A stretch of DNA of 64,000 nucleotides, from positions 2,532,279 through 2,596,278 of the forward strand of contig JAOSKN010000002.1 in assembly GCA_027493525.1 (NCBI GenBank), written 5' to 3'. The DNA is from Planctomycetota bacterium. Lineage in GTDB: Bacteria > Planctomycetota > SZUA-567 > H5-PLA8. Numbering within the stretch: position 1 is the stretch's first letter; each line of letters begins with the position of its first letter. The notes below the pieces were generated by a model. It did no database searches. It had not been told where the DNA came from and saw only the letters and a program-made list of their open reading frames with translations. Positions 1 through 64,000 of this stretch are shown here, in pieces. Position numbers and translations under genes: made by a program.

Positions 1-699
1 TTCGCCGACGAAGGCTGGCTCGATTTCATCGGCTACCAGAGCGGGCACGGCGACCGCCCCGAGCAGTTGCGCTGGCACGTGATGGGCCCCGCCGCGCAGG
101 CCGGCCTGGAGTCCCCGCGCCGCCCGATCCTCAACCTCGAGCCCAACTACGAGGGCCACCGCGCCTCCGGCGGCGCGCGCCGCTTCGGGGAGTACGAGGT
201 CCGCCGCGCGGCCTGGTGGAGCTGTCTGCTCGCGCCGGCCGCCGGCGTCAGCTACGGTTGCAACGAGGTCTGGAACTGGGGCGCGCGGCGCGAGCAGGCC
301 GCGGGGCACGCCGAACTGGGCGAGATCGAGCCCTGGCACACGATGCTCGAGAGTCCGGGCCTGCGCGCGATGCGGCTGCTCAAGAAGTTCTTCGAGGCCA
401 TGCCCTGGTGGCGCTTGAAGCCCGCGCCGCACCTGCTCTTCAATCAGCCGGGGCGAGAGGATCCCGCCGCCTTCGTCGCCGCCGCCGCGACCCCCGAAGG
501 CGACGCGGCCGTCCTTTATTGCCCGCGAGGCGGCAAGCACCTGCTCCGAGCTGATAACCTCAAGCGCCCGGCCGCCGCCATGTGGTTTGATCCGCGCAAA
601 GGGAAATTTCAGGCCGGCGGCGCCTGCAAGAGCCGCGAGTTCGAGGTCCAGGCCCCCGATGCGCAGGATTGGGTCTGCCTGCTAGGCAAACGTGGCTGA
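1..699 (+). CDS. Apiosidase-like (DUF4038/GH140-type) glycoside hydrolase, C-terminal part; 5' end lies outside the window
   Basis: Frame 1 is open from base 1 (FADEGWLDFIGYQSGHGD...); GYQSGHGD, 'PILNLEPNYEG' and the 'R.AWWS.L.....SYGCNEVWNW' pattern are typical of DUF4038 proteins; stop at 697-699. Confidence 0.7.
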   Translation, partial: FADEGWLDFIGYQSGHGDRPEQLRWHVMGPAAQAGLESPRRPILNLEPNYEGHRASGGARRFGEYEVRRAAWWSCLLAPAAGVSYGCNEVWNWGARREQAAGHAELGEIEPWHTMLESPGLRAMRLLKKFFEAMPWWRLKPAPHLLFNQPGREDPAAFVAAAATPEGDAAVLYCPRGGKHLLRADNLKRPAAAMWFDPRKGKFQAGGACKSREFEVQAPDAQDWVCLLGKRG

Positions 700-719
700 A
701 TCTGATTGCGGATTGCGAA

Positions 720-3611
720 ATGCGGAATGATCGGAACTTGGCGGCGGCTTGTGCGCGCCTATTCGGCGCGGTGCTGGCCGTGTGGCTCCTGTGCCCGTCC
801 CTCCTCCTCGCGCTCGACGCCGAACAGGATCCCTTCAAGCCCAAGCCCGAGGACCTGAAGGTTGAAGTCGTCGCGCCCAAGAAGGTGCTCGCCTACGACG
901 CGGCGGCCGCGGTGACGCTGCGCCTGAACAACGTGAGCCGGCGCGCGTTCTCCATCGATCGCGCTCAGATATACCTGTACATGAGCCTCGAATTCGCCTG
1001 GCCGGGGCGCACGGTTGCAGGCGCGCAGGACGCCAAGCGCTTCCTCAAATCCACGCCCTTCGAGAAGGAGGACGCCGAGCGGCTCGCCAAACTCGAACCC
1101 GGCGCGGCGCTGGAATTGCCCCTCGAGCTGGCCTCCATCGCGCGCGAGGCCGTAGGCGAGGTCGAGGTCAAGCTCTCGCTCAGCCATCGCCGCGCCGCGT
1201 ATTGGGGCGATGCGGTCGTCTGGGAAGGCCGGTCTCCAAGGCTCTCCTGCAAGGTCGAATACGAAACCCCCAAGCTGCTGACTCTGATGCGCCCCGCCGA
1301 AGCGCCCAAGCCCGGCGAGGTCAAACGCGCCGTGCTGGAAATCCTCGACGGCCCCGAACGCTCGGCCGAGTGGCTGAGCCTCGCCTTCCGCGGGACCGCG
1401 CCGATCTCCGCCGACCCGCTGGTGGAACTTTTCGAGGCGGGTCGCGACGACGCGCTCGAACCGCTGCGCGGCATCCTGGCCACGTCGATCCTGACTTCCG
1501 AGCATAAGAAGGAGGTACAGGCGCGCTTCTCCGCGGCCCTGGCCCGACGCACGGCCGGCGCCGGCCCCTGGCGCGACGGGATGCTGTCCGCATACCTGCG
1601 CATCGCGGCCGAGCGACCCGCGCCGGCCCAACTGCTGCGCTGGTTCGGCGGCGCCGGCCCCGAAGACCGCGTGGCGCTGCTGGGCGAACTGCTCAAGGAC
1701 CACCCCGAGGCGCAGGCGACAGCCGACGCCTGCCTGGCCGCCTGGGACGAAGCGCCGCTCCGCCCGCGGGTCCTCGCGCTGCTTACCGGCTCGCAGGCGC
1801 CCGCATCCGTCGCGCGCCTGATCTTTCTGCAGCGCCAAGGCGTGGACTTGGCCGTCGGCGTCGCCCGCCGCGCGGACCCGCTCGATGCGGAACTTCAGGA
1901 CGCGTTCGCCGCGCTCGAGGCGCCCCGCCTTGTGGAGGTGCTGCGCGCTTTGCTCGGCCTCGGCCCCAAGCGCGCCGTGGGCCCGTCGCAGCGCGCCTTC
2001 GCCGCGCGCGTGGCCCGCGCAAGCGCATCGGCGGACGTGCGCCGCGCGGCGGTTCTCGCCGCCGGCCTGCCGCCCGAACCCGACGCCGCACTGCTCGCGG
2101 AGCGGGCCGAAAAGGACGCCGACGCGGTTGTCCGCGGTTTCGCGCGCGCGCTTCTGGCGCTGAGCCGGGGCGACGCGCTGCCCCCGCCGCGCATCCGTGC
2201 CATCGTCGAAGCCCGTTGGCCGGAATTCCCCGCGCTGCCGGACGCGAACGCGGCGCTCGCCCAGGCCGAGAACGCTCGCGAACGGCCCGGCGCCGAACTG
2301 CTCGCCGTCGCCTACGCGACCGGCGCCGAGCACCTTCCGCGCCTGCGCAAGCTTCTCGCGCATGCCCAGCCGGACCTCGCCAGCGCCGCCGTCGAGGCCG
2401 CCGGGCGCCTGCGCGACGCCGAGAGCGAGCCCGCGCTCCTGGACCTGCTGCGCCGGCCGCGCGAAGGCGTCTCCCCGGAGGCCGTTCAGCGCGCGCTGCT
2501 GCGGATCGGCGGCCGCGAAGGCCTTGCGGCCCTGCAAGCCGCGCCCAAGCCGCTTGCGAGCGGCCTCAGCCGCGCCCTCGCGGGGCTGACTCGGGAAGGC
2601 GCTCGCTGCGACAGCGAGCTGCCGTGGCTCGATGGGCGTTTCCTTCCCGCGTGGGGCGTTGAACTGTGCGCCTACGGAGTGGGCCGCACCGAGATCGTCC
2701 CCGCCGACCTGGGGCAGCCGTTCATCCTGCTGGTGCACGCCCGGAAGGCCGACGGCGCGGCCGAATGGCATGCGCAACTGCCGGGCCGGCCGCAGCACGC
2801 CTTCGGTCCGTTCCACGCGCTGAAGACGGGCGAGCCGGAGGAGCATTACCTTTCCCTCGACGAGGAACTCGACGCGGGCCGCTACGAAGTCGGCTTCGAG
2901 GCGCTGGCGCTTTTTGCCGGGCGCTGGGATGAGCCCTCCTTCACCTGGGCCGGCCGCGAAGGCAAGGCCCCGGTCTTCGTGCCCGGCTTCGGGCTCGCGC
3001 GGCTGAAGGCCGGGCCGCTGGACTTCGAGGTCAAGCACCGTAACCCGCCGGCCGGCGCGCGGCCCAGGGTCTGGGGGACGCCCGGGCGCGTGCGCATGGA
3101 ATTGGCGCTGCGGATGGGCGCCGCGGAGGCCGCGGAGTACTTCCTGGCCCCGCTCAAGGAACTGAACCTGCGCTTCGGGCGCGACGAGGAGGGCCGCCTG
3201 CGGGGGTGGCGCACCGGCATGCCTCAGGGGCCGCATTACGGCAGCCAGAGCGCGGTGGGACCGATACTTGAGCTGGCGCGCGCGGGCCGGCCCGAAGCCG
3301 TCGCGTTCGCCTTGCGCGCGCGCGAATCCGAGGATCCCTACACGGCTTGGCACGGCACGGCCGCGCTGCGCCTGTTCCAGCTTCGTACTCAGGCCGAGGG
3401 CGGGCGCGAGGCCGCCGCCGCGTGGCTCGCCGAGCTGTACGCGCAGCCCGAGGATTTCTTCGTGGGCTACCAGCGTCTCGTGCCGGAACTCTGCGCACTG
3501 GCCGGCCCCGAGCGGGTCAAGGAAGTCGCCGCCAAAGCCGCCCGCGACGCCGCGCAGCCGTGGATGCGGCTGGAAGCGCGAGGCCTGGCTGAAGGGAAGG
3601 GGGATCGATAA
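720..3611 (+). CDS. Hypothetical secreted protein with HEAT-like alpha-helical repeats
   Basis: Long ORF; N-terminal signal peptide (LFGAVLAVWLLCPSLLLALDA); Ala/Leu/Arg-rich repeated helices; ATG at 720. Confidence 0.7.
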   Translation: MRNDRNLAAACARLFGAVLAVWLLCPSLLLALDAEQDPFKPKPEDLKVEVVAPKKVLAYDAAAAVTLRLNNVSRRAFSIDRAQIYLYMSLEFAWPGRTVAGAQDAKRFLKSTPFEKEDAERLAKLEPGAALELPLELASIAREAVGEVEVKLSLSHRRAAYWGDAVVWEGRSPRLSCKVEYETPKLLTLMRPAEAPKPGEVKRAVLEILDGPERSAEWLSLAFRGTAPISADPLVELFEAGRDDALEPLRGILATSILTSEHKKEVQARFSAALARRTAGAGPWRDGMLSAYLRIAAERPAPAQLLRWFGGAGPEDRVALLGELLKDHPEAQATADACLAAWDEAPLRPRVLALLTGSQAPASVARLIFLQRQGVDLAVGVARRADPLDAELQDAFAALEAPRLVEVLRALLGLGPKRAVGPSQRAFAARVARASASADVRRAAVLAAGLPPEPDAALLAERAEKDADAVVRGFARALLALSRGDALPPPRIRAIVEARWPEFPALPDANAALAQAENARERPGAELLAVAYATGAEHLPRLRKLLAHAQPDLASAAVEAAGRLRDAESEPALLDLLRRPREGVSPEAVQRALLRIGGREGLAALQAAPKPLASGLSRALAGLTREGARCDSELPWLDGRFLPAWGVELCAYGVGRTEIVPADLGQPFILLVHARKADGAAEWHAQLPGRPQHAFGPFHALKTGEPEEHYLSLDEELDAGRYEVGFEALALFAGRWDEPSFTWAGREGKAPVFVPGFGLARLKAGPLDFEVKHRNPPAGARPRVWGTPGRVRMELALRMGAAEAAEYFLAPLKELNLRFGRDEEGRLRGWRTGMPQGPHYGSQSAVGPILELARAGRPEAVAFALRARESEDPYTAWHGTAALRLFQLRTQAEGGREAAAAWLAELYAQPEDFFVGYQRLVPELCALAGPERVKEVAAKAARDAAQPWMRLEARGLAEGKGDR

Positions 3612-3660
3612 ACGGCACAGCGGTCGTACTTAATTCAGTTGCCTTCGCCTTGAGTGGTTT

Positions 3661-3918
3661 CCCCTCCTCACCGAGGAGGGGCAGGGGTGGTGACTGAAAA
3701 TATCCGCGCGAAGCGCGATCCAATTCCCGAATGAAACTTGGGTAAGCCGCTTAGTACCGCGCCGAGGAAGTAACTGGCCCAATGCGCCGGGCATTTTGTT
3801 CCGGATCGAGGCGCGCCGAGGGAGCATATCGGGACGAAGATCTGTGACCGAGGCGCAACGAAGAGCCGGGGCAAAAGGCCCCAGCAGTGGGTCAGGAACT
3901 TCTGCGGCGCGGTACTTA
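3661..3918 (+). repeat. Dispersed repeat copy A (about 255 bp), inverted relative to copy B at 58200-58455
   Basis: Direct comparison: shared stretches such as gaggaggggcaggggtggtga, cgcgcgaagcgcgatcca, agtaactggcccaatgcgccggg, cgagggagcatatcgggacgaagatct, gcaacgaagagccggggcaaaag, gtgggtcaggaactt. Confidence 0.9.
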
Positions 3919-3974
3919 GTGACCGGTTGGCGCGGGGGTCGCCGTTCATGGCCCGCCGATGCTGCTTGCCTTCC

Positions 3975-5249
3975 TCAATCCCCGCTCTGCGGCGAACCGG
4001 GGCCGCCGGTCTGGAAGGTGTTGAGTTCAAAGAGCAGGAAGCTGCCGTCGTTTCCGACGTCCTGGCCGTTGCCGAGCAGAGTATTGAGACGCGCGGTGGT
4101 ATTGGTCGCGCCGTTGTCGAGCCCGTCGGCGCCACAGAGCGAGGCGCGGCAGCGCTCGATGCGGTTGTCGAGCCCCGCCTCCAGGTCGAATCCGTCCCGG
4201 AGCGAGCGCGCGACCGTGCAGCTCCGAATCGTGTTGGCGTTGCCGTTGAGGCGAATGCCGTCGTTGGGCACGTCCAGGATGGAGTTCTCCGCGATGAAAT
4301 TCCCGTCGCCGTTGACCTGGACGGTGGCCTGGAGCGGTCCGCCGCTGCGCGCGATCCGGTTCCTGCCTACGACGGCCCCGCTGACGTTCAGCGCCATCGC
4401 CGGGCCGGCCATATCGCGCAGGATGTTGCCCACGATCTGCCCGCCGCCGCTGGGCGAAGCCTGATTGACCAGAATGGTGGCGGCGGCGCTGAGGCCCCTG
4501 ACGATCGCGTTGGAGTTGATCCTGTAATCGTCGCCCGCGACCGCGATGGCCGAGGAGCCGGCCAGGGCCTGCATGCGGTTTCGCTCGACGATGGCGCGGT
4601 TGCCGTTCATCTGGATCGCCATGCCCGCGCAGACATTGATGCGGCAGGCGACGACGCAGGCATCGTCGCCGACGCAAACAAAGCCGCCGTTCAGGCCCAG
4701 GCCGAAAGCCGAGTTGGCGACCACGACGCTGCGATTGCCGGTCACGATGATGCCGCCGCTCCCGACGTTGAAGCGGTTGCTGGTCACCCAGGCGTCGTCG
4801 CCGCTCAAGGTCGCGAAGGCCCCGCCGATGACGTTGTTGAAGCGGCTGAACCGCAAGGCGGGCCGCGCGCCGACGAGCGTGACCGCGGCCACGGTGTTCT
4901 CGAAGCGGCAGGCGGTCACCAGCGCGTCGTTCCCGACGATCGTGAGCTGCTGGACGCCGTTGCGGAAGACGATCCCGCTTACCCTCGCGCCGTCGCCCAC
5001 GATGGTGAGGATCGTCGCGCCCGCGCCGCCGTCGACGATCGAGCCTGCCCCGGCGAAGCGAATGCCGGCTATGGCCACAAGGCCGCTCTCGTTGTAGGTC
5101 CCAGGGGCCAGAAGGACCGTATCGCCCTGGACGGCCGCCAGCAGCGCGGCCTGGATCGTCGGGAACTGCTGGGGCACGCGCCGAACCGCGGCCTGGAGGT
5201 CCAGGGCTGGCAGGAGCACAGCGATCCACAGCAGCCGGCGCCAATTCAT
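3975..5249 (-). CDS. Secreted right-handed parallel beta-helix repeat protein
   Basis: MNWRRLLWIAVLLPALDLQAAVRRVPQQFPTIQAALLAAVQGDTVLLAPGTY; repeated VxGNxxxVxxCRF/NRF rungs; GGAGAG upstream of ATG. Confidence 0.8.
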   Translation of the reverse strand: MNWRRLLWIAVLLPALDLQAAVRRVPQQFPTIQAALLAAVQGDTVLLAPGTYNESGLVAIAGIRFAGAGSIVDGGAGATILTIVGDGARVSGIVFRNGVQQLTIVGNDALVTACRFENTVAAVTLVGARPALRFSRFNNVIGGAFATLSGDDAWVTSNRFNVGSGGIIVTGNRSVVVANSAFGLGLNGGFVCVGDDACVVACRINVCAGMAIQMNGNRAIVERNRMQALAGSSAIAVAGDDYRINSNAIVRGLSAAATILVNQASPSGGGQIVGNILRDMAGPAMALNVSGAVVGRNRIARSGGPLQATVQVNGDGNFIAENSILDVPNDGIRLNGNANTIRSCTVARSLRDGFDLEAGLDNRIERCRASLCGADGLDNGATNTTARLNTLLGNGQDVGNDGSFLLFELNTFQTGGPGSPQSGD

Positions 5250-5360
5250 ATTCGCTCTCCTTGATGAATATCGGGTAAAGAGCCTATCATGGGCCATGGC
5301 GCGGATCGTGCAAGGGCAGACGAACTGGACCCTGGCCTTGATTCGGGGATGCTGGGACGC

Positions 5361-6677
5361 ATGAGCGGAAATGCGGTTCGCATGCGCTTCGGGCGCGAAG
5401 GCTTCACGTTGCGCGCGCCCGCGCGCGCCGAAGTGCTGGAGGCCTCGCCGATCCCCGCGCTCTCCGACCCGCGCGCGGCGGTGCGCGAGGCCCTCGAGCG
5501 CCCGCTGGGCGCGCCGCCGTTCCGCCAGATCGTCCGCGGCAAGCGCCCGCGCCGCGTCGCAATCACGATCAGCGACTTCACGCGCCCGGTGCCCAACGAA
5601 CTGCTTGTCGGCGCGCTCCTCGACGCCCTGAACGCCGAAGGCGTCGCCGACGCGCAGGCCACGGTCCTGATCGCCACCGGGATGCACAGGCCTTCAACGC
5701 CCAGGGAACGCGAGGAGATGCTCGGCGCGGTCCTGAAGCGCTGCGCCGTCGTCGATCACGTGGCCTCGGACGCCTCGTCGCTCGTGAAGGTCAGCGACGA
5801 CCCGCCGGTGAGCGTGAATCGGCTGTTCCTCGAGGCCGATCTGAAAGTCGTGACGGGCCTGATCGAACCGCACTTCATGGCCGGGTACAGCGGCGGGCGG
5901 AAGGGCATCTGCCCGGGCTTGGTGGACCTCGCCACCGTCCAGCGCTTTCACGGCTACAGGATCATGGGCGACCCGCGCGCGGAGAATGGGATTCTGGAGG
6001 GGAATCCGTGCCACGCCGAGTCGCTCCGCGTCGCGCGGCTCGTCGGCTGCGACTTCCTGCTCAACGCGGCCATCGCGCACGACCGCCGCCCGGCGGGGAT
6101 CTGGGGCGGCGGGATGGAGGCCGCGCACGCGGCCGGCTGCGCGCAGGTCGGCGCCTGGAACGGCGTGCGCCTGGACGGCCTCTACGACCTGGTCGTCACC
6201 AACGGCGGCGGCTACCCGCTCGACGCGACCTATTACCAGACGGTGAAGGGCATGTGCGCGGCGCTTCCGGCCCTTCGCGAGCGTTCCACGCTCCTCAGCG
6301 CCAGCGGCTGCGGCGAGGGCGTCGGCAGCCCGGAATTCACCGCCACCATGGCCCGCTGGGGGCGCGACTGGCGCGGCTTCCTGAAGCATATCGAAGGCAG
6401 CGGCGTCACCGTGAAGGACCAGTGGCAGTTCCAGATGCAGACGCGCGTGCTGGAGCGGATCGGCGTCGAGCGCCTGCTGCTCGCGACCGACGGGCTGCCG
6501 CCGGAGACCCAGGCCGGCCTCGGCGTGACGCCCCTGCCTGGCGCGGGGCCGGCGCCCGAGCGCGTCCAGCGCTTCCTCGACGAGTTCTCCGCGCGCCGCC
6601 CGGACGCGCGCATCGCCCTGATTCCGGAAGGCCCCTACGCGATGCTCGTCGCGCCGGAGGCGGTGGCGGCGGATTGA
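5361..6677 (+). CDS. larA: Nickel-dependent lactate racemase-like protein (LarA/DUF2088 family)
   Basis: VAITISDFTRPVPNELL, IATGMHRPSTPREREEMLG, FMAGYSGGRKGICPGL, NGGGYPLDATYYQTVKGM motifs. Confidence 0.85.
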   Translation: MSGNAVRMRFGREGFTLRAPARAEVLEASPIPALSDPRAAVREALERPLGAPPFRQIVRGKRPRRVAITISDFTRPVPNELLVGALLDALNAEGVADAQATVLIATGMHRPSTPREREEMLGAVLKRCAVVDHVASDASSLVKVSDDPPVSVNRLFLEADLKVVTGLIEPHFMAGYSGGRKGICPGLVDLATVQRFHGYRIMGDPRAENGILEGNPCHAESLRVARLVGCDFLLNAAIAHDRRPAGIWGGGMEAAHAAGCAQVGAWNGVRLDGLYDLVVTNGGGYPLDATYYQTVKGMCAALPALRERSTLLSASGCGEGVGSPEFTATMARWGRDWRGFLKHIEGSGVTVKDQWQFQMQTRVLERIGVERLLLATDGLPPETQAGLGVTPLPGAGPAPERVQRFLDEFSARRPDARIALIPEGPYAMLVAPEAVAAD

Positions 6678-6706
6678 CGATTTGCGATCGAAGATTGACG
6701 ATTAAA
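6672..6706 (+). repeat. Degenerate heptad array gattgac-gatttgc-gatcgaa-gattgac-gattaaa
   Basis: Five consecutive 7-mers starting GAT; the larA stop codon (6675-6677) lies in the first unit. Confidence 0.7.
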
Positions 6707-6830
6707 TGCCAAACTCGACGAGATTTCCGCGCTATTTCGCGAAGTTGGCGCAACGCAATCTGCAATCGTAAAGCGCCCATTCGCGGCATCGTTGGAGTGT
6801 GTGCTCCGAAGCGGATTTTCGTCTCGCGCC

Positions 6831-7700
6831 TCATTCCAGCGTCTCCAGCCGCTCCGGCACCTGCTCCAGCGTGACGGTTTGAATCTCCGCCCACTTCCAG
6901 TCCTTGTCGGCGGGGCCGCCTTCGGCGGCGAAACGGTGCTTCCACTTGTTCTTGAATTTCAGGCCGTTCTTCACGGTTAAATAGGGGTAGTTCAGCGCGC
7001 CGGTGCGGCCGGTGGTGACGTTCTCGAAGTGGTACATCTCGACGGAGGGCTCGTAGAGGCAAGTGTAGCCGGCCTCGCGGATGCGGTAGCAATAGTCGAT
7101 GTCCTCGAACTGGACCGGCGAGAAGCGTTCGTCAAGCGGGCCGATCTCGCGCGCGACGCCGGCGCGGAGCATCCAGCAGGCGCTGATCAGGGTCTGGCAG
7201 GCGCGCGGCGCGTTGAACTCGGGGGCCGTGCGCGGCTGCCCGCGCCCGCGGAAGATCACCTGCCCGCCGGTGGTGACCGCGCCGCCGGCGCACTGGATGT
7301 CGTGCGGAGGGAGGGGGTAGACGAGCTTGGGGCTGACGACGCCGGCTTTGGGGTCGCGCTTCAGGACCTCGCGCAGCCGTTCGAGCCAGCTTTTCGTGCG
7401 CACCACCGCGTCGTTGTCCAGGAAGACCCACCAGTCTCCGTTCAGGCGCTTCATCCCTTCGTTGCGCCCGACGATCGCGCCCTGGTTCGCGCCCAAGTCG
7501 AGAACCTCGACGCCGATCCGCTCGCCCGCCGCGCGCGCGCGGAAGGCTTCGAAGACCTCTGGCGTCTCGTCGGTCGAGCCGTTGTTCACCAGCACCGCCT
7601 GGAACGGGCGGAGGCTGGAAAGCAAGAGCGCGTCCAGGGTGCGGCGTGTGTAGGCGGCCTTGTTGTGGGCCAGGATCAGGATGGAGACGGCATCGGCCAT
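6831..7700 (-). CDS. Glycosyltransferase family 2
   Basis: VSILILAHNKAAYTRRTLDALLLSSLRPFQAVLVNNGSTDET, GRNEGMKRLNGDWWVFLDNDAVV. Confidence 0.9.
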   Translation of the reverse strand: MADAVSILILAHNKAAYTRRTLDALLLSSLRPFQAVLVNNGSTDETPEVFEAFRARAAGERIGVEVLDLGANQGAIVGRNEGMKRLNGDWWVFLDNDAVVRTKSWLERLREVLKRDPKAGVVSPKLVYPLPPHDIQCAGGAVTTGGQVIFRGRGQPRTAPEFNAPRACQTLISACWMLRAGVAREIGPLDERFSPVQFEDIDYCYRIREAGYTCLYEPSVEMYHFENVTTGRTGALNYPYLTVKNGLKFKNKWKHRFAAEGGPADKDWKWAEIQTVTLEQVPERLETLE

Positions 7701-7809
7701 GGGCTACGTTGTGCCCGCTGTGAGGCCTCGATGCAACCGCAAGAGAGCGCCGCCCATGCGCGCGGTCCGCGCTGTCGCCGCGCGCAGGCCGTGGTAGCTT
7801 GGCCCGCGG

Positions 7810-9198
7810 ATGGCAGATCTTGACCCGAAGCTTGCCGCCGCTCATGCGCTGCTTGCCGAAGCCCGTTCGCTGCGGCGCGAACCGCGCGACCTGCGCCCGC
7901 TGGCGGAATGGACCGTCCTCGTCGCCGGCCTGCGCAGCGTCGGCAAGAGCAGCCTCGTCTGTACGCTCTGGGGGGACCCCGAACTGCTCCCCACGGCCGT
8001 CCGCGACTGCACGCAGACCAACACGCTGGTGAGGGCGCCCGCCGCCAACGAGGCCGACCGTGCGATCTGGGTCGAACACCTCGCGCGCGAACAGGCCCTG
8101 AACTTCGCGTTGCGCGACCTTTCCTGCGTGCGGCTCGACGAGAAGCTGCGGCAGGCCGAAGGCCCCATGGGGCCTCGGTTGGACGACCTGCCGCCCGAGC
8201 CGCGCATGCGCGAGACCATGGCCGGCATCCGCCGGCTCTTCCAGGTCCGCCCCGACGAGGCCGTCCTGAACGATCACCTCAACGACGAACTGGACAAACT
8301 CGACCAGTTTCTCGCCTTCCTGGATTCGCCCGCCTTCCGCCCGGGCGCGCGGGTGGAAACCGGCTGGGACCGGCGCCGCCTGCACCTGATGGGCAACCTC
8401 CAGCCCGACGGGCGGCGTCTCGACGTCGGCCAGCTCCTGGCCTACCGGCACGTGGAACTGGTCCGGGCTACGGATCGCTTCGGCGCAACTCCGCCGCGCC
8501 TGATCGACACGCCGTGGATCCCGGCATTCCACAACGCGCGCCGCGCCGATCTGATCCTCGACCGCGCGCGCGAAGCCGACGTGCTCATGCTCGTCGCGCT
8601 GCCGGGCAAGTTCGAGCTGGAGCCGTGGCTTGAGACGCTCCTGAAAGAACGCCCCGAACTGGCCGCGCGCGCCGTCGTGGTCTTCAACCAGATCGACACG
8701 CTGGACACCTCGGCGCTCTTCTCGCGCGAAGGCTTCGCGCAGGAGTTCGTCGAGATCGGCGAACGGCTGGCCAGGCAAGGCTTCGAACCGGCGAGCTTCC
8801 ACTTCTGCTGCGCGAGGCTGCCGTTCCTGGAAACCGGCGCGAAGGATGCCTTCCTGAAGGAGCGCGTCGCGAAGCTGCAGGCGATCCTGAAATCGCTGGC
8901 GAAGCTGGCCGACGACCGCGCGCGCGGCCCGTTCAAAGCCAAGCTGCTGGAGGCCTGCGATCCGCGGGGCGAGGCGGGGCTCGCGGCGCTCCGCGCGGAG
9001 TTGCTCAAGCAAGGCGACGCCGCCCGCCGCGCGCGCGCGCGCGAGGCCCTGAACGAGTTGGCCTGGCTGACGGACGAGGACTTCACGGGGCCGGCGGAAC
9101 GCACCGGCGAATTGCGCCGCCAAGCTCGTGAACTGGCCGAAGCGCTTAAACCCGAGCGGAATGCGCCAGGCGGCGTGCGTTCGCCTTGGGACGAGTAG
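7810..9198 (+). CDS. Dynamin-like / P-loop GTPase
   Basis: Walker A GLRSVGKSSLVCTLWG, switch-like QTNTLVRAP, RLIDTPWIP, FNQIDTLD (NKxD-like). Confidence 0.7.
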   Translation: MADLDPKLAAAHALLAEARSLRREPRDLRPLAEWTVLVAGLRSVGKSSLVCTLWGDPELLPTAVRDCTQTNTLVRAPAANEADRAIWVEHLAREQALNFALRDLSCVRLDEKLRQAEGPMGPRLDDLPPEPRMRETMAGIRRLFQVRPDEAVLNDHLNDELDKLDQFLAFLDSPAFRPGARVETGWDRRRLHLMGNLQPDGRRLDVGQLLAYRHVELVRATDRFGATPPRLIDTPWIPAFHNARRADLILDRAREADVLMLVALPGKFELEPWLETLLKERPELAARAVVVFNQIDTLDTSALFSREGFAQEFVEIGERLARQGFEPASFHFCCARLPFLETGAKDAFLKERVAKLQAILKSLAKLADDRARGPFKAKLLEACDPRGEAGLAALRAELLKQGDAARRARAREALNELAWLTDEDFTGPAERTGELRRQARELAEALKPERNAPGGVRSPWDE

Positions 9199-9371
9199 AT
9201 CTCCAGTGTTGCCGGCTCATCCGGTGCGACTTTTGGAGCCGCATTTCTTCAGGGCTTCTTGTCGTGCTGCGCGCGGCCCGGCCCGGTGGGCCGGGACACC
9301 CGATTCGGTGGGCTGGGCTACCCCATACAGCCGGGCGCTTTTCGACGTTTGAAGACGGAGCCGAGAAAGAA

Positions 9372-9404
9372 AAAAAGGGCGGCCTTTTCAGGCCGCCCTT
9401 TTTA
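9372..9404 (-). terminator. Rho-independent terminator (bidirectional-looking)
   Basis: AAAAAGGGCGGCC-TTTTCA-GGCCGCCCTTTTT perfect stem with A/T tracts, downstream of the minus-strand CDS ending at 9442. Confidence 0.85.
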
Positions 9405-9408
9405 TGTT

Positions 9409-9436
9409 CCTCAGTCCTCAGTCCTCAGGTCGCAGT
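9409..9436 (+). repeat. Heptad array cctcagt-cctcagt-cctcagg-tcgcagt
   Basis: Tandem 7-mers between terminator and stop codon. Confidence 0.75.
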
Positions 9437-9441
9437 CCCGC

Positions 9442-10065
9442 TTACCAGAGCGAGCCGGCGGAGCCGCCCTTTTCGTTCCAGTTCTTGGCGTCCAGGCAGA
9501 AGCGGGCGAAGCGTTCGGCGCGGCGGAGCATCTTGAGGTCTTCCAGGCGCTGCTGGCCCCACCGGTAGTCCGGAGCGTAGAAGAACCACTTGCCCAGCTC
9601 GGTGTAGAGGTCCATCGGAGTCTTGCGGCCGAGGTAGACGATGCCGTTGTTCAGGTCGATGCGGGCCACCGCGGTCATGCCGCCTTCGGAGCGGGGGAGG
9701 CCGGTGGCGGCGGCGACGCCGGAGGGATCGTAGAAGATCTCGACGGCGCCGGGGACGTTGGCGCGGTGGACCTCGAGCTTCTCCTTGGCGGCGAAGGCGT
9801 GGGCGGCCTGGGCGGCGTTGCGGAAGTGCCAGGCCAGCAGGTCGCGGCGTTCGCTCTCGATTTCGGGCGTGGAGTTGACGACCAGTTCGCTGGGCAAGCT
9901 GACCAGGGCCTGCTTGGCCTGGATCGAGCCGTCGCCCTGGGTGTAGAGGGGGATGCGGTAGCTGTGGCGTTCGCGGTTTCCGCCGTTGACGGTGGAGGTC
10001 TGGAGCAGCATGCCAGTGGCGGCGAGTACGAAGCCCAGAGCCAGCGTTTTGATCGTGCGTTCCAT
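9442..10065 (-). CDS. Hypothetical exported protein
   Basis: ATG at 10063-10065, signal-like N-terminus (MERTIKTLALGFVLAATGMLLQTS); AGGAGC-type RBS; followed by terminator. Confidence 0.65.
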   Translation of the reverse strand: MERTIKTLALGFVLAATGMLLQTSTVNGGNRERHSYRIPLYTQGDGSIQAKQALVSLPSELVVNSTPEIESERRDLLAWHFRNAAQAAHAFAAKEKLEVHRANVPGAVEIFYDPSGVAAATGLPRSEGGMTAVARIDLNNGIVYLGRKTPMDLYTELGKWFFYAPDYRWGQQRLEDLKMLRRAERFARFCLDAKNWNEKGGSAGSLW

Positions 10066-10124
10066 GGTAAGCTCCTTTGCGCCTGCGTTCCGATAGGCAC
10101 TAAAGAACATCGCGTGCCAAAGAG

Positions 10125-10159
10125 GTTTTGCGTTTTACGGATCTCGTAATGCGTTATAT
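10125..10159 (+). repeat. Degenerate heptad array gttttgc-gttttac-ggatctc-gtaatgc-gttatat
   Basis: 7-nt periodicity in intergenic DNA. Confidence 0.5.
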
Positions 10160-10280
10160 ATTAAATAGATGCGTGAATATGAGGCGCTCGGCCTGCCGTC
10201 CGAACCTTCGGACGCTTGCAAGGCCGGTCTTCGGCATTACGGAATTCCGGATGGGTGAAACAGAAGGGTTTGCGGCGGGT

Positions 10281-10710
10281 TTACACCTTCCAGGTGATGT
10301 GCGAGTCCTTCACCGAGGCGCAGAGCGGGCCGCCTTGGGCGTCGGTGCAGGTCACGACGGCTTCAATGGGCTTGCCCGATGCCGCGGCCTTGCGCAGCGC
10401 GGCGGGCTTGAGGTGGCTCAACCGGACCTTCGCGCGCCTGAACATGTCGAAGGTGCGCCCTTTCATCACGCCCCACGAAAGGTAGATGAACGGCTCCTCG
10501 GGCTTGCCCTGGATGAACGGGGGAGCGCAGGCGCACGCGGCCGGCCCTTTCTTCCACGCTTAGCGGCACTTCGTAGGTCACTTGGCGCTTGTCGGCGGGG
10601 ACGAACTCGACGACCTCTTTGCCCTTCTGGATGCCCAGATGCACCGGCGCGCGCCCTTCGAACTCGATCCCCGGCAGCTTGCGGCAGACCAGTTTGAGCG
10701 TGACGTCCAT
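10281..10710 (-). pseudogene. DUF5990-like protein with one apparent frameshift
   Basis: N-part MDVTLKLVCRKLPGIEFEGRAPVHLGIQKGKEVVEFVPADKRQVTYEVPLSVEE continues in the next frame as KGPAACACAPPFIQGKPEEPFIYLSWGVMKGRTFDMFRRAKVRL...; shift near 10545-10553. Confidence 0.6.
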
Positions 10711-10739
10711 GGTGGGCTTCCTTTCAGGGCTAACGGGGA

Positions 10740-11189
10740 TCAGCTTCCCGCGGCCTTGCGCAGCGCTTCGTAGCTCTTCGCCTCGCTGACGTCGGTCTCG
10801 ACCGGGAGGCCCTGCGCGGCCCAGCCGGCTACGAGGACCTGCCCGAAGGGGGTCGTCTTCCCCGCGAAGCCGCCGGCGACGTTCCAGAGCTGCTTGTAGC
10901 CGTGCTGGGCCATGACCTGGCAGGCCATCGCCGAGCGGCCGCCGCTGCGGCAGCCGAAGACGAGCTTGGCGCCGGCCGCGAAGTGCGCCTGGACCACGCG
11001 GACGAACTCGGGGTTCGGCTCCATCTGGCCGGTCGCGGGGTTGCGCATCAGGATGGGGATGTTCTTCGCGCCGGCGGGGTGTCCTTCCGCGAATTCCTCG
11101 ACGGTGCGCACGTCCACGTAGACGTGGCCATCGCCGCGCGAGAGCAGGTCGTGAGCCGCTTGAGGGCCGATTTCTTCGTACATGGGCAT
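10740..11189 (-). CDS. Rhodanese-like sulfurtransferase domain protein
   Basis: VYVDVRTVEEFAEGHPAGAKNIP, FGCRSGGRSAMACQVM active-site loop, WNVAGGFAGW-like end. Confidence 0.9.
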   Translation of the reverse strand: MPMYEEIGPQAAHDLLSRGDGHVYVDVRTVEEFAEGHPAGAKNIPILMRNPATGQMEPNPEFVRVVQAHFAAGAKLVFGCRSGGRSAMACQVMAQHGYKQLWNVAGGFAGKTTPFGQVLVAGWAAQGLPVETDVSEAKSYEALRKAAGS

Positions 11190-11336
11190 CTCCGCATGGC
11201 GAGTAGAACATCAGGATACGGCATGAGGCATCGTTCAAAAAAGTGAAGAATGCTCCGCTCGTGGAATTCGAGCGCCGCGAGCGCTCCAAGGTGTATTCAA
11301 GACGTTTACGGGACATGGGCAAGCGGAGCGGCACGC

Positions 11337-13604
11337 ATGAGAGCATGGGGCGCATTGGCCGCGATCGCGGCGCTGGCGGGCGGCGTGGCGGCGGAGGACG
11401 AGGCGGTCACGACTTGGGAACCGGTGGGACTCGGCGGCGGCGGGGCGATGTACGCGCCGGCGTCCAGCCCGCACGATCCGAAGCTGCTCTTCGTCTCCTG
11501 CGACATGGGCGGCTTCTATCGCAGCACCGACGGCGGCGCGTCCTGGCGCATGCTCGACTTCCGCCAGACGCGGGGCTCCACGACTTGCAAGCCGGTCTTT
11601 CATCCCCAAGCTCCCGATACGGTTTACTTCAAGGGACAGATAAGCAAGGACCGCGGGCTGACCTGGGCGCCGATCGGGGAAAAGCCGCCCTTCCGCGACG
11701 TGAACCTGATGGTGCTGGACGCCGACGGCGGGAAGACGATGCTGCTCGGCGCGTCGCAGGGGCTCTTCGTCTCGACCAATGGCGGCGTAACCTGGGCGCG
11801 GGTCTTCTCGGTCGAAGGGTATGTCGTCGGGGCATGGGTGGACAGCGCCTGCGTCTTCGCCGCCACGGATCGGGGCGTGTACCGTTCGGACGACGGCGGC
11901 AAGACCTTCAGTGCAAAAAACGTGGGGCTGCCCGCGAAGGATCTGCGCTGCTTCGCCGCCGGGCGGAGCGCCGCGGGCGGGAAACTGCTGCTCTACGCGA
12001 CGCTTCCGGGCCTGAAGGCGGACGACGGCTACCGGGGCGGCGTGTACCGTTCGGACGACCTGGGCGAGTTCTGGGCGCCCGTGCCCGGCGAGGGCTTAAA
12101 CAAGGGCCTGCGGAAGATCGACGAGTACGGCGAGCGGGAGATCGCGCAGTACACGCTCCTGGGCGTAGCCGCGAACGCCGCGGAAACCGTCTACGTCACC
12201 TGCCGCGGCACCGGCTACCATCCGCCGAACCACAGCACGGTGTATCGTTCCGACGATGCCGGCAAGACCTGGCGCTTCGTCTTCAACCGCGATCAGCGCT
12301 TCAGGGAATTGAATGTCGAAAACGGCTGGATTCCCTTTTCGCTGACCTGGATCTGGGGCGGGTTCCACACGATCAACGGCTTCGCGATCAATTCCGCGCA
12401 CCCCGACGTGGCGCTCTGGACCGATACCGGCGAACTGCTCCAGACGACCGATGGCGGCAAGACGTGGCAGGCGTGCTACACGAAGCGCGTCCCGGGGCAG
12501 GCCAAGCCCGAACCGGAGCCCGGGAAGACGCCGGGGCTCTGGGAGTCGGCGGGCCTGGAAGTCACCAGCACCTGGAATTACCGGATCGACCCGTTTGACT
12601 CGCGGCACCACGTCATCTGCTACACGGATGTCTGCATCGCGCACTCCCGCGACGGCGGGAAGAGCTGGACCAACAGCTCCAAGCAGGCCGGAGCGCCGTG
12701 GTCCAACACCACCTACGACCTGATCTTCGATCCCGCGAAGCGGGACAAGCTCTGGGCGGCGATGTCCAACGTCCACGACATCCCGCACTGGACCTACATT
12801 CACGACGAGGCGCGGGGCAAGGGCGGGGTCGCCGTCAGCCAGGATGGCGGGAAGAGCTGGACGAAGTCCAACGCGGGGCTTCCCGAGGCCCCCGTCCCGG
12901 CGCTGGCGCTGGATCCCAAAAGCCCGCCCGAGAGCCGCACGCTCTACGCGGCCGTCTACGACCACGGCATCTACAAGTCGACCGACGGCGGCGCGACATG
13001 GCTGGGGTGCTCCAACGGGATCGACCTGAAGCGAAATCCGCACACTTGGCTGGTGCGGCTCCACGAGGACGGGACGCTTTTCTGCGGCGTGACGGCGCGG
13101 CGCGTGGGCGGGCGCGAGAGCCGCGAGTTTCCGGAGCCCGGCGCGGTCTACCGTTCGTCCGACGGCGGCGCAAACTGGGAGGAGATCACGAGGTCCCAGC
13201 CCCTGTACTGGCCCAACGAATTCGCCGTGGACCCGCGCGACAGCAAGGTGCTCTATCTTGCCGCGGCGACCGTGCCCAAGCGCAACGAGGGGGGCCTTTA
13301 CAAGACCGTCGACGGCGGCGCGAGCTGGGCGCGGCTGCTCAAGGACGAGGACTTCGCCGGCAAAGGCGGCCCGTCGTACGTGCAGGGCATGTTTGTCACG
13401 CTCGATCCCAAGGATCCGGAGCGCGTTTACCTGGGGACGGACTCGCACGGCCTGTGGGTGAGCCACGACGCGGGGAAGAGCTGGAAGCAGGTCGAGGGCC
13501 TGCCGTTCGGGAACATCCATCGCGTGACCTTCGATCCCGCCGACCACGAGACGGTGTACGTCACGACCTTCGGAGGCGGGGTGTGGAAGGGGAAGATGCC
13601 GTGA
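11337..13604 (+). CDS. Secreted BNR/sortilin-like beta-propeller (exo-sialidase/GH74-like) protein
   Basis: Signal peptide MRAWGALAAIAALAGGVAAED; many SxDGGxxW (Asp-box) repeats. Confidence 0.85.
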   Translation: MRAWGALAAIAALAGGVAAEDEAVTTWEPVGLGGGGAMYAPASSPHDPKLLFVSCDMGGFYRSTDGGASWRMLDFRQTRGSTTCKPVFHPQAPDTVYFKGQISKDRGLTWAPIGEKPPFRDVNLMVLDADGGKTMLLGASQGLFVSTNGGVTWARVFSVEGYVVGAWVDSACVFAATDRGVYRSDDGGKTFSAKNVGLPAKDLRCFAAGRSAAGGKLLLYATLPGLKADDGYRGGVYRSDDLGEFWAPVPGEGLNKGLRKIDEYGEREIAQYTLLGVAANAAETVYVTCRGTGYHPPNHSTVYRSDDAGKTWRFVFNRDQRFRELNVENGWIPFSLTWIWGGFHTINGFAINSAHPDVALWTDTGELLQTTDGGKTWQACYTKRVPGQAKPEPEPGKTPGLWESAGLEVTSTWNYRIDPFDSRHHVICYTDVCIAHSRDGGKSWTNSSKQAGAPWSNTTYDLIFDPAKRDKLWAAMSNVHDIPHWTYIHDEARGKGGVAVSQDGGKSWTKSNAGLPEAPVPALALDPKSPPESRTLYAAVYDHGIYKSTDGGATWLGCSNGIDLKRNPHTWLVRLHEDGTLFCGVTARRVGGRESREFPEPGAVYRSSDGGANWEEITRSQPLYWPNEFAVDPRDSKVLYLAAATVPKRNEGGLYKTVDGGASWARLLKDEDFAGKGGPSYVQGMFVTLDPKDPERVYLGTDSHGLWVSHDAGKSWKQVEGLPFGNIHRVTFDPADHETVYVTTFGGGVWKGKMP

Positions 13605-13718
13605 CGAAAAAGTGTAAAACGTGAGATCGGCACTTCTGCGCGCGCTGCAGAGCCGTTCTCGCGTTTCACGGGTTGCGTTATTGGGACGCTCCGCTTCCCC
13701 TGTGATAGTCTTTCTCCC

Positions 13719-14803
13719 ATGACCACTGTTTCTCCGGCAAAGCCCGCCTGGGATTTCACGCTGCTCCTCGAACGCCTGTTCTGGGGGACGGTCTCGATCG
13801 TCTTCGCCGTACCGCTGTTCTTGCTCGTCGATGCCCTGGGGTTGGGTGGTTCTACTGAGGAGGCGGCTTTGGCGTGCTTCCTGGTGCTGGCGTGGACGGG
13901 GGCGGACGCGCTTTGCCGGCGGTCCTGGAAAGCGCTGGCTCTGGCGCTGCCGGTGGGTTGGGCGGTGCTGATCCTGAGTTCGTCCTTCCGGATGTACCGA
14001 GGCTGGGAACTGCTGGCGCCGGCGCTGGGGTCGGCCCTTGGCTTGGGGGTGGTCGTCTGGCGGTTGGATGGCTCGAAGTTTTTTGGTGCGGCGGTGGCGC
14101 TCCTGTCCGGGTTGTACACCCTGGACGTCTACGCGCTCGTGCGGCATTTCGCTCTAGGCAACGACGTGTTCTTCATGGCGGCCGGCGGCGTGATGCACGG
14201 CGCGGCGGGCGCGGTCTTGATGGTTTACTGCCGCTTGCTGGGCAAGACTTCGTCGCGCCGCATCCGCTTCAGCCTCGGCGCGGCGGTGCTTTTCGTTTTT
14301 CTGCTGGCGGGGGAGGTGGCGGGGTTCTTCGCGCTGGGGTACGGCGACGTATTCCTGCCGTTCGACGAGGCGCGGTTCAAGGCGCAGGGGAACAGGCAAA
14401 GGCGGCGCTGGCGGCCGGAAAACACTGGTCGGAGACCGATGAGGCCGTTTGGCGCCTGGCATACTTGGCATGTCGTCAGGGCCGAAGCTATGAAGACTTG
14501 ATTCCATTCCTTGGTAAACCTGCGGAAGGCTTAGATGAAATGGGTTATATCTATTGGACCTTTGATTCTGGAGAGAGTGTGCTTGGAATAGCGGCACTGG
14601 TTGAAAACAACGAATTTATCTTTGGCTTGAAGTCCAAGGGAAGAATCAACGCCATCTGTTATCGCGATGACATTCGCAAACGCGCCGCCGGCCTCCTGAT
14701 GCTCGTCATCCTCGCCGGCCTGACCATCAACTACCTCCTCGTCTGGCTCCTCGAACGCTGGCGCATCCGCAAAGCCCCACTTCAAGCCGTCCCGCAACCC
14801 TGA
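13719..14803 (+). pseudogene. Multi-pass membrane protein of unknown function with one apparent frameshift
   Basis: Frame 13719-14501 gives TM segments up to FDEARFKAQG; continuation (EQAKAALAAGKHWSETDEAVWRLAYLACRQGRSYEDLIPFLG...LLMLVILAGLTINYLLVWLLERW) is in the other frame; switch at GGGG 14387-14390. Confidence 0.6.
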
Positions 14804-14822
14804 ATATCCGCCTCCTATGCCG

Positions 14823-14850
14823 GTTTCACGTTTCACGTTTTACGTTTTAG
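14823..14850 (+). repeat. Heptad array gtttcac-gtttcac-gttttac-gttttag
   Basis: Four tandem 7-mers, intergenic. Confidence 0.8.
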
Positions 14851-14939
14851 CTCCGTCCGCTTGAATCTCCCGCCCACCCTCATAGCCTTCCCACTCAACA
14901 TGCGCTTCGAGACGAAGCCGTAACGGGGAGAGCACTTCC

Positions 14940-16934
14940 ATGAGCGACAAACTGGCGTGGGGCATCTTGAGCACCGGGCGGATCTCGGGCACCTTCGCCG
15001 AGGGCGTGCAGAAGTCGGCGAGAGGCAAGCTCGTCGCCGTCGGCAGCCGCTCCCAGGAATCCGCCCACGCCTTCGGCGAGAAGTGGGGCATCCCCAATCG
15101 CCACGGCAGCTACGAGGCGCTCCTGGCCGACCCGGCCGTCCAGGCCGTCTACATCTCCACGCCGCATCCGCTGCACGCCGAATGGGCCGTCAAGGCCGCC
15201 GAGGCCGGCAAGCACATCCTCTGCGAGAAACCCATGACGCTGAACTACTGGGAGGCGCTGGGCGTGATCGAGGCCGCCGAGGTCAACGGCGTCTTCTTCA
15301 TGGAAGCCTTCATGTACCGCTGCAGCCCGCAGACGAAGAAGCTGGTGGAGCTGATCAAGAGCGGCGCGATCGGGCGCGTGCGGACGATCGTCGCCTCGTT
15401 CGGCTTCAACGCGGGCTTCAACCCCAACAGCCGGCTCTACGCGAACGAACTCGGCGGCGGCGGGATCATGGACGTGGGCTGCTATCCGACGAGCATGGCG
15501 CGGCTCCTGGCCGGCGCGGCATTGGACAAGGACTTCGCCGACCCCATCGACTTCAAGGCCGTCGGGCATCTCGGCCAGACCGGCGTGGACGAATGGACCG
15601 CGGCGGTCGCGCGCTTCGAGGGGGACATCGTCGCGCAGCTTTCCACCGGCGTCGCGGTGAACCTCGAGAACGCCGTGCGCGTCTACGGCAGCGACGGGAA
15701 CCTCCACGTCCCCAACCCCTGGATGCCCGGCCGCGACGGCTCGGCGACGAAGATCGTCGTCCAGCGCAAGGGTGCCAAGGCCCCCGAAGAGATCGTGATC
15801 GAGTACGAGCGACCGCTCTACGCGATCGAGGCCGACACGGTCGCCGAACACGTCGCGAAGAAGCAGGCGCCGAGCCCCGCGATGAACTGGGCCGACTCGC
15901 TCGGCAACATGCAGGCGCTCGACCGCTGGCGCGCCGAGGTCGGCGTGGCCTACAAGGCCGAGAGCGCCGAGCACGTCCAGGTGCTGCGCGGCGGGCCGCT
16001 GCGCGCGCGCGAGGGCGCGCCGATCCCGCGCGGGCGGCTTCCCGGCCTGGACAAGCCCGTCGCGAGGCTGGTCATGGGCGTGGACAACCAGCGCAGCATC
16101 CCGCACTGCGCGGCGATGTTCGACGACTACTTCGAGAAGGGCGGGAACACCTTCGATACCGGCTACATCTACGGCGGCGGGAACAGCGAGAAGCTCCTGG
16201 GGCAGTGGGTCAAGCGGCGCGGCGTGCGCGAGCAGGTCGTGATCCTGGACAAGGGCGGACACACGCCGCACTGCAACCCCGCCGCCACGCGCAAGCAGCT
16301 CGCCGAGAGCCTCGAACGCCTGCAGATGGACCGGATCGACATCTACATGCTGCACCGCGACAACCCGGAGATTCCCGCCGGCGAGTTCGTGGACATGATG
16401 GCGGAGTTCGTCGCGGCGGGGAAAGTCACGGTCTGGGGCGTGAGCAACTGGTCCCTGGAGCGCGTGAAGGAGGCGCAGGCGTACGCGCGGGCCAAGGGCG
16501 CGCCGGGCATCGCGGCGCTGAGCAACAACTTCTCGCTGGCGCGGATGGTCAACCCGGTCTGGGGCGGCTGTGTGGCGGCGAGCACGCCGGGGTTCCGCGC
16601 GTGGCTGGCCGAGTCGCAGATGGCGGTGATGCCCTGGTCGAGCCAGGCGCGCGGGTTCTTCGTGCGCGGCGCGCCGTACTTCCAGGGCGATCCGGAGCTG
16701 GTGCGGAGCTGGTACGCGCCGGACAACTTCGAGCGGCTCGCGCGCGTGGAGAAGTTCGCCAAGGAGCGGAAGGTGCTCCCGATCAACGTGGCGCTGGCCT
16801 ACGTGCTCTGCCAGCCCTTCCCGACCTTCCCGCTGGTCGGCCCGCGAGTGCCGAGCGAACTGCGCACGAGCCTGCCGGGGCTCGACCTGAAGCTGACGCC
16901 GGCGGAGTTGAAGTGGCTGAACCTGGAGGAGTAG
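14940..16934 (+). CDS. Fusion protein: N-terminal Gfo/Idh/MocA oxidoreductase + C-terminal aldo/keto reductase
   Basis: N-term WGILSTGRISGTFAEGV...CEKPMTLN; C-term FDTGYIYGGGNSEKLLGQWV, RLQMDRIDIYMLHRDNP, VWGVSNWSLERV; single uninterrupted ORF of 664 aa. Confidence 0.85.
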   Translation: MSDKLAWGILSTGRISGTFAEGVQKSARGKLVAVGSRSQESAHAFGEKWGIPNRHGSYEALLADPAVQAVYISTPHPLHAEWAVKAAEAGKHILCEKPMTLNYWEALGVIEAAEVNGVFFMEAFMYRCSPQTKKLVELIKSGAIGRVRTIVASFGFNAGFNPNSRLYANELGGGGIMDVGCYPTSMARLLAGAALDKDFADPIDFKAVGHLGQTGVDEWTAAVARFEGDIVAQLSTGVAVNLENAVRVYGSDGNLHVPNPWMPGRDGSATKIVVQRKGAKAPEEIVIEYERPLYAIEADTVAEHVAKKQAPSPAMNWADSLGNMQALDRWRAEVGVAYKAESAEHVQVLRGGPLRAREGAPIPRGRLPGLDKPVARLVMGVDNQRSIPHCAAMFDDYFEKGGNTFDTGYIYGGGNSEKLLGQWVKRRGVREQVVILDKGGHTPHCNPAATRKQLAESLERLQMDRIDIYMLHRDNPEIPAGEFVDMMAEFVAAGKVTVWGVSNWSLERVKEAQAYARAKGAPGIAALSNNFSLARMVNPVWGGCVAASTPGFRAWLAESQMAVMPWSSQARGFFVRGAPYFQGDPELVRSWYAPDNFERLARVEKFAKERKVLPINVALAYVLCQPFPTFPLVGPRVPSELRTSLPGLDLKLTPAELKWLNLEE

Positions 16935-17108
16935 GGGGAGCGACGGCATCTTGCCGGCAGGATCGCCGCCAGCTTGGCGGCATATGGATAAGCCGATGCT
17001 AAAATTGCCGCGTGCGGCCTTATCTGCCGCCCCGCGCTTGCCAGCCCCTATTGCCTTGATAAGGTGTCGCCATTCCGTTCTCCAGGCCTCGCTTTCAGGA
17101 GCCCCGCC

Positions 17109-19142
17109 ATGCCCGCGACCGGCGCCGACCTCGATCTCCTCTGCATCAACACCATCCGCTGTCTGGCCATGGACGCCGTCCAGAAGGCCAACAGCGGCCA
17201 CCCAGGCATGCCCATGGGCTGCGCGCCCATGGCCTACGTGCTCTGGAAGAACCACCTCAAGCACAACCCGGCCAACCCCGAGTGGGCGGACCGCGACCGC
17301 TTCATCCTCTCGCCCGGCCACGGCTGCATGCTGCTTTACGCGCTGCTGCACCTGCACGGTTACGACCTCGCGTTGGAGGACCTGAAGCAGTTCCGGCAGT
17401 GGGGCAGCAAGACGCCGGGGCACAGCGAGTACGGGCACACGGCGGGGGTCGAGACCACCACCGGGCCGCTGGGGCAGGGGCTGGCCAACGGCGTGGGCAT
17501 GGCCATCGCGCGGAAGTACCTCGCCGCGTACTTCAACAAGCCTGGGCACGAGATCGTCGATTACTGGATTACCGGCATCGTCAGCGACGGCGACCTGATG
17601 GAAGGCGTCACCGCCGAGGCCTCGAGCATGGCCGGGCACCTGAAGCTCGACAACATCGTCTACCTCTACGACGACAATCACATTTCCATCGAGGGGCACA
17701 CGACGGTCGCCTTCACCGAAGACCGCATGAAGCGCTACGAAGCCTACGGCTGGCACACGCAGATCGTCGCCGACGGGAACGACCTCGACGCGATTGAAGC
17801 GGCCATCGCGAAGGCCAAGACGGTGAAGGACAAGCCGCACATCATCGCCGTGCGGACCGTGATCGGGTACGGCTCGCCGAACAAGGCCGACAGCCACGAC
17901 GCGCACGGCGCGCCGCTGGGGCCCGATGAGGTGAAACTGACCAAGCAGGCTTACGGCTGGGATCCGGAGCAGTCCTTCCACGTGCCCGAGGAGGCGCTGG
18001 CCGAGTTCCGCAAGTCCGTCGCCAAGGGCAAGCAGGCCGAGGCCGCCTGGAAGACGAAATTCGAAGCGTACCGCAAGGCGCACCCCGAGCTGGCGCGGGA
18101 ATTCGAGGACTGGCAGGCCGGGAAGCTGCCGGCGGGCTGGGACGCGGGCCTGCCGACTTATCCGCCGGGAAAGGACGTGCCCACGCGCAAGGCTCAGGGC
18201 GATACGCTCGCCGCCGTCGGGCCGAAGCTGCCGATGCTGTTGGGCGGTTCGGCCGACCTCGCGCCCTCGACCAATACCATCGTCAAGACCTCGGGGCACT
18301 TCCAGCACCCCGCCAACAAAGGCGACGAAGGGAACTACGCCGGGCGGAACCTGCACTTCGGCGTGCGCGAGCACGGAATGGGCGCGGCGCTGAACGGGAT
18401 CGCGCTAAGCCGAATGCTGATCCCCTACGGCGCGACGTTCCTGATCTTCAGCGACTACTGCAAGCCCGCGATCCGGCTCAGCGCGTTCATGGGCGTCCAG
18501 TCGATCTGGGTCTTCACGCACGATTCGATCGGCCTGGGCGAGGACGGCCCGACGCACCAGCCCGTCGAGCAGCTCGCGCAGTTGCGCGCCACGGTGGGGC
18601 TTGTCACCTTCCGCCCCAGCGACGCCAACGAAGTCCCGCTGGCCTGGAAGGCGGCCATCGAACGGCGCGACGGCCCGACGGCGATCGTCACCACGCGCCA
18701 AAACCTGCCCGTCTTCGACCGCTCGAAGCTCGGGCCCGCCGCGGGCCTGCTGAAGGGCGGCTACATCCTGAAGGAAGCGGACGGCGGCAAGCCCGACGCG
18801 ATCCTGATCGGCACGGGCAGCGAGGTCCAGTACGCGCTGGGCGCCGCCGAGTTGCTGGCCGAGGCCGGCGTCAAGGCGCGCGTCGTCGCGATGCCTTCGA
18901 CGGAACTCTTCGACAAGCAGCCGGAGGCGTACCGCGAGCAGGTCCTGCCGGCGGCGGTCCGCGCGCGCGTGGCCGTGGAGGCCGCGCACCCGCAGTCCTG
19001 GCACAAGTACGTCGGGCTGGACGGGGCGGTGGTGGGCATGGAGCGCTACGGCGCGAGCGCGCCGTACCAGACCGTGTACGAAAAGCTTGGGTTCACGGCC
19101 CGCAACGTGGCCGACACGGCAATGCGGCTCCTGAAACAATAA
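17109..19142 (+). CDS. tkt: Transketolase
   Basis: [83 protein letters not shown]. Confidence 0.95.
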
Positions 19143-19263
19143 CGCGCACCTGTGACTTCTGAATTGGTCTGGGGCGAAATCTGGCCTACGCTTCGGGGAT
19201 TCCAGGTAGGCAGGCCGCGGCGTCCGGTATAGGCTGAACACGGAAGGAACGCTCGGGGGCGGC

Positions 19264-20446
19264 ATGGCCAATCCGATCAAGAACCTGCGCATCACGCTGT
19301 GGGGCGTGCAGGGTTCCTGCCCGTACTTTCCCGCGCCGCACGAAGTGGCCGAATTCACCCGTATGTGCGCGGTCCACACGCTGACCAAGGCCTTCGAAGA
19401 CCTCGCCGCCAAGATGAAAGAGGGCAAGGCCAGCTTCGAGTCCTGGCTCGGCGGGCCGCCCTCGAAGGCGACGATTGAGGAGTACCAGCGCAAGATCGGC
19501 CTGCCGGACCTCCCCCGTGTACGGCGGCGACACGACCTGCATCGAGGTCGAGGACGGCGACGGGAACATCCTGATCTTCGACGGCGGCTCGGGAATCCGG
19601 AACTGCGCGCTGAACATCGTCAATTCGAAGTGGGCCGAGAAGCACGAGCGCGTGCTGCACATCTTCGGCTCGCACGAGCACCTCGACCATCGCAGCGGCT
19701 TGCCGTTCTCCTGCTTCTGCTTCGTGCAGCCGGACGTCTTCCAGGTCAAGATCTTCGGGCACGAATCGTTCCTCTCGTCGCTGGACGAGCGCTTCGGGCT
19801 TTTTTCGCGCGCCTCGGCGGGGATCAAATACCGCGATACGCCGGTCAACTACCAGATCATGGCGGCGAAGTTCGAGGGGTATGAGCTGCGCGAGATGGAA
19901 TCGGACGGCACGATGTCGCCGCACGGCCCCTGGGGCGTCCTGCCGATCCGCGAGCCGATCGCGGTCGGCCGGACGACCGTGCGCGCCTTCGAGGTCTACC
20001 ACGGGAACACGCCCTGCCTGGGATATGTCGTCGAGCGCGGCGGGGCCAAGTTCGTCTTCTGCACCGACCATGAACTGCGGCACGGCAGCGATCGCGAACA
20101 TCCGAACCAGATTCGCAGCGAGGCCGCCGAGGCGCGCCTGCGCCGGGAACTCCAGCGCGCCGACATGGCCTACATGGACGGGCAGTACTTCATGGCCGAG
20201 TACATGGGCATCAAGCCGATCGGCCACGCCTCCGCGGCGCCGCGCGTGGACTGGGGGCATTCGTGCGTCGAGGACGTCGTCGCGCGCGCCCAGCAATGCA
20301 AGGTCAAGCGCACCTTCATCGGCCACCACGACCCGGACCGCGAATGGCCCGAGCAGATGAAGACCGACGAGGAACTGGCCAAGCTCTGCGCGGGCAAGGA
20401 GTACAAGATCGAGCTGGCCAAGGGCAGCACGGTCGTGGATATCTGA
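19264..20446 (+). pseudogene. MBL-fold metallohydrolase with one apparent frameshift
   Basis: N-part MANPIKNLRITLWGVQGSCPYFPAP...GLPDLP, continued in next frame as PVYGGDTTCIEVEDGDGNILIFDGGSGIRN...FGSHEHLDHRSGLPF; switch in C5 run 19512-19516. Confidence 0.7.
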
Positions 20447-20469
20447 TTCTTCGGTCCGCGGCCGCGCGC

Positions 20470-21300
20470 TTGAGCCGCCGCAAGGATCCCCGCTTGCCCC
20501 TCCGCGTCCGCCTTCGCGATGTCCGCGCGTTTCTCGACGGGTTCGAGCGCCGCTACGACCTCGCCGCGCTGAGCGGGGAAGACCGCGCGGGGCTGGAGCA
20601 CTGGCGCCGCCACGAGGCCCCGCGCTGGACCGAATCGCTTAACCTCGTCCTGCGCGGCGCGCCCCGGCGCGTGCTGAATCTCGGCACCTACTACGGCTTT
20701 CTCGACCTGTACCTGAAGGACGAACTCGGGCTGGACGTGCTCGGCGTGGATCATCCCGAGGTCGCACCGCGGCTGGAGCCCTACTGGCGCGCCAACGGGC
20801 TCCAGGTGCTGCTTTGCGACCTGGCCCGCGAGGCGCTGCTGGTCGAGGCCGCTTCGTTCGACGCGGTGCTGGCGTGCGAGATCGTCGAGCACGTTCGCGC
20901 GCGCCCGCGCACCGTCTTTGCCCGCGCCCGGGAGGCGCTGAAGCCCGGCGGCGCGCTCGTCGCCACCACGCCCAACGTCGCGCGGCTCAGCAACGTCCTG
21001 CACCTGCTGGAGGGGAAGAACATCCAGCTTCCGCTGCGGGACGTGCCGGAGGGCTCGAGCGCGCACGCGACCGACCACTGGCACCATATCCGCGAGTACA
21101 CGCCCGCGGAACTGGCCGAGGAGGCGCGCGCGGCGGGCTTCGCGGACGTCGAACGGATCATGAGCGCCTGCTGGGACCGCCCGGGCGCGGCCGGCGAGCG
21201 CAGCCTCGCCCGCGAGGTCCTGAAGGGCCTCTGGTTTCCCTGCACGTTCGTCTTCCGCCGCTGGCGCTCCTGCATCATGCTGCGCGCGCGGAACCCCTGA
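20470..21300 (+). CDS. Class I SAM-dependent methyltransferase
   Basis: RVLNLGTYYGFLDLYL, FDAVLACEIVEHV, LKPGGALVATTPN; start codon (TTG 20470) uncertain. Confidence 0.75.
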   Translation: MSRRKDPRLPLRVRLRDVRAFLDGFERRYDLAALSGEDRAGLEHWRRHEAPRWTESLNLVLRGAPRRVLNLGTYYGFLDLYLKDELGLDVLGVDHPEVAPRLEPYWRANGLQVLLCDLAREALLVEAASFDAVLACEIVEHVRARPRTVFARAREALKPGGALVATTPNVARLSNVLHLLEGKNIQLPLRDVPEGSSAHATDHWHHIREYTPAELAEEARAAGFADVERIMSACWDRPGAAGERSLAREVLKGLWFPCTFVFRRWRSCIMLRARNP

Positions 21301-21398
21301 GTGCCGCGCCGCCGGGTCTTCGTTTGCCATTTTCGGCCCGCGTCTTACGTTGCAGCTTTCCACGTGAACGCCTTTCGCCACCCAGGTGAGGAACCTCC

Positions 21399-22511
21399 AT
21401 GTCCGAGCGCAAGACCAAGGTGGGCGTCGTCGGCTGCGGCGCGATCAGCCGCCAGTATTTCACCGTGATGAAGACGATGAAGATCCTCGAAGTCGCCGCC
21501 TGCGCGGACCTCTTCGAGGACGCGGCGCGCAAGCGCGCCGAGGAGTTCGAGATCCCCAGGGCCTGCCCGGTCAAGGACCTGCTCGCCGATCCCGAGATCG
21601 AGATCGTCGTCAACCTGACCATTCCCGGCGTCCACGCCGAAGTGGACCTGCAGATCCTCGAGGCCGGCAAGCATCCGCACAGCGAGAAGCCCCTCGCGGT
21701 CGACCGCGCCAGCGGCAAAAAGGTCCTCGACCTCGCGAAGGCCAAGGGCCTGCGGGTGGGCTGCGCGCCGGACACTTTCCTGGGCGGCGGGCACCAGACC
21801 GCGCGGCGGCTGATCGACGAGGGCGTCATCGGCGAGCCCGTCGCGGCCACGGCGTTCATGCAGGGGCACGGCCACGAGAGCTGGCATCCCAACCCCGAGT
21901 TCTACTACAAGCCCGGCGGCGGGCCGATGTTCGACATGGGCCCGTACTACCTCACCGCGCTGGTCAACATGATCGGGCCGGTGCGGGCCATTACCGGCGT
22001 CACGCGCATCACCTTCAAGGAACGCAAGATCACTAGCCAGCCCAAGGCCGGGCAGCTCATCCAGGTCGAAGTCCCCACGCACGTGGCCGGGCTGCTCGAA
22101 TTCCACAACGGCGCGGTCGGGACGATCGTACAGAGCTTCGACGTGTGGGGGCATCACCTGCCGTGCCTGGAAGTTCACGGCACCGAGGGCAGCATGCAGG
22201 CGCCGGACCCCAACGGCTTCGGCGGGAAGGTCTTCCTGCGCCTGCCGGGCAAATTCGAAGGCTGGGTCGAGGCCTCGAGCAAGCACCGCTACAACGAGGC
22301 CGGGCGCGGCCTGGGCGTCGCCGACATGGCCTACGCTCTCCGTTCGGGCCGGCCGCACCGCGTCAGCGGCGAGCTGGCCTTCCATGTCCTCGACATGATG
22401 CAGGCCTTTCACGAATCCAGCGACGCGGGGAAAAAGGTGGTCCTCGAGAGCCGCTGCGAGCGCCCCGCGCCGCTGCCGGTTGGCTTGCAGGAAGGAATCT
22501 TGGATCCTTGA
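21399..22511 (+). CDS. Gfo/Idh/MocA family oxidoreductase
   Basis: [50 protein letters not shown]. Confidence 0.9.
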
Positions 22512-22517
22512 CAAGGG

Positions 22518-22584
22518 AGTGAAAGGTGACCAGTGAACGGTAAGGGCATCTGGAAACAGGTTGCTGGAAACTGGAAACTCGCTC
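22518..22584 (+). repeat. Two adjacent heptad arrays: agtgaaa-ggtgacc-agtgaac-ggtaagg and ctggaaa-caggttg-ctggaaa-ctggaaa-ctcgctc
   Basis: 7-nt periodicity between two convergent genes. Confidence 0.7.
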
Positions 22585-23839
22585 ACGCGCGCGGCCGGAC
22601 GCGGCTGAAGACGACTTTCAGGTAGCGGCCTTCGGGCATGTGGATCGACCACGGGTGGTCGGGCGAAGCTCCGCCGACGTGAAAGACTTGCAGGTCTTTA
22701 TTCGCCTCGGCGGCGGCTTCGCGGAGCACGCCGAGCAGGTCTTCTTCGCCGACCAATCCCGTGCACGAGCAGCTCACCAGCACGCCGCCGTCCTCGAGGC
22801 ACTGCATCCCCAGCCGGTTCATGTCCTGGTAGGCTTCCAGCGCCTTGGGGCGTTCCTCGCGGGTCACGGCGAGCTTGGGCGGATCGAGCACGACGCGGGC
22901 GAACTTGCGGCGCGCGGCGCGGTGGTCGCGCAGCACGTCGAAAACGTTGGCGTGGCGGGCGCGGACCTTTCCTTCGACGCCGTTGAGCTTCAGGTTCTCC
23001 TCGGCGACGGCGACGGCGTTCTCGTCGAGGTCCACGGCCTCGACCTGCTTCGCGCCGGCGAGCGCCGCCTGCACGGCGAAGCCGCCGGAGTAGCAGCAGC
23101 CGTCGAAAAGTTCGGCGCCGCGGCAGAGTTCGGCCAGCCGCGCGCGGTGCTCGCGCTGGTCGGCGAAGAAACCCGTCTTGTGCCCGCGGCGCAGGTCCAC
23201 GTGGAAGCGCGCGGGGCCTTCGCGGACGATCAGCTTGCGCGGGGCGTCCTCGTCGGCGTCCAATTCGATGGGCATGCCTTCCAGCTTCGCGCTGCGCCGG
23301 TCCACGCGCACGACCAGCCGCGCCTCGGGGAAGTGCGCGCGCAGGCTGTCCTTTAGCCATGCCAGGTGCCGGAACATGCCGGCGCTGAAGAGTTCCACCA
23401 CCAGCGCCTCGCCCAGGCGGTCCACCACGAGCCCGGAAAGCCCGTCGCCGTCGCTGTGGACGACCCGGTAGGCGTCGGTCTTCTCGGGGAGCCTCAGGAC
23501 CGCGTGCCGGAACGCCACCGCCGCGCCGAGCCGCTCGGCGAACCAGGCCGCATCGGGCGTGACGCGCGGGTCCTCGGTAAGCAGGCGCACGCCGATCTCG
23601 CTGTTCGCGTTGTAGAATCCGCAGCCTACGCGATGGCCATCGCGGCTGACGAGTTCGACCAGCGAACCCGGCGGGAGGTCGTGGCGCTCCTGAAGCATGC
23701 GCCGGTAGACCCACGGATGCCGCCCGCCGCGCCGCGAACGCATCTCGACGACGGGCAGCTTCTCGCCGCGCGCGGGCAGCCGCGCGTCGCGTTCGTCGCG
23801 CAGCTCTCGGTGGAGGCGCTTTTCGGATCGTTTGCTCAT
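22583..23839 (-). CDS. Class I SAM-dependent rRNA methyltransferase, RlmI/YccW-like (PUA + methyltransferase)
   Basis: GRHPWVYRRMLQ, FADQREHRARLAELCRGAELFDGCCYSGGFAVQAALAGA, VVLDPPKLA, GVLVSCSCTGLV. Confidence 0.9.
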   Translation of the reverse strand: MSKRSEKRLHRELRDERDARLPARGEKLPVVEMRSRRGGRHPWVYRRMLQERHDLPPGSLVELVSRDGHRVGCGFYNANSEIGVRLLTEDPRVTPDAAWFAERLGAAVAFRHAVLRLPEKTDAYRVVHSDGDGLSGLVVDRLGEALVVELFSAGMFRHLAWLKDSLRAHFPEARLVVRVDRRSAKLEGMPIELDADEDAPRKLIVREGPARFHVDLRRGHKTGFFADQREHRARLAELCRGAELFDGCCYSGGFAVQAALAGAKQVEAVDLDENAVAVAEENLKLNGVEGKVRARHANVFDVLRDHRAARRKFARVVLDPPKLAVTREERPKALEAYQDMNRLGMQCLEDGGVLVSCSCTGLVGEEDLLGVLREAAAEANKDLQVFHVGGASPDHPWSIHMPEGRYLKVVFSRVRPRA

Positions 23840-23844
23840 AAGAA

Positions 23845-23929
23845 GGGAACCGGGACCCGGCATCCGGAAACCGGGAAAGAAGCCAAAAGAGTTCAGGTGT
23901 GGAAATCTCGGAGTCCGGAGTCCGGTTCC
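23845..23929 (+). repeat. Two heptad arrays: gggaacc-gggaccc-ggcatcc-ggaaacc-gggaaag (23845-23879) and cggagtc-cggagtc-cggttcc (23909-23929)
   Basis: 7-nt periodicity in a 99-bp intergenic spacer. Confidence 0.7.
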
Positions 23930-23938
23930 CTGCCCCCG

Positions 23939-24835
23939 TTAGTCTGGGATCTTCACGAACGGCCCGCCGCGGCACTCCTTCAGGTAATTCAGGCCGCGCA
24001 CCTGGCCGGTCATCTCCAGGTCGCCGCGGTAGACCGGATCGTGCCAGCCTTCGATGTCGATGGCGCCCTTGAACCCGCCCATGCGCAGGAGCGTGATCAC
24101 GTCCGTCCAGTTCGTGTCGCCGAAGCCCGGCGTGCGATGGTAGACGTAGGGTTTGCCGCCGCGGATGCCGGAGGTCTTGACCACGTCCCAGAGCACCGTC
24201 GCGTCCTTGCCGTGCACGTGGAAGACCTTGTGGACCCACTTGCGCAACTGGGGCAGTGGATCGATCAGGCTGTTCATCTGGTGGCAGGGTTCCCATTCCA
24301 GGCCGATGTTCTCGGCGGGCAGCTCGTTGAACATCAGCTCCCACGCCGCCGGAGCGTGGGCGATGTTCCAGTCGCCGTACTCCCACGTCCCGCCCATGTC
24401 GCAGTTCTCGAAGGCCAGCCGCACGCCCTTGTCGGCGGCGCGCCTGGCCAGCGGGCCGAAGACCTTCTTGTACGTCTTCATCGACTCGGGGATCGGCTTG
24501 TTGACGATCCGCCCGGCGAAGCCGCAGACGATGTCGCAGCCGAAGAGGTGCGCGCTGTCGATCAGCTTCGTCCAGCCTTGCGCGTTGACCTTGTCTTCGA
24601 GCGGGTTGCCGTAGATGCCGATGCTGCTGATCACGGCCCCGGTTCCGCTCTCCTTCAGGAAGCCCGTGACTTCGCGCGCGATCTTCTTCACGTCCACGTC
24701 GCCGATATGCTTCCAGAACGTCAGCTCGAAGCTCTCGAAGCCGTGGGGAAGGATCTGGCGCAGGTACGCGGCGCCTTTGGCGGCCGGCGCCAGCGTCCCG
24801 ATGCGGATGTCCTGGTGGTTCTCGTGGCCCTTCAT
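23939..24835 (-). CDS. Sugar phosphate isomerase/epimerase (TIM barrel, AP endonuclease 2 family)
   Basis: GVRLAFENCDMGGTWEYGDWNIAHAPAAWELMFNELPAENIGLEWEPCHQM, VHGKDA, IDIEGWHDPV. Confidence 0.85.
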   Translation of the reverse strand: MKGHENHQDIRIGTLAPAAKGAAYLRQILPHGFESFELTFWKHIGDVDVKKIAREVTGFLKESGTGAVISSIGIYGNPLEDKVNAQGWTKLIDSAHLFGCDIVCGFAGRIVNKPIPESMKTYKKVFGPLARRAADKGVRLAFENCDMGGTWEYGDWNIAHAPAAWELMFNELPAENIGLEWEPCHQMNSLIDPLPQLRKWVHKVFHVHGKDATVLWDVVKTSGIRGGKPYVYHRTPGFGDTNWTDVITLLRMGGFKGAIDIEGWHDPVYRGDLEMTGQVRGLNYLKECRGGPFVKIPD

Positions 24836-25055
24836 GCACGCGCTCCTGTCCTGCGGGGTTGAACGGAAGGCGAAAGCTTAGCGTGCGCGCGCGGCATTGC
24901 CATGCGTGAACGGGAGGCACTATTCACCGCCGAGAAGGCAGCGAGCGCGGAGCAAAGGGGAGCTTTCCACAACTAAACCAAAGCCCCGCCCGAGTAGTTT
25001 TTCTTGACGCAGATCTCCGCGTCCTCCGCGCTCTCTGTGGTGAAAAGGCCGTTAG

Positions 25056-25967
25056 TTAGCCATGCGCTGGGCTCAGGAACAGCAGCGCCGTGCCGCCGAC
25101 GGCCAACATCGCGCCGGCGAAGGCGCGGAGCGAGACCTTTTCTTTATGCAGCAGGACCGTGCAGGGAATGATCAGGACCGGCACCAGGGCCATGATCGTC
25201 GAGGCGATGCCCGTGGCGGTGTGCTGGACCGCGAGCAGCGAGAGGCCCACGCCCAGGAAGGGCCCGAAGAAGGAGCCGCCGAGGCTGTAGAGCATCCCGC
25301 GCCCGTCGGAGAGCGACTCCCAGACGCGCGGCCACCAGCCGATGCAGAGGAACAGCACCGCGAATCCGGCGATGCCCGCGACCACGCGGATCTGCGTCGC
25401 GGCGAACGGGTCGTACTCGCCCATCCCGAACTTGCCCAGCACCAGCCCCAGCGCCTGGCCCACCGCGCCGCCGAAGGCCAGCGCGATCCCCTGAAAGCGC
25501 CTCAGCGAGGACTGTTCGCCTGCTTCGGGCTGCCGCTCCAGGACCACCCACGCCACCCCGGACAGGGTCAACGCCATCCCGAGCCAGTCCTGCGCGCGTA
25601 GCGTCTCGCCGAGCAGCAGCCAGCCGCATAGCGCGGCCAGGGGCGGCCAGAGCGACATCACCAGCATGGAGAGGCGCGGGCCGACCAGCAGGTACGAACG
25701 GAAGAGGCACAGATCGCCCAGCGTGAAGCCGATGAAGCCGCTCAGCGCGAGCCAGCCCCAGGCCTCGGGTGTCGCATCGCCCGGGACCGCGTAGCCGCGC
25801 GTGAGCCAGCCGTAGAGCGCCAGGAAAGCAAAGGCCATGAAGAGCCGGACCTGGTTCAGGGTCAGGCTGCCGATGCGGTGCGCCGCGGCCGAGAAGAAGA
25901 GCGCGCTGCCGGTCCAGCAGACGGCCGTGCCGAGCGCGGCGAATTCGCCGGTAAAGGTGTGCGGCAT
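25056..25967 (-). CDS. EamA/DMT-superfamily transporter
   Basis: About ten hydrophobic segments, two EamA-like halves (GWLLLGETLRAQDWLGMALTLSGV; LHKEKVSLRAFAGAMLAVGGTALLF). Confidence 0.85.
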   Translation of the reverse strand: MPHTFTGEFAALGTAVCWTGSALFFSAAAHRIGSLTLNQVRLFMAFAFLALYGWLTRGYAVPGDATPEAWGWLALSGFIGFTLGDLCLFRSYLLVGPRLSMLVMSLWPPLAALCGWLLLGETLRAQDWLGMALTLSGVAWVVLERQPEAGEQSSLRRFQGIALAFGGAVGQALGLVLGKFGMGEYDPFAATQIRVVAGIAGFAVLFLCIGWWPRVWESLSDGRGMLYSLGGSFFGPFLGVGLSLLAVQHTATGIASTIMALVPVLIIPCTVLLHKEKVSLRAFAGAMLAVGGTALLFLSPAHG

Positions 25968-26060
25968 GGAGGCAGGAGGTCTAGCGCACTTCCCAGGGAG
26001 TGCAACGGCATTCGATCGGGCGCGACCCGGCCGGACGCCGGGCCGCGCCGCGTTCGCGGT

Positions 26061-27572
26061 TCAGATCGATTTCTGCGTCCCGAAGCGCCGCTCCAGTGCG
26101 GCCTTCGCCTGCACGCGGTCGTCGAAGGGGCGCTTCTCGGTCCCGACGATCTGGTAGTCCTCGTGCCCCTTTCCGGCGATGAGCACCACGTCGCCGGGGC
26201 GGGCCTCGCCGATGGCTTGGTCGATGGCCCGCGCGCGGTCGGGCTCGACGATGAATTTCCCGTGCCGGCGGATGCCCGCGCCGACCTCGGCGATGATCGC
26301 GTGCGGATCCTCGGTGCGCGGGTTGTCGCTGGTGACGACGCCCAGGTCGGCCAGTTCGTCCACGGCGCGCCCCATCTTGGGGCGCTTGGTCCTGTCGCGG
26401 TCGCCGCCGCAGCCGAAGACCACGAGCAGGCGCGAGGGGCCGACCGCGCGCAGGGCCTGCATCACGCGGCGCAGCGCGTCGTCGGTGTGCGCGTAATCCA
26501 CCAGCACGCGGAAGGGCGCGATCCCGTCGCCCACGGCTTGCAGGCGACCGGGCACCCCCGCGAAGCGCTCCAGCGCCGTCATCGCCGCGTCCATGTTGAA
26601 GGTCCGCGTCATATCGCTGCCCAGGACCATCGACGCGCCCAGCGCGGCCAGCGCGTTCTGGATGTTGTGCGCGCCGACGAGACCCCAGCGCAGCACGCGC
26701 TTGCCCCAGGGCGATTCGACCAGGAAGGTGGTCCCCTGGATGTCCATGCGTTTGATCGTCCCACGCAGCTCGGCCTCGCGCCGGTTCTCCATCGTGAAGC
26801 CCAGCACGGTCGCGTGCGTCCGCGCGGCGTACCAGCGCCCGGCCTCGTCATCGAGATTGAGCACCGCATGGGCCGAAGGCGCCAGCGCCTCGAAGAGCAG
26901 CCCCTTGGCGTCGCGGTACTGTTCCATGGTGCGGTGAAAATCCAGATGGTCCTGGGTCAGGTTGGTGAAGACGCCCGCGGCGAACTGGAGTCCCTCCACG
27001 CGCCGCTGCACCAAGCCGTGGCTGGAGACCTCCATGATCGCGGCCCGGCAGCCGTGCTCCGCCATCCGGCGCAGGTAGTCGCAGACGTCGGGGGCTTCGG
27101 GCGTGGTCAGCGGCGCCTCGAGCACGCCCGCCGGGTCGCCCACGTCGTACTCGATGGTGCCCAGGAGCCCGCAGGGCGTGCGCGTGGCATTGAGCAGGTG
27201 CCGGACGAGGTACGCGGAGGTGGACTTCCCGTTGGTGCCCGTCACGGCGCCGAGCTTGAGCCGGCGGTCGGGGATCTCGTGGAAGCGCCGCGCCAGATGC
27301 GCCAGCGCCGCGCGGGCGTGCGGCACGACGATCTGCGGCAGCCCGGTCAGCGGGTCGTCCCGCTCGGTCAGGATCGCCGCCGCGCCGCGTTCCCAGGCGT
27401 CCTTCGCGTAGACCGCCCCGTCGTTGCGCGCGCCGGGGAGCGCGGCGAAGAGGTGCCCCTGCCGCACGCGGCGCGAGTCGATGCTCAGGCCGGTGATCTC
27501 CGTCGCCGGGTCGAGCCGCGGCACGAACTTCGGGGCGGGGGACAGGTCTTCCAGCAAGCGCGCCAGTTGCAT
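26061..27572 (-). CDS. murE: UDP-N-acetylmuramoyl-L-alanyl-D-glutamate--2,6-diaminopimelate ligase
   Basis: LSIDSRRVRQGHLFAALPG, GAVTGTNGKSTSAYLVRHLL, DYAHTDDALRRVMQALR, FGCGGDRDRTKRPKMG, TSDNPRTEDP. Confidence 0.95.
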   Translation of the reverse strand: MQLARLLEDLSPAPKFVPRLDPATEITGLSIDSRRVRQGHLFAALPGARNDGAVYAKDAWERGAAAILTERDDPLTGLPQIVVPHARAALAHLARRFHEIPDRRLKLGAVTGTNGKSTSAYLVRHLLNATRTPCGLLGTIEYDVGDPAGVLEAPLTTPEAPDVCDYLRRMAEHGCRAAIMEVSSHGLVQRRVEGLQFAAGVFTNLTQDHLDFHRTMEQYRDAKGLLFEALAPSAHAVLNLDDEAGRWYAARTHATVLGFTMENRREAELRGTIKRMDIQGTTFLVESPWGKRVLRWGLVGAHNIQNALAALGASMVLGSDMTRTFNMDAAMTALERFAGVPGRLQAVGDGIAPFRVLVDYAHTDDALRRVMQALRAVGPSRLLVVFGCGGDRDRTKRPKMGRAVDELADLGVVTSDNPRTEDPHAIIAEVGAGIRRHGKFIVEPDRARAIDQAIGEARPGDVVLIAGKGHEDYQIVGTEKRPFDDRVQAKAALERRFGTQKSI

Positions 27573-27625
27573 GGTCTTTCTCCGTTTCTCCTGACCGAGG
27601 ACACCCGTCCTCAAGTCGCTAATCT

Positions 27626-27660
27626 CGGAACTCGGAACTCGGAACTCGGAACTCGGAACT
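27626..27660 (+). repeat. Perfect heptad array (cggaact)x5
   Basis: Read directly; sits between ftsI stop and murE start. Confidence 0.95.
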
Positions 27661-27665
27661 ACCAT

Positions 27666-29522
27666 CTACCCACCATGCCGGCGGGCCTTGAATTCCTTTT
27701 CGGCCAATTCCTGTTCGCGCTCGGGTCGCGGCGGCACGCCCAGGGCCTTCAGGCCGCGCCGCAGCACCTCCTTGACCGGGGGCGCGGCGACGGTGCCGCC
27801 GTAGTAGCCGAGCTTCTTGTCGGGCTCGTTGACCGCGATCAGGCAGACCAGGCGCGGGTTTTCGACGGGGCCGAAGCCGCAGAAGCTGGCGATGTAGCGC
27901 TCGTGGCTGTAGCCGCCGGGTCCGGGAATCTGCGCCGTGCCGGTCTTGCCGCCGAGCTCGTACTCGGGACACCAGGCGGAGCGCGCGGTCCCCGTGAGCA
28001 CCGTCTCGTGCAGGATCTCGCGCATGTCCAGGCTGGTTCGCTCGGAGAGCACCCGGCGCACGGGCTCGGTGCGCAGTTCGAAAAGCGTCTCGCCGCGCGG
28101 GTTAACGATCCGCTGCACCACCTGCGGGCGCAGCAGCATCCCGCCGTTGACCATCGCGGCGTAGGCGCTGGCGAGCTGGATCGGCGTGACGGCGATCTCC
28201 TGGCCCATGGGCACCGAGAGCAGGCTGTCCTTCGTCCACTTGGCGCGCGGGCGGACGATGCCGCGCCCTTCCCCCGTCAGGTCGATGCGGGTCTTCTCGC
28301 CGAACCCGAAATGCGCCACGGCGTCGTAGACGCCGTCGATGCCCAGCAGCAGGCCCAGCTTGGCCGCCCCGATGTTGCTCGACTTGGTGATGATCTGTTC
28401 CAGGCTGAGCGTGCCGTAGGCGTGGGCGTCGTGGAGCGTGCGGTAACCGACCTTCCACGCGCCGTTCTGGCAGAAGAACGCGGTCCCGCGCGAGGCCAAC
28501 TTCAGTTCCAGCACCTGCGCCGCGATGAAGGTCTTGAAGGTGCTGCCCGGCTCGAAGCAGTCCGTCAGCACGCGGTTGCGGCGGTCGCCGTCCTTGGCCG
28601 CGCCCGGCCGGTTCGGGTCGTAGGTGGGGCGGCAGGCCAGCGCGACCAGCGCGCCGGTGCGGACGTCGAGGACCACGCCGATGCACGACTTGGGATGGTA
28701 AGTCATCGTCACGAGGTCCAGCTCGTCCTCGAGCACGTGCTGGATGCCCGGATGCAGGGTCAGTTCGACTTCCATTCCGGGGCGCGGGGCCTGGGCCTCG
28801 GGCGTGTAGGCGTGCTCCCCGCCGCGGGAGAGCGCGCGCCGCGCCGCGTCGCGCTCGTAGGCGCGGAACCCGGGGATCCCGCGCAGCAGGCCGTCGAGCG
28901 CCAGTTCGACGCCTTCCTTGCCGCCGTCCACGCCGGACCAGCCCAGGACGTGCGCGCACTCCGTGCCCAGCGGGTAGCGGCGGCGGAAGTCCTCCTCGAA
29001 GCCGAGCCCGCGCAGCCCGAGCGCCTGGATTTTTTCGGCCAGGTCGGGCTCCAGGTTCCGGGCGAGGTACACCACCCGCCGGTCCGGGCGGTCCATGCGC
29101 CGGGCGAGGCTTTCCGCGTCGGCTTCCAGGAGCGGGGCGAGCTGGGCGGCGGCCGCGGGCGCATCCTTCAGGATCTTCAGGTCGGCGAAGAGGATCTTGC
29201 GCGACTCGCAGAACACGAGCGTCTCGCCGCCGGCGCCTTTGATCGTCCCACGCGGGGCCGGGAGGCGTTCGGTCGCCGTCCGTTGCCGCTTCGCCTTGGC
29301 GGCCCAGGCCTCATGCTCCAGCACCTGGATCACGTACAGCCGGACCCCCAGCGCGGCGAAGAGCAGGCACAGGGGGACGAAGACCGCGCACTGGCGAAGC
29401 TTCACGGCGCGGTCCACCCCGCCCAGCGGGCCCCAGGCCGCCGAATGGCACGCGCCGGACGCGGCGCGAAGCACCGCGGTGCTCGCGGAGGGCAAGGGCG
29501 TGGCGGCATCCTGCTGGTCCAT
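27666..29522 (-). CDS. ftsI: Penicillin-binding protein 2 / FtsI-type transpeptidase
   Basis: FEPGSTFKTFIAAQ (SxxK), ITKSSNIGAAKLG (SSN), GGKTGTAQIP (KTG). Confidence 0.95.
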   Translation of the reverse strand: MDQQDAATPLPSASTAVLRAASGACHSAAWGPLGGVDRAVKLRQCAVFVPLCLLFAALGVRLYVIQVLEHEAWAAKAKRQRTATERLPAPRGTIKGAGGETLVFCESRKILFADLKILKDAPAAAAQLAPLLEADAESLARRMDRPDRRVVYLARNLEPDLAEKIQALGLRGLGFEEDFRRRYPLGTECAHVLGWSGVDGGKEGVELALDGLLRGIPGFRAYERDAARRALSRGGEHAYTPEAQAPRPGMEVELTLHPGIQHVLEDELDLVTMTYHPKSCIGVVLDVRTGALVALACRPTYDPNRPGAAKDGDRRNRVLTDCFEPGSTFKTFIAAQVLELKLASRGTAFFCQNGAWKVGYRTLHDAHAYGTLSLEQIITKSSNIGAAKLGLLLGIDGVYDAVAHFGFGEKTRIDLTGEGRGIVRPRAKWTKDSLLSVPMGQEIAVTPIQLASAYAAMVNGGMLLRPQVVQRIVNPRGETLFELRTEPVRRVLSERTSLDMREILHETVLTGTARSAWCPEYELGGKTGTAQIPGPGGYSHERYIASFCGFGPVENPRLVCLIAVNEPDKKLGYYGGTVAAPPVKEVLRRGLKALGVPPRPEREQELAEKEFKARRHGG

Positions 29523-29555
29523 GCGCGCGTCCAGACTGGGTAGGCCCCGCGGCGC

Positions 29556-29837
29556 TCAGCGCCCGGCCGGCGCGGCGCGGGGGGCGTACGCCTCCAGGTC
29601 GGAGGTCGGTTTCACGGCCAGGCCCAACTGCCCGGCCCGTTCCATGACTTGATCGGGGGTTTGCAGGGCCAGCAGGCGCGTCCGCTCCTCGCGGATGGCC
29701 TTGCGGACCCGGCGCAGGTTCGCTTCCATTTCAGCCACGCGGTAGCCGAGTTCGGTCTGGCGCTGGCTGTCGCGGACGGTCAGCAGGCCCGCGCAGGCCA
29801 GTGCGCCCACGACCAGCAGATGCCTTCCGCTCACCAT
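29556..29837 (-). CDS. Small membrane protein in the FtsL position of the dcw cluster
   Basis: 93 aa, N-terminal TM (LLVVGALACAGLLTVRD) followed by coiled-coil-like helix; located between rsmH and ftsI. Confidence 0.6.
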   Translation of the reverse strand: MVSGRHLLVVGALACAGLLTVRDSQRQTELGYRVAEMEANLRRVRKAIREERTRLLALQTPDQVMERAGQLGLAVKPTSDLEAYAPRAAPAGR

Positions 29838-29856
29838 GCTCGGAACCTCGCCGCGT

Positions 29857-30810
29857 TCAGGCCTCGTCCCGGCGCCGCAGCGCCCTCAGCTTCGCGCTCC
29901 GGCTGCGGGGATTGGCCTGGCTTTCGTCCGCTTCCGGCCGGACGACGGATTTCGTCAGTACCTGGAATCGTCCAGTTCCCTTGGCGCGCTTAAAGGCTTG
30001 TTTGACAAGACGATCCTCGCCGGAATGGAAGGCGATCGCGCAGAGCGTCCCGCCGGGCGCCAGGGTCTCGGGGGCGGCCTCCAGGAAGGCCTCCAAAGCC
30101 CCTAATTCGTCGTTCACGGCCATGCGCAGGGCCTGGAAGGTCCGGGTCGCGGGGTGGATGCGCTGGTGGCCCCGGACCTTGAGCGCGCGCCGCACGAGCC
30201 GCTCCAGGTCGCCCGTCGTCCGGACCGGCTCGTTGCGCCGGCGGGCCTCGACGAGCCAGCGCGCGAGCTTCCGCGACTGCCGTTCCCCGCCCAGGTGGAA
30301 GAGCGCGTCCGCCAGCTCGGCCTCGCCAGCCTCGGCGAGGTACTCGGCCGCCGAGCGGGGCAGGGTGGGGTCCAGGCGCAGGTCCAGCGGGGCGTCGTGG
30401 CGGAAGCTGAAGCCGCGCCCGGGATCGTCGAGCTGCATCGAGGAGACGCCCAGGTCGGCGAGAATCCCGCGCGGCGCGGCCGCCGGCGCCAGCCCGGCCA
30501 GCACGGCGGGCAACTCGCGAAAATTCGCCTGCCGCAGCTCCAGGGTCACGTTCTTGGCCTGGGCGCGGGGCTCCAGCCGCGCGCGCGCCAGCTCCAGCGC
30601 GGTGGGATCGACGTCGAGTCCCAGCAGCCGCCCGCCGGGGCCGAGGGCTTCCAGCATCAGCGCCGCGTGCCCGCCGGCGCCCAGCGTGGCGTCCACGGCC
30701 AGGTCGCCCGGGCGCAGGCGCAGCAGCTCAAGCGTCTCGCGGGGCAGGACGGAGACGTGCGGCGGAAGATCGGGGGACGGTTCGGAACTCATGGCGCGGC
30801 CCTCTCCCAT
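29857..30810 (-). CDS. rsmH: 16S rRNA (cytosine(1402)-N(4))-methyltransferase RsmH (MraW)
   Basis: HVSVLPRETLELL, VDATLGAGGHAALML, GILADLGVSSMQLDDPGRGFSFRHDAPLDLR, QALRMAVNDELGALE. Confidence 0.95.
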   Translation of the reverse strand: MGEGRAMSSEPSPDLPPHVSVLPRETLELLRLRPGDLAVDATLGAGGHAALMLEALGPGGRLLGLDVDPTALELARARLEPRAQAKNVTLELRQANFRELPAVLAGLAPAAAPRGILADLGVSSMQLDDPGRGFSFRHDAPLDLRLDPTLPRSAAEYLAEAGEAELADALFHLGGERQSRKLARWLVEARRRNEPVRTTGDLERLVRRALKVRGHQRIHPATRTFQALRMAVNDELGALEAFLEAAPETLAPGGTLCAIAFHSGEDRLVKQAFKRAKGTGRFQVLTKSVVRPEADESQANPRSRSAKLRALRRRDEA

Positions 30811-30848
30811 CCGGGAGAGGGCGGGGGAAGGACGGCAGCCGGCAACGG

Positions 30849-31103
30849 CTAAACGCCGGCGACGGCGGCGCGGCCGGCGCTGGCGGCGCGGAGGCCGCCG
30901 CGCGGGCGCACGCCCGAAATGCGCAGCAGGCTCTGCATGTAGGGCGAGAGTTCCACCGAGCCATAGGCCTGCCCGAGGCTGCGCACTTCGTCGCAGCGGC
31001 GGACGAGCAGTTCGGCGTCGGCGCGCAGGTCCTCGGGCAGCGGCGCGTCCGCGCCACGCGTCTCGAGGTGCCCGCGGATCCGATCGATGCTGGACGTACC
31101 CAT
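30849..31103 (-). CDS. Small hypothetical protein between mraZ and rsmH (84 aa)
   Basis: MGTSSIDRIRGHLETRGADAPLPEDLRADAELLVRRCDEVRSLGQAYGSVELSPYMQSLL...; consistent spacing within the operon. Confidence 0.6.
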   Translation of the reverse strand: MGTSSIDRIRGHLETRGADAPLPEDLRADAELLVRRCDEVRSLGQAYGSVELSPYMQSLLRISGVRPRGGLRAASAGRAAVAGV

Positions 31104-31141
31104 GACTTCCCCTCCATGCCGGCGCGGGGCGCCGGTCCAGG

Positions 31142-31660
31142 TTACAGGTTCAGGATGCCCGTGATCTTGGCGGCGCTGGCGGCGATCGTCTCGCGCTCCC
31201 GCGTCTCGTGGTCCCGGCGCGCCTCGGCCGGCCAGACTTCGATGCGGTTGAAGGCGCCGCAGAAGGCGACCTCCTCGCGCAGGCCCAACTGGTCCACCCA
31301 ATGCGGCGGCAGGACGATGCGCCCCTGCTTGTCCGGCTCGACCGGCTCGGCATGCCCGGAGAGGTGCGCGATCAGCGCCGCGCGCACTTCTTCCGTCAGG
31401 TCTTCGCGCCGGCGAATCCCGTCGAGGATCTGGTCCAACTGGGTCTGCGTGTACATCCGCAGGAAGCCTTCCTCGTTCCAGCGCACCAGCAGGATCTGGC
31501 CCTCGTCGGCTTCCAGGATGACTTTCATCAGGTGGCGCGGAATCGCGACCTGGTTCCGGCCCGAAACCTTATGGAAGGCCGTGCCGAAGAACGTCGCCCG
31601 GCGCGGGGCGCCGTTGGGGCGGTCGTTCGTGGGGACGGGGCCGGTTTCAGACACGTTCAT
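31142..31660 (-). CDS. mraZ: MraZ transcriptional regulator
   Basis: First gene of the dcw cluster; AbrB/MraZ-like GTAFHKVSGRNQVAIPRHL and DKQGRIVLPPHWVDQLGLREEVAFCGAFNRIEVW. Confidence 0.9.
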   Translation of the reverse strand: MNVSETGPVPTNDRPNGAPRRATFFGTAFHKVSGRNQVAIPRHLMKVILEADEGQILLVRWNEEGFLRMYTQTQLDQILDGIRRREDLTEEVRAALIAHLSGHAEPVEPDKQGRIVLPPHWVDQLGLREEVAFCGAFNRIEVWPAEARRDHETRERETIAASAAKITGILNL

Positions 31661-32029
31661 TCGCTCTCGTGCTATTAGCCTCTAATTTTCACTACTTTGG
31701 ACGCGAGGAAAGATACCTGTCACTGCAAAGCCCGTCAAGACTTTATCCTCTTGAAAGACAACGGGTTCTGGGTGCAGGCCTATTAGGCGTATATGGAAAC
31801 GGTATCGGGCACCATATCTGGTGCTTCTTGAGTCGCCTGAATTTTGAGGAGTTCACCTTCCATCGGCAGCTTGCACGTGTGCCTTGAGGAGAATTCTCGG
31901 CTCACGGGGCGGCCCGCCTCGGACGGGCACGGCTTCGTAGGTCCGGGTGAGCAGCATTTCGAGGGCAAGGTCTTGCATTCGCGGCGGGGCTATCTACGCT
32001 CTGCGTAAGAGTCCTCTTACGTTTTGCGT

Positions 32030-32410
32030 ATGCGATCGAAGGATGCCGCCATGCTGCTCTTCAGAATTCCCAGGCCTTCCGTTTCCGAGTGGGATGCCAC
32101 GATCCGCAGCCCGCAACGGACCCCGCGGGGGACGCCGTTCGTGCTGGAGCTGACGTTGAAGGGCGGCCTCGCCGCGCACTTCGGCGCGCCGCCGCGGGAT
32201 GGAACCCCGGGCATCCGCCCCGTGCGGCTGAAACCCACCGGGCGGCGCGACCGGCTCCGTGCGGAGATTGGGCTCGAGGACGTGGAGGCGGGCCGCGCTT
32301 CGGATGCCGGCGGCGACCTTGTGCTTCCCGTGGACATGGACGCCGAGGGCCTCGAGGAACTGCTGCGCTGGCAGGATCGCGCGCGCGCGCTCACGCGCGG
32401 GCAGGGCTGA
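32030..32410 (+). CDS. Hypothetical protein
   Basis: ORF with plausible composition (FVLELTLKGGLAAHFG..LRAEIGLEDVEAGRASDAGGDLVLPVDMDAEGLEELLRW); an opposite-strand ORF also exists. Confidence 0.45.
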   Translation: MRSKDAAMLLFRIPRPSVSEWDATIRSPQRTPRGTPFVLELTLKGGLAAHFGAPPRDGTPGIRPVRLKPTGRRDRLRAEIGLEDVEAGRASDAGGDLVLPVDMDAEGLEELLRWQDRARALTRGQG

Positions 32411-32416
32411 ACCCAC

Positions 32417-33739
32417 TTACGCTTCCAGGTCGAAGAGTTCGCGCGCCATGCGCCGGATCGTGGCGCGCTGGGCGGGGAGCATGCCGCGCTCGAAGGGCAG
32501 CTTCGGCGCGCTGGCGGCGTCGTTGAGCAGCCCGGCGGCGGCGTTGGCGACGGTGCACAGCGCGGCGGGGCTGACGGTCTCCAGCGTGTCGTGCGGCCCG
32601 TGGTGCTGCCAGCGCCCGCCGGGGAAGTTGCTCCGCCCGAACCAGAGCGACGGCACCCCGAAGACCGTGAAGGGGAAATGGTCGGCAAAGGGCGTCACCG
32701 CGTGGCTGATCCGCGCCGGCGAGCCGCCCCGGAGCATGCCCTCCACGGCCCAGCGCTCGAAGCGCGGCGAGCCGGCCACCAGCATCTCGGAGTGCCCCAG
32801 CGACGACGCGAGCGAGTCGAAGTTGAGCATCAGCGCGTGCCGGCGCATCTCGGCGCGGTGCGCCTCCGCGTACCACTTGGAGCCCACGGAGAGCTGCTCC
32901 TCGGCGCCGAAGGCGATGAAGCGGATCGAGCGGCGGAAGGGTTTGCGCAGCGCCTGCTTCGCGAAGGCCTCGGCCAGCGCCAGGACCGTCACCGTTCCGC
33001 TGGCGTTGTCGTCGGCGCCGGGGTTGCCGAGCTGCGTATCGTAGTGGCAGCCCAGGGCGAGCAGCCCCGCGTTGGGGTCGCTGCCGGGCAGGTCGCCGAC
33101 CACGTTGTACGAGGTCGCGTCGGCCAGCTCGGACTTGATGCAGGCGCGCACGCGGTTGACGCCGCGCGTGCGCCAGTCGTACGCTTCCAGGTACGGCACG
33201 CCGGCCGTGGGCAGCGCGCCGAAGCGGCGTTTCCACTCGGGGATCATCCCGTCGGCCTTGGCCCACTCCACCGGGAAGCGGTCGTCCACCCACAGGACCA
33301 CGTCGGCGGCGCTCGCCACCAGGCGCCGGTAAAAGTCCGTGTCGCTCGAGAGCGGGCCGAAGGCCAGCAGGGCCTTGCCCTTCAGCGCGCCCCGGCGCAG
33401 CGCGGCCTTCTGTTCGGGGAACTCCATCCAGACCAGCTCGCGTTCGACCGGCCGCCCGGCAGGGCGGGTCGAAGGGCTGCCGACAAGGACCGAGGCGTCG
33501 ACCTTGCGCCAGCGCTTCCCGACGCGGACTTCCACCCGCGCCTCGGCCTCCACCAGCGTGCGGCAGGGGAATGCCTCCAGCCGCGATTCGGCCAGCCCCG
33601 CGCGCTGGAAGCGTTCGAGGATGTAGAGCGCGCTCTCGTATTCGTTCTTGCTTCCCGCGCGGCGTTCCCCGATGGTTTTGCAGAGCACCTTCCAGTGCGG
33701 TTTCACGTCCGAGGGGCGAATCCGGGGCACGCGGGCCAT
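32417..33739 (-). CDS. M28-family zinc metallopeptidase
   Basis: LLALGCHYDTQLGNPGADDNASGTVTVLALAEAF, RFIAFGAEEQLSVGSKWYAE, HGPHDTLETV. Confidence 0.9.
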   Translation of the reverse strand: MARVPRIRPSDVKPHWKVLCKTIGERRAGSKNEYESALYILERFQRAGLAESRLEAFPCRTLVEAEARVEVRVGKRWRKVDASVLVGSPSTRPAGRPVERELVWMEFPEQKAALRRGALKGKALLAFGPLSSDTDFYRRLVASAADVVLWVDDRFPVEWAKADGMIPEWKRRFGALPTAGVPYLEAYDWRTRGVNRVRACIKSELADATSYNVVGDLPGSDPNAGLLALGCHYDTQLGNPGADDNASGTVTVLALAEAFAKQALRKPFRRSIRFIAFGAEEQLSVGSKWYAEAHRAEMRRHALMLNFDSLASSLGHSEMLVAGSPRFERWAVEGMLRGGSPARISHAVTPFADHFPFTVFGVPSLWFGRSNFPGGRWQHHGPHDTLETVSPAALCTVANAAAGLLNDAASAPKLPFERGMLPAQRATIRRMARELFDLEA

Positions 33740-33866
33740 GAAGGGCTCCTCGGGGCCGGTCCGTCGCGCGGAGCGCCTGCGGCGGGTCGGGGGCATGCGC
33801 GTTTGAGCTTCTACCGGAGTCTAACCGGATTATAAAGAAACCGAAAAGACGGAAAAGGAGCGTGAC

Positions 33867-34739
33867 ATGGCCCGGCATCCTCGTGCAAGCGCCAAGGCGA
33901 TCAAGTCCATCTACCTGATGACCGACCTCGAAGGCTGCGCCGGCGTCGACGACTGGGATCCGCGGCACCACGAGTACGTCAACACGGCGCGCTACATCTA
34001 CGAGCGCTCCGAGATGCAGCGGCTCCTGACCGGCGAGGTCAACGCCTGCGTCGAAGGCTGCCTGGACGCGGGCGTCGAGACGGTCATCGTCAACGACGCC
34101 CACGGCGCGGGGCGCACGATCCTGATCGAGGAACTCCATCCCCGCGCGCTCCTGGTGAAGGGCAAGCAGCGGCCCAGATGGTGGATCGGCCTCGAACGTT
34201 GCGACGCGATCTTCCACGTCGGGATGCACGCGATCTCCGACACGCCCGCCGGGACGCTCTGCCATACCATGAGCAAAGGCGTGAAGGATTACCGCATCAA
34301 CGGGCGGGCGGTCAGCGAGTTCGACCTGGCCATCCTCATCGCGGGGGAGCTCGGCCTTCCCGCGCCGTTCCTCTCCGGCGAGCGCAACGCCTGCCGGCAG
34401 GCGCGCCGCTTCGTGCCCGGGATCGTGACCGTGGAGACGAAGGAGGGGCTCTCCATCGAGAGCGCGATCCACCGCTCGCCCATCGCCGTCCGCGCCGAGA
34501 TCCGCGAACGCTCCGCGGCGGCCATCGAAAAAGCCCGCCAGGGCAAGGTCAAACCCGTGCGCGCGAAGAGCCCCTGTACCCTCGAGATCGAGATGCGCGA
34601 GCCGCACTACAAACCAGAGCAGGCCGCGCCATGGAAGACCTTCGTCAACTCGCGGACCATGCGCTGGCATGCGCCGGACATCATCACCCTCCTGAACTTC
34701 GCGTTTTACAATCAGTCCCCCCGCAAGGCCTGGCGCTGA
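33867..34739 (+). CDS. M55-family (D-aminopeptidase DppA-like) metallopeptidase
   Basis: IYLMTDLEGCAGVDDWDPRH, VETVIVNDAHGAGRTILIEELHPRALLVKGKQRPRWW, FHVGMHA. Confidence 0.9.
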   Translation: MARHPRASAKAIKSIYLMTDLEGCAGVDDWDPRHHEYVNTARYIYERSEMQRLLTGEVNACVEGCLDAGVETVIVNDAHGAGRTILIEELHPRALLVKGKQRPRWWIGLERCDAIFHVGMHAISDTPAGTLCHTMSKGVKDYRINGRAVSEFDLAILIAGELGLPAPFLSGERNACRQARRFVPGIVTVETKEGLSIESAIHRSPIAVRAEIRERSAAAIEKARQGKVKPVRAKSPCTLEIEMREPHYKPEQAAPWKTFVNSRTMRWHAPDIITLLNFAFYNQSPRKAWR

Positions 34740-34915
34740 ATGGCGGCAAGTTCTTGCCCGTCAAGCGGATGAAGATGTGAGCGAAAACCGCGCAAGGTCG
34801 CCGGCCGAACTCCATTTACATGGTGTATGCGATATAGGTTGTCTATAACTCTCGGGTTGATTTAGGTGGGTGTTCGGTTTTGTTCTGTGGCAGGTCAAAC
34901 TCAAAGGAGCAGAGC

Positions 34916-35767
34916 ATGGCTAGGGTGTTAGATTTGAGGCGATCCCTGATTCTGGGCTTCCTGGCGGCGGTGGCATGCGCGACGAGCCAGGCCGGAGCGT
35001 ACCAGGCCGAGCAGGTCGCATACGATTGGCCCGCCGCGATGAAGGCCGTGGCGCAGAAGTTCAAGGGCACGCCTGGGGTCTACCTGCATCTGGGCGATTC
35101 GATCTCGTACGCCAATCCCTATTCGCAGTACGCGCGGAACGGGCAGGGACATAGCGCCGAGGAGAAGGCGTTCCTCAAGTGGTCGCATTGCAACGACCGG
35201 AACGACACCGACGGCTGGTTCCTCACCTCCAACGACGTCCAGAACGGGCGCAGCCACACGGCCGCGAGCGGCGTGCGCGCCGACGAGTACCTCCAGGGCG
35301 GCAAGCACGGCCTGCCGTCGCTGGCCGATATCGTCAAGAAGTACAACCCGCAGATGGCGCTGGTGATGCTCGGCACGAACGACCTCTCGGCGGGCCGCCC
35401 GGTGGCCGCGTACATCGCCGACATGGAGAAGCTCGTCGACGCGCTGCTGGCCAACGGGACGGTGCCGCTCCTCTCGACGCTCCCGCCGCACCTCAAGAAG
35501 ATGGAAGCCTGCGACCAGTACAACGCGGCCCTGAAGGCGCTGGCGGAGAAGAAGAAGCTGCCGCTGGTGGACCTCAACGCCGAGATGCGCGCGCGGGCCG
35601 GCGAGGCGTACACCAAGGGCTACATGGCCGACGACGGCGTGCACCTTAGCCCCGCCAGTTCCAACGGCCCCGCGAGCGAGGAGAACCTCAAGCAGTGCGG
35701 CTACCTCCTGCGCGGCTACCTCGCGGTGCAGAAGGGCATGGAAGTGAAGGCCAAGGTCCTCGACTAG
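34916..35767 (+). CDS. SGNH/GDSL hydrolase-family secreted protein
   Basis: Signal peptide; VYLHLGDSISYANPY (GDS), LVMLGTNDLSAGRPV (GTND), DDGVHLSPAS (DxxH). Confidence 0.85.
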   Translation: MARVLDLRRSLILGFLAAVACATSQAGAYQAEQVAYDWPAAMKAVAQKFKGTPGVYLHLGDSISYANPYSQYARNGQGHSAEEKAFLKWSHCNDRNDTDGWFLTSNDVQNGRSHTAASGVRADEYLQGGKHGLPSLADIVKKYNPQMALVMLGTNDLSAGRPVAAYIADMEKLVDALLANGTVPLLSTLPPHLKKMEACDQYNAALKALAEKKKLPLVDLNAEMRARAGEAYTKGYMADDGVHLSPASSNGPASEENLKQCGYLLRGYLAVQKGMEVKAKVLD

Positions 35768-35931
35768 TGCTCCTTGACTCTTGGTCTTGTGTGTTGCGGA
35801 GAGGAGTTTTGGCCGTGATCAAGGCGCGCGAAGAATCACCGTATCAAGAAGATACGCTGCTCGGAGCGCAACGCAGAGCACGGCCAAAAGAACCGACGCA
35901 ACACACAAGAATAAGAGGCAAGGGGCACTAG
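35764..35931. mobile_element. MITE-like element with long imperfect terminal inverted repeats (about 55 bp) and no coding capacity
   Basis: CTAGTGCTCCTTGACTCTTGGTCTTGTGTGTTGCG...TTTTGGCCGTGATC pairs with GAGCACGGCCAAAAGAACCGACGCAACACACAAGAATAAGAGGCAAGGGGCACTAG. Confidence 0.75.
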
Positions 35932-35953
35932 AGCCGGTCCGGCGGGAACCCGC

Positions 35954-37813
35954 GTGATGCGCCTGCTGCTGCTGTTGGCCTGCCTGCCGGGGGCGTTTGC
36001 CGCGCGCGCGGCGACGCTGGGCGTCGGCCCGGGCCAGCCCTACGCGCGTATCATGGACGCCTACAAGGCCGCCAAGGACGGGGACACCATCGCCGTTCTG
36101 CCGCTGCCCAACGGGCAGGCCTACAAGGCCGAGGAACTCCAGGTCAAGAAGGCCCGCCTGCGCTTCGTGGCGCTGCGCAAGCCGGGCGAGCCCCGCGTCA
36201 AGATCGACGGAAGCGGCGGCAACTACGAGGGCGTCGAACCGCACCCGCGCGCGATCTTTCAGTTCAACCCCGGAGCCGACGGCTGCCTGGTTGAAGGTTT
36301 TGAACTCTTCAAGGCCCACAACAGCACGGCCAACGGCGCGGGCGTGCGCGTTAATGAAGCCAGCCACGTCACGATCCGCGATTGCGAGATCCGCGATTGC
36401 GACATGGGCATGATGGCCAACGGCGACGTGCGCAAAGGGACGATGGCCAACCTGCGCGTCGAGTTCTGCGAAGTCCACCACAACGGCGACGACGGCAAGC
36501 CGGGACTCAACCACAACTTCTACCTGGGCGGCACCAGCGTCACGCTCCACGGCTGCGACGTCCATCACCCCACCACCGGGCACAACGTCAAGAGCCGCGC
36601 GCACCACACCCGCGTGGAGTTCTGCTTCGTCCACGACTCGCTGAACCGCGAATTCGATCTCGTCGACGGGCACCAGAACACCGAGGCGCCAAACAGCGAC
36701 GCGGTCCTGCTGGGGAACCTCGTGGTCAAGAGCCCGAACTGCGACAACGGCGGCACGATCCACTTCGGCCAGGACGTCGGGAGCCCTCACAACGGGCGGC
36801 TGTACCTGGTCCACAACACGATCGTGACGTACTCGCGCGCGCCGGTGGTGACCCTATCGGCGGCCGGCGCGAGCCTGAGCGTGCTGAACAATGTCGTCTG
36901 GCAGGCCGACACGACGGGCAAGGAACTGGTCCTGGCGGCGAGTTCGGGCGGCGGCAAGGTGGAGCGCTCCGAGGGCCGCAACAACTGGTTCGGCCCGCGC
37001 GCGCAACTGCCCGCGGCGGGCCTGGCGGCGGCGGGGAACTACCTCGCGCCGGGCGCCGAGCGCCCGCCCTTCGTCGATCCGGCCAAGTACGATTACCGGC
37101 TTGGCGCTTCCAACCCGCTGCTCGTGGACGTGGGGCTCGACCTGAAGGAGCTCGTCCTGCCGGGCGTGCCCGGCGGCCCGCCGGCCGAGGCGCTGGAACT
37201 GCGGCACTACATCCACCCGCTCCAGACCGAACCGCGCGCGATATCGGGCCACCCCGACTTGGGCGCCTACGAACTGGGCGCCGGGCAGGGGCAGGCCGTG
37301 GCGTCGGCTTCGCGGACCGCGGAGGCCCCGGCCCCCACGGCTCAGGCACGGGCTTCGAAGACCCCGGCCGCGTCCGAGGGGCCGCCCGTCGACGCCAAGG
37401 CCCAGGCGGCGCTGAGGCTGCGCTGGCGGGAGCGCTTGGTCGCGCGCGTGGCCCAGGGCGTCAAGGACGGCGCGCGCCCGCGCGCGTACCTGAGCCTCTT
37501 CGGAGACAAGGCCGAAGCGGTCAAGATCCAGGGCGCCGACCAAGAGGGCCTGCAACTCGCCTACAACGGCAACCAGATGGCCTGGACCTGGAAGCAGGTC
37601 CAGGACGCGGACCTCTTGGGACTGGCGCAGGTGTACTGCGAGCCCGAGCGCGCCCCCGACAACCTGCTCCTGGGGAGCTTCCTCTGGATGGCCGGACGCA
37701 ACGGCATCGCGGACGAGCACTTCGCCAAGGCGCGCTTGGGCGGGGCGGAGGGCGTTGAAGAGGTGCAGGAAGAACTGCGCGCGATCTTCCCCGCCGGCGC
37801 GCCGCATCCGTAG
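35954..37813 (+). CDS. Secreted right-handed parallel beta-helix repeat protein
   Basis: Signal peptide (MRLLLLLACLPGAFAARA), GPGQPYARIMDAYKAAKDGDTIAV, beta-helix rungs, C-terminal extension. Confidence 0.85.
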   Translation: MMRLLLLLACLPGAFAARAATLGVGPGQPYARIMDAYKAAKDGDTIAVLPLPNGQAYKAEELQVKKARLRFVALRKPGEPRVKIDGSGGNYEGVEPHPRAIFQFNPGADGCLVEGFELFKAHNSTANGAGVRVNEASHVTIRDCEIRDCDMGMMANGDVRKGTMANLRVEFCEVHHNGDDGKPGLNHNFYLGGTSVTLHGCDVHHPTTGHNVKSRAHHTRVEFCFVHDSLNREFDLVDGHQNTEAPNSDAVLLGNLVVKSPNCDNGGTIHFGQDVGSPHNGRLYLVHNTIVTYSRAPVVTLSAAGASLSVLNNVVWQADTTGKELVLAASSGGGKVERSEGRNNWFGPRAQLPAAGLAAAGNYLAPGAERPPFVDPAKYDYRLGASNPLLVDVGLDLKELVLPGVPGGPPAEALELRHYIHPLQTEPRAISGHPDLGAYELGAGQGQAVASASRTAEAPAPTAQARASKTPAASEGPPVDAKAQAALRLRWRERLVARVAQGVKDGARPRAYLSLFGDKAEAVKIQGADQEGLQLAYNGNQMAWTWKQVQDADLLGLAQVYCEPERAPDNLLLGSFLWMAGRNGIADEHFAKARLGGAEGVEEVQEELRAIFPAGAPHP

Positions 37814-37895
37814 CCCCGCGTTCCCCACTGGCATTCCTCGATCCCCGGCCTAAACTAATGGGTCCAGGCATTCACGCCGGACGAGGACTCTGGAC

Positions 37896-39632
37896 ATGAA
37901 ACTTGAGTGGTTCCGCGATCACCAGAGCAAGCTCTGGTACATCGTCGCGCCCCTGGTGATCCTGAGCATGGTGCTCTTCACGCCCACCGGCAAAGAAGAC
38001 GGCGGCGGCGGCGTGACGGGCCCCACGGGCACGTTCGTGAGCATGGAAGGCAAGACGCATACCGTTTCGCCGACCGAACTCTTCACCATGCGCAGGCTCC
38101 TGACGCAATTCAGCCCGCCCCAGGCGGCGAATCAGGGGTACCTTTCGCGCGAGGCGCTGCACCACCGCATGAAGTGCCAGCTCGTGCGCGACATGGGCTT
38201 CGAGGTCGGCAAGAAGGAGCTGACCGAGTCGATCCGCAACCAGATCAAGGGCCGAACCGGCAAGGACGAGGTCACCCCGCAGCGCTACGAGACGATGCTG
38301 GGCCGCATGGAGATGAGCAAGGGCGAATTCGAGGATCTGGTGCTCGACTTCGAGCTGCTGGGCAAGTTCGACGACGTGATGCGCCTGGCCAGCATCTCCG
38401 ACGCCGACCTCTACGTCTTCTACTGCATGCAGAAGGAGAAAGTGAGGCTGCTCTACAAGCCCGTCCGCGCGACCGAATACCTGAGCCAGGTCGAGAAGCC
38501 CAGCGCCGAGGACCTGCAGGCCTACTACGAGAAGAACAAGGACCTGCCGGCCACGCGCAGCGGCTCGCTCTACACCGAAGCCCGGCTCTCCGCCGACGCG
38601 CTCTTCATCGGCTCCGAGGACATCGACAAGCTCATCGCGCCCGCCGACAAGGACCTCGAGGAGTATTACGAGAAGTACCGCACCCTGTTCTGGCCTGACG
38701 ACAAGGGCGGCTTCAAGCCTTTCGCGGACGTGAAGGACGACGTGGCCAAGCGTTACAAGAAGGACAAGCGCGGCAAGACCGCCGACGAGCAGTTCGAGAA
38801 GTGGGGCAAGGAACTCGCCGAGGAGATGGCCAAGCTGAAACCCGAGGCCGGCGAGTTCGACTGGGCGGGCTTCGCCAAGGCCCGCGGACTGACTTGGTGG
38901 CGGACCAAGCCCCTGACCCAGGCCGAGTACCGGGACGGCAAGGAAGAGGTGTCGGCGGAGAATTTCAAGGGCGCGGTGAACCTGTACCGCATGGCCGAGA
39001 AGGCCGCGGATGAGGAGGAAGAGAAGCTGCGCGCGGCGGAGCGCGACAAACTCCAGGCGCCGCGCCGGATCAATCACTTCACCGATAACGAGGGCTTCGT
39101 GGCCCTGCGCATCGCCTCGTTCGACCCCCAGCGCCTCAAGACGCTCGAAGAGGCGAAGGACCTGATCGAGAAGAACCTGATCGTGGACCGTGCCTGCGAC
39201 AAGGCCCGCGAAGCCGCCGAGGCGCTCAAGGAGAAGTGGGCCGCCGGCGAAGAGCTGCCCGACCCCAAGAACCTCGAAGACGAGATCTTCGACGAAGCGG
39301 GCACGAACCCGCTGTACCGCGCCTTCCGCGCCAAGCCCCAGCCGGCGGGGACGATCCTCGAGGTCGCCGACGACTTCGATCCCGACGAGGTGAAGAAGGA
39401 TCCCAAGACGCGGCTGCACTACTACCTGGTCGGCTACGCGGTCGAGCGGATCGTGCCGGCGTGGGAGGCCTTCGAGAAGGACTCCACCTTCAACCGCACG
39501 CAGCGGCGGATCGACTTGACGCCGTATTACCAGTACTATCAGCGCCAGTCGGCCCAGGAATACCTGATCAAGATCGGCAAGCCCCGCACCACCGGCCCGA
39601 AGGATCCGCCGCTCTACTCCCGGGGGTCCTGA
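37896..39632 (+). CDS. Membrane-anchored SurA/PpiD N-terminal-like protein; no recognisable PPIase domain
   Basis: N-terminal TM (LWYIVAPLVILSMVLF), Lys/Glu-rich helical SurA_N-like region. Confidence 0.55.
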   Translation: MKLEWFRDHQSKLWYIVAPLVILSMVLFTPTGKEDGGGGVTGPTGTFVSMEGKTHTVSPTELFTMRRLLTQFSPPQAANQGYLSREALHHRMKCQLVRDMGFEVGKKELTESIRNQIKGRTGKDEVTPQRYETMLGRMEMSKGEFEDLVLDFELLGKFDDVMRLASISDADLYVFYCMQKEKVRLLYKPVRATEYLSQVEKPSAEDLQAYYEKNKDLPATRSGSLYTEARLSADALFIGSEDIDKLIAPADKDLEEYYEKYRTLFWPDDKGGFKPFADVKDDVAKRYKKDKRGKTADEQFEKWGKELAEEMAKLKPEAGEFDWAGFAKARGLTWWRTKPLTQAEYRDGKEEVSAENFKGAVNLYRMAEKAADEEEEKLRAAERDKLQAPRRINHFTDNEGFVALRIASFDPQRLKTLEEAKDLIEKNLIVDRACDKAREAAEALKEKWAAGEELPDPKNLEDEIFDEAGTNPLYRAFRAKPQPAGTILEVADDFDPDEVKKDPKTRLHYYLVGYAVERIVPAWEAFEKDSTFNRTQRRIDLTPYYQYYQRQSAQEYLIKIGKPRTTGPKDPPLYSRGS

Positions 39633-39735
39633 CGCCCGCGGGCCCTGACCGGAGCGCGTCGTGAGCGACCGTTACCAGCGCATCTTCGAGCACGCCGGCT
39701 GCGGCGTGCTCATGCTGGACCTCGAAGGCCGCATC

Positions 39736-39743
39736 CTCGATTT
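39736..39743 (+). repeat. Left 8-bp target-site duplication CTCGATTT of the IS66 element (right copy 41217-41224)
   Basis: Identical 8-mers flank the IS ends. Confidence 0.9.
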
Positions 39744-41216
39744 GTAACCGTTCAGTCCCCTATGAAGGCTCATTTTTTACGTCACGCCATCCGATACTGT
39801 ATGTGTGCGCGACCTTAAACCCAACCCGGCTTGTCCGAATTGCGCGGTGCTCCTGGCGCGGATCGAAGAATTGGAAGCCAAGCTGGAGCGGCTTTCCGAG
39901 CGCTTGAACCAGAATTCCTCGAACTCTTCCAAACCACCGTCGTCCGATGCGCCCTGGCAGAAGCCTCCAGCCGCCAAGAAGCCGAGCGGCCGCAAACCCG
40001 GCGGACAACCCGGACATCCGGGCCATCACCGTGTACGTTTGCCGCCCGAACGGGTCACGCACGTGGTCCATTACGTGCCGCACGTATGTGCGGAATGCCA
40101 AGCCCCCTTGTCTAAGCGGCCAGGGCCACACGATCCGCCTCCGACTTGGCATCAAGTCGCGGAGTTGCCGCCGCAGCCGGCCGAAATCACCGAATACCAG
40201 GGGCACGCACGCACCTGTCCGTGCTGCGGCTGCCGCACCCGCGCGGAGATTCCGCCGGAGATTCAAGCCCATGCGCTGGGTCCCAACCTGGCGGCGGCGT
40301 TGTCGTATCTGAGTGGGCGTGGCCACGCCAGCAAGCGCAACGTCCAGGAACTCGCCGAGACCGTCTTTGGGGTCCCGCTATCCCTGGGCACGGTGATCAA
40401 GCTCGAACACGAGATGAGCGGCGCGCTGGAAGGGCCTCACGCGCAGGCGCTGGCGGCCGTGCGTGGGGCGGCTTTCAAAAACGTGGATGAAACCGGCTGG
40501 GCGAAGGGTGGCAAGCTGTGTTGGCTGTGGGTGGCAGCCACGCGGAGCGTCGCAGCCTTTCAAATTCACGCCCACCGGGGTAAGGACGGCCTGAAGGCGT
40601 TGCTGGGGGCGTGTTGCGGCATCCTCGGCTCCGACCGCTGGGGCGCCTACGCGCACCTGCCGCCGCGGCAGCGGCAAATTTGCTGGGCGCACCTCAAGCG
40701 CGATTTTCAGAAGTTGATCGACCTGGGATCCGCGACACAACCGCTCGGCCGAGCGGGCCGCAAGACCGCCCGAGCGGTCTTTGCGGCCTGGAAGGATTTC
40801 AAAGACCGGCGTTGCGACCGTGCCGCGCTACACGTGCGGTTGCAACCGATACGCCTGCGTTTCCAGAGAACGCTCCGGCTCGGAAGCAGGGGCGCGGACC
40901 CCAAAACCAAGCGCTTTTGCAGACGCGTGCTGAAAGTCTACGACGCGCTGTGGACCTTCGCGGCCGTCGAAGGCATCGAACCGACCAACAACCACGCCGA
41001 ACGGATGTTGCGTCCGGCGGTGCTGTGGCGCAAAGGGAGCTTCGGCAATCACAGTACCGCAGGCTGCCGTTTCACCGAACGGATCTTGACCACCGTGCAG
41101 ACCTTGCGTTTGCAAAAGCGTCCCATCCTTGACTATCTGCGCAGGGCCTTGGCTGCTCACCGCACCGGCGCAAAGGCTCCGGCATTCCTTGCAGCGGTAG
41201 GGAACTGAACGGTTAC
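39744..41216 (+). mobile_element. IS66-family insertion sequence, single-ORF (ISBst12-like) type, 1473 bp
   Basis: TIRs GTAACCGTTCAGTCCCCT / AGGGAACTGAACGGTTAC, 8-bp TSD, IS66-type transposase. Confidence 0.93.
39805..41208 (+). CDS. tnpC: IS66-family transposase (TnpC)
   Basis: LNQNSSNSSKPPSSDAPWQKPP, GRKPGGQPGHPGH, CPCCGCRTRAEIP zinc-finger, NVDETGWAKGGKLCWLWVA, LGSDRWGAY, NNHAERMLRPAVLWRKGSFG. Confidence 0.97.
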   Translation: MRDLKPNPACPNCAVLLARIEELEAKLERLSERLNQNSSNSSKPPSSDAPWQKPPAAKKPSGRKPGGQPGHPGHHRVRLPPERVTHVVHYVPHVCAECQAPLSKRPGPHDPPPTWHQVAELPPQPAEITEYQGHARTCPCCGCRTRAEIPPEIQAHALGPNLAAALSYLSGRGHASKRNVQELAETVFGVPLSLGTVIKLEHEMSGALEGPHAQALAAVRGAAFKNVDETGWAKGGKLCWLWVAATRSVAAFQIHAHRGKDGLKALLGACCGILGSDRWGAYAHLPPRQRQICWAHLKRDFQKLIDLGSATQPLGRAGRKTARAVFAAWKDFKDRRCDRAALHVRLQPIRLRFQRTLRLGSRGADPKTKRFCRRVLKVYDALWTFAAVEGIEPTNNHAERMLRPAVLWRKGSFGNHSTAGCRFTERILTTVQTLRLQKRPILDYLRRALAAHRTGAKAPAFLAAVGN

Positions 41217-43076
41217 CTCGATTTCAATCCCGCCGCCACGCGCCTGATCGGGCGCGTCCGCGGCTCGATGCTCCACGCCATGCTCGACGACCTGCTGCGC
41301 CTGCGCCTGCGGGGGGGGCTGCGCGAGAAGCTGCGCCTGCTGGAGCAGCTCGGGCACATGACCCTCGAGGCGCGGCTGGGGCGCGAGGGCGACGGGGCCG
41401 ACGTGATCCTCGACTGCTCGCTGGTGCCGTGGAAGGACGAGCCGTCGGTCATGGCGATCCTGCGCGAACTCTCCCCGCGCGAGCAGGGCGACCGGGAGCG
41501 CGAGTGGCTGCGCCACGCCGTCGCCGCGCAGCAGCGCGCCGGCCGGCGCTACGTCTACCGCGTGCGCCCCGACGGCGCGGCCGAGCCGCTGGCCGGCGAA
41601 GCGGCGCCCGCCGACTTCGCGGCGCTCTTCGCGCGCTCCGTGCTCCGCCCGCACCTGGAACGCGCGCTGGACGGCGAGCGCGTCCGGATTCCCGCCGAGT
41701 GGTTCCGCCCCGCCGGCGCCGAGGCCCCGGAACGGCTGCTGAGCATCGAGATGCTGCCCGTCGGCGAAGGCGGCGGGCGCGCCGAGGACGTGCTGGCCCT
41801 GGTCGAGGACATCACCGAGCGGCGGCTGGAGGAAGAGGCGGCGTTCCGGGACGAATTGCGCTCGGCCCTGGCGCTCTTTTCCGGCGCGCTGCTGGGCGAG
41901 TTCAACAACTTCCTGGGCGTGATCATGGCGCAGGCGTCGGCGCTGCGCCTTTCCACCGGCGGGCGGCTCGCGCCGCCGGCCGCCGGGGCGATCCTGGACG
42001 CGGCCGAAGAGGCCGCCGCGCTCCTGCGCCGCTGCGCCGAACTGGGCCTGCAAACCGAATCCCAGACGCGCCTGATCGACCTTAACGCGGCGGTGAAGGA
42101 GGCCGCGCGGCTCCTCAGCCATCTCCTTGCCGGCCGCGTGCGGGTGCAGCTCGAGCTGGCCGACGAACTGCCGCGCATCCGCGGGAACGAGGCGCTGCTG
42201 CGCGCGATGCTCCTGGCCCTGGGCCGGCTGGCGGAGCAGGCGATGCCGGCCGGGGGCACGCTGAGCCTGCGCACGGCGGCGCTGGAGCCCGCGGGGCCGG
42301 CCTCGCCTCCCGCCGCGGCGCTCACCGTCGGCGACACCGGCATGGGCATGGACCCGCTGGTCCGCGCCGAGGCGCTGAAGTCATTGCTGCCGGCGACCGG
42401 CTCGGGGCTGGGCGATCCGCTGGACCTGGCCATCGCGCGCGCGGTGATCCGGCGGCATCGCGGGCAGGTGGACCTCGAGAGCGCGCCCGGGCGCGGCACG
42501 GTCTGGAAGATCGTCCTGCCGGGCGAGGAAGCGCGCCCGAACCTGAGCGGGCCCGAACCGCACCGCCGCACGCCCGCCGACAGCGGCGAGGCCGTCCAGG
42601 CGCTGGCGCGGGTCGCCGGCGACGCGCGGCTGGGTTCGGGCGAGGCGCCGCTGGCCCCGGCCCACGTGCCGGTCCTGGAGCCGCCGGGCAGCGGCTGGAT
42701 CCTCGTGGTGGACGACGAGGAGAACTTCCGCGACTACGTCCGCGGCGTGCTGAACCAGAACGGCTTCGAGGTGGCGTGCGCCTGCGACGGGCGCGAGGCC
42801 TGCGAGATCTTCCAGGAAGACCCGGGCCGCTACGCGCTGGCGATCCTGGACGCGTACATGCCGCGCATGGGCGGGCTCGAGACGTACCTGCGCATGCAGG
42901 TGCTGCGGCCGGACCTGCCGGTGCTCTTCGTGAGCGGGTTCGTGCGCGGCCCCAGCCGGCACGCGCTGCTGGCGGGCTGCCCGGGGCAGGCGGAGGTGGT
43001 GCTCAAGCCCTTCGGCGAGGACCGCCTGCTGGAGGCGGTGCGGCGGCTGCTGAAGGGCGGGAAGGTCCGCGCCTGA

Positions 43077-43592
43077 TCAGCGTTTCGGGCCGAAGCGCTT
43101 GAGGAACTGGCGGTAGACCGGCGCGGGGACGTACTGCTTCACGACCTTGGGCCAGCCCTTCGGCCCGACCAGCCCCTTCACGAAACTCGAGGAGAGTTCC
43201 GCCAGCTCGCGCGGCGGGATCAGGAAGACCGTGGAGAGCCCCGGCGCCATGTCGCCGTTGATGTGCCGCATGGTCTTCTCGTACTCGAAGTCGTGGGCCG
43301 TGCGCACGCCCCGCAGGATGTAGGACGCGCCGATGGAGCGGGCGTAGTCGACCAGGAAGCGGCTCTCGAAGCGGTCGATGGACACGTTGCGGATGCGGGC
43401 GGTGCAGCGGCGCAGCGCGTCGAGCCGTTCGTCGAGCGTGAAGGTGTACTGCTTGCCCGGGTTGGTGCCGATGGCGACGACGAGGCGGTCGAAGAGGCGC
43501 GCGCCTTCTCGGATCATGAACATGTGGCCTTCGGTGACCGGGTCGAAGGAGCCGGCATAGACGGCGCGGCGGCGCGTGGAGTCGCGGGGCAT
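43077..43592 (-). CDS. coaD: Phosphopantetheine adenylyltransferase
   Basis: RRAVYAGSFDPVTEGHMFMIREGARLFDRLVVAIGTNPGKQ, ILRGVRTAHDFEYEKTMRHIN, ELSSSFVKGL. Confidence 0.9.
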   Translation of the reverse strand: MPRDSTRRRAVYAGSFDPVTEGHMFMIREGARLFDRLVVAIGTNPGKQYTFTLDERLDALRRCTARIRNVSIDRFESRFLVDYARSIGASYILRGVRTAHDFEYEKTMRHINGDMAPGLSTVFLIPPRELAELSSSFVKGLVGPKGWPKVVKQYVPAPVYRQFLKRFGPKR

Positions 43593-43645
43593 GTCAGGAG
43601 TGTAGCGGCAGGCCGAGAGGGCCGCCAGCACGGCGCGGAAAGCAA

Positions 43646-43669
43646 GCGGCGGTCCCGAAGGACCGCCGC
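43646..43669 (-). terminator. Strong hairpin between STAS gene and coaD
   Basis: GCGGCGGTCC-CGAA-GGACCGCCGC, perfect 10-bp stem; no clear T-tract. Confidence 0.5.
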
Positions 43670-43701
43670 GCGCGCCTGGAACGGAAGCGCTTCGTTCCCG
43701 C

Positions 43702-44055
43702 CTAAAACGCGGCGAGGGCCTCTTTCTGGTTGTCGACGACCTGGAAGATCTGGGTGAGGCCCAGCAGGTCGAAGACTTCGCGGACGTTGCTGGTGGGGTT
43801 CATCAGGACGATGTTGCCGCTGTGCTCCTGGGCTTCGCTGAGCGCGCCGATGAAGACGCCTGCGCCGGCCGAGGAGATGTATTCGACCTTGGAGAGGTCC
43901 ACGACGAGCTTGTAATGGCTCTGGCCGAAGAGTTCGGAGATGGTCTCTTCGAGCTGCTCGAAGGTATGCGCGTCGAGGTAGCCGGAGACGCGGATAACGG
44001 TGACCTGGGGCTTATCCAGGGTTTCCGTTTCAATCGTGAATTCGTCTAACGACAT
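43702..44055 (-). CDS. STAS-domain anti-sigma factor antagonist
   Basis: TVIRVSGYLDAHTFEQLEETISEL, LVVDLSKVEYISSAGAGVFIGAL. Confidence 0.92.
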   Translation of the reverse strand: MSLDEFTIETETLDKPQVTVIRVSGYLDAHTFEQLEETISELFGQSHYKLVVDLSKVEYISSAGAGVFIGALSEAQEHSGNIVLMNPTSNVREVFDLLGLTQIFQVVDNQKEALAAF

Positions 44056-44058
44056 CGG

Positions 44059-44550
44059 TCAGCGACTCCTTTTGGCCTGACGCTTGAGCTTCCCGCTTTT
44101 AGCTTTGTCGGGCGAATTGTCAACGAACTTGACCAGCCGCAGTTCGTTGCGGGGCCCGGCCTCGAAGCGGTAGTCGACGACGTCCATGATCCTCCGGATC
44201 AGGAAGATGCCGAGGCCGCCGCGGCGGCCCTGGCGGACGTGCTCCTGGATGTCGACATCGGGCACGGAATTGGGGTCGAAGCGTTTTCCGGTATCGTGGA
44301 TGCGGACTTCGAACTGGGTCTCGGCGATGGCGAGCCGGATGCGGATGCGGCAGTCGGGGCCGAACTGCTGCCCGGAGTAGGCGTGCTCCATGACGTTGGC
44401 GACGGCCTCGTCGACGGCCAGGGCCACCAACTGCGCCTCCGCGGGCGGGAAGGGGCCGTCCCCGAGCAGTTCGAGGACCGCGTTGCGGACCTCGGACAGG
44501 TAGGCGGTGTCGTTGCCTACGGTCAGTTCGCGTTCGGCGACCTTGCCCAT
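44059..44550 (-). CDS. RsbW-like anti-sigma regulatory factor (HATPase_c)
   Basis: LVALAVDEAVANVMEHAY, IRIHDTGKRFDP, RRGGLGIFLIRRIMDVVDY. Confidence 0.9.
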   Translation of the reverse strand: MGKVAERELTVGNDTAYLSEVRNAVLELLGDGPFPPAEAQLVALAVDEAVANVMEHAYSGQQFGPDCRIRIRLAIAETQFEVRIHDTGKRFDPNSVPDVDIQEHVRQGRRGGLGIFLIRRIMDVVDYRFEAGPRNELRLVKFVDNSPDKAKSGKLKRQAKRSR

Positions 44551-44558
44551 GCTGCCCC

Positions 44559-46536
44559 TTAAGCGATGCGGAACGTCGTAACGGTGATGTCGTCGTGCTG
44601 CTCGGCGTCGCCCTTGTGCTTTTCGAGCGTCTGGACCAGCAGGCGCACGAACTCCTTACTGGAGAGTTCGGCGTATTGCCTGGAGAAGCGCACCAGATTT
44701 TCCTCGCCCCATTCCTCGCGCTGCGGGCTCATCGATTCGGGGATGCCGTCGGTGTACATCACGACGCGGTCCCCGGAGTAGAGCTTGATCTTCTTCTCGC
44801 GGATGGTCCGGTCGAAGATGGGGCCCTTGTCGAAGCCCAGCGCGATGCCGTTGGGGCGGAGCAGTTCGCAGTCTCCGGTCTGCTTGCGGAAGATGATCAT
44901 GGGATTGTGGCCGGCCGAAGCGAGGGTCATCTCCCGGGTGCGCACGTTCAGGACGGCGTACTGGCACGTCACGAACATACCGCGCTTGATCTCGCGCGCC
45001 ACGTGATAGTTGGTCTTGCTCATCACGTCGGCGGGAGAGAGGTTGAGGGGCGCCATCATGCGCAGGATCGTCCGCGTCCAGCTCATGGTGATGCTGCCGG
45101 GGATGCTCTTGCCCGAGACGTCGGCGATGACCATCGCCAGGTGCTCGCCGTCGACGGGGATGAAGTCGTAGTAGTCGCCGCCGACTTCCTTGGCGCAGTA
45201 GTAGCCGGTGAAGATGTCGTAGCCGGGGATGTTGGGGAGCTTCTGCGGCATCAACTGCGCGTGAATTTCCTTGGCCAGGTCCAGCTCGCTGTTCAGCCGC
45301 TCGACTTCGCGCTCCTGCTCGCGCGCCTCCTTGAGGCTGCGGGTCATGCGATTGAAGCGCCATGGCCAGCAGGCCGATCTCGTCGTTGGTCGCCGGGCGC
45401 GTCTCGTGCTCCAGGTCGCCGCGCGCGACGATGTCCATGTCCCGCACCAGCACGTTGATGGGGCTGGTCACGGCGCTGGCCAGGCCGAGGGAGAGCGCGA
45501 TGCCGGCGCCGACGAAGACCAGCCCGAAGAGCGCGATCTTGGTCATCAGGCTGTTGACCTCGCCGATCACCTGTTCCTCGGAGAGGATCAGGTTGGCGGT
45601 CGCGTAGAGCTTGTCGCCGGAGCCCTCGATCGCCGCGCGGAAGAAGAGCGCCTTCTGGCCGTTGTAACGCCCCTTCCAGATCACCACGTTGGGGTCGGCG
45701 CCGCCTTCGACCGGGACCTCCTGCTTGTTCTCGTCGGTCGGCACCGTGAAGGCCTCGGCGCTGCGCGCGACCAGGAGCCGCCCGATCGGATCCTTCACGG
45801 GCGAACTGGCGGCGGCGAAGATCGCGATGTCGAAGATGCGCGGGTCGCCCTCGACGATCTTCTTCAGCTCGGTCAGGTCCTGCTGGCCCTCGGGCGAGCG
45901 CTCGTAGGTCTCTTCCGCCGGCCGCGAGGTGTCGTTGCGGAACTGGTTGTAGCGCTCGTAGACGCGGCGCCCGAAGGCGCGCAGGGCCAGGACCTGCTGG
46001 TAGCCCGAGCGGAGCACGTCCTCGCGGAGCCGTTCCTGGAAGATGCGGATCACGACGAGCCCGAAGAGCGAGGAGATGAGGAAGATCAGGAGCGAGATGA
46101 AGAGGCTGAACTTGACGGCCAGGGAGAGCCCGCGGCGGTGCAGGCGCCCGATCTCGGCTCCCGGCTGGCGCGTCGCGGCGCCGCCGGAGCCGCGGGCCTG
46201 CATGGCGCGGCGGCGGCCGGAGGTGGCCGAACGCCGGCCGCTGGGGCTGCGCGCGGCGGCTTCGGAGCCCGGGACCTCGTCGAGGTTTTCGGGCGCCAGG
46301 ACCTCGGCGGTCTCTTCGCCGATGACCTCGACGACCTCGGGCTCTTCGTCCATCTCGGAGGCCAGCTCGGCCTCGATCGCTTCGGCGCTGTTGGGGTCGA
46401 AGTCCTCGGCGACCGGGAGGGGTTCGGCGGACGGTTCGCCCGCGGCCGCGCGAGCGCCCGCGGAGGGACGCCGGGCGGGAGCCTTGGCCCCGCGCGCAGG
46501 ACGAGTCGGACGACGTCGAATGGCCAAAGGCTTCAT
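44559..46536 (-). pseudogene. HAMP + SpoIIE/PP2C-type phosphatase (RsbU-like), with one apparent frameshift
   Basis: N-part (sensor, TM, ATNDEIGLLAMAL) in frame 44656-46536, phosphatase part (MTRSLKEAREQEREVERLNSELDLAKEIHAQLMPQKLP...GGDYYDFIPV...) in frame 44559-45347; shift near 45354-45363. Confidence 0.8.
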
Positions 46537-46641
46537 CCCGCCTTACATGCTAAGCACCGCGCCGCGCGCAACGTCCCTATATGCGCCTGCCAGCCTGCTT
46601 AAGGCAAGCGCAGATTCGGGTTCCGCGAACCGCCGCGCCTC

Positions 46642-47916
46642 TTACGAGGCCGACCCCGCGGCCCGTTCCGCGGCGTGGGGCAGGGCGGCCAATTCGCGGG
46701 TCTCCACCAGCGCGTTGACCTCCAGGCCGGAGGCCATCATGACCCGGTTGCGCCCGCCGTCCTTGGCCCGGTACAGCGCCGCGTCGGCCAGCTTGATGAG
46801 TTCAAACTTGTTATCGGCATCGCCGGGGCAGCAGGCCGCCCCGAAACTCGCGGTGATTTTAAGCGGCGTGCCGTCGGTGGCCTCGACCTGCATCCGCTCC
46901 ACGGCGCGGCGCAGGCGCTCGGCCACGTCCCCGATGCGCACCCGGTCGATGGAGGCCAGGACGATCGCGAACTCCTCGCCCCCGTACCGCGCGACCATGT
47001 CGACGTTGCGGACCTGCCCGACCAGCACGCGGGCCATCTCCTGCAAGACGCGGTCCCCGGTCTGGTGCCCGTAGGTGTCGTTGAAGGATTTGAAGTGGTC
47101 GATGTCGAGCATCACCAGGCCGAAGCCCTGGCTCTGGTCGCGGCGCAGGCGCGCGATCTCCTGCTGCAGGCGGGCGTCGAAATGCCCGCGGGAGGCCACG
47201 CCGGTCAAATCGTCGATGATGCTGCGCCGGTAGAGCGATTCGTTGCGCAGGCAGATGGCCAGCATCTTGCCCAGGGCGTGGAGGAAATCGAGGTCCTGCG
47301 GGGCGTAGGCGCGGTTGGCCAGGCGCGGGCCCAGGAGCAGGAAGCCCTCCAGGACCGTCTCGGGCGATTCGATCTCCTGGATCAGCGGGACGGCCAATTC
47401 CATGCCCAGTTCCCGCAGCGCCATGGTCTCGGGGAGTTCCTGGATCTCCTTGGGCAGGTCGCCGAGCTGGAAGCAGTACCGGCGCGCCAGGCCCTCGGCG
47501 CAGATGTGCGAATGGACCGGGACGCGGAGCTTGACGTCGCGCAGCCCCTGCGCGGCCGAGCAGCAGAGCGCGTTGTCCTCGGCGTTCATCTGCCGCGCGA
47601 TCATGAGCCGCGGGGTGGTGAAGTGCCCCGAGACCGTCCGCAGCAGGTACGTCTGCATCGAGACCAGATCCAGGGAGCGCGCGCTGGTCTGCCCGACGAT
47701 CTCGAAGAGCGTCGAGAAGTCGTGCTCCTGCTTGCGCAGGAGCCGGCGGAGCATCTGGTTCTCTTCGAGGGGTTCGAGCTTCTCGCCGCCCAAGGCGTCG
47801 AGGAGCGCCGTGCCGGACGGGACCGGGCCGCGCGTCATGACGCGCCGCGCCGCGGGTTTGGCCGGCTGGAGGGAGGCATCCATCGGGACCGGGACGTTGG
47901 GGGCCGGGTCAGCCAA
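46642..47916 (-). CDS. GAF-GGDEF diguanylate cyclase
   Basis: DLTGVASRGHFDARLQQEI, GLVMLDIDHFKSFNDTYGHQTGDRVLQEMA, VARYGGEEFAIVL. Confidence 0.95.
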   Translation of the reverse strand: MADPAPNVPVPMDASLQPAKPAARRVMTRGPVPSGTALLDALGGEKLEPLEENQMLRRLLRKQEHDFSTLFEIVGQTSARSLDLVSMQTYLLRTVSGHFTTPRLMIARQMNAEDNALCCSAAQGLRDVKLRVPVHSHICAEGLARRYCFQLGDLPKEIQELPETMALRELGMELAVPLIQEIESPETVLEGFLLLGPRLANRAYAPQDLDFLHALGKMLAICLRNESLYRRSIIDDLTGVASRGHFDARLQQEIARLRRDQSQGFGLVMLDIDHFKSFNDTYGHQTGDRVLQEMARVLVGQVRNVDMVARYGGEEFAIVLASIDRVRIGDVAERLRRAVERMQVEATDGTPLKITASFGAACCPGDADNKFELIKLADAALYRAKDGGRNRVMMASGLEVNALVETRELAALPHAAERAAGSAS

Positions 47917-48287
47917 AAGGTTCGTGCCTTTCTATCCCCGTCAGAAGCAATCCTACACAAGGTGAGCCGGCCTCAAAAGGCCATGCGCCAAGTGCAACGG
48001 CGCTCGTGATTCCAACCCTGGTGGCGTGTTTCAAGTATAGGGAGCGTCCTTGGGATTCGCAAGACGTTCAGGCAAGTCCTGTCCCAATCTTTTGATGTTG
48101 GAACGCCACCAGCCTGGATTGGGAGCCTGGAGCGCCGATTCCCTTTCCAGTTAAAAGGTAATGCACAATGTTCTATAAGTCAATGTCCTGCCTACGTACT
48201 TTCCCTCAACCTCTATCCAATCATAACCTTAAAAGACTGGATGGGTCGGAACGGGGTCGGGGCATGTATCGATGAACAGGTGCAGGA

Positions 48288-49736
48288 TTACTTCGCGGGC
48301 TCGGCCACCAAGTCGTACTCCAAGCTCTCGACGATGCGGGCCGGAATCCAGCTACCCGGCGGCTTGCGCGCCACGCCGCGGCCCTTGAGGTAGACGACGC
48401 CGTCCACTTCGAGCGCCTCGCGGCTGGTGCGGCCCACGGCCTTGACGCCGGCGGGGACGTCCTGCCCGGCGGGCGGCGGGCCGTCGAGCAGGACCTCGAC
48501 GCGCTCCCCGACGCGCCGGGCCATGCGCGCGCGGCTGACTTCGCGCTGCGCGAGCATCAGCGCCTCGCGGCGGCGGAGCTTTTCTTCGAGCGGGACGCGG
48601 TCGGGTTCGCGCGCGGCCGGCGTGAGCGGCTCGTTGGAATACAGGAAGACGCCGGCGTGGGTGAAGCGGCCTTGCTTGACGAAGTCCAGCAGTTCGAGGA
48701 AGTCGGCCTCGGTCTCGTCCGGGTAGCCGACGATGAAGGTGGTGCGGAGCGCCGCGCCGGGGAGCTTCCGTTCGATCAGGTCCAGGATCGCGAGGGTCTC
48801 GTCCTTCGTGACCATGCGCTTCATCGACTCGAGCAGCCGGTCGGCCACGTGCTGGAGGGGCATGTCGATGTACGGGCAGAAGCGCGGATCGGAGGCGAGC
48901 ACGTCCAGCATCTCGGCGGTGAGGAAGCGCGGGTAGGCGTACATCAGGCGGAACCAGCGCGGGCCTTCGACGGCTTTCAGCGCCTCGAGCAGGGCGGCCA
49001 GGCGGTACTCGCCGTAGAGGTCCTTGCCGTAGCTGGTGGTGTCCTGGGCGATGAGGCTGAGTTCCTGAACGCCGTCGCCGGCGAGGCGCCGGGCTTCCTC
49101 GACGAGTTCCTCGACCGGGCGGCTGACCTGGAGGCCGCGCATGCGGGGGATGCTGCAGAAGCGGCAGGGGTTGTTGCAGCCTTCGCTGATCTTGAGGAAC
49201 GCATGATGCCGCGGGCCGATGCGCAGGCGCGGGGCGACGAGGAAGTCGTTGTAGCTCTTGGGGACCTTCTTCTTCGCGGCGCTCTGAGCGGGCCCCTCGG
49301 CGTAGCTGCGGGCGGCTTCGGCGTAGCGCGCCGCGTCGCCGCCGGCTTCGACCAGTTCGCGGACGATCTTCGGCAGGTCCGGGTAGTCCTTGAAGCCCAG
49401 GCGCGCGTCGGCGTGCTGGAGGAAGCGGCCCAGTTCGCTCGCGTCGGCGGCGCGTTCGACGAGGCAGCCCAGGGCCACGACGGTTTTGAGGCGCCCGCCG
49501 GCCTTCAACTCGTGCAGCTCACGGAGCACCTCCGCGGTCTCGCGCCGGGCCTCGTCGATGAACCCGCAGGTGTTGACCAGGCAAACCTCGGCGATGCCGG
49601 GATCCTGCGCGATCAGAAAGCCGCTTTCGGCCAGCGCGCCGAGGATGCGTTCGCTGTCCACGAGGTTCTTGGCGCAGCCGAGGTTGACCAGGCTGACGAT
49701 GGGGGGCTCGGCGCCGGGGGTCTTGCGCTTGGGCAT
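48288..49736 (-). CDS. rimO: Ribosomal protein S12 methylthiotransferase RimO
   Basis: VSLVNLGCAKNLVDSERILG, KISEGCNNPCRFCSIPRMRG radical SAM CxxxCxxC, TFIVGYPDETEADF. Confidence 0.95.
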   Translation of the reverse strand: MPKRKTPGAEPPIVSLVNLGCAKNLVDSERILGALAESGFLIAQDPGIAEVCLVNTCGFIDEARRETAEVLRELHELKAGGRLKTVVALGCLVERAADASELGRFLQHADARLGFKDYPDLPKIVRELVEAGGDAARYAEAARSYAEGPAQSAAKKKVPKSYNDFLVAPRLRIGPRHHAFLKISEGCNNPCRFCSIPRMRGLQVSRPVEELVEEARRLAGDGVQELSLIAQDTTSYGKDLYGEYRLAALLEALKAVEGPRWFRLMYAYPRFLTAEMLDVLASDPRFCPYIDMPLQHVADRLLESMKRMVTKDETLAILDLIERKLPGAALRTTFIVGYPDETEADFLELLDFVKQGRFTHAGVFLYSNEPLTPAAREPDRVPLEEKLRRREALMLAQREVSRARMARRVGERVEVLLDGPPPAGQDVPAGVKAVGRTSREALEVDGVVYLKGRGVARKPPGSWIPARIVESLEYDLVAEPAK

Positions 49737-49782
49737 GCGGGAGAGGGTACTCCGGAGGGTTGCGGGAATCCAATGCGGCTGG

Positions 49783-49824
49783 GTTTTCGGTTGCCGGTTG
49801 TTGGTTGCTGGTGGTCGGTTGCGG
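49783..49824 (+). repeat. Heptad array gttttcg-gttgccg-gttgttg-gttgctg-gtggtcg-gttgcgg
   Basis: 7-nt periodicity. Confidence 0.8.
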
Positions 49825-49876
49825 AGGAGTTCCTTATTTTGTGCCGGGTTCGCATTGAGGGCTGTCTGCATGGGCC

Positions 49877-49941
49877 GTTAAAAAGATGCACGGTGGTGCG
49901 TGGGTGGCGGTTGCCGGTTGTCGGTTTTCGGTTGCCGGTTG
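49877..49941 (+). repeat. Hairpin block (ttaaaaagatgcacggtggtgcg) + heptad array (gcggttg-ccggttg-tcggttt-tcggttg-ccggttg), module 1
   Basis: Block homologous to 49992-50022 and 50139-50169. Confidence 0.8.
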
Positions 49942-49991
49942 TTGAGGAGCTTCTCCTTCCCATTCTTGCCTTCCGATCTCGCGGTTGTCCA

Positions 49992-50059
49992 CGAGAGCTT
50001 AAAAAAGATGCACCGTGGTGCGCGACTCCGGGATCCGGGGGCCGGTATCCGGACTCCGG
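49992..50059 (+). repeat. Hairpin block (cgagagcttaaaaaagatgcaccgtggtgcg) + heptad array (actccgg-gatccgg-gggccgg-tatccgg-actccgg), module 2
   Basis: 31-bp block identical to that at 50139-50169. Confidence 0.85.
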
Positions 50060-50096
50060 GGCAGGAAGCAAAGGGGCTCCGTTGGAGCGCTGTTCC

Positions 50097-50124
50097 CTGG
50101 GTCCTGAGTCCGGTTCTCGGCACC
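50097..50124 (+). repeat. Heptad array ctgggtc-ctgagtc-cggttct-cggcacc
   Basis: 7-nt periodicity. Confidence 0.55.
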
Positions 50125-50138
50125 CTTCTTCCAGTCTA

Positions 50139-50204
50139 CGAGAGCTTAAAAAAGATGCACCGTGGTGCGTGGGCGCCGGTTGCCTGTTTTCGGTTCTCGG
50201 TTGC
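50139..50204 (+). repeat. Hairpin block (31 bp, identical to module 2) + heptad array (cggttgc-ctgtttt-cggttct-cggttgc), module 3
   Basis: Direct comparison. Confidence 0.85.
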
Positions 50205-50215
50205 CGCGGAACTTT

Positions 50216-50348
50216 ATCCGTTGCTTGCCACCACCTTCAGGTGGTGGATCGCGGTTCCCTTTTAGGTCTCTTTCCGCCGGCTTAAGCCGGCGGAAAGAGG
50301 ATCGATGGGCTTCGCACCACCGGCTGAAGCCGGTGGCAAGCAACGGAT
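50216..50348. repeat. Nested palindromic element: 17-bp outer inverted repeat enclosing three hairpins
   Basis: atccgttgcttgccacc (50216-50232) / ggtggcaagcaacggat (50332-50348); internal hairpins 50228-50247, 50268-50299, 50317-50336. Confidence 0.85.
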
Positions 50349-50353
50349 TGATG

Positions 50354-50409
50354 GCGGGCGGGACGCCCGCGGTACGGACGGCGTGCCGGCGAGACGCCGG
50401 CGCTACGAA
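50354..50409 (+). repeat. Double-hairpin repeat copy 1 (gcgggcgggacgcccgc...gccggcgagacgccggcgctacgaa)
   Basis: Second copy at 50994-51040. Confidence 0.8.
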
Positions 50410-50717
50410 CCGGACTTCCTGCGCCTGCTTCGGCGCGCTTCGACCGCGGGACGCGAAGGCCGACGCGGAGCCGCCAACTCCGGCGCCGGGCTGCGCTCCT
50501 CCGAGGAGGACGGGGAGCCCCGGCCTCGCGGTTCAAGTGCCCGCGCGCGCGGTCGGGAGTTTGCGCGCGAGCCCGCGAGGTTGAAGAGAGTATCCCCCGC
50601 GCGGGGGCGGTTGTCAATGATAATGTTTATAATATGGATCAAAAACAGTGTCTAAGACATGGGGTATGGCTGGGGGCTGGGGGCTGGGGTTGGGGTTGGG
50701 GTTGGGATTGAGCTTGG

Positions 50718-50818
50718 GCGGCACACCACTGCGTGGTGTGGCACCCCGACTCACGACGCGGCGGGGGGAGATCGGGCGCGGGCAAATGACGACCGGGAGC
50801 CGGTGACCGGCAACCGGC
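50718..50818 (+). repeat. Second module type, copy 1: hairpin block (gcggcacaccactgcgtggtgtggcaccccgactcacgacgcgg) + heptads (gaccggg-agccggt-gaccggc-aaccggc)
   Basis: 44-bp block repeated at 50821-50864 with one difference. Confidence 0.85.
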
Positions 50819-50820
50819 GG

Positions 50821-50915
50821 GCGGCACACCACGGCGTGGTGTGGCACCCCGACTCACGACGCGGTGAAGGGGAGGTGTCGCGCGGGCGACCGGGAACCGA
50901 CAACCGATAACCGGC
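50821..50915 (+). repeat. Second module type, copy 2: hairpin block + heptads (gaccggg-aaccgac-aaccgat-aaccggc)
   Basis: Direct comparison with copy 1. Confidence 0.85.
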
Positions 50916-50993
50916 AGGCGGCACGGGGCGGAGTACCGACCCGTGGCACGGCGGCGAGCAGGATGCTCTCGGTACGGGAGAACGAAGAGACGC

Positions 50994-51040
50994 GCGGGCG
51001 GGACGCCCACGCGAGCCGGCGAGGACGCCGGCGCTACGAA
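50994..51040 (+). repeat. Double-hairpin repeat copy 2
   Basis: gcgggcgggacgcccacgcgagccggcgaggacgccggcgctacgaa. Confidence 0.8.
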
Positions 51041-51159
51041 AGGCACGGGGCAGCTTCGCTGACCCGTGGCACGACGCACGCGGCTGCGCCGATCCGTGGC
51101 ACGCGGAGGCGGCGGCGTGGTAGGATGCGTTCGGCTTCCCAAACCCCGAGGAACCTGCC

Positions 51160-52185
51160 ATGCCCGCGACTGTCGAGCTGCCCGCCGCCACGCCCGCCGA
51201 GATGGGCTTCAGCGCATCGATCCTGGACGAGCGGCTCGGCCCGCTGCTGGGCGAGCACAAGACCGGCGCGGCGGCGCTGCTGGTGAAGGGCAGGCTGGTC
51301 TGGGAGCGCTACTGGGACGGGCACGGGCCGGCGACGAAGTTCGACGTGTACTCGATGGGCAAGGCTTACGCGGCGGCGGCCATCGGGCTGCTCGCCGACG
51401 ACGGGCTGCTCTCGCTGGACGACCCCGCCTGCAAGTTCCTGCCGGAGTGGAAGCGCGAAGGGAACCGCGAGATCCTGATCAAGCACCTGCTGACGATGAC
51501 CTCGGGGCTGAAACTGGAGTACGAGAAGTTCACCTCCGAGCCGGACCCGACGGCGGCGACGCTGGCGTGGCCGGTGGAGCACCGGCCCGGCACGGTCTGG
51601 TCCTACGAGCAGGCGACCGCGCACGCGCTCTGCCCGATCGTCGTGCGCGTCTCGGGCAAGCAGCCGATCGAACTCTTGCGCGAGCGCGTCCTGGGGCCGA
51701 TCGGGGCGGGGGCGGTGGAGTGGCTGCGCGCGGCCAACGGGGACTGCAAGACCTGGCGCAGCACGCTGACGAGCGCGCGCGACGTCTGCAAGTTCGGCTG
51801 GCTGCTGCTGAAGGACGGCCGCTGGGGCGAACGGCAACTGCTGAGCGCCGAGTTCTGCCGGAAGATGCGCACCCGCGACCCGCTGTTCCGGAACGTCGTC
51901 TGCGATCCGCGGCAGCAGGAGCTCAAGGCGCGCAATTACGGCTACCTGCAGTTCCTCAACGTGGACGGCATGTGGCCCGACGCGGACCCGCGCGTTTTCG
52001 CGCCGACCGGCGCGTACGCCAACCTGTGCCTGATCGATCCGGTCCGCGAGACGGTGCTGGCGCGGCTCGTCACGCCGGCCGACGTGGCCGATCACAAGCC
52101 GTACTCGAACAAGCTGGATAGCCTCAGCGGCGGGACGAACGAGATCTGGAAGGTGCTGCGGGAAGCAGTAGTTGGTGAACAGTGA
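51160..52185 (+). CDS. Serine hydrolase (beta-lactamase class C family)
   Basis: KFDVYSMGKAYAAAAIGLL (SxxK), HLLTMTSGL, WSYEQATAH (YxN-like position). Confidence 0.85.
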   Translation: MPATVELPAATPAEMGFSASILDERLGPLLGEHKTGAAALLVKGRLVWERYWDGHGPATKFDVYSMGKAYAAAAIGLLADDGLLSLDDPACKFLPEWKREGNREILIKHLLTMTSGLKLEYEKFTSEPDPTAATLAWPVEHRPGTVWSYEQATAHALCPIVVRVSGKQPIELLRERVLGPIGAGAVEWLRAANGDCKTWRSTLTSARDVCKFGWLLLKDGRWGERQLLSAEFCRKMRTRDPLFRNVVCDPRQQELKARNYGYLQFLNVDGMWPDADPRVFAPTGAYANLCLIDPVRETVLARLVTPADVADHKPYSNKLDSLSGGTNEIWKVLREAVVGEQ

Positions 52186-52201
52186 ACGGTGAACAGTAAC
52201 G
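52174..52201 (+). repeat. Heptad array ggtgaac-agtgaac-ggtgaac-agtaacg
   Basis: Contains the stop codon (52183-52185) of the serine hydrolase gene. Confidence 0.8.
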
Positions 52202-52291
52202 GCGGAGGTTAGGAAATAAGAGTCAAGGGTCGAAAAATCAAAAAGACAAAAGTCAAAGGTCCAAAACTAAGAGAATCGAAAACTAAGCGTC

Positions 52292-52375
52292 ATTGGTCAT
52301 TGGTCATTGGTCATTGGTCATTGGTCATTGGTCATTGGTCATTGGTCATTGGTCATTGGTCTACGGTCTACGGTC
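52292..52375 (+). repeat. Heptad array (ATTGGTC)x10 followed by (TACGGTC)x2; STRR2-like
   Basis: Counted directly: ten perfect copies 52292-52361 then two variant copies. Confidence 0.97.
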
Positions 52376-52392
52376 AACGCTGCGGCGAGGGG

Positions 52393-53013
52393 TTAGAGGC
52401 CGCGCAATTCCTTCCAATGGGTTTTGGGGCGCAGGGCGGGCGAACCCTTGGCGCAGAGGGGGCAGGCTTTCGGGTCCCAGGAAGTGATGCTCAATTCGAG
52501 GAGCGATTTGATCGCGAAGCCGCCGAGTTCGGTCTGCCCGCTGCGGTTGACGAGGCAGAGGACCATGGGCAGGAGCTTGAGGGTCTCGCCGCCGGCCGCG
52601 CGGAGGCCCGCGATGGTCTTGAGCGTGCTGCCGCCGGTGGAGATGACGTCTTCGACGACCAGCACGGTTTCGCGGGGCTTGAGTTCGAAGCGTTTGAGCG
52701 CCATGCCGTCGCCGTCTTTTTCGGTGAAGCCTGCGCGGGTTTCGAGCCGCTCGGCGACGGCGTGGGCGAAGGCGATCGCGCCGAAGGCCGAGCCGATGAC
52801 CCAGTCGGCGCGCTCGTTCGGGAGCTTGCCCGCGAGGCCGCGCTCGTCGCGGAGGATGCGATTGAGCAGGTTCGGGCGCTGCGTGACGAAGGTGCAGTTG
52901 ACGAAGCCGTCGGAGTGGAGCCCGGAGGTGAGCTCGGCGTGGGGGCGGACGGGATCCCCGCCGTGGAGCCAGACGGCGCCGGCGCGCTTGAATTCGTCGA
53001 GCCAGTCCACCAT
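52393..53013 (-). CDS. pyrE: Orotate phosphoribosyltransferase
   Basis: HAELTSGLHSDGFVNC, VLVVEDVISTGGSTLKTI (PRPP loop). Confidence 0.88.
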   Translation of the reverse strand: MVDWLDEFKRAGAVWLHGGDPVRPHAELTSGLHSDGFVNCTFVTQRPNLLNRILRDERGLAGKLPNERADWVIGSAFGAIAFAHAVAERLETRAGFTEKDGDGMALKRFELKPRETVLVVEDVISTGGSTLKTIAGLRAAGGETLKLLPMVLCLVNRSGQTELGGFAIKSLLELSITSWDPKACPLCAKGSPALRPKTHWKELRGL

Positions 53014-53077
53014 GGCGCACCTCCTTGAGGGTTCGTTTTTAGCGGCGCGCGCGGCGTGGCGCAAGGGGAGCGGGAAG

Positions 53078-53119
53078 CTGTGATCTGTAATCTGTAATCT
53101 GTAATCTGTGAACTGTGAT
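53078..53119 (+). repeat. Heptad array ctgtgat-(ctgtaat)x3-ctgtgaa-ctgtgat
   Basis: Read directly. Confidence 0.95.
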
Positions 53120-53169
53120 CCATAAATGGTGGCGGAGGTGTCAAAGAAATTAGAGCAAGTGCCGCCGTT

Positions 53170-53218
53170 ACAGATTACAGATTACAGATTACAGATTACA
53201 GAATACAGATCACAGTTC
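53170..53218 (+). repeat. Heptad array (acagatt)x4-acagaat-acagatc-acagttc; reverse complement of the 53078-53119 array
   Basis: Read directly; inverted relative to the neighbouring array. Confidence 0.95.
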
Positions 53219-53296
53219 ACTTCTATAGACGCGCCTCGACCGCGGCGTTAGAGTACTCGGCCATTCATCCAGGCACGCAACGGGAGGCGCACTCAC

Positions 53297-54421
53297 GTGG
53301 CCAAGATCGGCATCGCGGTGATCGGGATCAGCGGGGTGGGGCGGACGCATCTGAATGCCGTGGCGAAGACGCCGGGCTTCGAGCTGCGCGGGGTTTGCGA
53401 CGTCAACGCGGCGGCGGGAGCGGCCTGCGCGAAAGAGCTTGACGTGAAGGCGTACACGGATCACCAGGCGATGTTCAAGGCCGATCCGAAGATCCGGGCG
53501 GTCTCGATCGCCACGCCGCACTGGTTCCACCCGCCCATCGCGGTGGACGCGGCGAAGGCCGGCGTGCACGTGCTGACGGAGAAGCCGATGGCGGTCACGG
53601 TGGCCGGCGCGGATCGGATGATCGCGGCGCACAAGAAGGCGAAGACGATCCTGGCCGTGGTGTACCAGCAGCGCTTCGTGCCGGCGAAGGCGAAGGCGCG
53701 GGACCTGGTGGCGAAGGGGAAGCTCGGCCGGATCAACCGCACGATGCTGATCGCCGGCGACTACCGGACCAACGCGTATTACGCCTCGGCCGGGTGGCGC
53801 GCGACGTGGCGCGGCGAAGGCGGCGGGGTGCTGCTCAACCAGGCCCCGCACGACCTGGACCTGTTCCAGTGGATCACGGGCCTGATGCCGGCGGAGGTCT
53901 TCGCCAAGACCGAGACGAAGATGCACCCGATCGAGGTCGAGGACTGCGCCAACGCGCTGCTGTGGTACAAGAACGGCGCGATCGGCTACCTGTATTCTTC
54001 GACCTGCGAGATTCCGCGGGAACAGCGCTTCGAGATCAGCGGGGACCTCGGCAAGCTGATCCTCGAGGGCGGGAGCCTCAAGTTCGCGCGGCTGAAACAG
54101 GACCTGCGCAAGTTCACGGCGACGACGAAGAAGGCCTGGAGCCAGCCGGACGTGGAATGGGAGGACGTGAAGCTCCCGGAGGCCGCAGGCGCGCAGGGGC
54201 ATGTGGCCGTCTACCACGACTTCCTGCGCGCGATCCGGACCGGCAAGCCGCCGGCGGTCACGGGCGAGGACGGGCGCAACAGCGTCGAGCTGGCCAACGC
54301 GATGATCCTCTCGAGTTTCACCGGGAAGCCGGTCAAGGTCCCGGTCAACCGCAAGGCGTACGAGGCGCTGATGCGGAAGCTGATCGCGCAGAGCAAGAAG
54401 AAGGCGGCGAAGAAGAAGTAG
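53297..54421 (+). CDS. Gfo/Idh/MocA family oxidoreductase
   Basis: IGIAVIGISGVGRTHLNAV, VSIATPHWFHPPIAVDAAKAGVHVLTEKPMAV. Confidence 0.92.
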   Translation: MAKIGIAVIGISGVGRTHLNAVAKTPGFELRGVCDVNAAAGAACAKELDVKAYTDHQAMFKADPKIRAVSIATPHWFHPPIAVDAAKAGVHVLTEKPMAVTVAGADRMIAAHKKAKTILAVVYQQRFVPAKAKARDLVAKGKLGRINRTMLIAGDYRTNAYYASAGWRATWRGEGGGVLLNQAPHDLDLFQWITGLMPAEVFAKTETKMHPIEVEDCANALLWYKNGAIGYLYSSTCEIPREQRFEISGDLGKLILEGGSLKFARLKQDLRKFTATTKKAWSQPDVEWEDVKLPEAAGAQGHVAVYHDFLRAIRTGKPPAVTGEDGRNSVELANAMILSSFTGKPVKVPVNRKAYEALMRKLIAQSKKKAAKKK

Positions 54422-54539
54422 CTCGACGAATGAACGGTCCCGACTGGCGCGAGGCGTGAGCGGACGATCCCCTCTTTATGCCCGCGCGCGCCGGGGTATA
54501 CTGATTGCGCAGGCATGGTGAATCAGGCGGGACGGGGCG

Positions 54540-55121
54540 ATGAGCGAGCAAGCCGCGCCGGTCGAGATCCGCGTCGAGGCGACGCCCAACCCGAACAGCC
54601 ACCGGTTCGCGATCAACCGGCGGCTGTTCGAGGGCCCTGGGCGGGATTTCGCGCACCCCGGCGCGGCGCTGGACGCGCCGCTGGCGCAGGAGCTGTTCCG
54701 CATGCCGGGCGTGCGGGGCGTCTTCGTCGGCCCCGAATTCGTCACGGTGACGATGCAGGAAGGGACGAGCTGGGGCAACGTGCGCGGGCTGATCAAGGAC
54801 CTGCTCGAGGAGTTCGTGAAGAGCGGTCGCGCGCCGTTCGACCCGGACGCGGCGCCTCCGCCGCGGCAGGGGCACGCCGCGGCGCCGGGTTCGAACCTGG
54901 AGCAGCAGATCGTGGAGGTGCTCGACCGGGAGATCCGGCCGGCGGTGGCGATGGACGGCGGGGACATCGTTTTCGCGGGCTTCGAGAAGGGGGTGGTGAA
55001 GCTGCAACTTAAAGGTTCCTGCCACGGCTGCCCGAGCAGCCTGATGACGCTGCGCATGGGGATCGAGAACCGGCTGAAGATGCAGTTCCCGGAAGTCGAA
55101 TCGGTGCAGGCGGTTTCGTAG
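54540..55121 (+). CDS. NifU/Nfu-type Fe-S scaffold protein
   Basis: N-term Nfu_N (VEATPNPNSHRFAINR...VFVGPEFVTVT) and C-term IRPAVAMDGGDIVFAGFEKGVVKLQLKGSCHGCPSSLMTL (CxxC). Confidence 0.92.
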   Translation: MSEQAAPVEIRVEATPNPNSHRFAINRRLFEGPGRDFAHPGAALDAPLAQELFRMPGVRGVFVGPEFVTVTMQEGTSWGNVRGLIKDLLEEFVKSGRAPFDPDAAPPPRQGHAAAPGSNLEQQIVEVLDREIRPAVAMDGGDIVFAGFEKGVVKLQLKGSCHGCPSSLMTLRMGIENRLKMQFPEVESVQAVS

Positions 55122-55184
55122 CCCGGAAGAAATGTCCGAAATCCCGCGCTGCACGCTACTACCATCTAAAACGGGAGATCGATT

Positions 55185-55598
55185 ATGCGCCGCCATAGGC
55201 GATATGCCGGAATACTCTGGATCCTGCCGGCCCTGCTTGGGATGGCGTTCGGGGTTCGCGGAGAAGACGCGCCCAAGGAGCAGAAGAAAACGGCCGAAGC
55301 GCGGCAAGGGTTCGAAGGGATACTCTATGGGTTCCCCAGAACGGGCAACGGCGACGCGACGTCCAGGCCGCTGAAGGACTTTGAGTTCGAGATCGTTCCA
55401 GGCGACCTGATGGACTACGACCAGCCCGAAGACGCGAAGGGCAGGATCGTCAAGACGGACAAGGACGGCCGATTCAAGGTGGAATTGGAGCCCGGTTCCT
55501 ACACGATCTTCGTGGAAGGCAAGCGGCGTGCGAACATTCACGTCAACAAGGGTGAATGGGAAAAGCGGACGCTGAACACGCGCGTGAGCGGATTCTGA
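55185..55598 (+). CDS. Hypothetical secreted protein
   Basis: Signal peptide (GILWILPALLGMAFGVRGEDA) plus small beta-rich domain (KTDKDGRFKVELEPGSYTIFVEG). Confidence 0.6.
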   Translation: MRRHRRYAGILWILPALLGMAFGVRGEDAPKEQKKTAEARQGFEGILYGFPRTGNGDATSRPLKDFEFEIVPGDLMDYDQPEDAKGRIVKTDKDGRFKVELEPGSYTIFVEGKRRANIHVNKGEWEKRTLNTRVSGF

Positions 55599-55688
55599 CC
55601 TATGGGCGCGCGTGCGTATGCGCGGCCGGCCTCGACGGGGCGCGGTTTTCGCCTTTCCGCCGCCGCGCGCTCGCCCTAATCTTCCAGC

Positions 55689-56072
55689 ATGCCCTACTAC
55701 GACGTGACCATCGAGACGCACTTCTGCGCCGCGCACGCGCTGCGGGAATACAAGGGCGCGACGGAGCCCGTGCACGGGCATAACTTCAAGGTTTTCGTGA
55801 CGGTCACCGGGAAGCGCGTGGACCGGGCGGGAATGGCGATCGATTTTCTGGAGCTGAAGCCCGTCGTGGACGCGGAGGTCGGGCGGCTGCATTACGGGAA
55901 CCTGAACGCGGACGTGCCGGAGTTCGGGCCGGGGAAGCTGAGCCCGAGCGCGGAGAACATCGCGCGGGTGCTTTTCGGGCGGATCGGGAAGCGCCTGCCA
56001 AAAGGCGTGAAGATGTCGAGCGTGCAGGTGCACGAGTCGCCGGGCTGCTCGGCGACGTACCGCGAGCGCTGA
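55689..56072 (+). CDS. queD: 6-carboxytetrahydropterin synthase / PTPS family
   Basis: VTIETHFCAAHALREYKGATEPVHGHNFKV, DFLELKPVVDAEV, HESPGCSATY. Confidence 0.88.
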   Translation: MPYYDVTIETHFCAAHALREYKGATEPVHGHNFKVFVTVTGKRVDRAGMAIDFLELKPVVDAEVGRLHYGNLNADVPEFGPGKLSPSAENIARVLFGRIGKRLPKGVKMSSVQVHESPGCSATYRER

Positions 56073-56182
56073 GCAGGCGCGGGGATCATTTGCGCTTTGC
56101 TTTTCGAGGCGCCGCGATAGGACAGGACGGTTCGCGCACGCCGCGCGATGGAGTTTTCCACGGGGCCCGGGGAATCGAAGCC

Positions 56183-56920
56183 GTGTCAGAGCGCGTAAAG
56201 ATCATCGCCCTTCGCGGAGCCTCGCACGAGGCGCCGGAGAACACCGTCGCGGCGATCAAGGAAGCGGTGAAGGCCGGCGTGGACGTGGTGGCGCTGGACG
56301 TGCAGGGCTCGAAGGACGACGAGCCGGTCCTGATCGGGGACGCGCGGGTGGACCGCGTGACGAACGGGCAGGGCCGCGTGGCGCATCTGACGCTGAAGGA
56401 GTTGCAGCAGCTCGACGCGGGTTCGTGGTTCGACCCGAAGTTCGCGGGGACGAAGCTGGCCACGCTGGAGGAAGGCCTGAAGGCGCTGGGCAAGAAGACG
56501 CGCGCGATGCTGCTGCTGCCGCAGATGGACGCGGGCGGGAAGCTCGCGGCGAACGTGCTCGCGGCGCTGAAGACGCGGGGCGCGTCCGACGACCTGCTGG
56601 TTTTCACCGACTCGGGGACGCTGAAGGGGCTGCGCGAGAAGGCGCCCGGCGCGGGGTGCGTGCTGGCGCTCGACGAGAAGGTGGACGGCTGGATTCATCT
56701 CGAGAAGGCGCGGAGCCTGGGGCTGAAGACGATCCGCCCGCACGCGCGGCAGGTGAACGCGAAGCTGGTGCGCGACGCGCGGGCCCGCGAGCTGACGGTG
56801 TACGTGCACTTCGCGGACGAAGCGGACGACCTGCGCGAACTGGTGGAGTTGAAGGTGGACGGGATCGTGACGGGCCGCCCCGAGCGGCTGAAGGAGATCC
56901 TCGACGGCGCGAAGTCGTAG
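56183..56920 (+). CDS. Glycerophosphodiester phosphodiesterase family protein
   Basis: IIALRGASHEAPENTVAAIKEAVKAGVDVVALDVQGSKDDEPVLIGD; GTG start 56183 or ATG 56090. Confidence 0.82.
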   Translation: MSERVKIIALRGASHEAPENTVAAIKEAVKAGVDVVALDVQGSKDDEPVLIGDARVDRVTNGQGRVAHLTLKELQQLDAGSWFDPKFAGTKLATLEEGLKALGKKTRAMLLLPQMDAGGKLAANVLAALKTRGASDDLLVFTDSGTLKGLREKAPGAGCVLALDEKVDGWIHLEKARSLGLKTIRPHARQVNAKLVRDARARELTVYVHFADEADDLRELVELKVDGIVTGRPERLKEILDGAKS

Positions 56921-56957
56921 CGCCCCGCCGGATCGCCCGCCGCGCAAGGAGACGCGC

Positions 56958-58031
56958 TTGGCCACCCCCGAGATGCTGCTCGAGGATCTGCTCAAAAGCC
57001 CCGGCGAGTGGCTGGGCGGGACCGGTCCGCACGCCGACATCGTAATCTCGAGCCGGGTCCGCTTCGCGCGGAACCTCGCCGGCCACCGCTTCATGTCCAA
57101 GATGGACGCCGACGAGCGGCAGGAGGTCGTGGACCGCGTCCGCGGCCGGATCGTCAAGGCGAAGGTGGTTCCCGCCGAGCGCGTGCTGCAGCTCCAGAGC
57201 GTCCCGCGCCTCGACCTGAAGCTGCTGGTCGAGCGGCACCTGATCAGCAAGGAGCAGGAGGAATCGCAGCACCCGCGCGCGGTGGCGATCGGCGAGGGCG
57301 AGGCCGTCGCGATCATGGTCAACGAAGAGGACCACATCCGCCTGCAGGTGCTCAAGAGCGGGATGCAGCTCCAGGAGACGCTGAAGACCGCCACGGAGAT
57401 CGACGGGAAGCTCGAGGGCGGGCTGGACTACGCTTTCTCGCCCGAGCTGGGCTACCTGACCGCCTGCCCGACCAACGTGGGCACGGGGCTGCGCGTCTCG
57501 GTGATGCTGCACCTGCCGGCGCTGGTGCTGACGCGGCACATCGAGAAAGTCTTCCAGGCGGTCAACAAGATCAACCTGGCGGTGCGCGGGCTGTACGGGG
57601 AAGGCACCGAGGCGAGCGGGCACTTCTACCAGATCTCCAATCAGGTCACGCTGGGCAAGAGCGAGGAGGAGGTGCTCGCCAACGTCGAGCAAGTGATCCC
57701 GACGATCGTGAACTACGAGAAGAAGGCGCGCGAGGAGCTGCTGAAGAAAGACCGCGTGCGGCTGGAAGACCGGGTTTGGCGCGCCCACGGGATGCTCTGC
57801 GCCGCGCGGGTGATGTCCTCGGACGAATCGATGATGCTGCTCAGCGCGGTGCGCATGGGCGTGCACCTGGGGCTGCTGCCGGACGTGAACCTGGCGACGG
57901 TGAACGAACTGTTCCTGTTCTCGCAGCCCGCGCACCTGCAGAAGCTCGCCCACAAACAGCTCGAACCGCTCCAGCGCGACGTGCGGCGCGCGGAGTTCAT
58001 CCGCGGGAAGCTGCAAGGCGGCTCGAAGTAG
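56958..58031 (+). CDS. mcsB: Protein arginine kinase McsB (ATP:guanido phosphotransferase family)
   Basis: DIVISSRVRFARNLAGHRF, NEEDHIRLQVLKSGMQLQETL, LGYLTACPTNVGTGLRVSVMLHLPAL, YGEGTEASGHFYQISNQVTLG. Confidence 0.95.
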   Translation: MATPEMLLEDLLKSPGEWLGGTGPHADIVISSRVRFARNLAGHRFMSKMDADERQEVVDRVRGRIVKAKVVPAERVLQLQSVPRLDLKLLVERHLISKEQEESQHPRAVAIGEGEAVAIMVNEEDHIRLQVLKSGMQLQETLKTATEIDGKLEGGLDYAFSPELGYLTACPTNVGTGLRVSVMLHLPALVLTRHIEKVFQAVNKINLAVRGLYGEGTEASGHFYQISNQVTLGKSEEEVLANVEQVIPTIVNYEKKAREELLKKDRVRLEDRVWRAHGMLCAARVMSSDESMMLLSAVRMGVHLGLLPDVNLATVNELFLFSQPAHLQKLAHKQLEPLQRDVRRAEFIRGKLQGGSK

Positions 58032-58199
58032 CGCGATTTCATCGAGCGCCGCACGGCAAGCGTTCAAGGCGGACAGGCCGCCCGCGTAGCGAGTTTCTAA
58101 CCCCCCTACAACCCGCATAAACCGCAGAGCACGCGGAGAACGCAGAGCAAACTTCAATTGAGTTCAAGACAGGATGGGCAGGAATCCGCTGTAAATACC

Positions 58200-58455
58200 C
58201 AAGTACCGCGCCGCGGAAGTTCCTGACCCACGGCGCAGGGTCTTTTGCCCCGGCTCTTCGTTGCGTCTCGGGCATAGATCTTCGTCCCGATATGCTCCCT
58301 CGACGCGCCTCGATCCGGGACAAAATACCCGGCGCATTGGGCCAGTTACTTCTGCGGCGTTAAGCGGTCTTGCGTAAGTCTATTCGGAATTTGGATCGCG
58401 CTTCGCGCGTATTTCTCGGTCACCACCCCTGCCCCTCCTCGGAGAGGTGGAGGAA
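58200..58455 (-). repeat. Dispersed repeat copy B (about 255 bp), inverted copy of 3661-3918
   Basis: Direct comparison of reverse complement with copy A. Confidence 0.9.
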
Positions 58456-58518
58456 CAGCGCAGGGCTATGGCAAACAACACCTGTAAGACCGCTTTGCGT
58501 TGGAGAGCCAAAGGCTCC

Positions 58519-60705
58519 TTACGGTTTGCGCGTGCCCGATCCCTGCCGCGGCGGGAGGCGGTCCGGGGGTTGCTGCGTCCCGGTGCGGCCTTGTTCGGGG
58601 CCGGGCGGCGGCGGATGGCCCGGCGGGGGCGGGGGAGGCGGCGGCGGATACGGGAACTGGCCTTGGGGCGGTTGGGCGTTGGGATCCTGGGGCGGTTGAG
58701 GCGGTTGAGGCGGTGGAGGTTGCTGGGTCTGCGCCGTCGCGGGGGGCTCTTCCTTGGGCGCTTCGGGCTTGGGCTCGGGCTTGGGAGGCAGTAGCGCGAT
58801 CTGCTCCTCGGCCTGGGCGAGGCCGGCTTTAGCCTCTTCGATCTGGGGCGCATCGGGCCAGAGGGCGATGGCTTCTTCGAAGGCGATCTTGGCCTTCTCG
58901 GGCATGTTGCGCGCGAGGAAAGTCTGGCCGTCCTTGAACCGCCACTTGAAGTCGTTCTTGCGCTTGTACTGCTCGACGGCGCTGAGTCCGGCGAGGGAAT
59001 CCTTGGGCTCCTCGGCCACGGCCGCGGCTGGCGCCGGACCATCCTTGGCCGCCTCGACGGCGGCGGTCTTGGATTCCAGCGGGGCCGCGGCAGGCTCGGC
59101 AGGTTCGTCAGGTTCGGCGGGCGCGGGCTGAGCATTGGCGGGCGGAGGCGCGACAGGCGTTTCCGGACTGGCTGCCGCGACCGGCGGGGTGACGGGATCG
59201 GCCTCCACGCCATGGGAGTTCCACCACATCCAGCCCGCGCCGAGGATCAGCGCGAGGCCGCCGGCGAGGGCGACGAGGTTCATCGACCCCTGCCTCTGCG
59301 GCGGCGGGGTCATCCGGCGCGGCGCCGGCGGGATCGCGCGGGCCTGCGCGGGTGCGCGCGGCGCGGCGACCGGCGGCGGCGGCGGTGGCGGCACCGGCGT
59401 GAGCGCCGGCGGGGCGCTCGCAAGGGCCTGCGGCGAGGAGACGGCACCGGCTCCGGCGAGCAGCGTGGGGTGCGCGTGTCCGGGCTGCGAGGCGCGCGAG
59501 ACGGCCGTGCGCTTGGCCAGGCCGGCGAGGCCTTCGCGCAGGGCGTCGCGGAGGGCCGCGGCGTCGGCGAAGCGCTTGGAAGCGTCCTTGTTCAGGCAGC
59601 GTTCGATCAGGGCGAGCGTTCCCGGCGAGACGTCGGGTCGGAAATTCTTGAGCGGCGGGTGCGGCTGCTGGATGGTGGCGAGGACGGTCTGCATCGAAGT
59701 CGGCCCGCTGAAGGGGGCCTTGCCGGCGAGCATGGCGTAGAGGGTCGCGCCCATGCTGAAGACGTCGGCGGGCCGCCCGGCGGTCTTGGTGTCCATGCCC
59801 TGTTCGGGGGCCATGTAGCCGGGGGTGCCCATGCAGGCCTGGGTCCCGGTGAGGGTGCTGCCGTCGGAGTTCTCTCCGCTGGCCAAGCCGAGGTCGGCGA
59901 GCTTGGCGCGGCCGAAGTCGAGGGCGTCGGAGTCCCTGAAGCAGGGAATCATGATGTTGTCGGGCTTCACGTCGCGATGGATCACGCCTTCGGAGTGGGC
60001 GGCGGCGAGCCCTTCGGCGGCGGCAAGGCAGACCTCCAGGGCGACGGCTTCGGCCAGGCCCAACTGCCCCTCGTGGAGGCATGCCTTCAGGTGGCGCCCC
60101 GCGGACTTGCCGCGCACGAATTCCATCACGAGATAGCAGAGGCCGTTCTCTTCGTTGACGTCCATGACGCCGACGAGGTGCTGCGAACGGATGCGCGCGG
60201 CGAGCTTGGCCTCGCGGAAGAAGCGCTGGATCATGACCGGGTCGCGTTCGGCAAGGTGGAAAGGGAGGACCTTGACGGCGACCTCGGACTCGAGGCGCGG
60301 ATGAATGCCGTAATAGACCGCGCCCATGCCGCCCTGGCCCAGTTTGGCCAGCAGCGGGATGCCGCCGAGGGCCGGCACGGCGTTGCCCTCGTGGACGATG
60401 CGCGGCGCGTTGGCGACGAAGGCATCGCGCGAGAGGTCCTCGAGCGGGACCGTGAGCTTGACGGTGGTTTCGAGCGGCTTGGTGGCGCCGTCCGAAGAGA
60501 AGGCGCCGATCACGGTGGCTTCGGTGCCCTGGGTGGAACCGGCCTTGCTGCCGCGCGGCTGGGCGTGAACCACGGTGGGCTGCGTGCCCTGGGGCGCGTT
60601 GGTCACGGTGGATTTCTGCCCGTGATGCGCCGGCACGATGGACTCGCTGGGTTGCGTGGAGTCCTCAAAGGCCCGGCGTCTCGGGACGGTCGGTCCATCA
60701 CTCAT
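58519..60705 (-). CDS. PknB-type Ser/Thr protein kinase with Pro-rich C-terminal tail
   Basis: LAKLGQGGMGAVYYGIHPRLESEVAVKVLP, VIHRDVKPDNIM, DFGRAKLADLGLAS, YMAPEQ; PPPPQPPQPP...PPPPPPPPPGHPPPPG tail. Confidence 0.93.
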   Translation of the reverse strand: MSDGPTVPRRRAFEDSTQPSESIVPAHHGQKSTVTNAPQGTQPTVVHAQPRGSKAGSTQGTEATVIGAFSSDGATKPLETTVKLTVPLEDLSRDAFVANAPRIVHEGNAVPALGGIPLLAKLGQGGMGAVYYGIHPRLESEVAVKVLPFHLAERDPVMIQRFFREAKLAARIRSQHLVGVMDVNEENGLCYLVMEFVRGKSAGRHLKACLHEGQLGLAEAVALEVCLAAAEGLAAAHSEGVIHRDVKPDNIMIPCFRDSDALDFGRAKLADLGLASGENSDGSTLTGTQACMGTPGYMAPEQGMDTKTAGRPADVFSMGATLYAMLAGKAPFSGPTSMQTVLATIQQPHPPLKNFRPDVSPGTLALIERCLNKDASKRFADAAALRDALREGLAGLAKRTAVSRASQPGHAHPTLLAGAGAVSSPQALASAPPALTPVPPPPPPPVAAPRAPAQARAIPPAPRRMTPPPQRQGSMNLVALAGGLALILGAGWMWWNSHGVEADPVTPPVAAASPETPVAPPPANAQPAPAEPDEPAEPAAAPLESKTAAVEAAKDGPAPAAAVAEEPKDSLAGLSAVEQYKRKNDFKWRFKDGQTFLARNMPEKAKIAFEEAIALWPDAPQIEEAKAGLAQAEEQIALLPPKPEPKPEAPKEEPPATAQTQQPPPPQPPQPPQDPNAQPPQGQFPYPPPPPPPPPGHPPPPGPEQGRTGTQQPPDRLPPRQGSGTRKP

Positions 60706-61021
60706 ATCCAGCTCTCCGCACGCCTCTTCCAGGTTAGACTGCACATTTTGGGGTCGTCGTGCAGAAAAGGCAACCTTAATGAATTGTCCGCGAGGATTTG
60801 GGCACAAAACTGGGGCAGGTTTAGAGGCTGCGCCTGTGCAGCCAAGTTCCTCCGCGCGGGTGTTGTCGAAGTTCGGGCCGGAATTGCTAGACGAAGAACA
60901 GGTGCAATGCGCGTGAATTCATGCTGCGCATGTGCTTCTTCCGCGACGGCGCGCTTCCGATGGGATCGGCCGGCAGGTCGTGATATACAGGCTTGGGAGT
61001 GCCCGCGGCCGGAATGGGACC

Positions 61022-61933
61022 ATGCCCAGCGTCAGCTACCAGCCCGACGGCGTCGAGGTGGACGTTCAGGACGGCGAGAGCCTGCTCGCCGCCGCGCGCC
61101 GGGCCGGCTTGCCGCACGCGCAAGTCTGCGGCGGGGCGGGACAGTGCTCGACCTGCCGCGTGCTGATCGAAGCCGGCCTGGAGCACTGTTCGGCGCGCGG
61201 GGCGCGGGAAGAGAAGGTCGCCAAGCGCCTGGGTTTCGGCCCCGCGATCCGGCTTGCCTGCCAGACCCGCGTCGCGGGCGCGGTCCGCGCGCGGAGGCTG
61301 GTGGTGGACGAGCGCGATACGGCGCTGGCCAACCTGCTGCAGCCGGAGCGCGCCATCGCGTCGATCGGCGTGCAGCGCGAGCTCGCGGTGTTCTTCTGCG
61401 ACATCCGGGATTTCACGACGCTCTCGGAAGGGCTCACGCCCTACGACGTGATCCACCTGCTCAACCGATTTTTCGAGCGCGTCGAGGAACTCGTGGCGCG
61501 GCATGGCGGGACCGTGAACAACCTGATGGGCGACGGGTTCATGGCGCTCTTCGGTTTCAGGGATCCGCGGCAGGCGTGCGCGCGGGCGGTGCGCTGCGGG
61601 CTCGAGCTGATCGCGGCGGCGGAGGACCTCTCGCCGTACGCCGAGCGGCTCTCCGGGAAGACGCTGCGGATCGGAGTGGGCATCCACTACGGGCCGGTGG
61701 TCCTGGGCGCGCTCGGCCCGCGCTCCCATACGCGCCTGGCGGCGATCGGCGACACGGTGAACATGGCCAGCCGGGTGGAGTCCCAGACGAAGGCCGCCGG
61801 CGCGAAGCTGCTGATCTCGGCGGCCTGCCGCGAACGGATCGCGGAGGGGCTGTCGCTGGGCCGCGAACTGCGGGTTGAGTTGAAAGGCAAGGCCGGCACG
61901 CACGCGCTCCATGAGGTGCTGGGGCTGGCGTGA
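61022..61933 (+). CDS. 2Fe-2S ferredoxin domain fused to class III adenylate/guanylate cyclase
   Basis: CGGAGQCSTCRVLI...C (2Fe-2S ligands) followed by LAVFFCDIRDFTTLSEGL...GGTVNNLMGDGFMALFG...GIHYGPVVLGALG...IGDTVNMASRVE. Confidence 0.92.
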   Translation: MPSVSYQPDGVEVDVQDGESLLAAARRAGLPHAQVCGGAGQCSTCRVLIEAGLEHCSARGAREEKVAKRLGFGPAIRLACQTRVAGAVRARRLVVDERDTALANLLQPERAIASIGVQRELAVFFCDIRDFTTLSEGLTPYDVIHLLNRFFERVEELVARHGGTVNNLMGDGFMALFGFRDPRQACARAVRCGLELIAAAEDLSPYAERLSGKTLRIGVGIHYGPVVLGALGPRSHTRLAAIGDTVNMASRVESQTKAAGAKLLISAACRERIAEGLSLGRELRVELKGKAGTHALHEVLGLA

Positions 61934-61944
61934 CGCGCGCCGGC

Positions 61945-62520
61945 TCAGGCCCCGAAAGCGCGTTTGAAAGAATGTTCGAAGAGCAGTTCCCACTCGCGGC
62001 GCTGGAGCTCCAGGAGCGCCGCTTCGGTCTCGCCGCGGGGCTCGCGGGTGCAGCGGAGCACGAACTCGTCGGGATCCCATGCGGGTCCTTCGAGCAGGCC
62101 CTTCAGGTCGGCCTGGGGATGCTTGCGCGCGAGTTCGCGGGCGTCCTGGAGCAGTTCCGGGAAGATCGGGTGCGCGCCTACGCGCGCGAACCAGTACCGC
62201 GCGTTGCTCGCGTCGGGCTCGCGCCGGTGCAGGATCGCATGCCAGTAGCTTCCTTCGGGGGTGTTCACGGCCTGCGAGAGCGTGTGGCTCTGTTCGAAGC
62301 CTTCGAACAGGAGCCAGAGCCCCGCCAGCACGCAGCGGCCGTCGTCGGGCGAGCGCGCCGGCTTCCCGGCGAGCTTCGCTTCGTCGAGCCCCTGGATGGC
62401 CTCGAACGCGTCGGTGGCGGGCTCGCCCATCGGGAGCGTCGGCGGGCGCGCTTCCCGGCGCGCGCGCTCGAGGAGCGCTTGCACGCCGGGTCCGTAGGCC
62501 GTCGCAGGAAGCTCGCGCAT
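61945..62520 (-). CDS. Hypothetical protein
   Basis: 191-aa ORF with coherent composition (GLWLLFEGFEQSHTLSQAVNTPEGSYWHAILHRREPDASNARYWFARVGAHPIF). Confidence 0.7.
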   Translation of the reverse strand: MRELPATAYGPGVQALLERARREARPPTLPMGEPATDAFEAIQGLDEAKLAGKPARSPDDGRCVLAGLWLLFEGFEQSHTLSQAVNTPEGSYWHAILHRREPDASNARYWFARVGAHPIFPELLQDARELARKHPQADLKGLLEGPAWDPDEFVLRCTREPRGETEAALLELQRREWELLFEHSFKRAFGA

Positions 62521-62547
62521 GTCGTGGCTCCATTCAATGCCGGTGAT

Positions 62548-62589
62548 CAGTAAACAGTAAACAGTAAACAGTGAACAGTGAACAGAGAC
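62548..62589 (+). repeat. Heptad array (cagtaaa)x3-(cagtgaa)x2-cagagac
   Basis: Read directly. Confidence 0.95.
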
Positions 62590-62633
62590 AGCAAACTGCA
62601 TGCATTCGACGTGTTGGGTCTTCAACCGTTCGC

Positions 62634-62661
62634 CGATTACAGATTACAGATTACAGATTAC
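62634..62661 (+). repeat. Heptad array cgattac-(agattac)x3
   Basis: Contains the stop codon of the thiO-like gene (62651-62653). Confidence 0.92.
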
Positions 62662-63809
62662 TGGCCACGGCCTTCCTCGGCATCCAGGGGCCAATCTCCA
62701 CCGGGGGGGGCTCGCCGGCGACGAGCGCGGCGACGACTTCGCCGGAGATCGGGGCGAGCAGGATGCCGTTGCGGAAGTGCCCTGCGGCGACATAGAGCCC
62801 TTCCACATCAGGGACGGGGCCCAGGAGCGGATGCACGCCGCGGAGGCCCGGGCGGACGTCGGCCCAGCCCTGCGCGGGTTCGACATGCCTGAGGAAGGGC
62901 AGCAGTCGCCTGGCGAAATCGCGCAACTCGGCCTGTCCTTCGGGCGTCGTGACGGTCTCGAAGCCGACGCGCTCCATGGTGCTGCCGGCGAGGATCAGGC
63001 CGTCCGGGCGCGGCACGAGGTAATGCTCGCCCGTCGTCAGGAGCCGCGTGCAGCGCCCGGGTTCGACCTGGAAGCAGGCGATCTGCCCGCGGACCGGCTC
63101 GATCCTGCCCGCGCGCGGCACGCGCCGCGCGAGGTCCTCGAAGCGGCCCGTCCAGGCCCCGGCGCAGACCACGACGTGGCGCGCTGCGTAGCGCTTGCCG
63201 TCGGAATCCACGGCGCCGCGCGCGCGGTCGCCTTCGATCCAGAGTTCGGTGACGGCCACGCCTTCGCGGATCAGGGCGCCGCGTTGGCGGCACGAGGCGG
63301 CCAGCGCCCGCGCGAGGCGCGGATTGCGGACCTGGCCGTCGTCGGGGGAGGTGGACGGCCGCGGCGATGCGGCTCGCGTCGAGTTCGGGCTCCAGTTCGC
63401 GCGCCCGCTCGGACGAGAGGCGTTCGGCGCGGAGTCCGCGCGCGCGGCAGCCTTCGACCATGCGCTCCAGGTTGGCCAGCGCGGCCTCGCCGGCGTTTTC
63501 GGCCAGACAGAGTTCGAGCGCGCCGCAGCGGACGTAGCCGCCGTCGATGCCGGTCTCTTCGAGGAGCCTTGCGTGCCAACGGCGATGCAGCTCCAGGCTC
63601 GCCAGCGCGAGATCGTGGTAGTCGTGCTCTTCGGTGCGCGGCCAGGGGCGGCAGTTGAGCATGCCGGAGCCGGCCCAGGAGGCGCGCGAGCCGACGCGTT
63701 CGCGTTCGAGCACCGTCACGCGCAAGCCGCGGCGGAGCGCGGCCTCCGCGGCGCAGAGCCCCACCAGCCCGCCTCCGACGACCAGAAGGTCGGGAACGCC
63801 ATCGTTCAT
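62651..63809 (-). pseudogene. thiO: Glycine oxidase ThiO / FAD-dependent oxidoreductase with one apparent frameshift
   Basis: N-part PDLLVVGGGLVGLCAAEAALRRGLRVTVLERERVGSRASWAGSGML; C-part RHVVVCAGAWTG...RPDGLILAGSTMERVGFET...LYVAAGHFRNGILLAP in another frame; shift in G5 run 63344-63348. Confidence 0.82.
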
Positions 63810-63983
63810 GGGGTCACGCATACCGCAAAGCCGAGGCATGACAAGCCGTTCCGCGCGGGCCGGAGGCGCGCCCGGGGACGGGGGCGAGCGTGAAGGCAAG
63901 TCCGACTGGCAATGAACGGGCGACGCGCTATATAGAGGAGGTTCTTCCGCGAGCCTCGCCAGAGGCTTGTCCACCCTCGTGGC

Positions 63984-64000
63984 GGAGAGGTGGCAGAGTG
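63984..64000 (+). tRNA. 5' end of a probable tRNA-Ser, truncated by window edge
   Basis: GGAGAGGTGGCAGAGTG matches the acceptor/D-arm start typical of bacterial tRNA-Ser. Confidence 0.6.

Follow-up and report, generated by a model that had tools for sequence, protein, structure and literature searches.

A folded core common to MITEs with unrelated ends in a planctomycete genome and its probable kinship with the Flavo-1 RNA

The two copies of a 255-bp repeat in a 64,000-nucleotide stretch of a Planctomycetota genome (the whole of which is referred to as the window) very probably each contain a MITE, designated element A, which is mobilized in trans and lies beside a second element, B. The core of A, consisting of a head and a stem, would then be a module folding in a strand-specific manner, probably kin to the Flavo-1 RNA and borne by a superfamily of MITEs spread across the phylum, in which ends were probably swapped within the head. 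Interiors of MITEs are usually regarded as filler. Here, a folded core outlasts the ends that move it, and roughly one in five of the genomes sampled from the phylum contains it, with strand-specific covariation. An incomplete search of the literature yielded no description of a structured core common to MITEs with unrelated ends.

Composition of the repeat pair

According to the original prediction, the window contains a near-identical 255-bp repeat in two inverted copies (3661-3918 and 58200-58455), both located in convergent intergenic regions. Sequence comparison and alignment confirmed the positions and the opposite orientation, with 85% identity over 278 bases. The pair is the longest inverted pair within the window and is composed of the blocks I1 (122 nt, 93%), I2 (62 nt, 81%), I3 (59 nt, 73%) and I8 (34 nt, 94%). 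Near-identity applies to the right-hand 165 bp (about 93%) but not to the left part (73-81%). The convergent setting was likewise verified, with flanking stop codons at 3611 (+) and 3975 (-) for copy 1 and at 58031 (+) and 58519 (-) for copy 2. The neighbours of copy 1 (3.6-4.0 kb) encode a HEAT-repeat protein and a beta-helix protein, and those of copy 2 (58.0-58.5 kb) an ATP:guanido phosphotransferase and a protein kinase. Genes were called by a codon model made in this analysis, single calls of which may be wrong.

When a 300-bp query was searched against the genome (7.46 Mb, 6 contigs), the repeats were found to be dispersed as proposed, but their left and right parts also occurred apart. 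At least about 30 complete or almost complete copies of the right part (about 165 bp) are present, and at other sites the left 115 bp were found alone; all genome copy counts given here are lower bounds. The 255-bp repeat is not one element but a composite of two mobile elements side by side, A and B, each of which was found separately elsewhere in the genome. The two kinds of palindromic sequence quoted in the prediction are present and fall to different elements: A, on the right, has the inverted ends agtaccgcgccg / cggcgcggtact as its terminal inverted repeats, and the hairpins cccctcctc-acc-gaggagggg and cgcgcgaagcgcg belong to B on the left.

B is a MITE-like repeat with the ends AGCGGTC...GCCGCT / AGCGGTC...GACCGCT, located at 3619-3751 (+) in copy 1 and, as delimited by alignment, at 58363-58494 (-) in copy 2. 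The genome contains at least 34 matches to B, the majority of which stand without A. Its right junction reads CTTAG, which is the site occupied by A. In a related class (AGCGGCCTTGCGG...) of the same genome, CTAAG at the left and CTTAG at the right are typical, which fits a duplication of TA within CTAG. Such a duplication generates the junctions CTAAG and CTTAG, and both are targets for A. A junction of B that supplies a target site would explain the position of A next to the end of B in either copy within the window, as well as the occurrence of A, or of fragments of it, directly adjoining B at three other loci (L024, L094 and L096). The 255-bp composite would thus have arisen by insertion of A at the CTTAG junction of B.

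Ends, target site and copies of element A

Copy 1 of A comprises 162 bp at 3754-3915 (+), as defined by the alignment of 30 copies with their flanks and by the target duplication. It has the ends GTACCGCGCC...GGCGCGGTAC and is flanked by CTTAG on both sides (3750-3754 and 3915-3919), the duplicated target being TTA. Copy 2, placed by alignment at about 58203-58361 (-), has lost about 5 bases from its 5' end, and its right target copy is degenerate (CTTGG). The inverted ends GTACCGCGCCGC were found in at least about 30 genome copies, and in the alignment of copies with flanks the boundaries are sharp at CTNAG. With up to 3 mismatches allowed, the end pattern gave 83 genome matches, far above chance, since the reversed control gave 0.

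The check for target-site duplications gave a positive result. In 22 of 26 scorable copies the N of the flanking CTNAG is identical at the left and right side, and in one copy it is complementary, which shows that the target is duplicated and not a palindrome. In the simplest reading of these sequences, A would duplicate TNA within CTNAG; a 5-bp duplication of CTNAG would look the same unless empty sites are compared. Hence, the proposal of a non-autonomous mobile element holds for A, which has terminal inverted repeats, the TNA duplication, many dispersed copies and no open reading frame of its own. Its 162 bp lie below the 600 bp expected for MITEs, no called gene covers it, and none of 70 classifiable core elements was located inside a gene. 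It is nearly certain that A is a MITE by each defining feature examined, i.e. terminal inverted repeats, target duplication, dispersal and a short, non-coding sequence. Prokaryotic MITEs such as Chunjie of Geobacter uraniireducens and QMITE of Coxiella resemble it in these respects, as they are short and non-coding, have inverted ends and direct target repeats and occur in many intergenic copies (PMC10969869). Stem-loop transcripts have been predicted for prokaryotic MITEs (review PMC10969869); the elements described here differ in the conserved, covarying and strand-specific head that is common to MITEs with unrelated ends.

It is extremely improbable that the elements are REP/BIME-like palindromes moved by a RAYT (HUH) transposase. 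They share with REPs and BIMEs the dispersed intergenic location and the palindromic structure, sometimes in inverted pairs, and some elements here do form inverted head pairs. Furthermore, some 200 bp separate an A-like end (26 bases, 96%) in genome G003 from an open reading frame recognized by eye as RAYT-like (L119, 1726-2236). REPs, however, comprise 20-40 bp and mostly carry GTAG/CGTC tags (PMC3733652), whereas A has about 160 bp, long terminal inverted repeats and an identical, not complementary, N on either side. A RAYT-type partner for A was ruled out by the duplicated target.

No copy of A was detected in the congener G001, so that A either spread after the split from G001 or was lost there. 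A pattern search of named genomes with A's own end gave no match, and neither did plasmid searches with A and with an element of the GCAGCCCGTTGAAAA class or pattern searches for the elements in IMG/VR. At L106 (2626-2650) of the genome studied here, the sequence CTGAGTACCGCGCCGCGGTACTCAG represents two fused A ends forming a minimal palindrome of 25 bp. In G108, a genome of the same phylum, about 230 elements with A-like ends were observed (241 forward and 219 reverse end matches; control 0).

Mobilization and insertion sites

Target habits of TA or TNA within CTAG or CTNAG are characteristic of the IS427 and IS1031 subgroups of the IS5 superfamily. Because of the same target choice (TNA within CTNAG), it is likely that an IS5-superfamily-like transposase moves A in trans; sister classes of A appear to use TA within CTAG. 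Unlike these insertion sequences, A contains no transposase, and an autonomous partner with the ends of A was not found in this genome among the DDE_Tnp_1, DUF4096 and DUF772 families. In genome G004, a DUF4096 insertion sequence and a core-carrying MITE are located side by side at a shared CTAG. A GCAGCCCGTTGAAAA-class end, found at one side, closely precedes a DUF772 transposase in the same genome, and no head was present in the stretch of this insertion sequence that was read. Four DDE_Tnp_1 insertion sequences of the genome studied here (L111-L114) possess inverted ends of about 36 nt containing CAATACTGTTCGG, which are unrelated to those of A.

The 70 classifiable core copies lie in convergent (17), tandem (35) and divergent (18) intergenic regions. 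No orientation bias towards the neighbouring genes was found in the tandem contexts (19 same, 16 opposite). The suggestion that the repeat is a bidirectional terminator is therefore not supported as a general role, with 17 of 70 copies convergent and only weak terminator-like matches. That such a terminator or insulator is retained between convergent genes, and is not a mobile element at all, is highly improbable. A convergent setting applies to the two copies in the window and to 12 of 30 A copies, compared to 20% of the intergenic bases of the window (p=0.01), but the other classes are convergent in 5 of 40 cases, three weak terminator-like matches stand against 0.7 expected, and the target duplication shows transposition. 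A Rho-independent terminator (stem-loop followed by a T run, in convergent position) was rejected as a candidate, as matches were weak and most core elements lie in non-convergent contexts.

Insertion sites of A often coincide with the ends of genes. In 10 of 30 A copies the stop codon of a neighbouring gene is the duplicated TNA, compared to 16 of 151 non-coding CTNAG sites (binomial p=7e-4; Fisher p=0.003), and in an eleventh copy the stop codon overlaps CTNAG one base further on. Duplication of the target leaves the gene with its stop codon intact. The location of A at stop codons may thus result in part from selection against gene damage.

Distribution of the core among MITEs with different ends

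The internal 100 bp of A recur with different ends, both in relatives and in the same genome. The first covariance model of the core was built from nine cores carrying different ends; in the following, scores of the two covariance models R1 and R2 are given. The structured core of A copy 1 (3784-3887; + is the folding strand) scored 110.6 bits with R1 and 104.5 bits with R2, and that of copy 2 (58232-58335, -) 99.1 and 90.9 bits, respectively. A third member of the family in the window (35764-35931, +) has different ends (CTAGTGCTCCTTGACTC...) with inverted arms of 35 nt (89%), and its core (35796-35901) scored 51.6 and 77.5 bits. Here, the left CTAG overlaps the stop codon called for the GDSL-lipase gene upstream (35039-35767), the codon being the TAG of this site.

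Matches to the core model numbered at least 92 in this genome, 84 in G005, 39 in G004, 28 in G047 and 6 in G001; none were obtained in G002, G003, G006, G007 and G044. With a wider covariance model, 65 of the 294 genomes examined from the phylum proved to contain the core; a sequence pattern detected it in named Verrucomicrobia MAGs. Among the matches printed from other genomes, nearly all possess inverted arms whose ends lie at CTAG or CTNAG or close to it. In a comparison of 43 sequences, similarity at z>3 was found for the head in 91% of the pairs and for the outer arms in 11%. The proportion for the head remained 91% among the 709 pairs whose arms are unrelated. The head is a module carried by a phylum-wide superfamily of MITEs with otherwise unrelated ends.

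Two chimeric elements indicate how the same head might have acquired different ends. L095 combines the left half of A with the right half of the class found at 35764 in the window, and L107 combines the left half of the GCAGCCCGTTGAAAA class with the right half of A; in both, the switch lies inside the head. This suggests that ends are exchanged by recombination inside the shared head, although there are two such chimeras only and degradation could mimic an exchange. Recombination within the common head would then swap ends between MITE classes. In this genome, in G001 and in G004 there are elements in which a single pair of ends encloses two inverted heads, and a similar pair of heads was found in a Verrucomicrobia MAG and in G168.

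Alternatively, the core itself might be a mobile or recombinogenic hairpin which enters the centre of unrelated palindromic MITEs. The central position of the same head in many classes of inverted ends would agree with this, and headless elements with A ends do exist (70-92 bp; L110 and L108). These headless elements, however, resemble internal deletions of A that keep parts of the inner arms, and neither a duplication nor a fixed junction was seen at the edges of the head, which makes entry of a hairpin quite unlikely.

Folding of the head

Covariance modelling revealed a covarying structure in the core. In a broad alignment of heads, 92% of the cells pair and changes on both sides occurred in 23 of 25 pairs. 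The covariation score was 0.724, compared to 0.183 after shuffling and at most 0.12 with slid partners; covariation was counted on a model-fitted alignment of copies that are not independent, and an inverted repeat is expected to covary anyway. In the main stem of the head, G.U pairs outnumber A.C mismatches by 38 to 1, with a p-value (1.5e-10) that overstates the case, the copies not being independent. The asymmetry falls to G.U 123 against A.C 49 when all 25 pairs of the first alignment are counted, since the weak outer and inner pairs contribute every kind of mismatch.

A palindrome kept only as double-stranded DNA should give equal numbers of G.U and A.C, and an excess of G.U points to folding of one strand. 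By this asymmetry, which is stronger evidence than the covariation, the strand of the head given here is the one that folds, either as RNA or as single-stranded DNA; the fold may act as RNA. Of the possibilities raised in the original prediction, that of a structured RNA is therefore supported for the core by the covariation and the G.U/A.C asymmetry, but RNA and single-stranded DNA fit these data alike.

It appears unlikely that the head is merely the old interior of a palindromic MITE, without function and apparently conserved as its copies are recently related. The copies within a class are alike and not independent, and the lack of an orientation bias towards genes would also be expected in this case. 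Against this, heads are similar across many families despite unrelated arms, compensatory changes occur in the stem while the loops stay, and the strand asymmetry amounts to 38:1.

Relationship to Flavo-1 and putative function of the head

The window was also inspected for a known riboswitch, an rRNA spacer or the remnant of an insertion sequence. None was detected at the Rfam thresholds, and a scan of the window at the Rfam cutoffs gave no match; the only link was to Flavo-1, below the threshold and in a relative. At gathering and relaxed thresholds, Flavo-1 was the sole meaningful match. In G005, the Flavo-1 model (RF01705) gave 14 matches (E 1.1e-6 to 0.003), all of them on head sites and on the same strand. 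The best of these covered the full length of the model (1-76/76) on the head strand with 39.6 bits (E=1.1e-6), the gathering cutoff being 42 bits. In the genome studied here, the model gave one match, located on an A copy (17.4 bits, E=2.24); the A copy of the window was not matched, and scores were near zero for most head classes. Since A itself matches unconvincingly, the link rests on the class in G005, and since the scores remain below the cutoff, the heads are regarded as likely distant relatives of Flavo-1 and not as members of this family. Internal-loop motifs (GATYGARG ... CG.A.AGC) and topology are similar in both.

In 2010, Flavo-1 was listed as a probable RNA of Bacteroidetes that is probably not cis-regulatory (PMC2864571). 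It differs from the heads in that the sources consulted (RF01705; PMC2864571) list it for Bacteroidetes without a description as part of a MITE. In Flavobacterium psychrophilum it occurs in sense and antisense orientation, often outside leaders and with no clue to its function (PMC9723704), and the literature searched reports no function for it. A mobile origin would account for this placement. Flavo-1 is not confined to MITEs: bona fide matches (56-64 bits) were obtained in small plasmids of Paraclostridium bifermentans (L290-L293), within a region that these plasmids share. It is conserved, non-coding and unannotated, extends over several hundred bases, and inverted ends were not noticed in it. 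This region is possibly a larger structured RNA. In an IMG/VR contig (L294, 291-340), a Flavo-1-like hairpin lies between ATTAGGG ... CCCTAAT, which could be the short inverted ends of a mobile element.

The chances are about even that Flavo-1-like RNAs are a portable functional module, carried by MITEs between sets of ends and selected as RNA, which would account for the nature of the orphan Flavo-1 motif and for its patternless sense and antisense placement. The head family offers a concrete and testable origin for Flavo-1 and may help to explain such RNAs.

Regarding the function of the head, we tentatively favour a role in cis at the RNA level, for example that of a hairpin by which read-through transcripts are processed or insulated, so that insertions at gene ends would be harmless. 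This preference is due to the crowding of insertions at gene ends and to the inverted double heads, in which transcription from either direction would meet one head in sense orientation; the missing orientation bias of single heads counts against it. A trans-acting RNA or the binding of a host factor would be possible with lower probability, and it is rather doubtful that the hairpin serves transposition or recombination.

Other repeats in the window

Besides the elements described above, three intergenic arrays of 7-base units (GTCATTG; GATTACA / CTGTAAT) were observed at 52275-52386, 53078-53215 and 62621-62668, two of them in inverted orientation. In addition, an intergenic cluster of short direct and inverted repeats (47, 36 and 53 nt) is located at 49788-50871 and contains hairpins such as CCACCACCTTCAGGTGGTGG.

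Follow-up and report, generated by a model that had tools for sequence, protein, structure and literature searches.

The three conserved blocks upstream of rimO probably represent a lineage-specific family of intergenic, directional, palindromic repeat arrays rather than a control element of rimO, and these arrays appear to be remodeled by recombination between blocks. The stretch analyzed here (64 kb, referred to as the window) is the last part of contig C2 in a 7.46-Mb Planctomycetota genome, and the RimO comparison points to the Planctomycetota MAG H5_PLA8 as its closest named relative (78% identity). The block has an asymmetric consensus of ~35 bp, GTCTACGAGASCTT-AAAAAA-GA-TGCAC-N4-GTGCA, and the three copies lie on the plus strand. 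Namely, block 1 spans positions 49864 to 49900 (its 5' half is diverged, GTCTGCATGGGCCGTT, with an A5 tract at 49880 to 49884 and the palindrome TGCAC-GGTG-GTGCG at 49887 to 49900), block 2 spans 49987 to 50022 (GTCCACGAGAGCTTAAAAAAGATGCACCGTGGTGCG; palindrome at 50009 to 50022), and block 3 spans 50134 to 50169 (GTCTACGAGAGCTTAAAAAAGATGCACCGTGGTGCG; palindrome at 50156 to 50169). Checking the sequence confirmed the predicted positions of the blocks and the 31-bp identity between blocks 2 and 3 (49992 to 50022 and 50139 to 50169); the conserved block is longer than originally delimited and reaches the ends given above. Chance would yield 0.01 matches to AAAAGATGCACNGTGGTGCG with up to three mismatches in the window, where three were found.

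The rimO gene occupies positions 48288 to 49736 on the minus strand, with its start set by homology to the protein of the sister species; from this start (~49736), the nearest block edge is 128 bp away, so that no conserved rimO leader includes the blocks. The three blocks are carried by a mosaic, multicopy, noncoding and unstranded island (49788 to 51103), in which they alternate with the spacer of unit B (49901 to 49986; 122-bp period), the spacer of unit A (50023 to 50133; 147-bp period), and the start of the end unit C (50170 to 50208), all on the plus strand. Stretches of the island recur at several other genome loci, mostly with 75 to 94% identity. Homologs of unit B are located at C1:1986210, C2:994786, and C3:813515, and those of unit A are found at several further loci. 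The orders of units across paralogous loci are C, AC, BAC, BBC, and ABAC; thus, whole units have been shuffled, duplicated, gained, and lost, with breakpoints at the blocks. In the sister species, the island is absent from the rimO locus: both genomes have a divergent rimO/beta-lactamase pair, separated by 253 bp in the sister and by ~1.42 kb here, largely consisting of the island. Since the same units adjoin other genes and are missing from the sister rimO, the array is not a feature of rimO. The proposal that the blocks belong to the rimO leader is therefore not sustained, and no rimO-specific role is evident. The copy at rimO may have arrived inside the ~1.3-kb mosaic island. The same island also contains a ~140-bp imperfect palindrome (50209 to 50352) with inverted ends ATCCGTTGCTTGCCACC / GGTGGCAAGCAACGGAT, which resembles a miniature inverted-repeat element.

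A search with the 25-mer core, allowing up to three mismatches, gave 66 matches in the 7.46-Mb genome and none for the reversed control. A covariance model recovered at least 150 block matches, all with E<0.05, and in 122 of the 150 matches listed, GCAC and GTGC are separated by 4 nt. Blocks occur singly or, in most cases, as two to five same-direction copies with periods of ~63 to 172 bp, each unit consisting of a ~35-bp block and a spacer of 25 to 135 bp. The 64 clusters collected are all intergenic, save that some overlap a gene end by up to 44 bp, and no cluster mixes orientations. The repeat-spacer-like layout first noted at rimO is thus found genome-wide, as arrays in direct orientation whose spacers are mostly unrelated. 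Of 55 clusters, 22 lie between convergent genes, an arrangement shown by 50 of 304 adjacent gene pairs in a 400-kb sample (p=2e-4). The period varies less within an array than between arrays (109,109,109; 94,95,96; 119,122,120; permutation p=0.013), and this holds even where the spacers are unrelated. Individual arrays contain tandem-duplicate spacers that are 100%, 80%, or 63% identical, with a weaker case at 53%. Several arrays show no residual spacer similarity, and 19 equal-length pairs of low similarity were at the null level; with residual similarity in some arrays only, tandem duplication was rejected as the origin of all spacers.

The family is concentrated in a single species. The exact block pattern occurs 115 times in this genome, once in a genome of the same genus, and seven times and once in two genomes of the same family, and it is nearly absent from 392 genomes of the phylum. 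The sister species has zero to one block copies; the expansion occurred in this species and not in its sister. A viral scan with the block pattern returned four contigs, about the chance level by a rough estimate.

The repeat-spacer layout, the common polarity, and an AT-rich flank present on one side of some arrays recall spacer acquisition of the CRISPR or integron kind. This is very improbable for a family made up of more than 60 dispersed small arrays, in which tandem duplicates and paralogs are found among the spacers and spacer length ranges from 25 to 135 bp. Moreover, the rimO locus had no match in phage and plasmid collections, and although the genome encodes 22 tyrosine recombinases, the nearest one noted lies some kilobases from the blocks. 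The AT-rich right flank was rejected as a general CRISPR-like leader, being seen in only ~8 to 9 of 69 sub-arrays. Another dispersed palindrome, TTGCTCCACGTGGAGCAA and then NNATTACCCTAAAGTGGTCGGAGGTCTAGACGAG, lies near the right end of eight arrays (L002, L011, L013, L015, L035, L049, L229, and L240), no more than ~120 bp downstream of the final block, and is interleaved with the blocks in L013.

The many copies, their species specificity, and their placement outside genes would also suit a miniature mobile or REP-like element moved in trans by a transposase, for example of the Y1/RAYT type. The genome has 22 Y1_Tnp matches, and a module containing GTCYACGA in inverted form (TCGTRGAC) closes some arrays; the inverted motif follows the last block in AT-rich sequence at L031, L040, L042, and L230, at +56 nt in three of them and at +60 in L031. 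Yet both abundant Y1 elements have unrelated ends, no GTAG/CGTC tag lies beside the palindrome, most unit spacers are unrelated and leave no common element body, and visual inspection of a few ends revealed no target duplication. We therefore regard such an origin as unlikely. REPs of the local Y1 transposases were rejected, as the ends of these elements are CGCGGGTGGCCCCCATAAC... or of an unrelated IS200 type, and so was an IS110 recombinase, since PF02371 had no match in the genome. One Y1 (RAYT-like) transposase element of ~780 bp (L183-L187, L197-L200), with ends CGCGGGTGGCCCCCATAACG, is present in ~10 copies, often beside other repeats.

The original prediction read each block on the minus strand as a hairpin plus T-tract oriented along the rimO leader. 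Blocks 2 and 3 do read CGCACCACGGTGCATCTTTTTT on that strand, and block 1 differs in one loop base and has a shorter T-run. If the blocks were intrinsic terminators (a minus-strand hairpin and then T6), the arrays would be tandem terminators of minus-strand genes. The polarity of the A-tract/T-tract fits this idea, as does the enrichment of clusters at convergent gene ends. In addition, among the few copies present in relatives, four lie downstream of a minus-strand gene at a distance of 36 to 88 nt, with two of the four at orthologous positions, and such gene-downstream copies keep a terminator origin in play. However, the 5-bp stem has a folding energy of -6.2 kcal/mol (z -0.7), where an ordinary terminator from the same genome reaches -23.4 (z -4.9), and the stem sequence is constant, without covariation or compensatory pairs. 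Orientations at co-directional gene pairs show no clear bias (15:9, p=0.31), whereas terminators would be expected to face one way. The block lacks the stable GC-rich hairpin before a U-tract. On balance, we doubt that the blocks are terminators, and a terminator specific to the rimO leader is not supported, given the weak hairpin, the lack of covariation, the presence of the same units beside other genes, and a sister rimO without units. A structured RNA was rejected on the absence of covariation, the weak fold, and the lack of any Rfam match at gathering score within the window.

The original prediction also placed a heptad array after each block, the two forming a module. This is clear for the first block, where the spacer of unit B holds a GGTTNNC array at 49908 to 49941 (CGGTTGC, 85% match); the second array, in the spacer of unit A, is weak (NNNCCGG, 50027 to 50060, only 70% match), and the third was not detected. 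At the start of unit C, degenerate GGTT heptads can be discerned at 50175 to 50204, for which Tandem Repeats Finder gave no match even at score 30; homologs of this third array gave 16/21 at lag 7. Genome-wide, a heptad array occurs in 10 of 115 nonredundant block-downstream segments versus 4.4% of intergenic controls (odds ratio of 2.1, p=0.04), and the majority of heptad arrays have no block anywhere near them. The module was to be abandoned if blocks occurred elsewhere with no heptad association; with 105 of the 115 segments lacking heptads and most heptad arrays lacking blocks, it fails by its own test. The proposed module is therefore due mostly to chance, multiplied as one and the same island was copied.

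Heptad arrays and blocks are independent of each other, the former being a genome-wide feature in their own right. There are 24 intergenic period-7 arrays in 400 kb of this genome versus none in 380 kb of the sister, and short periods other than 7 are near zero in the sampled 400 kb. Further period-7 arrays lie in the window at 14818 to 14852, 27612 to 27673, 52282 to 52382, 53065 to 53222, and 62538 to 62672, with differing heptamers (e.g., GTCATTG x10). Intergenic tandem heptamers are known as cyanobacterial STRR and as the TAACTGA repeats of Beggiatoaceae (PMC4679880). The likeness concerns the heptads here, not the blocks, and differs in that many different heptamers are used within one genome. 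A genome of another genus in the same family (G006; L058, L258, and L260) contains a different element in two copies, with AATCCGA-type heptads downstream of an A-tract/TGCAC hairpin.

Judging by its sequence, the constant palindrome, with its fixed gap and free center, looks more like the DNA site of a dimeric protein than like a terminator or an RNA. Such a putative site, which forms part of our preferred reading, would account for the constant arms, the fixed 4-nt gap, and the free center. It is possible, though not the reading we favor, that the blocks form chromosome-wide arrays of binding sites for a nucleoid or regulatory protein and are kept by selection. The fixed-gap palindrome with its free center, the adjoining A-tract, the arms that stay constant without RNA covariation, and the near-constant period of several arrays (p=0.013) are consistent with this. 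In contrast, the near absence of blocks from the sister implies that such a system would have to be new, no known motif corresponds to the palindrome, and the orientation and count of arrays vary freely. A LexA box, a candidate suggested by Fibrobacter, was rejected: no TGCACN4GTGCA (up to two mismatches) was found within 250 bp upstream of the lexA-like/recA genes examined in four genomes.

Selective constraint on the block is likely, not established, and varies by unit family. In the L223 family, variable columns make up 8 of 76 in the block versus 31 of 103 in the spacer (p=0.002); in family B, the block varies less than the spacer, weakly (p=0.07), and in family A, both vary equally (p=0.65). 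A more specific proposal, which we consider rather improbable, is that the block is recognized by a site-specific recombinase or chromosome-organizing protein that builds and maintains small same-direction repeat-spacer arrays of controlled unit length at convergent gene ends in one planctomycete lineage.

Two known systems come close to the family described here. In the neisserial intergenic mosaic elements (NIMEs), dRS3 inverted repeats alternate with RS units of 30 to 160 bp, forming intergenic arrays of 200 to 2700 bp with hundreds of copies (PMC3898611, PMC3046118). The blocks share this layout, that is, a short inverted repeat with constant arms and a free center, alternating with units in intergenic arrays. 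However, dRS3 is ATTCCC-N8-GGGAAT, whereas the block is TGCAC-N4-GTGCA and bears, on one side, an additional A-tract and a GTCYACGA half, which gives each block a direction; furthermore, no member of IS110, the family that includes the phage enzyme linked to dRS3, is present in this genome. REPs are extragenic palindromes of 20 to 40 bp, often species-specific, found at convergent and co-directional gene ends, and some RAYT genes carry unrelated TIRs (PMC3733652). Like them, the block is a palindromic, extragenic, high-copy repeat within the 20-to-40-bp range. Unlike them, its consensus has no GTAG or CGTC tag next to the palindrome, no RAYT gene is flanked by it (the Y1 elements have other ends), and its copies run in the same direction within a cluster, with a unit of ~100 bp. 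The nearest system is NIME in layout and REP in copy number and placement, and the family belongs to neither, because the dRS3 sequence and the REP tag are missing.

Our preferred reading remains a repeat-array family remodeled through its blocks. Homologous or site-specific recombination between direct-repeat blocks would add and remove units, as proposed for the Neisseria dRS3/RS arrays, and arrays may pile up at gene 3' ends, above all convergent ones, because they would do the least harm there. The family has undergone an explosive expansion, with at least 150 copies in a single species versus about one in a same-genus relative, and the gain and loss of units can be read at paralogous loci. 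It extends a NIME-like architecture to a further phylum, in a genome that has no IS110-type enzyme such as the one linked to Neisseria dRS3, and the fixed-gap palindrome may serve as bait for its putative binding protein.

Follow-up and report, generated by a model that had tools for sequence, protein, structure and literature searches.

A perfect TTGGTCA heptamer array in a planctomycete genome is one of many intergenic tandem repeats of period seven

Tandem arrays of heptamers are a known kind of bacterial repeat, and the ATTGGTC array described here adds one planctomycete case. The published unit of the cyanobacterial STRR2 repeats is TTGGTCA; a literature search retrieved no paper that prints this heptamer as STRR2. 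In Nostoc, 7-bp STRRs able to form hairpins near the 3' end of a gene have been described, and a role in termination has been proposed for them (PMC2670836). According to papers that cite the 2007 survey of Mrazek et al. (PMC4679880, PMC4692102), period 7 is the most abundant among repeats of 5–11 nt in many bacteria, and slippage at a 7-nt polymerase contact has been proposed as the cause. The reason for the exact period 7 of mid-length tandem repeats in bacteria, noted since at least 2007, is still unexplained. Direct TAACTGA repeats of marine Beggiatoaceae occupy intergenic positions at many loci, occur also in Cyanobacteria and Bacteroidetes and are sporadically distributed among close relatives; they consist of a single unit in 2–6 copies, mostly located just 5' of start codons (PMC4679880). 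The GGGNATC heptamers of Xanthomonas and Nostoc are dispersed and intergenic, differ in length between related species and have a unit that forms a G-quadruplex (PMC4692102). No paper on heptamer arrays in Planctomycetota was retrieved by a literature search, an outcome that gives only weak grounds for believing that none exists.

The window, i.e., the whole stretch of 64,000 nt analysed here, stems from a 7.46-Mb genome in six contigs and is located at the end of the 2.6-Mb contig C2. A sequence-only reading had described ten ATTGGTC units, equal to the TTGGTCA unit in shifted phase, and two TACGGTC units following them, and the letters bear out both statements (Table 1). Tandem Repeats Finder (TRF) reported period 7, 10.4 copies and 100 % matches at 52289–52361. 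Ten period-7 segments were observed in the window as compared to none in a Markov control; the length of the ATTGGTC/TACGGTC array is far beyond chance, as is characteristic of heptanucleotide simple sequence repeats and STRR-type repeats. The neighbours had been named correctly as serine hydrolase and pyrE. Since these two genes are convergent, the intergenic array lies between two 3' ends. Two ORFs with VIGHWSL repeats (52293–52487 and the longer one in Table 1) overlap pyrE, reading into it or antisense to it; both were rejected by a codon-usage gene finder and are, therefore, by-products of the repeat, as previously assumed. The 7-nt period ascribed to the preceding A-rich tract is present, but weak (match of 0.51 at lag 7, with p 0.0025 by shuffling for this lag alone), and lag 15 scores higher (0.55, the best lag; p 0.0065 over all lags). 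This tract probably represents decayed heptamers. Overlooked so far were the heptamer run at the hydrolase stop codon and about ten further heptamer arrays in the window. Rfam and tRNA scans of the whole window yielded no matches.

Table 1 Features of the window around the ATTGGTC array and of selected further heptamer arrays
Feature	Position	Strand	Evidence or remark
Serine hydrolase/beta-lactamase-like gene, 3' end toward array	51160..52185	+	PF00144, E 6e-37
GTGAACA-type heptamer run GTGAACAGTGAACGGTGAAC	52175..52197	+	Overlaps serine hydrolase stop codon
Degenerate A-rich tract, weak 7-nt period	52216..52285	+	AAGAGTC, AAGGGTC, AAAAGTC, AAAGGTC
Perfect (ATTGGTC)x10, TTGGTCA in shifted phase	52292..52361	+	Exact by script assertion, no mismatch; TRF score 146
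(TACGGTC)x2 variant units, right edge of array	52362..52375	+	Exact by script assertion; GGTC retained, ATT changed to TAC
Spurious ORF of VIGHWSL repeats, continuing antisense to pyrE	52300..53028	+	By-product of repeat
pyrE-like phosphoribosyltransferase gene, 3' end toward array	52393..53013	-	PF00156, E 1.3e-6
CTGTRAT array, left hairpin arm, pyrE–Gfo/Idh gap	53078..53120	+	Fold z -14
ATTACAG array, right (inverted) arm of CTGTRAT hairpin	53168..53220	+	Repeat finding, fold
CAGTAAA/CAGTGAA array and (A)CAGATTA array	62548..62661	+	Same genome-wide heptamer population

The host had been supposed not to be a cyanobacterium, and its own 16S rRNA gene agrees: it harbours perfect targets for probes EUB338-II and PLA886, which are planctomycete signatures and exclude Cyanobacteria as host. 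The accompanying view that an STRR2-type array is exceptional outside Cyanobacteria has to be abandoned. When 84,980 species genomes were scanned for four consecutive TTGGTCA units, at least 117 stretches were detected, and the matches listed represent no fewer than seven phyla besides Cyanobacteria (Planctomycetota, Bacteroidota, Acidobacteriota, Verrucomicrobiota, Pseudomonadota, Chloroflexota and Patescibacteria, next to Kapaibacterium). Within the host phylum, TTGGTCA arrays were present in 7 of 392 genomes and the reversed-sequence control in one. TTGGTCA is no hallmark of Cyanobacteria, and regarding its arrays as a cyanobacterial marker is mistaken, which is relevant wherever mixed samples are to be fingerprinted with STRR primers. 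While the abundance of the unit in Cyanobacteria would agree with horizontal transfer from a cyanobacterium, this origin is extremely improbable: no cyanobacterial flank is attached to the array, TTGGTCA occurs in at least eight phyla among the matches listed, many heptamer arrays with other units lie all around, and a perfect 7-mer lacks the length to convey an ancestry signal. By our own arithmetic, heptamers fall into roughly 1,170 possible classes; with this number and the many genomes rich in arrays, no transfer is required for one unit to recur in several phyla. Heptamer arrays in general are unlikely to result from misassembly, because they recur in isolates and at orthologous positions; the ATTGGTC copy number given here is that of the assembly.

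The array is part of a large population. Sampled stretches of the genome (~0.94 Mb, with home-made gene calls) formed the basis of a census, and periods were compared across 864 kb from three contigs. In these 864 kb, 53 non-coding tandem arrays have period 7, and each of the remaining periods between 2 and 13 accounts for at most 4; periods 14, 21 and 28 are harmonics of 7. Most heptamer arrays (53 out of 64) are located in non-coding DNA. Their density amounts to 50 per Mb in unselected stretches of contigs C1 and C3 (20 arrays in 400 kb) and to 95 per Mb around the window; genome-wide, hundreds of seven-letter arrays are dispersed between genes. They belong to about 22 unit classes, of which AATCTGT, AACTCGG and AACAGTG are the commonest with 7 arrays each, and the probability that two arrays share one class is 0.061, as compared to 0.0019 for random intergenic heptamers (~30-fold). 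Upon self-comparison of 464 kb, the heptamers alone were repeated and the array flanks were not. Sharing of unit classes without similarity of flanks is not explained by independent growth from random seeds; the excess points either to mutual seeding of the arrays or to favoured units, and selection for given units, e.g., as protein binding sites, could likewise generate it. Four consecutive copies of GTGAACA are present here and absent from all 21 other genomes tested. In the sister species (pyrE 74 % identical), array density is about 9 per Mb, and most arrays belong to the AAAATCC/GATTTTG unit family. Array density thus differs about fivefold or more between two species of one genus, as does the unit family, and comparing the two renders the period-7 question testable.

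Compared with cyanobacterial STRR2, the ATTGGTC array is alike in its tandem arrangement, intergenic position and TTGGTCA heptamer; it differs in its planctomycete host and in lacking a hairpin partner of the same unit, and other units are far commoner than TTGGTCA in this genome. It shares period 7 and intergenic location with the long heptanucleotide repeats surveyed by Mrazek et al. (2007); in contrast to these, to the extent that the survey is cited in PMC4679880 and PMC4692102, period 7 is near-exclusive here, arrays of this genome have units in common and inverted arms are frequent. The TAACTGA repeats of Beggiatoaceae (PMC4679880) are also intergenic heptamer arrays at many loci, whereas the present genome employs many units, chiefly at gene 3' ends. 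Dispersed intergenic heptamers, some of them as inverted pairs in convergent gaps, are common to the GGGNATC repeats (PMC4692102) and this genome; TTGGTCA contains GG only and no GGG runs, and thus falls outside the G-quadruplex type.

We regard the array as probably a selfish heptamer microsatellite that is expanded by slippage, reseeded from existing arrays and tolerated between genes; most likely, it has no dedicated function at its locus. Single arrays would lengthen and shorten through 7-nt slippage or unequal recombination, and existing arrays may seed new ones by template switching or short-homology recombination, as suggested by the shared units. Fold-back copying would create and homogenise inverted arms. 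Arrays disturbing genes or promoters would be purged by selection, those remaining being presumably neutral, and period 7 may be due to some feature of the machinery for replication or repair and not of the sequence. Its perfection suggests that the ATTGGTC array is probably recent.

Change by whole units is evident from TTGGTCA arrays of other genomes: orthologous arrays in three genome pairs (L022/L081, L031/L042 and L103/L133) differ by 21, 7 and 35 nt, respectively, with their flanks intact. In the pairs L091/L122 and L026/L034, arms or spacer are wholly replaced, indicating that such gaps turn over quickly. At one site of related cyanobacteria (L091:6568–6636 and its L122 orthologue), the inverted arms have swapped unit types (TTGGTC left and GACAAA right versus ATTTGTC left and GACCAA right), and the orientation of the spacer is kept. 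Orthologues of pyrE within the family are 61–74 % identical; since the neighbouring genes of pyrE differ in the sampled relatives, the syntenic site of the ATTGGTC array is absent there and no empty site is available for comparison. In another genus, one and the same place 5' of pyrE is occupied by (TTTTACG)x5 in one species (G006) and by about 1.5 degenerate units in a second (G002).

Heptamer arrays are mainly located at gene 3' ends and seldom at divergent promoters. An array within 70 nt was found at 12.9 % of the gene 3' ends, as compared to 0.9 % in the sister species, and arrays of period 5, 6, 8, 9 or 10 at no more than 0.8 %. The distance to the stop codon is at most 10 nt in 27 of 75 cases measured, and between tandem genes the array is closer to the stop codon in 24 cases and to the next start in 7 (n = 31). 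Arrays also tend to occur as inverted pairs. Eighteen of the 53 non-coding arrays (34 %; control ~7 %) have an inverted partner, either internal or at a distance of up to 200 bp, both arms of one pair being scored separately, and a single one (2 %; re-pairing control ~6 %) has a direct partner at such a distance. Twenty adjacent array pairs comprise 9 inverted and no direct matches (3.0 and 0.1 with shuffled partners), and TTGGTCA arrays of other genomes have an inverted partner in 37 and a direct one in 7 of 136 cases. Accordingly placed hairpins would suit 3'-end elements whose transcripts fold to terminate transcription or to protect mRNA, as proposed for the cyanobacterial STRRs of Nostoc (PMC2670836). 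Such a role agrees with the stop-side bias, with strong hairpins (z < -3 versus shuffles) in 18 of 63 array blocks as compared to 3 of 69 control gaps, and with the neighbouring CTGTRAT/ATTACAG pair (53070–53225; -83.8 kcal/mol, z -14). It is nevertheless unlikely for the arrays at large: about 70 % of the blocks lack a strong hairpin, strong hairpins also occur away from 3' ends (5 of 9 divergent blocks), and the closest relative mostly does without arrays at its gene 3' ends. The ATTGGTC array itself is a lone direct array without an inverted partner of its unit, for which neither a fold (RNA z +0.8; DNA z +1.1) nor a terminator-like site or T-run was detected; even the neighbour at 53070–53225 offers the stem only of a stem-loop terminator. 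A 3'-end role is, therefore, possible for the hairpin-forming minority and unsupported at the ATTGGTC array. The CTGTRAT arms of the neighbour display mirrored unit order and occupy the gap from which pyrE and the Gfo/Idh gene diverge.

Repeats of this abundance might also be REP-like elements that are mobilised by a transposase of the Y1 (RAYT/IS200) type or produced by a reverse transcriptase. The genome contains 22 Y1_Tnp matches (6–9 in relatives) and one reverse transcriptase, and its GGTTGC-type arrays have in common a palindromic core of ~65 nt, TGAGGTGCTTTC...GAGTTCCAAAG, with inverted heptamer arms on either side. Full and partial copies of this core are located at C1:1018848, C1:1028696 and C2:1269562–1300514; no copy was found in relatives. 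Nevertheless, this origin is very unlikely. Only 3 of 12 windows at Y1 genes contain arrays, about as expected from the genome-wide density; no array lies beside the reverse transcriptase gene, and the array-poor sister species (G001) has three reverse transcriptases. A shared flanking core, considered as a sign of a mobile element, is missing around most arrays with the GGTTGC type as sole exception; the ATTGGTC array possesses neither core nor shared ends, and common non-repeat ends combined with transposase association, as typical of transposable elements, were not found. The Y1 proteins include an IS200-type transposase of 155 aa, with six equal-scoring and several near-equal copies (C1:2207072 and others), and a RAYT-like protein of 196 aa with about nine copies, one of which was examined and is flanked by palindromes. 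Integron attC sites were considered for the array-rich island described below and rejected, as the GGTTGC cores lack the GTTRRRY/RYYYAAC pattern upon inspection by eye.

This island, at C2:1.2614–1.3006 Mb, carries 2.86 arrays per non-coding kb as compared to 0.43 elsewhere (6–7 times denser). It contains a phage-like cluster (C2:1261400–1300600) which codes for a terminase large subunit (phrog_2, E 1.5e-42) and a major head protein (PF20036, E 3.6e-24) and may represent a domesticated phage or a gene-transfer-agent cluster. A collinear cluster in the sister species (C1:2531000–2557000; capsid 91 % identical) contains several degenerate GATTTTG-type arrays, some of which abut the same stop codons as here. 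In a third genome (G003:C228; capsid 79 % identical), ten arrays with still other units are present in 9.2 kb, and more distant capsid homologues have one array or none nearby. As many gaps of the cluster carry arrays in all three of these related genomes, each of which has its own unit, a trans-acting process specific for 7 nt may be envisaged that rewrites arrays in a lineage-specific unit, keeping position and period while replacing the sequence; we consider this rather improbable. Other repeat types pile up in the cluster as well, and the simplest reading is that it tolerates repeats of every kind. GC-rich dispersed repeats such as GCGAGCCGGCGAGGACGCCGGCGCTACG and GACCCGTGGCACG, found in the window at 51000–51117, likewise occupy intergenic gaps, those of the array-rich island included.
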